Virus record (IMG/VR): IMGVR_UViG_3300044591_001457
Location: 1-25,868 of that record
DNA length: 25,868 bases
Reading direction: 5' to 3' (one strand)
DNA from: a virus
Within the stretch, counting starts at the first letter, position 1. Every line of letters starts with the position of its first letter. The translations under genes were made by a program, and so were the position numbers. Of this stretch, positions 1 through 25,868 are shown in pieces. The notes beneath the pieces were generated by a model. It saw only the letters and a list, made by a program, of their open reading frames with translations, was not told where the DNA came from and searched no databases.

Positions 1-112
1 GTTTGCGATCACCCCCGATAGATTTGGGGGAAGGGACCCGCTCAAACCCGTTGCGGCGCAGGGCTTCTCAGCGATCCCCTCGATGAGCCCATAACGCTGC
101 TGTGATGGCCGG

Positions 113-781
113 TTACTTGGCGCTGGCGACAGCCCGCTCGAGGCTGGTGCGCAGGTAGGTGCCAAAGCGCCGCTCGGCGATCTTGGTGCCGATGTCGTTG
201 ATGGGGAAGATCGGCCGATAGGTGGCTGATGGCACTGCGACGAACAGGGGCACGAGCCTGCCCTTAGTGCCGCGCTGGTAGACGCCGGGCGGGCGATTGC
301 GGCCAGCTGGGGTGCCGACGAACACACCACCACGGCCTGGCTTGCCGATCTGCGCTGAGAGGCGCCTTAGAGCGGCTAGAGACACGTTCCCCTGTGTGTT
401 GCGCCTGATCACACCAGGAACCAGCTTGGAGCCCTCTGAGAGGCTTCCAGACGCCTCTGCGAGGAACTTGGCCTCAAATGGCTTGGTGCCACGTCTGCCG
501 CCTGTGATGTTGGCCCGCAGGTATGGCTCACGCTTGGCCTCAGGGAACACGGTCACCACGAGGCTGCGCTTGTTGGCCTTCTCCACCCGCCATGCGTTCT
601 GGATGAAAGGGGTGGGCTTGTCGAAGTAGGTGCGTGATGCGCCCTTCAGTGCAGTGCGTGCGTCGAAGCCCACTCTGTTGAGCGCTTGCGCAATGGCAAA
701 GGGGAGCTGCTTGGTCATGGTGTCGGTCCACCTGATGGCCTTGGGCAGCTCGGACTTGATGTCGAGGGTGAGGGTTGCCAT
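113..781 (-). CDS. Minor tail protein, phage lambda gpZ-like (222 aa)
   Basis: The protein is basic and lacks membrane segments. An N-terminal helix with LPFAIAQALNRVGFDART (about residues 25-42) is followed by a Gly/Arg-rich middle and a C-terminal helix RRFGTYLRTSLERAVASAK. This layout resembles the lambda gpZ minor tail family, which acts in completing the tail for joining to the head. The match is by pattern only. The ATG at 781 is the first start. The gene lies on the same strand as the primase but is separated from it by a 207-base repeat-rich gap, so it may belong to a structural operon continuing beyond the left edge. Alternatives are another head-tail or tail-completion protein of similar size. 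In the 112 bases beyond its stop I see no convincing gene, only a short open frame running off the edge. Confidence 0.5.
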   Translation of the reverse strand: MATLTLDIKSELPKAIRWTDTMTKQLPFAIAQALNRVGFDARTALKGASRTYFDKPTPFIQNAWRVEKANKRSLVVTVFPEAKREPYLRANITGGRRGTKPFEAKFLAEASGSLSEGSKLVPGVIRRNTQGNVSLAALRRLSAQIGKPGRGGVFVGTPAGRNRPPGVYQRGTKGRLVPLFVAVPSATYRPIFPINDIGTKIAERRFGTYLRTSLERAVASAK

Positions 782-892
782 GCGCCAAGGGTAGGCCGGA
801 GGCAGGGGCGAGGCGATCGAAATCGGGTGAGCTGGTCACTGTCGACCTGCCAACCTGGGCAACCTTGCCCCTATAGCTCCTTTTTCCCTCAG

Positions 893-968
893 CCCTTCTC
901 CCCTTCTATTACTTTATTACTAAGGTTAGAAGGTTAGTAAGGTTAGTAAAGGGCTTGGGGCAGAAGGG
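893..968. repeat. Imperfect dyad containing three AAGGTTAG repeats; candidate origin or terminator
   Basis: This AT-rich pocket lies in a GC-rich genome, just past the stop of the primase-helicase gene. AAGGTTAG occurs three times in direct orientation, at 922-929, 930-937 and 939-946. The flanks form an imperfect dyad: 893-899 pairs with 962-968 (7 bp), 900-903 with 957-960, and parts of 912-923 with 943-951. Iteron-like repeats in an AT-rich pocket beside a replication gene fit an origin. A transcription terminator or regulator site between the primase and tail genes is equally possible. The role is inferred. Confidence 0.45.
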
Positions 969-979
969 ATTTCAGCCAT

Positions 980-1001
980 CCAACCTCCTCAGCGAGGTTG
1001 G
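980..1001. repeat. Perfect 8-bp hairpin over the primase stop codon
   Basis: CCAACCTC (980-987) and GAGGTTGG (994-1001) are perfect inverted copies with a 6-nt loop. The hairpin overlaps the TGA of the primase-helicase gene. No run of T follows on either strand, so it is not a standard intrinsic terminator. The core ACC/GGT motif recalls the AAGGTTAG repeats nearby and the GGTTGGC copies at about 3063-3080. Confidence 0.5.
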
Positions 1002-3028
1002 CAGTAGACCCATTTCATCCGACCTTCCAACCATTGCCGAGACTTTTCAAAGCCCATTTCGCGCAAGATCGAGGCCACCTGCATCTGATCGGCTCTGCCT
1101 TGGCGCTCCACCGGCTTGCCGATCGCTTCGGTCAAAAGCAGCTCTGAGGTGATGTGCCGACCATGGTTGACAGGTTGGTTAAGCCAGGTCTCGATGGCCG
1201 CCTTCCATGGGCTGTCGACCAGGTAGGACTCGTTCTCACGATCCACCTGTGCGGCGTGTTCAGCGGCAAGGTGGTTTGGCTCGCCTTTGCGATAGGCAGC
1301 GACAGCAGCTGACCAGATGGCATCGCGCTCAAGCAGTAGGCCATCGACAGGGATGTGGGGTGCTGCGGTCACAGGGATGACCCAGAAGCGGCGGTTGCCG
1401 GTGTCATCAACCAAGAAGCCCGTATCCCGGTTGGTGGAGCCGACGATGATCGAGCGGCGCGGAAATGCTTCCGTTGTGCGTTGGTATGGCGCGCGGAACA
1501 TGTCGGTCTGTTGGGTGAGGAAGGCTTTCACCTGACCTGCGTGCTTGCGGCCGGTGATGTGATCCAGCTCGGCCCACTCCATGAGCCAGGAACGGTGCAG
1601 CACCATGAGGTCGTCTTTCGAGCCGATGTCACGCAGGGCATCGCTGAACCAGAGGCCGCCGAGATTGCGCCAGAAAGTGGACTTACCGCAGCCTTGTGGC
1701 CCCATGAGCACGCAAGCTGAATCGTGCTTGCAGCCGGGCTCAAAGATGCGACGCACAGCTGCGATGAGCGTGGCCTTGAGCATGGCGTCATAAAGAGTGC
1801 CGGGCTGATCGTTCGGTCGCAGGTAAGCGGTGGCGAGGTGATCGATAGCTGCTGGTGGAACGTGATCAGCGACGTGCTCGAGGTAGTTCCGCACGGGGTC
1901 GTGTGGGTTCTCTAGAGCGACGACGTGAACGGCATCTGCTGCGAGGTCTTTGGTGACCTTGACGCCCTCTTGGGCCATCTGCAGATAGAAATGCTCGATG
2001 TGCTCGAGGGGCTTTTCGTCCAGCTCGATGGTCTTGGTGAAGACGTTCCAACGAAGGCGTTCGCCTAGCTGCTGGCGCAGAAGGGTGAGCAGCTCGTTGG
2101 ATTCGAGCTTGAGCAGCTTGTCTGGGCGAGCTGTAGGCTGTGCCGTGCTGCGCTCCTGTGGCTGGGACGCTGGCCGCTCGGCTGGAGACGGGCGGCCTTT
2201 TTCATGGCCGGCGAGATGGGCAAGGGTGCCGAGGGAGACGCCACCGGCTGCGGCATGGAAGGTGCGCCATTTTGCCTCGCAGACACCGGGCTCGAACTTG
2301 CCGGATGAGGCGGACCAGCTGATCCAGTCAGAGAGGAGCGAGTCGTCGCCGACGCTGTGGAGCGCCATGCCGACCTTGACCCATGTGTCGTAGTCGTCTG
2401 CGTCAGCGGCGGGAATGCGCTGAAGGAAATCTCGAGCGCGTGTGCTGTCGGTTTCCGGCAGGCGCAGCAGCGGGGCCGGATCAGGCTTGTGGCGCTGCAT
2501 CTGCTGCAGAAGCAGTGATGGCGCCTCAGCGAGGGGCAGCTCACCAGGGCCGCGGCCTTTCAGCCAGCGATAGGCGCCGGTGATGGGGTGTGCGCCAGCA
2601 ACGACGGACTGACAGCCTGCCCAACGCAGTTCAAGCTGTTCGCCCTTGATCGAGCTGCGCAGCTTGGTGGTTTTGATGGTGGCCCAGAAGGGCTCAGGCA
2701 CTTGGTAGATGATCTGGACGCGAGCATCACGGCCTGAGGTAACGGCCCATGATTTCGGCAGATCACGCAGTGGTGCGCCGATGCGCTCGAGCACCTCTGA
2801 AGCGCCTAGGCCGTCGTGATCAACGAACAACAGGCCACCGGACTGCGGGCCTGCGATCACGCCGATAGCAACAGCACGCCCAGCTTGGATCTCAGCGGTC
2901 AGATCGTCGCGGGAGATGGGGTGCTTTTGCCACTCGGGCTGATAAGGGCGCTTGTCGTTGCCTACTGCGACGAGAGCCCATGAGTCGGGGAGCTGGGAGA
3001 GCTGCTGGAGGAGGGGGTGGCTGGTCAT
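989..3028 (-). CDS. Bifunctional PrimPol primase and VapE/P4-type helicase (679 aa)
   Basis: This is the likely phage replication initiator, combining RNA/DNA primer synthesis with an AAA+ helicase. Residues about 1-180 form a PrimPol domain, with the metal-binding pair at D70-x-D72 in LLFVDHDG and a later strand QLELRWAGCQSVVAGAHP. Residues about 195-275 look like a primase C-terminal (PriCT) domain. Residues about 380-600 form the VapE/D5-like ATPase, with Walker A GPQGCGKST at 443-451, an acidic Walker B region around WLMEWAELD (481-489), and a sensor region IIVGSTNRDTGF followed by NRRFW. A Pro/Gln-rich linker (about 278-303) joins the halves. The start lies 8 nt after the VRR-NUC stop, so helicase, nuclease and primase form one operon. 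Confidence 0.9.
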   Translation of the reverse strand: MTSHPLLQQLSQLPDSWALVAVGNDKRPYQPEWQKHPISRDDLTAEIQAGRAVAIGVIAGPQSGGLLFVDHDGLGASEVLERIGAPLRDLPKSWAVTSGRDARVQIIYQVPEPFWATIKTTKLRSSIKGEQLELRWAGCQSVVAGAHPITGAYRWLKGRGPGELPLAEAPSLLLQQMQRHKPDPAPLLRLPETDSTRARDFLQRIPAADADDYDTWVKVGMALHSVGDDSLLSDWISWSASSGKFEPGVCEAKWRTFHAAAGGVSLGTLAHLAGHEKGRPSPAERPASQPQERSTAQPTARPDKLLKLESNELLTLLRQQLGERLRWNVFTKTIELDEKPLEHIEHFYLQMAQEGVKVTKDLAADAVHVVALENPHDPVRNYLEHVADHVPPAAIDHLATAYLRPNDQPGTLYDAMLKATLIAAVRRIFEPGCKHDSACVLMGPQGCGKSTFWRNLGGLWFSDALRDIGSKDDLMVLHRSWLMEWAELDHITGRKHAGQVKAFLTQQTDMFRAPYQRTTEAFPRRSIIVGSTNRDTGFLVDDTGNRRFWVIPVTAAPHIPVDGLLLERDAIWSAAVAAYRKGEPNHLAAEHAAQVDRENESYLVDSPWKAAIETWLNQPVNHGRHITSELLLTEAIGKPVERQGRADQMQVASILREMGFEKSRQWLEGRMKWVYCQPR

Positions 3029-3036
3029 CCATAGAC

Positions 3037-3447
3037 CTATGAACCGTCAGAGTTTGGCGGGAAGGTTGGCAGGTTGGCAACCAAATGGTGAGCATCTGCA
3101 ACAGACCGCGCCACTCCAGCGATGCCACCAGCTGATCGGACGGCATGGAGCCAGTGGGTCTGAGCAGGTGAGAGGCGGCCTGTGGCGGTCTTCACCTCCA
3201 CGCTGGTGAACACGGCGATGCGCTGGCCAACCATCTCGGGTGTGATCACCATGGTGCGCCAGCCGATCAGGTCAGCGGAGCCGCGGGCAAGGCCGAAGGT
3301 GACGAGGCGCCCGGTGCGTGGATCAGGCAGGCTGCCCACCTGGTTGCGGAACAGTCGGGCATCGGGATGCGTGCCGAGCGCGAGACGGATGCGCTGCTGC
3401 AGGTCGGTCTCGGGGTTCGCCACATCAGGCCGATCGGTTGCGCGCAT
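3037..3447 (-). CDS. VRR-NUC family nuclease (136 aa)
   Basis: This is a compact PD-(D/E)XK nuclease of the VRR-NUC type, a family with structure-specific DNA cleavage in phages and in eukaryotic FAN1. The visible active-site pattern is GSAD with D59, then E84-V-K86, then Q96. The ATG at 3447 is preferred over upstream starts because GGAAGG sits about 7 nt before it and because longer versions only read through the helicase gene in another frame. The first 23 nt overlap the end of the helicase gene, suggesting coupled translation. Processing of forks or junctions together with the adjacent helicase and primase is inferred from context. Confidence 0.8.
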   Translation of the reverse strand: MRATDRPDVANPETDLQQRIRLALGTHPDARLFRNQVGSLPDPRTGRLVTFGLARGSADLIGWRTMVITPEMVGQRIAVFTSVEVKTATGRLSPAQTHWLHAVRSAGGIAGVARSVADAHHLVANLPTFPPNSDGS

Positions 3448-4798
3448 TGTGGACCTTCCACGCCCATGCGGGGCTGTAGCCGCGCTGACGTGCGATGGCC
3501 ATGAGCTCGGGGAGCGTGCGGGCACGGCGGCGCTCGGCGACACGCTGGCGCACGGCCTCGCGGTGGAGCTCCTTCAGCTCACCGGCCACCTGGCGCAGCT
3601 GACGCGCGGGCTGGATCGGCACGGGTGTGCCGCAGCAGGGGCAGGCCGGCTGTGGTGCAAATGCAGCAAAACAGGTCTGGCATGTGCGAACGCACGGAGC
3701 TGCGGGACCAGCTGCGCGGCCGCGCTTCAGGCGATCGTCCAGCGACCAGTCCCGCGGATCATCCGGGAAGCCATGGCGGTGGACGTTGCCCACATGGTCG
3801 AGGATCACGGCGTGCGCCTTGCCGGGTGCCGGGCGCAGTACGCGGCCAACCTGCTGCAGGTAGAGGCCGAGGCTGGCGGTGGGGCGCAGCAGGATGGCGG
3901 CTTCGGCATCGGGGCAGTCGAAGCCTTCGGAGACCACATCGACGGTCACCAGCAGCTGCAAGGTGCCTGCGACGAACTGTCGCAGGAGTGCGTCACGATG
4001 CTGCGTTGATGTTGTGCCGAGCAGCGTGGCGGCTGTGATCCCTGATTCGGTGAAGGCCGCGGCCACGGAGTCTGCGTGCTTGGTAGAACAGCAGAAGGCG
4101 ATTGCCCGTTTGTTGGGACAGATGCGCAAATAATGTGCAATCGCGTCACCTGTGACGGTGGGGCGATCCATGCGATCGGCTGCTTGCTCAGGCGAATAAT
4201 CACCAGCGCGAATTGCGATTCTGGACAGGTCGGCAATGATTGGTGGCGCAAATACACGCGCAGGCGATAAGTGCCCTTGCGATGTAAGGGTTGCCACTGA
4301 TGGTCCAATCACCAGATGATCGAATACCGCACTGAGGCCGCGGCCGTCCTGCCTGATGGGGGTCGCCGTAACGCCGAGGCGGAAGGCTTGTGGCCAGTGG
4401 CTGAGCACTGAAGACCAGGTGCCAGCAACCGCGTGGTGCGCCTCATCAATGACGATGAGATCTGGCTGCCAGTGCTGACGATGCAGACGCCGCGCAAGCG
4501 TCTGCACTGATGCGACCTGCACCGGGTGATCGGCCTCCGGGTGACCTGCCGCGATCACGCCATGGGATACGCCGGCCAGGCTGAGCTTCGCGCTGGCCTG
4601 AAGGATCAGCTCACGCCTGTGGACGAGGATCAGCACGCGGCGGCCGCGTGCGACGGCTCCAGCTGTGATGGCGGAGAAGCAAATCGTCTTGCCAGCGCCG
4701 GTGCTCAAGACAAGCAGAGGAGCGCGCGCGCCTTGGCGGTAGGCAGCACGAAGGTCTGAGATCGCCTGTGCTTGATAGTCGCGAAGCGTGAGACTCAT
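3425..4798 (-). CDS. Superfamily 2 DEAD/DEAH-box DNA helicase (457 aa)
   Basis: This is an ATP-dependent helicase or translocase of the RecQ/UvrB-like SF2 class. The Q-motif-like RDYQAQAI lies at 6-13, Walker A STGAGKT at 32-38, the DEAH box at 118-121, and motif III TAT at about 144-146. Motif VI is QQVGRVLRP in the second RecA-like domain. A cysteine cluster CVRTCQTCF...CPCCG near residue 370-400 probably binds zinc. The basic C-terminal tail is unusual and may contact DNA. It starts the minus-strand replication operon, directly opposite the exonuclease operon across a dyad. A role in replication restart or recombination is inferred. Confidence 0.9.
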   Translation of the reverse strand: MSLTLRDYQAQAISDLRAAYRQGARAPLLVLSTGAGKTICFSAITAGAVARGRRVLILVHRRELILQASAKLSLAGVSHGVIAAGHPEADHPVQVASVQTLARRLHRQHWQPDLIVIDEAHHAVAGTWSSVLSHWPQAFRLGVTATPIRQDGRGLSAVFDHLVIGPSVATLTSQGHLSPARVFAPPIIADLSRIAIRAGDYSPEQAADRMDRPTVTGDAIAHYLRICPNKRAIAFCCSTKHADSVAAAFTESGITAATLLGTTSTQHRDALLRQFVAGTLQLLVTVDVVSEGFDCPDAEAAILLRPTASLGLYLQQVGRVLRPAPGKAHAVILDHVGNVHRHGFPDDPRDWSLDDRLKRGRAAGPAAPCVRTCQTCFAAFAPQPACPCCGTPVPIQPARQLRQVAGELKELHREAVRQRVAERRRARTLPELMAIARQRGYSPAWAWKVHNARNRSA

Positions 4799-4803
4799 GA
4801 GAC

Positions 4804-4839
4804 TTGACCTTGGATAGCGGGAAGGAATACCAAGGTCAG
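4804..4839. promoter_or_regulatory. Operator dyad with overlapping divergent promoter candidates
   Basis: TGACCTTGG (4805-4813) and CCAAGGTCA (4830-4838) are perfect inverted 9-mers, 16 nt apart, midway between divergent operons. On the plus strand TTGACC (4804-4809) is followed after 17 nt by ATACCA. On the minus strand CTGACC (4839-4834) is followed after 17 nt by TATCCA (4816-4811). The two candidate promoters would overlap almost completely. The dyad is seen directly; the promoter assignments are inferred and the plus-strand -10 is weak. A second small dyad, GCCGG/CCGGC, lies at about 4842-4858. Confidence 0.55.
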
Positions 4840-4893
4840 CGGCCGGATACTAGCCGGCAGAGAGGGAAATACTGAGAACTACTGGGGGAAGCG

Positions 4894-5793
4894 ATGACAG
4901 GCAGGGAAACAGTGGTAAGTTGCGTGAGCCTTCGGTACGCGCTGCCTTTGGACAACGCCGCCTATCACCGCCATCCGGCGGTCTCGAAATCACACCTCGA
5001 TCAGATCGCCCGCAGCCCGCTGCACTACTGGGCGCGGTATCTGGACCCGAACCGGGTGGAGCCTGAGCCGACGCCAGCGATGCGGCTCGGCACTGCGGTT
5101 CACACGCTGACGCTGGAGCAGGACACCTTCGCCGAGCGCTACGTGGTGGCGCCGCAGTTCGATCGCCGCACCAAGGCCGGCAAGGAGGAGTGGGCTGCGT
5201 TCGAGGCTGAAGCCGCAGGCCGCGAGCTGATCAGCGCCGACGATCGCGCCACCATCAGCCGGATGGCCGAGGCAGTGTGGAGCCACCCTGCTGCCGGTGC
5301 GCTGCTGAGGCTGAAGGGCAAGGCCGAAACCACGCACATGTGGACCGATGAGGCGACCGGCCTCGAGTGCAAGTGCCGGCCGGACTGGCTGACCGATGAC
5401 GGCAGCCTGATCGTGGACCTGAAGACCACCGAGGATGCAAGCCCTGCTGGGTTCAGGAAGTCGATCGCCAACTTCCGCTACCACGTGCAGGCGGCCTGGT
5501 ATCTGCACGGCCTCGAGCAGGCCACCGTGCGCCGGCCGGAGGGGTTCATCTTCATCTGCGTGGAGAAGAAGCCACCGCACGCCGTGGCGGTCTACGTGGC
5601 CGATGGCGACATGATCAGTGCCGGTGGTGAGCGTGCGCTGCAGGATCTGGAGCGTCTGGCCGAGTGCCGCGCTGCCGGCCGGTGGCCGGGCTACAGCGAG
5701 GAGATCCAGCCGATCGGGCTGCCGGCATGGATGCGGCCGCGGCCGGATGGATCGCTGCCGGTCGGAGCACCAGCCGAGATCGAGCTCTACTGA
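4894..5793 (+). CDS. PD-(D/E)XK exonuclease, RecE / exodeoxyribonuclease VIII-like (299 aa)
   Basis: The predicted role is 5'-3' degradation of one DNA strand, producing single strands for the RecT-like protein two genes downstream. Visible catalytic elements are GTAVH (66-70, H70), D164 in CRPDWL, D175-L-K177 in IVDLKTT, and the QxxxY motif Q199...Y203. The order and spacing match the lambda-exonuclease/RecE/Cas4 nuclease group. A strong ribosome site (GGGGGAAG) precedes the ATG at 4894. The stop overlaps the next start as TGATG. Pairing with a RecT gene strongly supports a recombination role. The exact subfamily (RecE versus YqaJ) is uncertain. Confidence 0.85.
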   Translation: MTGRETVVSCVSLRYALPLDNAAYHRHPAVSKSHLDQIARSPLHYWARYLDPNRVEPEPTPAMRLGTAVHTLTLEQDTFAERYVVAPQFDRRTKAGKEEWAAFEAEAAGRELISADDRATISRMAEAVWSHPAAGALLRLKGKAETTHMWTDEATGLECKCRPDWLTDDGSLIVDLKTTEDASPAGFRKSIANFRYHVQAAWYLHGLEQATVRRPEGFIFICVEKKPPHAVAVYVADGDMISAGGERALQDLERLAECRAAGRWPGYSEEIQPIGLPAWMRPRPDGSLPVGAPAEIELY

Positions 5794-5936
5794 TGCGGAT
5801 CCCTTCCTTGGCCATCCGTGCGCCCGTGGCGGCGCTGGCCGGCGGCTGGTTCCTGACGGAGCTGTGGCCGATCACCTACTGGCCGGCGGTGGCCGGCTGC
5901 CTGTTCATCTATCTGACCTTGAGACTTCAACCATGA
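5793..5936 (+). CDS. Small hydrophobic protein between exonuclease and RecT genes (47 aa)
   Basis: The peptide begins MRIPSLAIRAPVAALAGGWF and is mostly hydrophobic, with one or two short membrane segments (about residues 6-21 and 29-43). Its ATG overlaps the exonuclease stop (TGATG) and its TGA overlaps the RecT start (ATGA), so it is tightly coupled on both sides. I do not recognise a family. A membrane protein inside a recombination operon is unexpected; it might be only a coupling spacer. Confidence 0.6.
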   Translation: MRIPSLAIRAPVAALAGGWFLTELWPITYWPAVAGCLFIYLTLRLQP

Positions 5937-6616
5937 GCGAGTCCACAGCACTGACCACGACCGGAGGCAGCGTGTTTTCCGGCATCCAGGCATTCGAGGA
6001 TGCGCAGCGGATCGCGAAGGCGCTGGCCAGCAGCACGCTGATCCCGCCGCAGTTCCAAGGGCAGCAGGGATTCGCGAACTGCCTGGTGGCGCTGGAGATC
6101 GCCAACCGGATGCGGATGAGCCCGTTCCAGGTGATGCAGAACCTGCACATCATCCACGGCCGCCCGAGCTGGAGCAGCCAGTTCATCATCGGCCTGATCA
6201 ACGGCTGCGGCCGGTTCAGCCCGCTGCGCTACGAGATGACGGGCAGCGGCGACAGCCTCAGCTGCTACTGCGTGGCGACGGAGCACGCCAGCGGCAACGA
6301 CCTGAAGGGTCCGGCCGTGAGCATGGCGATGGCGAAGAAGGAAGGCTGGGCGACGAAGAGCGGCAGCAAGTGGCTGACCATGCCCGAGCTGATGATCCGC
6401 TACCGCGCCGCGGCCTTCTGGGGTCGGCTGTACATCCCCGAGCTGCTGGTCGGCATCCAGACCGAGGAGGAGGTGGTGGACGTGGAGCCCGTGACGGTGC
6501 GCCCGGCCGAGCCCGCCCCGAAGTCAGCGGTGGAGCAGCTGAACGCGAAGATCAAGCAGCCGGCGGCGGAGCAGGTTGATGTGGTGGAGGCAAGCGATGC
6601 AGATGAAATCTTCTGA
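5933..6616 (+). CDS. RecT-like single-strand annealing protein (227 aa)
   Basis: It should bind single-stranded DNA and promote annealing in phage recombination. The segment CLVALEIANRMRMSPFQVMQ (about 49-68) followed by NLHIIHGRPSWSSQFII is typical of the RecT family in phages. A second conserved part, GWATKSGSKWLTMPELMIRYRAAAFWGRLY, lies at about 138-167. The C-terminal third is low-complexity and acidic and ends DADEIF, resembling the acidic, Phe-terminated tip of SSB. The ATG at 5933 overlaps the upstream stop. Longer forms read through the exonuclease gene and are rejected. Confidence 0.85.
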   Translation: MSESTALTTTGGSVFSGIQAFEDAQRIAKALASSTLIPPQFQGQQGFANCLVALEIANRMRMSPFQVMQNLHIIHGRPSWSSQFIIGLINGCGRFSPLRYEMTGSGDSLSCYCVATEHASGNDLKGPAVSMAMAKKEGWATKSGSKWLTMPELMIRYRAAAFWGRLYIPELLVGIQTEEEVVDVEPVTVRPAEPAPKSAVEQLNAKIKQPAAEQVDVVEASDADEIF

Positions 6617-6827
6617 GCCCGGATACCTGCAACCACGCGAGCTGGCAGCCAGGTGGCGAGGTGTCGTCACGCTGAGCACGCTCGACAACTGGCGCAGCCA
6701 GAACCGCGGCCCGAGGTTCGTGAAGATCGGAGGCCGTGTCCTGTATCCCGTCGCTGAGGTGGAGGCCTACGAGGCTCGAAACCTGCGCGGGATGCCCAAC
6801 AACCCACCTACCCAACCGAGACCATGA
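6597..6827 (+). CDS. HTH DNA-binding protein, AlpA/excisionase-like (76 aa)
   Basis: A winged-helix MerR/excisionase-type fold is suggested by YLQPRELAARW (helix-turn), TLDNWRSQNRGPRFVKIGGR (recognition helix and wing) and VLYPVAEVEAYEARN. Proteins of this pattern act as excisionases or small regulators. It overlaps the RecT end by about 20 nt and shares ATGA with the next gene. A second ATG at 6603 is an alternative start. Its position 6 kb from the integrase is unusual for an excisionase, so a regulator role is also possible. Confidence 0.75.
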   Translation: MQMKSSEPGYLQPRELAARWRGVVTLSTLDNWRSQNRGPRFVKIGGRVLYPVAEVEAYEARNLRGMPNNPPTQPRP

Positions 6828-7150
6828 CCTTCAAGCTAAACCTGGCGATCTTCAAGTCCACCAAGCCCGACAGCAAGGTGGACTTCAGCGGCCGGATGAA
6901 CATCAAGCCGGAGGAGCTCGATGCGCTGTGCGCGTTCGTGCTGAGCCAGCCGGTGGACCAGTACGGCAGCGTGCAGGTGCCGGTGACCGGCTGGAAGAAG
7001 ACCAGCAGCAGCGGGACTGCGTATGTGAGCGCGGTGGCGCAGCCTCCCCGTGACTGGGTGCCGCCCGTCACCGCTCAGAGCGCAGCTGCCAGCCTGGCGC
7101 AAGCGACTGATGGCGTGGTGACGGAGATCACCGAGGCCGATCTGTTCTAG
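6824..7150 (+). CDS. Small protein with SSB-like acidic C-terminus (108 aa)
   Basis: I do not recognise a family. The first 75 residues alternate hydrophobic and polar residues in a beta-rich manner (LNLAIFKS, GSVQVPVTGW, GTAYVSAVAQPP). After a Pro/Ala linker the protein ends EITEADLF. An acidic tip ending in Phe is the mark of SSB proteins, where it recruits partner enzymes. With an upstream exonuclease and RecT, a single-stranded DNA-binding role is the best guess. Its stop (TAG, 7148-7150) overlaps the stop of the converging gene at 7147. Confidence 0.6.
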   Translation: MTFKLNLAIFKSTKPDSKVDFSGRMNIKPEELDALCAFVLSQPVDQYGSVQVPVTGWKKTSSSGTAYVSAVAQPPRDWVPPVTAQSAAASLAQATDGVVTEITEADLF

Positions 7151-7350
7151 GCCTTCATCAGCAGGAGCTCCAGGCGCGCGATCTCATTGACCGCGGCCTG
7201 GAGCATCTCCTGCTGGTGGTAGCACTGCTTAAGGAGCTTTGCCGCGAGCGGCCCCACCTGCGGGTGGCGTTCGATGTCGCGGCATTGCTTTTCGATCAAA
7301 AACTGTTTTTCCGGTGGTATCTGCGCCACCATCCACTCACCGAATTTCAT
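7147..7350 (-). CDS. Small helical protein encoded against the early operons; possible NblA-like fold (67 aa)
   Basis: The product starts MKFGEWMVAQIPPEKQF and is then almost wholly helical: LIEKQCRDIERHP, a short turn, and LAAKLLKQCYHQQEMLQAAVNEIARLE. Two antiparallel helices after an EKQF motif recall small cyanobacterial proteins, including NblA, the phycobilisome-degradation adaptor, but similarity is weak and could be only helical composition. The ATG at 7350 is the start nearest the conserved-looking part; longer forms look like readthrough. It is the only minus-strand gene between 4894 and 10701. No clear ribosome site is seen. Confidence 0.55.
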   Translation of the reverse strand: MKFGEWMVAQIPPEKQFLIEKQCRDIERHPQVGPLAAKLLKQCYHQQEMLQAAVNEIARLELLLMKA

Positions 7351-7381
7351 TGTTCTGGGGCGAACTGCCCCCATGTTGCCG

Positions 7382-7654
7382 ATGCAATGCCCTAAATGCA
7401 GTAGCGAGACCATCCGGGCGCCAATCACCAACAACCGACTGCCGGACCAGGTGGTGCGCCGGCGGCAGTGCGTGGAGTGCGGCCACAAGTGGTTCACGGT
7501 CGAGGTGACGGTGCCTGATTACGCGGTGGGCTGGAGCGCTGCCCACCTGCACAAGCCGGTGCTGCGCGTGCCGCTGGAACTGAGCGCTGGGCACACCAAG
7601 ATGCGCGTGGAGGCGGTGGAGGAGCGCGACCGCTGGGGACGTAACGAAGTGTGA
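7382..7654 (+). CDS. NrdR-like zinc-ribbon protein lacking an ATP-cone (90 aa)
   Basis: MQCPKC (C3, C6), VVRRRQCVECGHKWFTVE (C30, C33) and the spacing between them match the zinc-ribbon of NrdR, the repressor of ribonucleotide reductase genes. NrdR normally continues with an ATP-cone of about 90 residues. Here about 55 unrelated residues follow, so nucleotide sensing is missing. DNA binding through the ribbon is likely; the target is unknown. An ATG at 7373 is an alternative start. The first bases lie close to the start of the divergent gene at 7350. Confidence 0.65.
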   Translation: MQCPKCSSETIRAPITNNRLPDQVVRRRQCVECGHKWFTVEVTVPDYAVGWSAAHLHKPVLRVPLELSAGHTKMRVEAVEERDRWGRNEV

Positions 7655-7686
7655 CAGCAGCGGCGCATGGTGCGCGGCCTACGGTG

Positions 7687-7692
7687 TATAGT
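7687..7692 (+). promoter_or_regulatory. Candidate -10 element (TATAGT) for the small-gene operon
   Basis: TATAGT stands out in the only gap before the run of small plus-strand genes starting at 7830. No good -35 is found 16-18 nt upstream, so an activator or a phage-specific factor may be needed. The predicted start of transcription is near 7699, where a hairpin begins. Confidence 0.4.
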
Positions 7693-7764
7693 GGTGACAC
7701 GAGGGACGGGGATCCCTCGCTAAACAATCTCCCCCGCGGAACCGGGTACACGACGCGACACCAC
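7691..7764 (+). ncRNA. Structured 5' leader of the small-gene operon
   Basis: CGAGGGA (7700-7706) and TCCCTCG (7713-7719) form a perfect 7-bp hairpin with a 6-nt loop. A CGCG/CGCG pair closes a second hairpin at about 7735-7757. GTGGTG (7691-7696) can pair with CACCAC (7759-7764) to enclose both, giving a three-way junction. There is no T-run, so it is not an ordinary terminator. If transcription starts near 7699, the outer helix would be partly lost. The fold is hand-derived. Confidence 0.3.
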
Positions 7765-7829
7765 GAGCCCAACACGGCCTAAGTAAGCCCACACCGCCGG
7801 TTGGTCCGGCACAACTATCCACTCCAGCC

Positions 7830-8024
7830 ATGCTCGCCACCACCCTGCTGCTGATCTGGAAGCTGTTCCTGCCGCTGCTGCTCGTGGTCGCAGTGATCGA
7901 CTGGCTCACCGCCAGCGACGATCGCCGCGTCCGCGTCCTGCACCGCACCGGTCTGAGCCAGCGTCAGATCGCCGACCGCCTCAACATCACCCGTCACCGC
8001 GTCCGTCAGGCGCTTGCATCATGA
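7830..8024 (+). CDS. Membrane-anchored helix-turn-helix protein (64 aa)
   Basis: An N-terminal membrane segment (TLLLIWKLFLPLLLVVAVID, about 5-24) is joined directly to a helix-turn-helix, RVLHRTGLSQRQIADRLN followed by ITRHRVRQAL (about 35-62), of the resolvase/LuxR-like kind. The DNA-binding part would face the cytoplasm. It is first in the operon that follows the structured leader. Anchoring a DNA-binding domain to the membrane could regulate transcription from the membrane or tether DNA. No known family name is assigned. Its stop overlaps the next start (ATGA). Confidence 0.65.
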   Translation: MLATTLLLIWKLFLPLLLVVAVIDWLTASDDRRVRVLHRTGLSQRQIADRLNITRHRVRQALAS

Positions 8025-8152
8025 TCAACCACATCAACAACGCCATCTGCTGCCTGATCGCAGCGAGCGTGTTCGCCATGATCGGCATCGAGTCCGGCGC
8101 GCATCACCAGCCCACCCACTCCGGCACGCAGCAGGTGGTGCGGCATGACTGA
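8021..8152 (+). CDS. Small protein with N-terminal hydrophobic helix (43 aa)
   Basis: The sequence begins MINHINNAICCLIAASVFAM, a single membrane segment or signal anchor with two adjacent cysteines. A short His-rich tail with HHQPTHSGTQQ follows. Its start overlaps the upstream stop and the next gene starts inside its last codons. No family is recognised. Confidence 0.5.
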   Translation: MINHINNAICCLIAASVFAMIGIESGAHHQPTHSGTQQVVRHD

Positions 8153-8303
8153 CCGCCGCTACTACTTCCAGATCAAGGCCGCCAACGTGCTCGAGTGCGT
8201 GGAGGCCTCCAGCCTCACTGAGGCCAAGCTGATCGCCGCCGACACATGGCTCGAGTGGTGGTCGCAGATCGAATGGCTCAACACTGAAGAAACCCATGGC
8301 TGA
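8145..8303 (+). CDS. Small acidic protein of unknown function (52 aa)
   Basis: The sequence starts MTDRRYYFQIKAANVLECVE and contains a helix rich in Trp and Glu, DTWLEWWSQIEWLN. The predicted shape is a beta hairpin followed by an alpha helix. It overlaps neighbours on both sides by 8 nt, which supports coupled translation and a real gene. No family is recognised. Confidence 0.5.
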   Translation: MTDRRYYFQIKAANVLECVEASSLTEAKLIAADTWLEWWSQIEWLNTEETHG

Positions 8304-8532
8304 AACAACCGGAGCAATGCTGCCTTGGCAATGGGCAGACGGACCACAGACCAGCCAGCACGGTGACGGCATCAGCCGGCCGCTGCCGAAGGCGCGCACC
8401 CGCGAGTTTCGGCTGATCGTCTACCCGCAGGGTGCCCAGCCCATGACGTGGATCACGCGCGCCGAGACGAAGCGCCACGCAATCCGCTACGCCGAAGCCC
8501 GCTGGCCGGGCGCCACCGTGGAGGTGGCCTGA
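8296..8532 (+). CDS. Small phage protein of unknown function (78 aa)
   Basis: After a disordered start, residues 36-78 read REFRLIVYPQGAQPMTWITRAETKRHAIRYAEARWPGATVEV, which looks like a compact beta-alpha-beta unit. Phages often carry such short domains, but I cannot name a family. The ATG at 8296 overlaps the preceding gene, and the TGA overlaps the next ATG (TGATG). Confidence 0.55.
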   Translation: MAETTGAMLPWQWADGPQTSQHGDGISRPLPKARTREFRLIVYPQGAQPMTWITRAETKRHAIRYAEARWPGATVEVA

Positions 8533-8855
8533 TGGTGCGCCACCTGCTGACTGCAGCGCTGCTGCTGGCTGCCATGCCAGCCCACGCGCGCTCGGTGACA
8601 GCGACCGTCTACGACGGCTGGTACCACGGGCGCACCACATACTGCGGCGGCACCTACGAGCACTGGGGCATCAGCGCCGCCCATCCATGGTTGCCCTGCG
8701 GCACACCGGTGCGCGTCAGCCACCGCGGCCGCGTGCTCACCGTGCGCGTCACTGACCGCTGTGACTGCTCGAGCCTGGACCTGAGCGCCGGTGCTGCGCA
8801 TCGCCTTGGTGTGCCGCTGGATGGCATCGCGACCGTCACCATCGACCATCCATGA
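8532..8855 (+). CDS. Exported RlpA-like double-psi beta-barrel protein (107 aa)
   Basis: A signal peptide (MVRHLLTAALLLAAMPAHA, cleavage likely after residue 19) precedes a small double-psi beta-barrel: ATVYDGWYHG, CGGTYEHWG, PCGTPVRVSHRGR and VRVTDRCDCSSLDLSAGAAHRLG. RlpA proteins act on peptidoglycan at septa, and the related 3D domains occur in lytic transglycosylases. Cysteines 38, 56, 77 and 79 could form disulfides outside the cytoplasm. It lies within the operon of small genes rather than with the lysis genes. It might change the cell wall or block superinfection; its enzymatic activity is unknown. The start overlaps the preceding stop. Confidence 0.75.
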   Translation: MVRHLLTAALLLAAMPAHARSVTATVYDGWYHGRTTYCGGTYEHWGISAAHPWLPCGTPVRVSHRGRVLTVRVTDRCDCSSLDLSAGAAHRLGVPLDGIATVTIDHP

Positions 8856-9049
8856 GCGACATCCGCCACCGCATCGAGCAGCTGCTCAGCGACACCAGCG
8901 CCTTCACCGCTGGTCAGACTGAGGAGCGCCAGCGCATCCGCCAGCTGATCGACATCCGCATCGACCAGCTGTGCGGCACCGTTGGGCTCCGCAACCGCCA
9001 GCAGCTCTGCGCTGAGCTGCTCCGCATCCGACAACACCTCGAACCATGA
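8852..9049 (+). CDS. Small helical protein (65 aa)
   Basis: The protein starts MSDIRHRIEQLLSDTSAF and appears wholly alpha-helical with many Arg, Gln and Glu residues. A coiled-coil-like heptad is visible in ERQRIRQLIDIRIDQL. Both ends share ATGA with neighbours. No family is recognised; a small binding or regulatory role is possible. Confidence 0.5.
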   Translation: MSDIRHRIEQLLSDTSAFTAGQTEERQRIRQLIDIRIDQLCGTVGLRNRQQLCAELLRIRQHLEP

Positions 9050-9312
9050 ACGCACAACAGCTCGACCAGCAGCGCGCCGACATGATGGACGCGCTCTATG
9101 AACGCAGCGGCCGCACCTGCTGCACTTACACCGGACTGTGGCAGGAGTTCTGCGCCGACATCGCCGCCAACTTCCGCGACACGGACTACCCCGAGCTGCT
9201 TGCCCGCGTGGTGCGCGCCATGGATGCCACCGAGTCGGTCATGACGCAGAAGCAGGCGCAGCAGGCGATCGAGATTTGCCGCCAGCAGCTGCTGGGAGAC
9301 AAGTGGCGATGA
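9046..9312 (+). CDS. Small helical cysteine-containing protein (88 aa)
   Basis: Helical segments QLDQQRADMMDALYERSG and TQKQAQQAIEICRQQLLGD flank a middle with CCTYTGLWQEFCADIAANF. Three close cysteines could bind a metal, but no clear motif fits. The ATG overlaps the upstream TGA, and the TGA overlaps the next ATG. No family is recognised. Confidence 0.5.
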   Translation: MNAQQLDQQRADMMDALYERSGRTCCTYTGLWQEFCADIAANFRDTDYPELLARVVRAMDATESVMTQKQAQQAIEICRQQLLGDKWR

Positions 9313-9497
9313 GCCGGCCATTCAAGGCTGGCGAGGAGAACATCGCCGCGATCCTCACGCCGGAGCTGGTGCGCAAGCTGCGCCGGCTCCGCACCGAGGG
9401 GTGGAGCTACCGCCAGCTGGCGGCTGAGTTCGATGTGGACGAGAAACACGCATGGCGCATCTGCAAACGCATCGCATGGGGATGGCTTGATGACTGA
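9309..9497 (+). CDS. Helix-turn-helix protein (62 aa)
   Basis: LTPELVRKLRRLRTEGWSYRQLAAEFDVDEKHAWRICKRI is a homeodomain-like helix-turn-helix of the kind found in resolvases and in small phage regulators. Almost all the protein is this domain, so it is probably a DNA-binding regulator. It shares ATGA with the gene before and TGATG-type overlap with the one after. Together with the proteins at 7830 and 6597 it is one of three small HTH genes on this strand. Confidence 0.65.
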   Translation: MSRPFKAGEENIAAILTPELVRKLRRLRTEGWSYRQLAAEFDVDEKHAWRICKRIAWGWLDD

Positions 9498-9702
9498 TCA
9501 GATCAACCCGGATCACTACCGGCAAGGTGGCATCGAGTGCATCGATGCGATCGAGGCTGCCCTGACGCCAGAGGAGTTCCGCGGCTACTGCAAGGGCAAC
9601 GTGATCAAGTACACCTGGCGCGAGCGCCACAAGGGTGAGGCCGTGTCGCTGGCCAAAGCGCAGTGGTATCTCCGCCGACTGCTCGGCAAACTGGAGGGAT
9701 GA
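9490..9702 (+). CDS. DUF3310 family protein (70 aa)
   Basis: NPDHYRQGGIECIDAIEAALTPEEF followed by GNVIKYTWRERHKGEAVSLAKAQWYL is the signature of the DUF3310 family, widespread in phages. It is related to part of T7 gene 1.7, which phosphorylates dTMP and dGMP, but that activity cannot be assumed for a 70-residue protein. The ATG at 9490 overlaps the previous stop and the first residues fit the usual start of the family. Confidence 0.85.
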   Translation: MTDQINPDHYRQGGIECIDAIEAALTPEEFRGYCKGNVIKYTWRERHKGEAVSLAKAQWYLRRLLGKLEG

Positions 9703-9929
9703 TGCACCTGCCCGGCCTGAACCTGCTCGAGCGCGCTGCGCTGTGGGTGCTGGTGCGCAGTCCCCGCACCAGTCTGGTGGTGGTGAAGGAGCTGCACTGG
9801 CCGACCGTGTTCGTGGTGGCCAACCCAGCCGATCCGGTGGCGGAATACGTCACCTGCGGTGAGCCCGAGCCAGCCAGCATGACGCTCGAGCGTCTTTACC
9901 ACCTACCGAGTCACGGAGAAGAGGAGTGA
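9699..9929 (+). CDS. Small protein of unknown function (76 aa)
   Basis: Residues about 5-35 are moderately hydrophobic (LNLLERAALWVLVRSPRTSL and VVVKELHWPTVFVVAN), and the tail is acidic, ending GEEE. Two adjacent ATGs at 9699 and 9702 overlap the DUF3310 stop. GAGAAGAGGA near its end also serves as a ribosome site for the next gene. No family is recognised. Confidence 0.5.
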   Translation: MMHLPGLNLLERAALWVLVRSPRTSLVVVKELHWPTVFVVANPADPVAEYVTCGEPEPASMTLERLYHLPSHGEEE

Positions 9930-10249
9930 TCAGCCTGCACGCCGGCCGTCTGCTGCTGGTGTGCAGCCGATCCGACCGGAACTGGCACGCGCGCATCGTG
10001 CTCGGTCCGAAGCCTGAGCTGCAGATCGAGGCCGACACCGGCACGGTGCAGCTGCAGGAAGCGCTGCTGCGAGCGCAGTCGATTTACCGCGCAGCGGTCA
10101 CCAACCTGCGGCCGGCAGGTAGCCCACCAATGTGTTGGGACTGCAAATACTGGGAGATGCGGCAGCAGTGCTGCGGCTACGAGTTGCCAGAATCAAAGAG
10201 AAGCGGCGGCCGTTTCGCGGCCAGGTGTGACCTGTATGTTCGGTCCTGA
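9926..10249 (+). CDS. Protein with C-terminal cysteine-rich, zinc-finger-like segment (107 aa)
   Basis: The start is GTG at 9926, preceded by a good AGAAGAGG ribosome site and overlapping the stop of the upstream gene. The first 60 residues form a beta-rich and helical domain. The last 40 hold CWDCKYW, QQCCGYE and ARCDLY, a four- or five-cysteine set that probably binds zinc. The cysteine tail recalls short phage proteins with a CxxC...C pattern, but the family is not named. Confidence 0.55.
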   Translation: MISLHAGRLLLVCSRSDRNWHARIVLGPKPELQIEADTGTVQLQEALLRAQSIYRAAVTNLRPAGSPPMCWDCKYWEMRQQCCGYELPESKRSGGRFAARCDLYVRS

Positions 10250-10406
10250 GGTGATCAGCCGCACCGATCGCGATGGCGGCAGCATCGAGACGATCATGCC
10301 CGTGAAGGGTGAGGTCTACTACCGCAGCTGTGTCGGCGGCACCTGCAGGTACAGCAGCGACCTGTGGCAGGCCGAGCTGTATCTGGACCACCTGCTCGGC
10401 CGCTGA
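10236..10406 (+). CDS. Small protein (56 aa)
   Basis: The protein starts MFGPEVISRTDRDGGSIETI and continues with short strands, GEVYYRSCVGGTCRYSS, and a final helix LWQAELYLDHLLGR. Two cysteines are four residues apart. It overlaps the previous gene by 14 nt and shares TGATG with the next. No family is recognised; the gene is supported mainly by the tight packing. Confidence 0.45.
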   Translation: MFGPEVISRTDRDGGSIETIMPVKGEVYYRSCVGGTCRYSSDLWQAELYLDHLLGR

Positions 10407-10492
10407 TGCTCCGCGACGTGCTGATCTTGGTGGTGGAGTACTGGGCGACGTGCCTGATCGCGCTGTGGGTCTGCAGCAGGATCCTGCCGTAG
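10406..10492 (+). CDS. Single-pass membrane peptide (28 aa)
   Basis: The product is MLRDVLILVVEYWATCLIAL plus a short tail ending CSRILP. It is a single membrane helix with two cysteines. The ATG overlaps the preceding stop. At this length the call rests on the overlap, on composition, and on its place as the last frame before the tRNA-like element. Confidence 0.35.
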   Translation: MLRDVLILVVEYWATCLIALWVCSRILP

Positions 10493-10529
10493 CGTGATCG
10501 TGTTCCCGCTCTGCCTCGTGCATCGGGCT

Positions 10530-10603
10530 CACCCAGTCCGAGCCAATGGATAGGACGGCCACCGCCGCTGCGGGGCGATGCGGGTTCGAGTCCCGCCTGG
10601 GTG
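10530..10603 (+). tRNA. Degenerate tRNA-like element
   Basis: A perfect 7-bp acceptor stem (CACCCAG at 10530-10536, CTGGGTG at 10597-10603) and a perfect T-arm (GCGGG-TTCGAGT-CCCGC, 10580-10596) are present, as is a D-loop-like CAATGGATAGG. The anticodon arm is poor: 10558-10562 pairs with 10572-10576 with one A/G mismatch, leaving a 9-nt loop without the usual U33. CCA is not encoded. A working tRNA is doubtful. A remnant, or a tRNA-mimicking RNA, fits better. No anticodon is assigned. GGCTC (10526-10530) and GAGCC (10540-10544) could form a competing hairpin. Confidence 0.45.
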
Positions 10604-10619
10604 CATCTCTTAATGATGT

Positions 10620-10669
10620 GGCCGGTGGCTGGTCCTCACGCGGTGCCAGCCTGGTGCCCGCAGCCGGCC
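10620..10669 (+). other. Nested GC-rich hairpins downstream of the tRNA-like element
   Basis: GGCCGG (10620-10625) pairs with CCGGCC (10664-10669), and GGCTGG (10627-10632) pairs with CCAGCC (10646-10651) inside it. The DNA lies between the last small gene and the convergent HNH gene. A short frame from 10614 is possible but unconvincing. Confidence 0.4.
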
Positions 10670-10680
10670 GCTACGGGATC

Positions 10681-10707
10681 GCCTAGATCCTCAGGAAAGG
10701 TCTAGGC
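10681..10707. terminator. Hairpin between convergent genes, possible bidirectional terminator
   Basis: GCCTAGA (10681-10687) pairs with TCTAGGC (10701-10707), extended by CCT/AGG around a 6-nt loop. The HNH stop codon lies in the right arm. No T-run follows on either strand, so intrinsic termination would be weak; the location between converging genes supports the call. Confidence 0.45.
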
Positions 10708-11019
10708 CGCAAGATTAGCGCCGCTGGTGAGCCACTGCACGATTGCCCACTCGCCGAGTGCCGACCAGAACGGCTGCTGGCGGTACCAGTCCACCCAAGG
10801 TTTGTGGCCTTTCGAGCAGTTGCAGCCCATGCAGCAGGCGACCATGTTGCTGGGCACCGTGAGCCCGCCGTGCGCCTTTGGGATGACGTGATCGAGCGTC
10901 GGGCTGCGGCCGAGATCAGCGCCGCAGTAGGCGCAGCGGTAGCTCCAGGCGAGGAGGATCTGATCACGCGCTAATCGCCTGGTGACGAGGCGCGTCTCCT
11001 CAATGCGGTGTCGATCCAC
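10702..11019 (-). CDS. HNH endonuclease (105 aa)
   Basis: The HNH zinc-finger nuclease core is complete: CAYCG (C29, C32), LDHVIPKAHGG with D43-H44, N58, and CCMGCN (C63, C66, N67). Such proteins nick or cut DNA; in many phages a similar HNH protein assists the terminase in packaging, but here no terminase gene is adjacent, so homing or another DNA-processing role is also possible. The start is GTG at 11019, overlapping the upstream gene by 20 nt, which implies co-transcription. Confidence 0.85.
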   Translation of the reverse strand: MDRHRIEETRLVTRRLARDQILLAWSYRCAYCGADLGRSPTLDHVIPKAHGGLTVPSNMVACCMGCNCSKGHKPWVDWYRQQPFWSALGEWAIVQWLTSGANLAA

Positions 11020-11185
11020 AGAGATCCGGCGGCAGGGGGACAGCGTTCACCTCGATGTCGATGATGTCGTCATCGGACGGGATGAACTCGGCCATGCGTG
11101 AGTAGATCTCAGCTGGCAGGTCGTCGGGGTCGGCGTTGGATCGGACGATCAGCTTGGCGGTGATCTCGAGATAGAACGCCCGCAT
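11000..11185 (-). CDS. Small acidic protein upstream of the HNH gene (61 aa)
   Basis: The protein starts MRAFYLEITAKLIVRSNADP and has a strongly acidic middle, FIPSDDDIIDIEVNAVPLPPD. A beta-strand, helix, beta-strand pattern is likely. It overlaps the HNH start, suggesting coupled translation, and its ATG faces the control region at 11236-11296. No family is recognised; it could be an inhibitor or partner of the nuclease, which is inference only. Confidence 0.55.
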   Translation of the reverse strand: MRAFYLEITAKLIVRSNADPDDLPAEIYSRMAEFIPSDDDIIDIEVNAVPLPPDLCGSTPH

Positions 11186-11235
11186 GGGCTGGCCGCCGCT
11201 GGTGCCACGGTAGCGAGGCGAACAGGATCAGGGAG

Positions 11236-11296
11236 TGTGAAGGATTGTGAACAAAACACCCTGACGCCGCACTGTGCACTGTCTGCAGTGTAGATT
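11236..11296. promoter_or_regulatory. Divergent control region with two repeat sets
   Basis: TGTGAA occurs twice, at 11236-11241 and 11246-11251, one helical turn apart, the second within TTGTGAACAA. A second set comprises CACTGTG (11270-11276), CACTG (11277-11281) and an inverted CAGTG (11286-11290). TAGATT (11291-11296), a likely -10 for the plus-strand gene at 11322, follows directly. The repeats are visible; the bound regulator is unknown and no good -35 is present. Confidence 0.45.
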
Positions 11297-11321
11297 GAAT
11301 GAGTTCAACGCACCTAGACAG

Positions 11322-11516
11322 ATGAATACCCGGACCGCGATCGAAGCGCTCAGCCAGATGGCCACAGTGATCGGCTCTGCCGAGTCAGTTGTGGCTGCCC
11401 TGCAGGCACTGCGTGACGGCACCACTGAAGATCAGTGGGATCAGCTCTGCAACAACGAGCTGCTCGATGCCCTCATCTGTGCCTGCATGGATCTGGAAGG
11501 CGATCTCGAGGACTGA
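11322..11516 (+). CDS. Small acidic helical protein with its own terminator (64 aa)
   Basis: The product starts MNTRTAIEALSQMATVIGSA and ends LEGDLED. It is all-helical and very acidic, with two cysteines in ALICACMDL. No DNA-binding motif is evident. It is preceded by a repeat-bearing promoter region and followed at once by a strong terminator, so it is a single-gene unit, unlike nearly every other gene here. Single-gene control of this kind often marks a regulator, anti-repressor or host-directed protein expressed on its own. An upstream ATG at 11274 would place the start before the -10 candidate and is rejected. Confidence 0.6.
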   Translation: MNTRTAIEALSQMATVIGSAESVVAALQALRDGTTEDQWDQLCNNELLDALICACMDLEGDLED

Positions 11517-11517
11517 C

Positions 11518-11544
11518 AAGGAGCCCTGCGGGGCTCCTTTTTTT
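11518..11544 (+). terminator. Strong intrinsic terminator
   Basis: AAGGAGCCC (11518-11526) pairs perfectly with GGGCTCCTT (11531-11539) around the tetraloop TGCG, followed by a T-run to 11544. It is the best intrinsic terminator in the window and lies just after the stop of the 64-aa gene. Confidence 0.95.
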
Positions 11545-11570
11545 GTGCCCATCCCCCCTACCCTTCACCC

Positions 11571-11756
11571 ATGCAGTACATCCTCCGCATCGGCCCATGG
11601 CACGTCGGGCCGTTCGCCACCCACCTCGGTGCGCAGCACTTCGCCGAAAGCCACGGCTGCGACGACTACACCCTCATCCCGCTGGACGATCCGGCTGAAG
11701 CACCGGGTCGCATTCACCGGCTCAGAATGGCAGCACTCCGCCACCCAGCCATCTGA
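11571..11756 (+). CDS. Small protein of unknown function (61 aa)
   Basis: The sequence opens MQYILRIGPWHVGPFATHLG and continues with a helix AQHFAESHGCDDYTLIPLDDP, giving a compact beta-alpha-beta unit of a kind common in phages. The tail is basic. The ribosome site is weak. Its stop TGA overlaps a CTG codon that opens the frame of the next protein. No family is recognised. Confidence 0.5.
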   Translation: MQYILRIGPWHVGPFATHLGAQHFAESHGCDDYTLIPLDDPAEAPGRIHRLRMAALRHPAI

Positions 11757-11797
11757 AGCTCACGCTCTCCGCTGACCTGCTCCAGCAGGCGCAGGCC

Positions 11798-12337
11798 GTG
11801 TCCGATGCGCGGCATCGCAACCGCTTGCAGGCCGGCTCCCGCGATCACAGCTGCGGCATGGCGTCCGATGCCACCAACCTGCTCGGCGCCGTCAGTGAGA
11901 TCGCCCTGCACCAGTTTTTCGGCCTGCCGATCGACTGGACCTTCCTCGCCACTGATGCCGGCTTCTGTCAGCCGGATGTGGGCGGTCTCTGGGAGGTGCG
12001 CAGCACCGTGCGCCCCGGCAACAGGCTCTACCTGTTCGAGCGTGAGGTGACGCTGGAGAAGCTCGCCGCACCGTTCGCGTGGATCCTGATCGAAGGCCTC
12101 GGCACGCAGCAGGTGACCTGCCACCTGCAGGGCTGGGCGATGGGATACGAGGTGATCACCCGCGGCGTGCGCCAGCAGATCCAGCGCGCGCCGTCCTTCT
12201 TTCTGGCGAACGATCGGCTGCGGCGGTTCAGCGCACCGGCACCAACCTGGCGCGCGGCACGGTGGTGCGCGAATAGTGCGCGAATGGCGCTCAGAGCCGC
12301 TCCGCCGCCTGCTGGCAGCCCCTGCCTAAGTGCTTGA
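11798..12337 (+). CDS. Probable PD-(D/E)XK-fold phage protein (179 aa from GTG)
   Basis: Residues 29-110 have LGAVSEIALHQFFGLPIDWTF, QPDVGGLWEVRSTVRP, RLYLFEREV and PFAWILIEGLG, the layout of a restriction-endonuclease-like fold: a helix with Glu (E34), then D60, then E66-V-R68. The usual Lys of the ExK motif is Arg here, so catalysis is uncertain. GTG at 11798 is the first ordinary start, but the frame is open from 11699 and upstream residues (LKLTLSADLLQQAQA) look like protein, so a CTG start at 11753, overlapping the previous stop, is possible. The last 35 residues are Pro/Arg-rich, and the reading frame there crosses the left arm repeats of the attachment site. Confidence 0.6.
   Translation: MSDARHRNRLQAGSRDHSCGMASDATNLLGAVSEIALHQFFGLPIDWTFLATDAGFCQPDVGGLWEVRSTVRPGNRLYLFEREVTLEKLAAPFAWILIEGLGTQQVTCHLQGWAMGYEVITRGVRQQIQRAPSFFLANDRLRRFSAPAPTWRAARWCANSARMALRAAPPPAGSPCLSA
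12266..12287 (+). repeat. Left arm-type repeats of the attachment site
   Basis: TGCGCGAA occurs at 12266-12273 and 12277-12284, 11 bp apart. The full 22-bp block is repeated identically at 12517-12538, right at the integrase start. The block lies 66 bp left of the tRNA-Phe core. The interpretation as integrase arm sites is inferred. Confidence 0.65.
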
Positions 12338-12352
12338 TCTCTCTGGAGGTTT

Positions 12353-12397
12353 TGGTGCCCAGGGGCGGAATCGAACCACCGACACTGCGATTTTCAG
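12353..12397 (-). other. attP core: tRNA-Phe(GAA) 3' fragment
   Basis: Read on the minus strand, the segment runs from an anticodon loop CTGAAAA (anticodon GAA) through TCGCA, GTGTC, a perfect T-arm GGTGG-TTCGATT-CCGCC, and CCTGGGC-A-CCA. This is the last 45 nt of a bacterial tRNA-Phe including the encoded CCA. Beyond 12397 the tRNA match ends, because the 5' half of the anticodon stem is absent. Ending exactly at the anticodon loop is typical of phages that integrate into tRNA genes with tyrosine recombinases and restore the 3' end of the gene. CTCTGGAG (12341-12348) and CTCCAGAG (12402-12409) flank it as a perfect inverted repeat. Confidence 0.85.
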
Positions 12398-12484
12398 CCG
12401 ACTCCAGAGGCCTCACGGCGGTTCACGGAATCTCACTAAAGGTCTGATTCTGCGCTGCTTTTCCGGTTGACCTGTTCACGCTTG

Positions 12485-12535
12485 TTCGCGCAAGATCCGC
12501 CCCGTTCGCGCAAATCTGCGCGAATAGTGCGCGAA
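12485..12535. repeat. Right arm-type repeats of the attachment site, beside the integrase start
   Basis: TTCGCGCA occurs at 12485-12492 and 12505-12512, 20 bp apart. Its complement TGCGCGAA occurs at 12517-12524 and 12528-12535, 11 bp apart. These four right-hand copies and the two on the left straddle the tRNA-Phe core. The last copy lies next to the integrase ribosome site (GGAGAGG), so bound integrase could limit its own expression. Confidence 0.7.
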
Positions 12536-12546
12536 TGGAGAGGGGC

Positions 12547-13647
12547 ATGGCGAAGGAGTGGCAGGCTGATCGGAAGGTGCCCGGCCTAGGGCTGATGGTG
12601 CTCGATTCCGGGGTCCGCACCTATTACGTCCGCTACCGCGAGCCGAGCGGCAAGCAGCAGCACCACAAGATCGGACGGGCTGGCGTGATCAGCCTCACCA
12701 CCGCCCGCGAGGAGGCGCTGAAGCTGCTCGGTGATGTTGCCCGCGGCATGGCGCCGACCACCGCGCGCCAGCAGCTCAGGCGCAGCCCGACCATGCAGCA
12801 GCTGTTCGAGCGGCTCGATGCCGAGCACTATCCGAAGCTGCGGCCGAACACCGCCACCGGGTACCGCGTCCTCTGGCGCCGCCACATCTCGCCGCGTCTA
12901 GGGAGCAGCAAGGCCGCGACCATCACCAGCGCCGATGTGATCGACCTGCTCGGCAAGCTGCCGCGCATCCAGGCGAACCGCACGCTGGCGGTGCTGCGCA
13001 AGGCCTTCAACCTGGCGGAGCTGTGGGGCATCAGGCCGCAGAACACCAACCCGTGCCACAAGGTCACCACCGGCAACAGCGAACGCAAGCGGCGCCGCTA
13101 CCTGACGCGCGAGGAGCTCCAGCGGCTGCTGGCGGCCTTGGATCGCTTCGGCATTACCCGCGTGCGCTGGCGGTTCGCGCAGCTGATCCGCCTGCTGCTG
13201 CTCACCGGCTGCCGCGTCTCAGAGATCAAGGATGCGCGCTGGGAATGGGTGCAGGGCGCTGTGCTGGTGGTGCCGGCCGATTGCCACAAGACCGGACAGG
13301 ACGGCAGCGATCGCCGCGTGCAGCTGCCACCGCAGGCGCTGCAGGTGCTTGAGGAGCTGCGCGCCAAATCGAACAGCGAGTGGATCATCCAGGGCGATGG
13401 CGATGGCCACCTGATCGGTTACCACCGGATGTGGGCGCAGCTGCTGGAGGCCGCCAAGATCGAGAACCTCCGGGTGCATGACCTGCGGCACAGCTTCGCC
13501 AGCCTTGGCCTGAGCGCCGGGCTGAGCCTGCCTCAGATCGGTGGTCTGCTCGGCCACGCCAGCCCGCAGACCACGCAGCGCTATGCCCACCTGATGGATG
13601 AGGCCGCTGCTGGCATGGCCGCGAAGGTGGCGGCGCTGATCCGCTAA
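12547..13647 (+). CDS. int: Tyrosine-recombinase integrase, P4-like (366 aa)
   Basis: This is the site-specific recombinase that inserts and excises the phage. Residues about 1-70 (VPGLGLMVLDSGVRTYYVRY and following) match the DUF4102-type arm-binding domain of P4-family integrases. Residues about 80-165 are the SAM-like core-binding domain. The catalytic set is complete: R223 in GCRVSEI, K248, H311-x-x-R314 in HDLRHSF, H337 in LLGHAS, and Y346 in RYAHL. The ATG at 12547 is preferred because GGAGAGG lies just upstream; an ATG at 12535 overlaps that site. A tRNA-derived attachment core and repeated arm sequences lie immediately upstream. Its stop overlaps that of the convergent dCTP deaminase. 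Confidence 0.95.
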   Translation: MAKEWQADRKVPGLGLMVLDSGVRTYYVRYREPSGKQQHHKIGRAGVISLTTAREEALKLLGDVARGMAPTTARQQLRRSPTMQQLFERLDAEHYPKLRPNTATGYRVLWRRHISPRLGSSKAATITSADVIDLLGKLPRIQANRTLAVLRKAFNLAELWGIRPQNTNPCHKVTTGNSERKRRRYLTREELQRLLAALDRFGITRVRWRFAQLIRLLLLTGCRVSEIKDARWEWVQGAVLVVPADCHKTGQDGSDRRVQLPPQALQVLEELRAKSNSEWIIQGDGDGHLIGYHRMWAQLLEAAKIENLRVHDLRHSFASLGLSAGLSLPQIGGLLGHASPQTTQRYAHLMDEAAAGMAAKVAALIR

Positions 13648-14159
13648 CCCTTGCTGCCCGTCACGGCCTCATCGCCGTTGTAGCGCCCGGTGACCGCATA
13701 GCTGCGCGCCGGAATGCCTTCCATCTTGTGGAACACCATCTGGCCGATCTTCATGCCCGGCCAGATCGCAATCGGATACAGCCGGCGTGCGTTGCTCAGC
13801 TCCAGCGTGAGGCGGCTGCCATGCCACCCTGGATCGCACCAGCCGGCCAGCAGATGCTCGAGGCCTTCGCGGGCGCGGCTGGACTTCAGCACGAACTGCG
13901 CGGCGATGCAGTCCGGCAGGTTGAAGATCTCGCGGGTTTCGGCGAGGCAGAACTCACCCGGCCGCAGCCAGTACGGATCCTCCGCGGTGTGGCCGGCGAT
14001 GCCATGGATCTGCAGGTCGCGGCTCTCGGCCACCTCGATCATGATCCGATCGCCCAGCAGCACGTCGATGCTGGCCGGATTGACCAGCTCAGGATCGAAC
14101 GGCATCACCATCGCGTGCTTCTTGCACAGGTGGTGGATCTCGTAATCAGGCAGCGGCAC
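13644..14159 (-). CDS. dcd: dCTP deaminase-like protein (171 aa)
   Basis: It is expected to convert dCTP to dUTP (or directly to dUMP in bifunctional forms), supporting dTTP supply for phage DNA. Motifs are LPDYEIHHL at the N-terminus, PASIDVLLGDRI, SSRAREG (93-97 core), GWCDPGWHG and LTLELSN with the likely catalytic E120. The GTG at 14159 is preferred: it gives the usual start just before the LPDYEI strand and lies 7 nt after the endolysin stop, whereas an upstream TTG at 14210 adds unrelated residues. It is the last gene of the late minus-strand run. A dUTPase of the same fold is the main alternative. Confidence 0.8.
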   Translation of the reverse strand: MPLPDYEIHHLCKKHAMVMPFDPELVNPASIDVLLGDRIMIEVAESRDLQIHGIAGHTAEDPYWLRPGEFCLAETREIFNLPDCIAAQFVLKSSRAREGLEHLLAGWCDPGWHGSRLTLELSNARRLYPIAIWPGMKIGQMVFHKMEGIPARSYAVTGRYNGDEAVTGSKG

Positions 14160-14166
14160 AGGTTGC

Positions 14167-15249
14167 TCAGTAGTCCCAGCGCACCCTAGGTCCGCCCTTG
14201 CGGATGCCAAGGTGGACGAAACCCTTCGGTGCGCCGTAGCCGAGCGAGTGCGGCCAGGTCTTGTCGCACCAGTCCTGCACGGCGTTGATGTCAGCGCCGT
14301 CGATCAAGAAGTCCACCGCACCGACGCCGATGCCGTCGTAGAGGTGCTCTGAGCTGCTGGCGCCACCCACTGAGCGGTTGACGGCTGACGGCCGGTAGCC
14401 GGAGGTGATCACGATCGGCCGGCCACCGAACTGCGCGCGCACCTTCTCGAGGAACTGCGCCAGCCTCAGCGCCGTGTCGCACTGGTGCTGGTGATCGAAA
14501 CGCCGCGCCTCTTGCCCGATCGCAAACTCACCCGCGGTGATGTGCGGGGTGATCTTCTGACTGAAGGGCGACTCCGGCGTGAACATCGCGGAGATCGGTC
14601 CGGTGGTCTGCCGCTCGCGGCCCCATAGGTCACCTTCTGCGATGCGGCGCCGCTTGAGCCCTGCCTCCACGTTGGTGCCGGGGTTGCGGTAGAGCAGCAG
14701 GGCATCGGGCACGCCCGGCCAGTCCTTCTCGCGCAGCCGGCGGCTGATGGTCTCGAAACCCTTGGCGCCGTAGAAGCCAGAGCCGAGGTTGTAGGCGAAG
14801 GAGATCAACGCGCACTTCTGCGCATCGGTCATCTCCACCCAGAAGGGCACGGCGGTGCGCAGCTTCTCGGCGATGCGATCCACCTCCTGCCGCAGGAGCA
14901 GGTCAGCCTCGATCGCGTTGATCTCGTCGCCTTCGCTGACGGCGCGCCCGTCGCTGTAGCGGGTTGTCCCGTAGCCGATCGTCCACGGTGCGCCGCCGCT
15001 GAGCGGGTCGGGGTAGGCCTTCAGGTGGCAGCCCTCGAACTCCTTGATCAGCTTCAGCGCTGGAGCCAGATCCGCCTGCTTGCCGTCCTGGCTCCATGTG
15101 TTGAACCATGCCCGGTCGCGGCGCATCGCTGCCGCGTAACCGTTCACGGCGAGATCCTGCTCGAGCTGCTGAATCGCGGCCGCCTGATGCGGCAGGTTCC
15201 GGTAGTAGCGGAACAGCTGCTCGATCGTGATCGGCGCGGCGTTGGCCAT
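14167..15249 (-). CDS. Endolysin: GH24 lysozyme fused to an M15-type peptidase domain (360 aa)
   Basis: This enzyme probably lyses the host. A helical N-terminus (1-60) precedes a T4-lysozyme-type domain: FEGCHLKAYPDPLSGGAPWTIGYG with catalytic E72 and a T90 site, FAYNLGSG at about 151-158, ending near 210. Residues about 230-360 resemble peptidase M15 (D-Ala-D-Ala type): ITSGYRPSAVNRSVGG, and zinc ligands H302 in SSEHLYD, D313 in GAVDFLI and H346 in FVHLGI. Two activities would cut both glycan strands and peptides. No signal peptide is visible, so export probably needs a holin. It lies next to two small membrane-protein genes. Confidence 0.9.
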   Translation of the reverse strand: MANAAPITIEQLFRYYRNLPHQAAAIQQLEQDLAVNGYAAAMRRDRAWFNTWSQDGKQADLAPALKLIKEFEGCHLKAYPDPLSGGAPWTIGYGTTRYSDGRAVSEGDEINAIEADLLLRQEVDRIAEKLRTAVPFWVEMTDAQKCALISFAYNLGSGFYGAKGFETISRRLREKDWPGVPDALLLYRNPGTNVEAGLKRRRIAEGDLWGRERQTTGPISAMFTPESPFSQKITPHITAGEFAIGQEARRFDHQHQCDTALRLAQFLEKVRAQFGGRPIVITSGYRPSAVNRSVGGASSSEHLYDGIGVGAVDFLIDGADINAVQDWCDKTWPHSLGYGAPKGFVHLGIRKGGPRVRWDY

Positions 15250-15252
15250 GAT

Positions 15253-15405
15253 TCAGCCCTTGCGCTTTGGGAAGGCCATGCGCGCCGCGGCAAGGAGCAG
15301 CTGAATCCAGCTGTTCGATTTCAGCGGCGTCAGGGCGATGAGCTCGCTGCCGGCGGCAACGATGATCGCGACGATCGCGATGGTCTCGGGGCTCATGGCA
15401 TCCAT
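15253..15405 (-). CDS. Small membrane protein of the lysis cassette, holin candidate (50 aa)
   Basis: The product starts MDAMSPETIAIVAIIVAAGS and holds one clear membrane segment (about 8-26). A second hydrophobic stretch (SWIQLLLAAARMAF) precedes a basic end, PKRKG. Size, charge pattern and location 3 nt upstream of the endolysin start fit a small holin, but sequence alone does not prove it. A second ATG in frame at residue 4 is possible. Similar small proteins occur beside lysis genes in cyanophages as far as I recall. Confidence 0.55.
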   Translation of the reverse strand: MDAMSPETIAIVAIIVAAGSELIALTPLKSNSWIQLLLAAARMAFPKRKG

Positions 15406-15420
15406 GCTTGTGCCCTCAGG

Positions 15421-15654
15421 TTAGGGTTGGATCTCGAGAGCGCGCACACGGCGATCGAGATCTGCCAGTTCGGCGCGCGCGTCGGTCTTGATCTCATCGA
15501 CGGACTTCGCCAGCTGCACCAGCGTGGCCTCGATCCGTGCGGACTGCACCTGCATCGAGATAAGGAGTGCCCCGATGGCGACCATACCGGCGGCCAGTGC
15601 TGCTGGGAGGGAGGCAGCGAACAGGCCGCTAACGGTCTTCGGTTCGTCCGCCAT
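15421..15654 (-). CDS. Membrane protein with coiled coil, holin or spanin candidate (77 aa)
   Basis: After a short polar start (MADEPKTVSGLFA) there is a membrane helix (LPAALAAGMVAIGALLISMQV, about 14-34), then a long amphipathic helix SARIEATLVQLAKSVDEIKT and DLDRRVRALEIQP. One N-terminal membrane helix with a coiled coil after it is the layout of inner-membrane spanins; small one-helix holins are the other option. ATGs at 15654 and 15678 both give this domain; the shorter is chosen. The gap upstream to 15770 has a CGCTCG/CGAGCG dyad near 15665 and no gene. Confidence 0.55.
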   Translation of the reverse strand: MADEPKTVSGLFAASLPAALAAGMVAIGALLISMQVQSARIEATLVQLAKSVDEIKTDARAELADLDRRVRALEIQP

Positions 15655-15770
15655 CGGGGTTCCGTCGCTCGATCGCATCGTAGCGAGCGCAAAGGTCAGG
15701 CCTCCCCGAGCTGATGGCAAGGGCAGGCCTGATGGCGGTGTTCTTGGTTTGTCTGAGCTGGTCTAGGCGA

Positions 15771-15923
15771 TCACCGACCCTGCCCGCGATAGCGCCGCTT
15801 TCGGCGCGGGTTACGGCTGGTGCCGCTCAGCTTGGTGCGCAGCGAGCGGCCTTGGCGGGTGCGCTTTGGCGGACCGGCCTGGTGGTCGATGCGAGCGGTG
15901 CCGGTCTTGGCTTTGGCGGCCAT
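15771..15923 (-). CDS. Small, very basic phage protein (50 aa)
   Basis: The protein is rich in Lys and Arg: MAAKAKTGTARIDHQAGPPK, then TRQGRSLRTKLSG and RNPRRKRRYRGQGR. It has no membrane helix. Short basic proteins of this style are familiar from cyanophages, with no established role; nucleic-acid binding or DNA packing is plausible. Its ATG overlaps the stop of the gene upstream (TGATG). Confidence 0.6.
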   Translation of the reverse strand: MAAKAKTGTARIDHQAGPPKRTRQGRSLRTKLSGTSRNPRRKRRYRGQGR

Positions 15924-16402
15924 CAGGCTTCAGGTTCAGGTTCGGGTTCGAGTGCCGGTGCGTAGGGATCAGCCGGCCAAGCGGGGTAGTCGGCGCCGCT
16001 GATGTAGGCCGCCAGCTCGGCGGTGTCGGCGGTGGCAGCGATGGCGTCGATCTTGGTGCCGGTGGCGAGGCGGATGTCCTCGCGCCAGGTCTTGATCAGA
16101 GGGTCAGCTGGTGCGCCGTTGTCAGCCTCGCGGATGATGATCCAGTCGGTCGGCTGCAGCAGCGTGTTGGCGGTGTGGCGCGTCTGCTGCGTCCACTGCT
16201 CCACCAGCTGCGCGTGATCCTTGGGCAGGTCTGGTCCCCAGTAGAAGCGCTGATCGTAGGGGGCAGGATCGGGCACTTCGGTGATGCCGATCGCCTCGCG
16301 CTCCTCGGGTGTGGCGAGCCGCAGCCAGTTGGCGGGGTAGCTGATGCCATCGTGCTCAAAAGGCACATCAGGACTCAGTGGGCGGCCGTCGAGGATGAAC
16401 AT
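15923..16402 (-). CDS. Tail-fibre-associated protein (159 aa)
   Basis: MFILDGRPLSPDVPFEHDGI, followed by YPANWLRLATPEEREAIGI, is a start seen in phage proteins encoded next to tail fibres (DUF4376-like). The middle WTQQTRHTANTLLQPTDWIIIREADNG also fits. The end is a repetitive acidic tail, EPEPEPEA, encoded by short direct repeats. It lies directly downstream of the long fibre gene. A chaperone or assembly role for the fibre is inferred by analogy with other fibre-assembly proteins. Confidence 0.65.
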   Translation of the reverse strand: MFILDGRPLSPDVPFEHDGISYPANWLRLATPEEREAIGITEVPDPAPYDQRFYWGPDLPKDHAQLVEQWTQQTRHTANTLLQPTDWIIIREADNGAPADPLIKTWREDIRLATGTKIDAIAATADTAELAAYISGADYPAWPADPYAPALEPEPEPEA

Positions 16403-16426
16403 GGCGATCAGGTCCGTGTTGTCAGG

Positions 16427-18820
16427 TTAGCGAGCACGCGCGTACTGGAAAGGCGCCTCAGCGAAGGCGGCGTAGATGTATGTGGTTGAGCTTGCGTTCA
16501 TTGACGAATGAGCATTGCGGAGCTTGAAACCGTTGGACAGAAAGTCAATATTGCCGTTGCCGTTACTTAATTCAGCGTCGTTCGTGTTAGGGAACAAACG
16601 TGCATCAATTAGGTTGTATGCCCCTCTTGCTGCATCTTCTATCACCCAGTCGGCGCCAGCGCTGCTACTTTTGAACATCACCCACCTCGGCCTAAACCCT
16701 GTATACACAAACGGCCCATCCGTGCTGCCGTTGCCGGTGTAGCTGCCGAACGCGCTGTAGCCCGCGACTGGGGCGACGCAGTAGGCGACTGTTGCAGCGC
16801 CAGAAGTATTACCTGCCGCTGAATCGCCAAGGGTAAATACAGACGATGATGGAGACGCATTGTTCCAGGCAGTAACTGAAGAGGTTGAAGCGATTGTGGT
16901 ATTTAACTGCAAGAAGTTAGTGTTGCCTATGGCAGCGTGATATACCAACCAGTTTGCAGTAGAGGTGCGACCTTTCACGATAACAAAAGATGGCGCTGCC
17001 CCTAATCCGTGTCCAACGGTTGCACCTGCTGTGCCATTCGCTGTGAACGTAACAATCGAGAACCCCGCACTGGCATTAGCCCTCACCTGACTGGATATGG
17101 AGCCAGCGGTGTTCGTGACGGTGGAGCTGCCGGCGTCCCAAGTCCAAGCAGCATAAGTAGTGTTATTTTCGTTCTGAGAAACAGAGCTGCCTAATGTAAA
17201 ACCGGTTGAAGTAAATGCGGTGACTCCACCACCATCGCTTCCTTCTGCTGCAGTTGTGTTGGAGTTAAGTACATTTTCAACACCTCGCACTTGATCGTAG
17301 AGACGGTTGTTGTATGCCGCTGATCTAGGTTTAATCCATACCAAGTCCGGGCTAAACCCAAGCCCCGAAATAGTCTGCGTACTGCCATTGCCCGTGTAGA
17401 GCTTCACATCCATTACCGTGGATGGCTGTGTAATCGTCGGCGCGGGCAGGTTTGCCGTGCAGAGCGCCTTGAAGCCGCTGGGGGCGGTGTAGGCGAAGGG
17501 GCGTTGGCCGAAGTTGGCGGATGCGTACTGAAAATAAATTAGTGTTCCTTCTGAAAGAGCTGGTTGAATTAGTTTGCCAGAGAAGCCACTAAATGCTGTT
17601 CCTTGACTAGTGCCGTTCTTGTAGAAAACAACAGCTCCCGCGTCCATATCAAGAGCAATACCAATAACATCATTGGTTGCAAAAGACGATCCGTATGACG
17701 TGTTTGCGTTATTGTTGTATTTGTTTCCATTTGTATAGTAGAACCAACCGTTTGCGCCTTGCCATGTTTTGGATGCAGAAGAAGCGCTTGCATCGGCAAC
17801 ACCAATCATAAGAGAAGCGGCGGCGGATGATGTTCCTGTTTGAGTTACTTCCCAGTACCATTTTCCAGATGCAACTGCAAAAGTACCAACAAGAGATCTA
17901 TAGCCAGTAAGTTCAACATCAAGATTGCCATTTTCAATAACGTCACTTGTGTTTTTATCTAAAGGATTCCAAGTGCAGTAATTCCCCCGCACCTGCGCCC
18001 CGAGTCCAGTATCAACCTCGCTGCCGTTGACGGGAACGTCTACAAGGCTATCGTTGCCTGCACCAGCCGCCACGCTGAGGTTGTTGGGCGTCCAGTTGTT
18101 GCTGCCAGCGGCATCCTTGCCCAGCGTGGTGGCAGTGGCTGCGGAGTTGTCCGCGAAGGTCAGGCGGAACCCGTTAGTGCCGTAGGTGCCGGTGTACGCC
18201 TTCGGCATCCACACGCCGGTGGTGGCGGAGAACTCACCGAAGCTGGTGGGGGTTAGCGCTTGGCCGTCGATGAAGTGGATGTCGGCGAGGTAGCCATCAA
18301 AATACGAGTTTGCTCCCCAGACTAAGATTGATCCAATGTCATGCCTGGCGGCTGCATTCACCAGCAGATCGGCATTTTGGGATGGATATAGAGCTGTTGC
18401 AAGAGCCGTTACCTGTACACCGTTGACGTATAGTTTTGCACGATTAGCTTCGGTGGCTTGAGTGGTGTCCACCGCCAGTACTAAATGATACCAAGCTGCT
18501 GTGTCTCTATAGACGGCTGATGTTTTAAGGTGAAGCTGGTAAGATCCTACGTATGAGTAGACTCTAATTATATTGCCACCCGTAACGTCCCCGAACCGAA
18601 GAACAAAGCCGTCTGACGAGCCTGTTGCAAATATTTCACTGTTTTCGTCAAGTTTACTCCGCTTCACCCACCCCGCCCAGGTCCACGTCTTGCGGTTGCC
18701 GGCTGATGCGGGGGTGCGGCTGAGGTACGCCGAGTCGGCTGAGTTGAACCGCAGCGAACGGCTGATGGTGTAACCACCAGCATCAGCACCAAGCAGCAGG
18801 CTGTTGTTGAGCACGCTCAT
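16427..18820 (-). CDS. Tail fibre / receptor-binding protein with lectin-like domains (797 aa)
   Basis: Residues about 20-190 form a LamG/concanavalin-like domain (SLRFNSADSAYLSRTP, WTWAGWVKRS, YFDGYLADIHFIDGQAL). Residues about 290-445 look like a SPRY domain (GKWYWEVTQTG, ALDMDAGAVVFYKNG). Three related modules of about 100 residues follow (about 472-563, 587-688 and 691-793), each with GNGST or similar, a GF/GL-P-V-K core and a terminal YAAW/YAAF or AYCV. These are typical of host-surface-binding virion proteins. Base composition is patchy: domain-coding parts are AT-rich whereas linkers match the genome. It shares ATGA with the upstream fibre gene. Confidence 0.8.
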   Translation of the reverse strand: MSVLNNSLLLGADAGGYTISRSLRFNSADSAYLSRTPASAGNRKTWTWAGWVKRSKLDENSEIFATGSSDGFVLRFGDVTGGNIIRVYSYVGSYQLHLKTSAVYRDTAAWYHLVLAVDTTQATEANRAKLYVNGVQVTALATALYPSQNADLLVNAAARHDIGSILVWGANSYFDGYLADIHFIDGQALTPTSFGEFSATTGVWMPKAYTGTYGTNGFRLTFADNSAATATTLGKDAAGSNNWTPNNLSVAAGAGNDSLVDVPVNGSEVDTGLGAQVRGNYCTWNPLDKNTSDVIENGNLDVELTGYRSLVGTFAVASGKWYWEVTQTGTSSAAASLMIGVADASASSASKTWQGANGWFYYTNGNKYNNNANTSYGSSFATNDVIGIALDMDAGAVVFYKNGTSQGTAFSGFSGKLIQPALSEGTLIYFQYASANFGQRPFAYTAPSGFKALCTANLPAPTITQPSTVMDVKLYTGNGSTQTISGLGFSPDLVWIKPRSAAYNNRLYDQVRGVENVLNSNTTAAEGSDGGGVTAFTSTGFTLGSSVSQNENNTTYAAWTWDAGSSTVTNTAGSISSQVRANASAGFSIVTFTANGTAGATVGHGLGAAPSFVIVKGRTSTANWLVYHAAIGNTNFLQLNTTIASTSSVTAWNNASPSSSVFTLGDSAAGNTSGAATVAYCVAPVAGYSAFGSYTGNGSTDGPFVYTGFRPRWVMFKSSSAGADWVIEDAARGAYNLIDARLFPNTNDAELSNGNGNIDFLSNGFKLRNAHSSMNASSTTYIYAAFAEAPFQYARAR

Positions 18821-21800
18821 TTCACGTCCGAGATCAGGCGAGCAGTAATGCGGGAGGATGACTCGACGTACAGCGCGATCACATCCACCGCGTTGGCCGT
18901 TGTCGTGAGTGTAGGCGCGGTGCCGCCGGGGAACTTCCAGTTGCTGCCGTAGGCCAGCGTGCGGCTGCCGGTGCCGTCTTGCGTGATCACGATCGTGCCC
19001 GACTGGCCTGCCGTCAGGTTGCTCGGGTTGGCCAGTGTCCGGTTGCCGCCGAGCGTCACGCTGAAGTTGTTGCCGGCCGCGAAGTCCGGTGTGATCGTTG
19101 CACCATCGGTGAGCGCCACCACGCTGCCGCGCTGCGCTGCCGTGAAGCTCTGCGCTGTCGCCAGTGCCGCATAGCCCGAGATGGTCTGGCCGGCCGCGAA
19201 GGTGATCGCGCCGGTCATTGTCCCGCCGGACTTCGGCAGGGCAGCGTTCGCCAGGTCGTAGGCCGACTTGACCGCGTTCGGGGTTGCGGCTGTCGATGTG
19301 CTGGTGCTGCTGGTCGAATCGGTCAGCTGCACCACGCCCACCACGCTGGTGGTGCCGGCCACGATCTTGCTGCCGCTGATCGCAGCGCCGCTGGCGATGT
19401 CGGCGTTCACGATGGCGCCGGAGAGCACCAGCGTGCCGTCTGCGTTCGGCAGGTAGATCAGCCGGTCCGCGGTCGGATCAGCAGCCAGCAGCTTGGTTTC
19501 GTTCGCGTCGTCGGTGCTGCCCTCGAACACCAGCCCCACGTTGGCGCCGAGCGTCACGTCACCCGTGAAGGTGCCGCCAGCCGCAGGCACCGCCGCAGCT
19601 GCCAGGTCGTAGGCCGCCTTCACCGCGGTGGGTGTGGCAGCAAGCACCGAGCTGGTGGTGCCGGTGCTGTCGCTCAGCTGCACCACACCGGCCACGCTGG
19701 TGCTCGCCGCTGCCACGCTGATCGCAGGTGTGGTGGTGCCGTTGCTGACCGAGATCGCGCCGGAGCCCGTCACGCTGGTGACGGTGCCCACGTAGTCGGC
19801 GCCCCACTCGAGGCCGGTGGCTGCAGCGCTGTTGGCGCGCAGCACCTGGCCGTTCGTGCCTACGCCGAGCTTGCTCAGCGCGGTGCTGCTGGATGCCGCC
19901 AGCAGATCACCCTTCGTGTAGCTGGTATTGCCGGTGCCGCCCTTGCTGGCCAGCAGCGTGCCGCTGATGATGTTGTCGGCGTTGCGGCACTCGTTGGACA
20001 CCTCCTCGAGTGCCGCCTGCACGTTGGTGGCGGAGATGTTGGCGGCCGGCGAGAAGCTGACGTTGTTGGCCGACTGCGCCACGAACGTGGACGACACATC
20101 GATCACGGTCCAGCTGGACCCGTTGCTCAGCAGCAGGTCAGGCGGTGCCAGTGCAACGGTCGGTGCCGGTGCTGTGCCGGTGCCGCTGATCGACACCACC
20201 ACGTAATAGCCGTTGTTGCTCGAGCTGGCGGAAGGGAGCGCGTTACCGACCGTCAGACCGATGGCTGAGCCCTCGGTGGTGACGGTTGCGATCTGGTTGG
20301 TGCTGGCGTCATACGTGCCGGCGAAGATCACCGAACCGGCCGAGATGCCAAGCGGCTGCCAGACGTTGCCGTCCCACAGGAAGAACGATTCGTCCAGCGG
20401 ATTGAAGAAGATCTGGCCGATGAAGTCGGCTGTGGGCAGCGCCTCGCCGAACTTCGCGGTGGAGTAGTTGGCAAGCTTGGCGCCGGTCACCGCGTCGTCG
20501 GCGATCAGCGCTGTCGCGAAGGTGCCGCTGGTGATCTTGCTGGCCGGCAGCGCAGGGATGTCCGTATCCGCCAGCGTGGTGCCAGCCGTGACGTGCCCCT
20601 GCGCGTCCACCGTCACCTTGGGGTAGGTGCCAGCTGTGGTGCTGTTGCTGTGGTTCAGCGTGCCGCTGCTGACCGACAGGCCAGTGCCGGGCTGGATGAT
20701 GCCCTTGGTGCTGCCGGTGGCGTCCGGCAGATCGCCAGGCACCAGAGCACGGAAGGTCGGCGCTGCGTCAGATCCTGTAGTCGGACCAGCGAACACCCGT
20801 GCTGCGCTCTGCGTGTCGAGCGTGGTGGTGATCGTGGCGCTGTAGTTGTCCGGGTAGGCGACCGAGAACGACAGCGGCGTGCTGTCGCTGAAGCTGATGG
20901 TGCCGAGCGATGCCTGGCGCACCCAGCTGGTGCCGTCCCAGGTGTATTCGATGCCGGTGTTGGTGTTCAGCCACTGCTGGCCAATGAAGGCGCCATCGCC
21001 GGACGGCGTGGAGGCGGCCACCACCGCAGCCGACTGATCCGCCAGCTTGGCGGCCGTGATGGCGTCATCGGCCATCTTGCCGGTGGTGACGGCGCCGGTG
21101 CCGAGCTTGGCTTCAACGACAGCGCCGCTGGCGATCGTTGCGGCGAACGATCCGGTGCCGGAGCCTGTCACGTCACCCGTCAGGGTGATCGTCTGGTCGC
21201 CGGTGTTGGTGCCGGAGGTGGTGCCGCTGTGGGTGCCGGAGAAGGTGCCGGACTGCGTGGCGAGCGTGCCAAGGCCAAGCGTGGTGCGCTGTGCCGCAGC
21301 GTCGGCGTCGTCGAGCAGCGCACGGCCTGCTGCGGTGCAGGGGATCTCCTCAACATCACCGGAGCCAGCGGTGCTGCGGCCGAGCAACACGTTGCTGCTG
21401 CTGGTGTCCTGCAGCTTGGCGTAGGTGACGGCGCCATCAGCCAGCGCTGCCGTGCCGAGGTTGCTGGCCTTGGCGGTGGTGACGGAACCATCCGCCAGCT
21501 TGGCGGTCGTGACGGAACCATCCGCCACAGCCGGGGCGATCGCGCTGTAGGAGCCGGAGCGGTAGATCTGCAGCTCGCCGGTGCTGCTGTTGACCCAGCC
21601 GCGGCCGTCGAAATTGTCAGAAACGGGCGCCGAGGCGCTGATCGCCACTGAGCTGCTGTCGGCAAGCTTCGCTGCGGTGACGGCATCGTTCGCCAGTGCG
21701 GCGGTGCCGAGCTTGGTGGTGCTGGTCTGATCCAGCTTGTCGAGATCGATCGAGGCGGCATCGATCAGATCGAGGCCGGCATCCACCAGATCCTTGGCGG

Positions 21801-21909
21801 TGACCTTCTTCGTCTGCGATGCCGAAACGTCAGCAATGGGCAGCACGTCGGTGGCTGCCACCGAGGCCTTCGGCAGGGATGTGAGTTGGGTAATCCGCTG
21901 GTCAGCCAA
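18817..21909 (-). CDS. Large repetitive tail fibre protein (1030 aa)
   Basis: The N-terminus MADQRITQLTSLPKASVAAT-type segment is the common virion-attachment start of phage fibres. Short repeats such as DGSVTTAKLAD recur at about 74-84, 129-148, 155-166, 262-290 and 470-480. Two classic fibre repeats, GVVQLSDST...AAYDLA and GVVQLTDST...SAYDLA, occur at about 741-770 and 858-887. The C-terminal part (about 910-1030) is beta-rich with GNRTLANPSNLTAGQSGTI. A fibrous trimer is likely. The start is TTG at 21909 with GGAGG upstream. Its G+C content is uniformly high, unlike the next fibre gene. Confidence 0.8.
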   Translation of the reverse strand: MADQRITQLTSLPKASVAATDVLPIADVSASQTKKVTAKDLVDAGLDLIDAASIDLDKLDQTSTTKLGTAALANDAVTAAKLADSSSVAISASAPVSDNFDGRGWVNSSTGELQIYRSGSYSAIAPAVADGSVTTAKLADGSVTTAKASNLGTAALADGAVTYAKLQDTSSSNVLLGRSTAGSGDVEEIPCTAAGRALLDDADAAAQRTTLGLGTLATQSGTFSGTHSGTTSGTNTGDQTITLTGDVTGSGTGSFAATIASGAVVEAKLGTGAVTTGKMADDAITAAKLADQSAAVVAASTPSGDGAFIGQQWLNTNTGIEYTWDGTSWVRQASLGTISFSDSTPLSFSVAYPDNYSATITTTLDTQSAARVFAGPTTGSDAAPTFRALVPGDLPDATGSTKGIIQPGTGLSVSSGTLNHSNSTTAGTYPKVTVDAQGHVTAGTTLADTDIPALPASKITSGTFATALIADDAVTGAKLANYSTAKFGEALPTADFIGQIFFNPLDESFFLWDGNVWQPLGISAGSVIFAGTYDASTNQIATVTTEGSAIGLTVGNALPSASSSNNGYYVVVSISGTGTAPAPTVALAPPDLLLSNGSSWTVIDVSSTFVAQSANNVSFSPAANISATNVQAALEEVSNECRNADNIISGTLLASKGGTGNTSYTKGDLLAASSSTALSKLGVGTNGQVLRANSAAATGLEWGADYVGTVTSVTGSGAISVSNGTTTPAISVAAASTSVAGVVQLSDSTGTTSSVLAATPTAVKAAYDLAAAAVPAAGGTFTGDVTLGANVGLVFEGSTDDANETKLLAADPTADRLIYLPNADGTLVLSGAIVNADIASGAAISGSKIVAGTTSVVGVVQLTDSTSSTSTSTAATPNAVKSAYDLANAALPKSGGTMTGAITFAAGQTISGYAALATAQSFTAAQRGSVVALTDGATITPDFAAGNNFSVTLGGNRTLANPSNLTAGQSGTIVITQDGTGSRTLAYGSNWKFPGGTAPTLTTTANAVDVIALYVESSSRITARLISDVK

Positions 21910-21912
21910 GGC

Positions 21913-21945
21913 TCAGCCTCCAAGGGCACCACTGCTAGAGCCCAT
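21913..21945 (-). CDS. Ten-residue open frame before the fibre gene
   Basis: ATG at 21945, two bases after a tail gene stop, opens MGSSSGALGG and ends at 21913. It fills the gap between two minus-strand tail genes and contains the GGAGG ribosome site of the next gene. It may be a coupling peptide or chance; no product is claimed. Confidence 0.2.
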   Translation of the reverse strand: MGSSSGALGG

Positions 21946-21946
21946 G

Positions 21947-22822
21947 TTAGTCCTCAGTTTCCTTCAGCAAGAAGTCGAGCGACTGCTCAAGGTTGATGCG
22001 GTCGTCGTCTTCCTTGAGGATGAACTCATCAATGGAGCCGATCAGTAGCCTGATCTCTCCTGTCGTCACGAAATCGATCGTGCAGTTGATGATATCGCCC
22101 GCGCGTACTTCAACGCCGGCCTTTGTCACCATCGCATCGAATTGGTAAAAGACGTTGTTGACGCCAGCATCGACTGACTTGTCGGTGAGGTAGAGCGCGC
22201 AATCAAAGCCGCTGCCGAGCTCAAGGCGCTGGATCAGCTGCAGCATCAGCAGCGGCGCCTCTGTGGTGCCGGCCGTCGTGTAATCAAAGGCGCAGGTGAT
22301 CGAGCCACTGCCCGACAGCAGGCCAGCGCTGTAGAGCTGCCGGAACTTGTCGTTCAGGCTGGTGGTGTCGATCGCCTCGCGATCGGTGGCCAGCGTGTAG
22401 TCGATGACGTTGCCCAGCACGGTGTAGGACACGTCGCGCACGCGGCACTCGATCGGGATCGGCGCACCGGTGAACTGATAGAGCGCCAGCTCGTTCGCGC
22501 GCGTGTTGTTGACCGCATCCTGGAAGGTGCGGAAGAAGCGCAGGCCACCGGCTGCGTTCACGTTCACGTAGGCGGAGATGCCGGTCTCCACCGTGCCGCT
22601 GCTCCATGCCGCGCCGGTGAAGCAGACCAGCCCGCGGGCGTCGGTGGTGTTGATGTCCACCTTGTCGCCGGTCAGCAGGTTGTCGCCGGCACTGTCAAAG
22701 CTCAGCCGGTTCAGGCTGGTGTTCACGTCGGCAGGATCGATCTCATCCTGCAGCGCGCTGATCAGCACCGAGGTGGCACGCCTCAGCCTGACGTTGCCCT
22801 TGGTGCCGAGGAAGAAGGTCAT
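21947..22822 (-). CDS. Tail structural protein with tube-like second half (291 aa)
   Basis: The first half (MTFFLGTKGNVRLRRATSVL; GLVCFTGAAWSSG; AYVNVNAAGGLRFF) is beta-rich. The second half has IDTTSLNDKFRQLYSAGLLSGSGSITCAFDYTT, a pattern found in tail-tube-like proteins, where a beta-sandwich forms ring-like stacks. The acidic tail ends LLKETED. It shares ATGA with the upstream gene. The call as a tail-tube or distal-tail protein is inferred from pattern and position. Confidence 0.6.
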   Translation of the reverse strand: MTFFLGTKGNVRLRRATSVLISALQDEIDPADVNTSLNRLSFDSAGDNLLTGDKVDINTTDARGLVCFTGAAWSSGTVETGISAYVNVNAAGGLRFFRTFQDAVNNTRANELALYQFTGAPIPIECRVRDVSYTVLGNVIDYTLATDREAIDTTSLNDKFRQLYSAGLLSGSGSITCAFDYTTAGTTEAPLLMLQLIQRLELGSGFDCALYLTDKSVDAGVNNVFYQFDAMVTKAGVEVRAGDIINCTIDFVTTGEIRLLIGSIDEFILKEDDDRINLEQSLDFLLKETED

Positions 22823-23268
22823 GCGATCACGCCGCCAGCGAGGAAGTCGCCATCGACCGTGAACTGGATCGGCACGGTCACCAGCTCGCCGGTGCTGACG
22901 CCAACCTGCGCTGAGGTGATGTAGGCGAAGAACTCCAGATCGTCGGCTGCGTCATCACTGATGCGCAGGCGGAGCTTCACGCGATCGGTCTCGGTGACGG
23001 CGCCCACCTTCTGCACCTTGCCGAGCAATGCAGTGAACTGCGCCAGCGTGGCTGACTCGCCGGCCTCGAGGCGGTAGTAGAGCAGCGTGGCCGAACCGCT
23101 GGCGGACTTCAGGCCAGGCGTGAAGGTTGCGGCGGTGCTGTCGATCGCGGTGGTGCTCAGCAGCTCCACGCTGGTCTCCACCGACCAGTCGCGGATCTTC
23201 GCCACGGGTTTGTAGGCCGCGCCGTCCCAGAACTCCAGCTTGCCCGTGCGGCCTGTGTAGAAGCCCAT
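22819..23268 (-). CDS. Tail-tube-like protein (149 aa)
   Basis: The start MGFYTGRTGKLEFWDGAAYK is followed by IRDWSVETSVELLSTTAIDS, FTPGLKSASGSATLLYYRLE and a C-terminal IQFTVDGDFLAGGV. This set of strands is typical of phage tail-tube proteins and their paralogues. It lies between the hub gene and another protein with a similar motif. Canonical tube genes usually precede the tape measure, so this may be a distal-tail or tail-terminator relative instead. Confidence 0.6.
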   Translation of the reverse strand: MGFYTGRTGKLEFWDGAAYKPVAKIRDWSVETSVELLSTTAIDSTAATFTPGLKSASGSATLLYYRLEAGESATLAQFTALLGKVQKVGAVTETDRVKLRLRISDDAADDLEFFAYITSAQVGVSTGELVTVPIQFTVDGDFLAGGVIA

Positions 23269-23294
23269 GAACGGCGGCCCAGTCTGAAATCAGG

Positions 23295-25868
23295 CTAGCG
23301 AATGGTGAAGCCACTATCCGCGAAGGATGCGATCAGGCTCAAGGTCTCTGCGCCCGATTGCACGCACGGATGTTCGATGGCTTTCACCGAAACCTGCCCG
23401 TCCTCATCCATTTGCACCTCCGTTACTCGGAACACCCGCTTGCGGGTGATCGAGGTGCCGAGCACGAACAGGCGGCCGACATAGGGTGCCAGTGCCGCGG
23501 CGGTGCCGTTGGTGACGGTCACGCTGTCCACGCTCACCACCGCGCTGCCGGACTGGTAGACCAGCGCCTTCAGGCCGCTGCCATTCGGCACCTGCCCGAT
23601 CGGCGTGTTGAGCACACCGCCGGGCTCCACCACGCCGGTGCTGACCTGATCCCATTGGTTCTCGCCGATCGCCACGTAGATGTAGCTGCCGGGCTCCAGC
23701 ACGCTGTCGGTGGGGAAGGTGGAGAACTCGATCGCGCGGCGGATGTGGCGCCGCTGGTTGCAGAGCAGCTTGCCGAACAGGACCGCCTGGCTGCGGTTGG
23801 TGACGTACTGGGAGAGGTCGAAGGTCTGCCGCACGCTGTTGGCCTCGAGCGCATCAGCGCGGCTCACCTCCACGCTGCGGTTGCGCGGGAAGACGCCATC
23901 GATCTCGGTGTCGCGGTAGATCACCGAGGCGATCAGATCCTGCACGCTGCTGCCGAAATCGAGGAACTCCTCGCGGTAGCTGTCCTCGAGGATGTTGCCC
24001 TGGTTGAACAGCGCCGAGATGGTGACCTGCCGGGTGATGTTGCCGGTGTCATCGCAGGGAACGGCAGGCACCAGCGTTTCGCGGCCACCGACACGGCCGA
24101 GCTCGAGCAGCGAGAACGGTGCCACGTCTGCCCAGAACTGCCGCCACGGCACCTGCTCGGCGATCACGCCATCCATGAACAGCTGGTTCTGACGGCAGAA
24201 GCGCTTTGCCAGTGCCAGCGCCTGCAGGTCAACGCCGCCGATCTTGGCGAACCGTCCGATGCCGTTCTCGCCGTCGAGGATCGTGTCGAGGAAGATGTCG
24301 GGTGCGTAGCTGCTGGAGCCATCCGGCTGTGAGGGGTAGGTGCCGTCATCCCGCAGGCGGCGGAGCTTCTTGCCCTCCAGCGTGAACACCGACAGCGAGC
24401 GCAGGTCTTGGATGCCTTGGCCGCTGTAGGCGTTGAAGCCCAGCAGCGTCAGGCCGCTGTAGAGGTTGGGGTAGTTGTTGAAGGTCTCGATGCGCTGCTC
24501 CGTCACGGCGCTGATCGAGAACTCGGGACCCCCTTCAAAGCTGAAGCTGGTCTGGGTGTCGGAGCGCATGGAGAACAGCCCCCACTCGTCCACCTCGTAA
24601 GGGTTGACGTTGATCGGTGGCTTCAGGCCTTGCCGCGCGCGCACGCTGCCGAGGAAGGTGAACTGCCCGCCGGCCGGTCCGGGGATGATCTGCACGTCGC
24701 CGCTGTTCTCGATGTAGGCGAAATCAGCGAACCCGTGGAACTGCATCTCGGCAGCCGGCTCAGCGATCGGATCAAAGCGGAACTGCCAGTTGCCGATGTT
24801 GTCGCCGGCCACGAACTTCAGTGACATGAAGTTGTCCACGTCGGCGCCGCGGCGCACGGCGAAGATGTAGGGCAGCCGGCTCCACTCTGCGCCGGTGCGG
24901 CGGTAGCGCAGCCAGAAGAAGGCCGCGCGCACCTTGGTGCCGTTGTCGCTGTCGCGGAACCGCTCCACCTTCTCCTTGCCGTACTTCGGCGCACGGCCCT
25001 GAATCCGCTTGAACACCTTGGCCTTCAGCGCGAAATCAACCACGCGGCACTCGGTGATGGTCTCGTAGCCGGCCTCCTCCATCTTCACCAAGCACTTGGT
25101 GTTGAAGTAGTCGTTCCAGCTGTTGGGGTTCTCGAGGTAGCGCTGTAAAAAGCCGATTCTGTTGTTTTTGGTTGTGATCTGGTTGCGCAGGTTGGCGTCA
25201 CGCGCCGCCATTGCACTCAAATCAAGGTTGTTGGCGTCTGCGTAAAGCTCAGCCAGTTCGTTTTGCAAACGGCTTTGCCGCCTGAGCAGAACCTTGCGGT
25301 CTTCACGCAGGGTGCCGCCCTTGGGCGTGTTGAAGCCATACTCTCGAATTGCCCAGTCGAGCTTGGACTGCTGATTTCTCAGGCGCTTGCTCAGCGTCGC
25401 AATTCGGACCCTGGCTTCCCTGATCCACTGCCTTCTTCTGTCGATGAACGCCTGGCTGGTGTTGGGTTTCTTCCGCTCTGCGCTGATCTCTTCTTGCCAT
25501 TCTTCGATCTGGTTTCTTTCGTTGTCTCGACTTTGGCGAGTGTTGAGCACCCTCTGGGCAAATGGATTGATGCGATCGTCGAAGATGTCGCCGTCGTCGT
25601 TGACGATGCTGTCAAGCTCGCCTGCAGTCCACCGATGGTCCCGAAGGTCTTCAATCTGAGCGATCATCGAGTCGATCTCGCTCAGCTTTGCGCTGATCCC
25701 ATCTCCAACGCCGGACTTGAGGATTGATTCATTGCGCAGCAGCTGATTGTTCAGCGTTTCAACTTCACCCTGCAGCTGGATGATCTCGCGCTGCGCTTCG
25801 CGGCCGTTCTTCTTGAAGTCCTCGGTGCCGTAGTCCTCAATCGGGCAAATGCCAGCCTCGATGCACTC
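23295..25868 (-). CDS. Tail hub / tip attachment protein, 5' end outside window (at least 857 aa)
   Basis: The frame is open to the right edge, so the gene is partial; an internal ATG at 25667 is not the start. The first 260 visible residues are rich in charged coiled coil (EIIQLQGEVETLNNQLL, NERNQIEEWQEEISAE, LRNQQSKLDWAIREYG). The remainder has features of gpJ-like tail tip or hub proteins, including VDLQALALAKRFCRQNQLFM and a C-terminal run with small beta domains (VFRVTEVQMDEDGQVSVKAI). It heads the visible late operon on this strand and is followed by tail and fibre genes. Tip and hub proteins contact the receptor or open the tail. Confidence 0.7.
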   Translation of the reverse strand, partial: ECIEAGICPIEDYGTEDFKKNGREAQREIIQLQGEVETLNNQLLRNESILKSGVGDGISAKLSEIDSMIAQIEDLRDHRWTAGELDSIVNDDGDIFDDRINPFAQRVLNTRQSRDNERNQIEEWQEEISAERKKPNTSQAFIDRRRQWIREARVRIATLSKRLRNQQSKLDWAIREYGFNTPKGGTLREDRKVLLRRQSRLQNELAELYADANNLDLSAMAARDANLRNQITTKNNRIGFLQRYLENPNSWNDYFNTKCLVKMEEAGYETITECRVVDFALKAKVFKRIQGRAPKYGKEKVERFRDSDNGTKVRAAFFWLRYRRTGAEWSRLPYIFAVRRGADVDNFMSLKFVAGDNIGNWQFRFDPIAEPAAEMQFHGFADFAYIENSGDVQIIPGPAGGQFTFLGSVRARQGLKPPINVNPYEVDEWGLFSMRSDTQTSFSFEGGPEFSISAVTEQRIETFNNYPNLYSGLTLLGFNAYSGQGIQDLRSLSVFTLEGKKLRRLRDDGTYPSQPDGSSSYAPDIFLDTILDGENGIGRFAKIGGVDLQALALAKRFCRQNQLFMDGVIAEQVPWRQFWADVAPFSLLELGRVGGRETLVPAVPCDDTGNITRQVTISALFNQGNILEDSYREEFLDFGSSVQDLIASVIYRDTEIDGVFPRNRSVEVSRADALEANSVRQTFDLSQYVTNRSQAVLFGKLLCNQRRHIRRAIEFSTFPTDSVLEPGSYIYVAIGENQWDQVSTGVVEPGGVLNTPIGQVPNGSGLKALVYQSGSAVVSVDSVTVTNGTAAALAPYVGRLFVLGTSITRKRVFRVTEVQMDEDGQVSVKAIEHPCVQSGAETLSLIASFADSGFTIR

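Follow-up and report, generated by a model that had tools for sequence, protein, structure and literature searches.

In phage lambda, the core of attP is flanked by arm sites on either side, the N-terminal domain of the integrase binds the arms, and boxes for a bending protein lie between arm and core. In the IntS/TorI system of KplE1, the integrase gene also lies beside a recombination region with arm sites, the target is a tRNA, and intS is repressed through that region (PMC2951348, in the part of the paper available). Actinobacteriophages are known for tRNA-dependent lysogeny, in which a short core goes together with a phage-borne cognate tRNA gene; the accessible part of the report on them describes related integrases that use both strategies, names a Lactobacillus prophage as a case outside the Actinobacteria, and leaves open how widespread the tRNA-carrying way is (PMC10865867). 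A Sinorhizobium case is described in the available text of PMC11476347, and other Sinorhizobium prophages are given as having no such features in that of PMC12429752. Here we analyse a viral stretch of 25,868 nucleotides (IMG/VR record IMGVR_UViG_3300044591_001457; hereafter the window) in which an octamer array and a partial tRNA lie directly upstream of an integrase gene (int). Among the matches listed in openly readable papers, we found no report of this attP family.

The six exact copies of TGCGCGAA noted in the initial annotation are present where it placed them (12266 and 12277 on the plus strand, 12485 and 12505 on the minus strand, 12517 and 12528 on the plus strand), and the 22-bp block TGCGCGAATAGTGCGCGAATGG, said to be identical at the two ends, is an exact duplicate (Table 1). 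Two stray copies lie outside the array, at 1058 and 13174 on the minus strand, giving a total of eight in the window; shuffled sequences held a mean of 2.14 and a maximum of 7, with 0 of 100 reaching eight. Chance clustering was rejected, as 300 dinucleotide shuffles of the window placed at most two octamers in 270 bp, compared with the six observed; any other 8-mer of the window reaches four copies at most in a 270-bp stretch. The 3′ part of a tRNA-Phe, running from the anticodon loop to the 3′ end, does lie between the arms, so that the window has a core flanked left and right by repeated arm sites, as a lambda-type attP does. ARAGORN found no whole tRNA gene in the window, and one genome scan did not find the matching host gene and junctions.

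Table 1. Positions of the features of the attachment locus in the window and of whole tRNA genes in related loci.
Feature	Position or locus	Strand	Basis and remarks
Candidate excisionase, small HTH_17-like protein	6576..6827	+	Pfam score 23.0, below cut-off of 27
Left arm, tandem octamer pair 11 bp apart, in 22-bp block	12266..12287	+	Exact copies; present in relatives
Left IHF-like box GATCAAGCACTTA	12327..12339	-	One mismatch to WATCARNNNNTTR; consensus match; relatives
Core, tRNA-Phe 3′ part, anticodon loop to CCA	12353..12397 (approximate)	-	Sequence reading; no complete tRNA
Three GTGA repeats, 10-bp spacing, candidate excisionase sites	12413..12436	-	Sequence reading; columns partly conserved
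Right IHF-like box AATCAGACCTTTA	12437..12449	-	No mismatch to WATCARNNNNTTR; consensus match; relatives
Right arm octamer 1	12485..12492	-	Exact copy; relatives
Right arm octamer 2	12505..12512	-	Exact copy; missing in a subtype of relatives, for example L008
Right arm, tandem octamer pair in the second copy of the 22-bp block, adjacent to the integrase ribosome site	12517..12538	+	Exact copies
Tyrosine integrase, arm-binding, core-binding and catalytic domains	12547..13647	+	Pfam, alignment and model; ORF listed from 12535
Whole tRNA-Lys just outside left arm, short core	L007, L038, L039, L047, L083, L095, L100, L107, L108, L112		
Whole tRNA-Met just outside left arm, short core	L096		

The int product has matches above the Pfam cut-offs to PF13356 (Arm-DNA-bind_3), PF14659 (SAM-like core-binding) and PF00589 (catalytic), and R223, K248, H311, R314, H337 and Y346, which we take to be the catalytic R-K-H-R-H-Y, are invariant in 16 aligned integrases. 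These domains and residues identify it as a lambda-type arm-binding tyrosine integrase. Its structural model (mean pLDDT 81.7, pTM 0.49) gave lambda integrase (1z1b) as the top fold match over 367 columns; the relative placement of the domains is uncertain because TM-scores are only about 0.5. A sequence-profile comparison with the PDB returned Xer-type and other recombinases, with lambda not among the matches (E up to 0.001). ATG 12547, which is preceded by GGAGAGGGG, is more likely to be the start codon than the second ATG at 12535. With this start the last octamer, which ends at 12535, abuts the ribosome site without covering it, and the earlier statement that the rightmost copy reaches that site is right about adjacency but wrong if overlap is meant.

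Viral contigs were scanned by integrase protein and by an exact 20-mer, one scan contributing 80 of 121 matches. This yielded at least 126 loci with a related integrase, or at least 74 after repeats were merged, a figure that includes the window and a few double fetches. Both arm pairs were present within one mismatch in 63 loci (43 non-redundant at 90%). Eleven of the 74 were dropped for want of both pairs: L014, L130, L064, L035, L044 and L061 are cut or partly fetched, L049 has a deletion, and L118, L120, L124 and L133 have a variant motif or spacing. For a motif-independent count we used protein-found loci only, of which 4 of 92 were too short upstream, and merged repeats to 62 distinct upstream stretches. 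The octamer arrays that had been expected beside related integrases were found there, with both arm pairs in 58 of the 62 (at most one mismatch per copy) and at least four exact octamers in 56. A related integrase was also present in the fetched stretch of 33 of 39 viral contigs carrying the exact 20-mer (L049 among them holds only an integrase piece joined to the arm, and contig ends cut some), a proportion on which a repeat family unrelated to integration was rejected. In the remaining six, L027 ends inside the core, and L033, L041, L043, L048 and L051 carry the left arm without int.

The usual order in relatives is a tandem pair with 11-bp spacing, the core, one or two inverted copies and a second tandem pair. 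In one subtype the inverted octamer closest to the final pair is missing, and L020 and L110 have no inverted octamer within one mismatch; the full exact array persists at about 53% integrase identity (L023). Across 39 non-redundant attPs with the core in the same orientation, the plus-strand pairs are conserved at 98–100%, partly by construction because they were used for choosing rows; the first inverted copy, which was not so used, is conserved at 95%, unlike most of its flanking columns. Divergent relatives carry other motifs: all five copies read TGCGCCAA in L123, L133 has TGCGCAAA in three of its four pair copies, L118 has a different sequence in both pairs although one inverted TGCGCGAA is left, and L124 has mixed pair sequences. 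In L123, L133 and L118 the change affects the pairs to the left and to the right of the core alike, which points to one reader protein. The octamer had been thought specific to this integrase; this holds for the integrase family, with the exception of these three members and their different pairs. With an arm-binding domain in the integrase, lambda integrase as the best model match and arms kept in relatives, the reading of the array as an arm-core-arm attachment site stands, and the octamers are very probably arm sites gripped by a lambda-like phage integrase during insertion into a host tRNA gene.

Two IHF-like boxes lie inside the arms, and the GTGA repeats sit between the core and the right box. 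Among the 39 attPs, the right box matched WATCARNNNNTTR without mismatch in 19 and with one in 13 (32 in total), and the left box in 10 and 14 (24 in total), against a background of 0.1% and 0.65% (0.75% together); these boxes, like the distance steps, were noticed before being tested. Arm–arm distances fall into classes of 218–220, 240, 250–251, 260–262 and 272, with steps near one helical turn. Box–box distances of 89, 100, 110–111 and 120 and box–arm distances of 32–33, 43–44 and 53–55 were also observed, these box distances being partly by construction, as the left box was searched within 1 base of positions already seen; the arm–arm distances are free of this. The phase of the five classes gave p = 7e-5 in a test set up after the lengths had been seen and excluding four opposite-orientation attPs, whose distances (226, 236, 238 and 239) are off phase.

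In sequence the window has the arrays, the core and the integrase domains of a lambda-type attP, and relatives keep them; protein binding and bending, the control of excision, the junction with the host and the repression of int are predicted. We are confident that the window holds the attP of a temperate phage, about 270 bp forming an intasome scaffold of the lambda type. In this scheme the integrase N-terminal domain would bind the TGCGCGAA arms, its core-binding and catalytic domains would act on the tRNA-Phe core, and a bending protein at the two boxes would fold the arms back to the core. On integration, the 5′ half left in the host and the 3′ part supplied by the phage would together restore the host tRNA-Phe. 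Excision would probably be favoured by a small HTH protein acting at the GTGA repeats, and int would be repressed by its own product. The bending boxes and excisionase repeats are candidates for their lambda counterparts. The window differs from lambda in its core, a tRNA 3′ part, in its arm sequence, and in having four arm sites as well as the GTGA repeats on the int side. It differs from KplE1 in its arm motif, TAAA being common to all P′ sites there (PMC2951348, available part).

Repression of int by its product may act through the array abutting the int start, by analogy with KplE1, for which autoregulation is demonstrated in the accessible part of PMC2951348; a strict promoter scan found no promoter at the array. 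The HTH_17-like protein, likely the excisionase, was matched in 31 of 36 records. It was missed in S-LBS1, in int-less L033, and in the int-bearing L009, L024 and L047, which at 28–31 kb are shorter than most and perhaps incomplete; int-less L048 gave a weak match (48%).

Four of the six copies lie directly before int and one abuts its ribosome site, an arrangement that would also suit operators for int only, or for another regulator, with recombination needing no more than the core, as for simple tyrosine recombinases; the repressible intS of KplE1 fits this as well. However, the left pair lies beyond the core from int and is kept at stepped distances, and the integrase has an arm-binding domain, so that we consider operators alone very improbable. 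The exact duplication of the 22-bp block and the lone left arm in five integrase-less contigs could alternatively mark the repeats as functionless leftovers, common to relatives by descent. This we find scarcely credible given the conservation of the first inverted copy above most of its flanks and the paired changes on both sides of the core in divergent relatives.

A different proposal accepts a true attP and competes with ours only at the IHF-like boxes and GTGA repeats, which would be sites of HU, a phage factor or a repressor. It draws on the lack of an HU/IHF-family gene in 35 phage records, on an IHF-alpha model that passes its cut-off in only 1 of 14 control genomes, and on the primase and helicase, whose best matches are the Synechococcus phages S-LBS1 and S-H1. 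The boxes nevertheless match the published consensus WATCARNNNNTTR and have the same arm–core position as in lambda, and we lean against this proposal while granting it real weight. The same primase and helicase matches, together with weak tail matches, suggest a cyanobacterial host. Matches of another structural protein were mixed and headed by a Methylophilales phage, none of 36 records contained NblA, and S-LBS1 has no octamer array. One genome scan for a host or close prophage, by two peptide patterns, gave a single distant match (27% over part) and no prophage or attB.

Returning to the lambda-type attP, we compared cores among relatives. They correspond to parts of Phe, Met (CAT), Lys, Asn, Thr, Arg and Gly tRNAs, about seven isotypes as assigned from anticodon-loop motifs, and the distance from anticodon loop to right array is nearly constant in the same-orientation group except in L123. 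The aligned loci indicate that relatives keep the same arm grammar and that the tRNA target has been swapped many times. Across 47 integrases, mean identity for same and different cores was 0.71 and 0.46 in the core-binding domain, 0.71 and 0.65 in the catalytic domain, and 0.79 and 0.66 in the arm domain. Once the contribution of the other two domains was removed by regression, the association with the core remained for the core-binding domain only (0 of 1000 permutations, uncorrected for phylogeny). Three natural chimaeras are the firmer evidence that the core-binding domain follows the core tRNA. L012 has a catalytic domain 98% identical to that of the window but a Met core and a Met-type core-binding domain; L060 (99% to L011) and L071 (93% to L017) are Phe-type, and the switch point lies near int nucleotide 560, at the linker. 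In Met-core attPs (L010, L012, L015 and others) we also observed a GC-rich hairpin right after the tRNA CCA, followed by a T-rich stretch in some (by eye); the hairpin may be a terminator that the phage supplies to the rebuilt tRNA.

With its long core and no short core plus phage-borne cognate tRNA, the window attP is, judged by layout, of the ordinary tRNA-rebuilding type. Relatives with arm distances of 218–220 have short cores that look like little more than the anticodon stem-loop, and 10 of 10 non-redundant ones have, 4–9 bp outside the left arm, a whole tRNA gene whose isotype matches the core (Lys in nine, Met in one). No whole matching tRNA was found beside the left arm in 29 longer-core same-orientation attPs (for L017, coverage to the left of the arm was limited to 94 bases). 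In 40 whole records, a tRNA above the Rfam cut-off occurred in 10, all 10 of the short-core type. By gene order, the short-core relatives have the layout of tRNA-dependent lysogeny and share the whole cognate tRNA gene with the actinobacteriophages, whereas the window itself is long-core (PMC10865867, accessible part). The tRNA of Fionnbharth has its own promoter according to the same text; that of the relatives adjoins the left arm, where the promoter of the broken host gene might read into it. The novelty lies in finding the layout in this attP family and in the position of the tRNA gene, rather than in a first case outside the Actinobacteria.

We see an even chance that the family is a modular platform, in which about seven tRNA targets are served by one arm grammar kept in helical phase, and a phage changes target by exchanging its core jointly with the core-binding domain of its integrase. 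Some members would have switched to a short core and a whole tRNA gene driven by the promoter of the broken host gene, and the boxes would serve a bending protein from hosts that are not known for IHF, perhaps cyanobacteria. In this natural series the arm sites, the spacing, the core and the integrase domains each vary independently, so that the target-setting domain can be read from natural variation and put to the test by domain swaps. The family, from phages other than actinobacteriophages, also places both ways of sparing the host tRNA side by side.

In the int-less contigs compared (L033, L041, L043 and L048), the left arm is fused with DNA that lies near and after the int 3′ end; the left-arm-only contigs have apparently lost the integration module by deletion. 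The window has about 500 bp (11757–12265) between a small ORF (11571–11756) and the left arm, and in relatives such as L033 and L048 the left arm directly follows an ORF matching this small ORF. Farther afield, the integrase of Aeromonas phage ST4 (35.7% identity) is accompanied by the pairs GGCGCCC/CGCGCCC and TGCGCCC/TGCGCCC, and 0 of 500 mononucleotide shuffles produced similar pairs. ST4 (L135, 749–1108) follows the plan of the short-core relatives: a tRNA-Lys is followed by the left pair, a short core, GTGA repeats, the right pair and the integrase. Among plasmid-borne integrases, 3 of 657 matched records were inspected for repeats; one had none, and two have an 11-bp tandem 9-mer before int that is unlike TGCGCGAA in sequence (L137, 789–808; L138, 788–807), suggesting that the tandem pair may be general in this integrase group.

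Follow-up and report, generated by a model that had tools for sequence, protein, structure and literature searches.

A tRNA-Phe-derived attP core and a probably exchangeable integrase targeting cassette in a siphophage of the S-CBS3/S-LBS1 kind

The window analysed here, the whole stretch of 25,868 nucleotides of IMG/VR virus record IMGVR_UViG_3300044591_001457, belongs to a freshwater-type phage. In its phage family, the nearest counterparts of portal, terminase, capsid, primase, helicase and endolysin are those of Synechococcus siphophages S-CBS3, S-CBS1 and S-LBS1. Near the middle of the window, a 45-nt segment starting at 12353, TGGTGCCCAGGGGCGGAATCGAACCACCGACACTGCGATTTTCAG, lies between two copies of a 22-nt repeat, TGCGCGAATAGTGCGCGAATGG, and beside a tyrosine integrase gene (Table 1). 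Each repeat is made of two direct half-sites, TGCGCGAAT, with a spacing of 11 bp; two further half-sites (TGCGCGAAC) are inverted, and when the window was searched for additional arm sites only the two known places reached even 16 of 22 positions. The longest integrase frame opens at 12535, with 12547 the likelier start, and the gene begins approximately 150 bp from the core. Numbered from 12535, the integrase has an arm-binding domain (approximately residues 1-85), a core-binding domain (approximately 90-178) and a catalytic domain (approximately 185-357) with a complete catalytic set (R227, K252, H315, R318, H341 and Y350). Phage genes are located on both sides of the core, and the site is therefore taken to be an uncut attP; judged by its sequence, it is a complete lambda-type attP with arm repeats on either side of a core and an integrase. 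An inverted repeat flanking the core, CTCTGGAG/CTCCAGAG (12341-12348 and 12402-12409), was considered and set aside because its right half differs in relatives and shuffled versions of the stretch fold at least as well. Between a small ORF (11571-11756) and the left arm, the window carries approximately 510 bp (11757-12265) with a frame at 11798-12337; the counterpart of the small ORF directly abuts the left arm in relatives L163 and L130, and a frame similar to 11798-12337 adjoins the arm in L122 and L156.

Table 1. Features of the predicted attachment site and of selected genes in the window
Feature	Position	Strand	Remarks
Prim-pol/VapE-type primase-helicase	989..3028	-	57-63% identical to S-LBS1
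Probable retargeting cassette, segment differing from L172	11720..13072	.	Approximately 96% DNA identity on either side
Left arm-type site	12266..12287	+	Identical to right arm; kept in relatives
Predicted attP core, tRNA-Phe(GAA) from C32 to CCA, 45 nt	12353..12397	-	Exact tRNA gene matches
Two inverted half-sites	12484-12492 and 12504-12512	-	Between core and integrase
Right arm-type site, same 22 nt	12517..12538	+	Overlaps integrase gene start region; kept in relatives
Tyrosine integrase	12547..13647	+	PF13356, PF14659, PF00589; PHROG 1; near-invariant residues
dCTP deaminase, next gene rightward	13644..14210	-	
Endolysin	14167..15249	-	71% identity, full length, to Synechococcus phage S-CBS3 endolysin

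The first-pass annotation had proposed 12353-12397 as an integration core derived from a host tRNA-Phe(GAA) gene, and genomic matches bear this out. Read on the minus strand, the core runs from C32 to CCA through CTGAAAA (positions 32-38), TCGCA (39-43), GTGTC, GGTGG-TTCGATT-CCGCC, CCTGGGC, A and CCA, and it equals genuine bacterial tRNA-Phe genes letter for letter over all 45 nt in at least 119 genome stretches, which excludes a chance origin. It thus comprises the 3' part of the tRNA through the gene end, the sequence arrangement of tRNA-rebuilding integration, and a search for a whole tRNA gene within the window found none. Identity between phage and tRNA-Phe stops at C32, where the next five nucleotides on the tRNA strand are GTCGG in the phage and TGCGA in the host gene; relatives sharing this core differ freely in these five, and all of them carry the core at the same position beside the integrase. 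The annotation had also predicted a host gene with acceptor GCCCAGG and anticodon-stem TGCGA, and among the matches listed the core continues into a whole tRNA-Phe at 116 loci, every one of which agrees, with the upstream half GCCCAGGTAGCTCAGTTGGTAGAGCATGCGA. Its suggestion that the core is a sharp marker of the host genus fails, as the exact 45 nt occur in more than 35 alphaproteobacterial genera among the matches listed; in a sample of 142 genomes drawn evenly across Alphaproteobacteria, six carry it. A literature search for the core string found no paper. In Parvibaculum sedimenti (L084, 5523-7258), a 34%-identical integrase begins approximately 0.6 kb from a match to the tRNA-Phe core and may belong to another element using the same site.

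A search with the arm pattern yielded 94 viral stretches, and the relatives are all uncultivated virus contigs. Reverse-oriented cores between the arms derive from tRNA-Phe, fMet, Lys, Asn or Thr, and forward-oriented ones from tRNA-Thr, Arg or Gly. Across the reverse cores (approximately 47 distinct attPs), the middle of the anticodon lies 122-124 bp before the right arm whichever tRNA is involved, a constancy suggesting that strands are exchanged in the anticodon loop. Integrated relatives were sought and none were found, the informative ones having either kept both arms around an uncut attP or lost the integrase; nor was an attB-attP junction found.

The 45 nt are very probably the attP core of a temperate siphophage resembling S-CBS3 and S-LBS1, whose integrase would recombine it with a host tRNA-Phe(GAA) gene. 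In the proposed mechanism, the N-terminal domain of the integrase would bind the paired arm sites and the core-binding domain the core, and recombination with the host gene would take place within the anticodon loop. Because the segment from C32 to CCA is brought by the phage, the host tRNA would be whole again at one junction (phage side 12352 and below), and the integrase end would adjoin the displaced 3' fragment of the host gene. The putative attP of cyanophage P-SS2 is a tRNA-Met fragment reaching from the anticodon loop onward with an integrase adjoining (PMC2784084); it resembles the window site in beginning at the anticodon loop next to an integrase, but the integrase arrangement is another and the P-SS2 fragment is without the terminal CCA.

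Gene kinship makes picocyanobacteria the favoured and fairly likely hosts. The portal (58-63%), endolysin (71%) and primase (57-63%) are identical at these levels to those of Synechococcus siphophages, and among portal matches with a known host, roseobacter phages come next, at 39%. S-CBS3, S-CBS1 and S-LBS1 (PMC6157547) share homologous structural, replication and lysis genes with the window phage, whereas neither S-CBS3 nor S-LBS1 showed a homologue of the window integrase, arm sites are absent from the DNA of both, and the annotated integrase of S-LBS1 sits elsewhere in that genome. The photosystem gene PF00124, looked for as a host sign, was present in 0 of 15 contigs. An alphaproteobacterial host, such as a Methylocystis-like methanotroph, with the same attachment mechanism is a possible but rather unlikely alternative. 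In its favour are the exact tRNA-Phe matches: those listed among the at least 119 stretches are all alphaproteobacterial or labelled Proteobacteria, in a set of searched genomes without cyanobacteria. Two Methylocystis genomes, including that of Methylocystis silviterrae, carry the Phe and fMet cores exactly, and M. silviterrae fits one Arg(TCT) core at 44 of 45 positions and the Gly(CCC) core at 42 of 45. Many cyanobacterial tRNA genes have no encoded CCA, and every 45-nt core seen ends with one, which would speak against a cyanobacterial host. Against the alphaproteobacterial alternative stand the portal, endolysin, primase and other genes, nearest to Synechococcus siphophages when the best alphaproteobacterial phage portal reaches 39%, together with the Asn, Gly and Lys cores, found in 0 of 142 alphaproteobacterial genomes with two mismatches allowed, and the integrase, which has no close counterpart among 199 genomes from the M. 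silviterrae family (best 39%). A plasmid tRNA search for the host gave mostly Alphaproteobacteria and Clostridioides among the matches listed. The Synechococcus-labelled phages Yong-M4-251 and Ssp-JY43, which match 41 of 45 core positions, were rejected as evidence of a cyanobacterial tRNA, being inovirus-like and having a different anticodon stem.

It has long been asked how tyrosine integrases come to recognise new targets. In this family, nature supplies at least 52 distinct integrases whose cores are known, whose arms hardly vary and whose geometry is fixed. When 52 integrases were placed on a tree with an outgroup, at least 13 changes were needed to explain the target labels. At matched divergence elsewhere in the protein, core-binding identity is 0.63-0.76 for integrases with the same target vs 0.45-0.49 for those with different targets. 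In a quick search using only 88 columns, the core-binding tree places Phe in one clade and fMet in one clade, whereas Phe and fMet are mixed on the arm-plus-catalytic tree; the first Phe clade is approximately 60% identical to the Lys group in the core-binding domain. The core-binding domain thus follows the target clearly, if not perfectly.

The sharpest comparison is between the window and L172, which has a tRNA-fMet core: their integrases are 0.98 identical in the catalytic domain and 0.41 in the core-binding domain, and their DNA matches at approximately 96% as far as 11719 and then from approximately 13072 onward. The segment in between takes in the left arm, the core, the right arms and the integrase codons to approximately 180. 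L171 and L185 have the same identity step at the linker, so that in both pairs catalytic domains 98-99% identical adjoin core-binding domains 41-44% identical. From the flanking identity of window and L172 and the step at the linker, the exchange would have comprised the attP together with the integrase N-terminal half; on these alignments the pair is a switch of target from tRNA-Phe to tRNA-fMet, or the reverse. We consider it probable that a swappable cassette, made up of the attP core and the N-terminal half of the integrase including its core-binding domain, aims near-identical catalytic domains at Phe or fMet, in a family whose targets span seven tRNA isotypes, whose cores occur in two orientations and in which tRNA-rebuilding and tRNA-carrying modes are both present. 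Arms and spacing stay constant across the family as core and core-binding domain change jointly, and a phage could be redirected to a different tRNA by recombination at the linker between core-binding and catalytic domains. A gradual build-up of point mutations in core and integrase, with no cassette exchange, would fit some switches (Lys to Thr or Asn) that have no sharp boundary, but it is an improbable source of the target differences given the step at the linker in two independent pairs, window/L172 and L171/L185. Least credible of all is that the tRNA fragment marks the end of a prophage or older element with host DNA on one side, since, although prophage ends are also marked by tRNA fragments, phage genes lie on both sides, including directly left of 12353 where host genes would be needed, the core is flanked by identical arms, and relatives have the same uncut arrangement.

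In lambda and HK022, arm recognition can stay constant while core recognition differs. The window family resembles them in its three-domain tyrosine integrase and in a core flanked by arm sites, but differs in its tRNA anticodon-loop target, its many targets and its natural chimeras joined at the linker. Pairs differing almost only in the targeting half make the specificity code directly testable.

Mycobacteriophage Boilgate integrates through a 43-bp core at a tRNA gene that is rebuilt, and Fionnbharth combines a 10-bp core with a phage tRNA-Lys(TTT), the arrangement described for mycobacteriophages as tRNA-dependent lysogeny (PMC10865867). The family of the window phage is divided in the same way, although the host phylum is another and the two modes are here interleaved on one integrase tree. 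In L167, L181, L198 and others, the core consists only of a short anticodon stem-loop of tRNA-Lys, and a complete tRNA-Lys(TTT) gene lies beside the left arm; these relatives apparently have the layout of tRNA-dependent lysogeny outside actinobacteriophages, which suggests that this lifestyle extends beyond that group. The window phage, with its 45-nt core and no tRNA gene, falls outside tRNA-dependent lysogeny and belongs to the long-core mode. The tRNA-Lys(TTT) gene lies immediately outward of the left arm in L167 (5695-5769) and also in L181, L186, L195, L198, L202, L220, L221, L223, L230, L234, L241 and L248. Integrases are nearly the same in L236, which has a 45-nt core, and L221, which has a short core and a tRNA.

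Several relatives have reduced or altered sites. In L183, L200, L229, L231, L232, L242 and L253, other genes (dCTP deaminase in several of these contigs) directly follow the left arm; core, right arm and integrase have seemingly been deleted, with one arm left as a scar. In L189, L190, L238 and L247, what follows the left arm is a truncated remnant of the integrase that lacks the N-terminal half. L193, L197 and L246 carry tRNA-Lys cores with an altered T-loop instead of the usual one, which, if used in gene rebuilding, should yield an odd tRNA.
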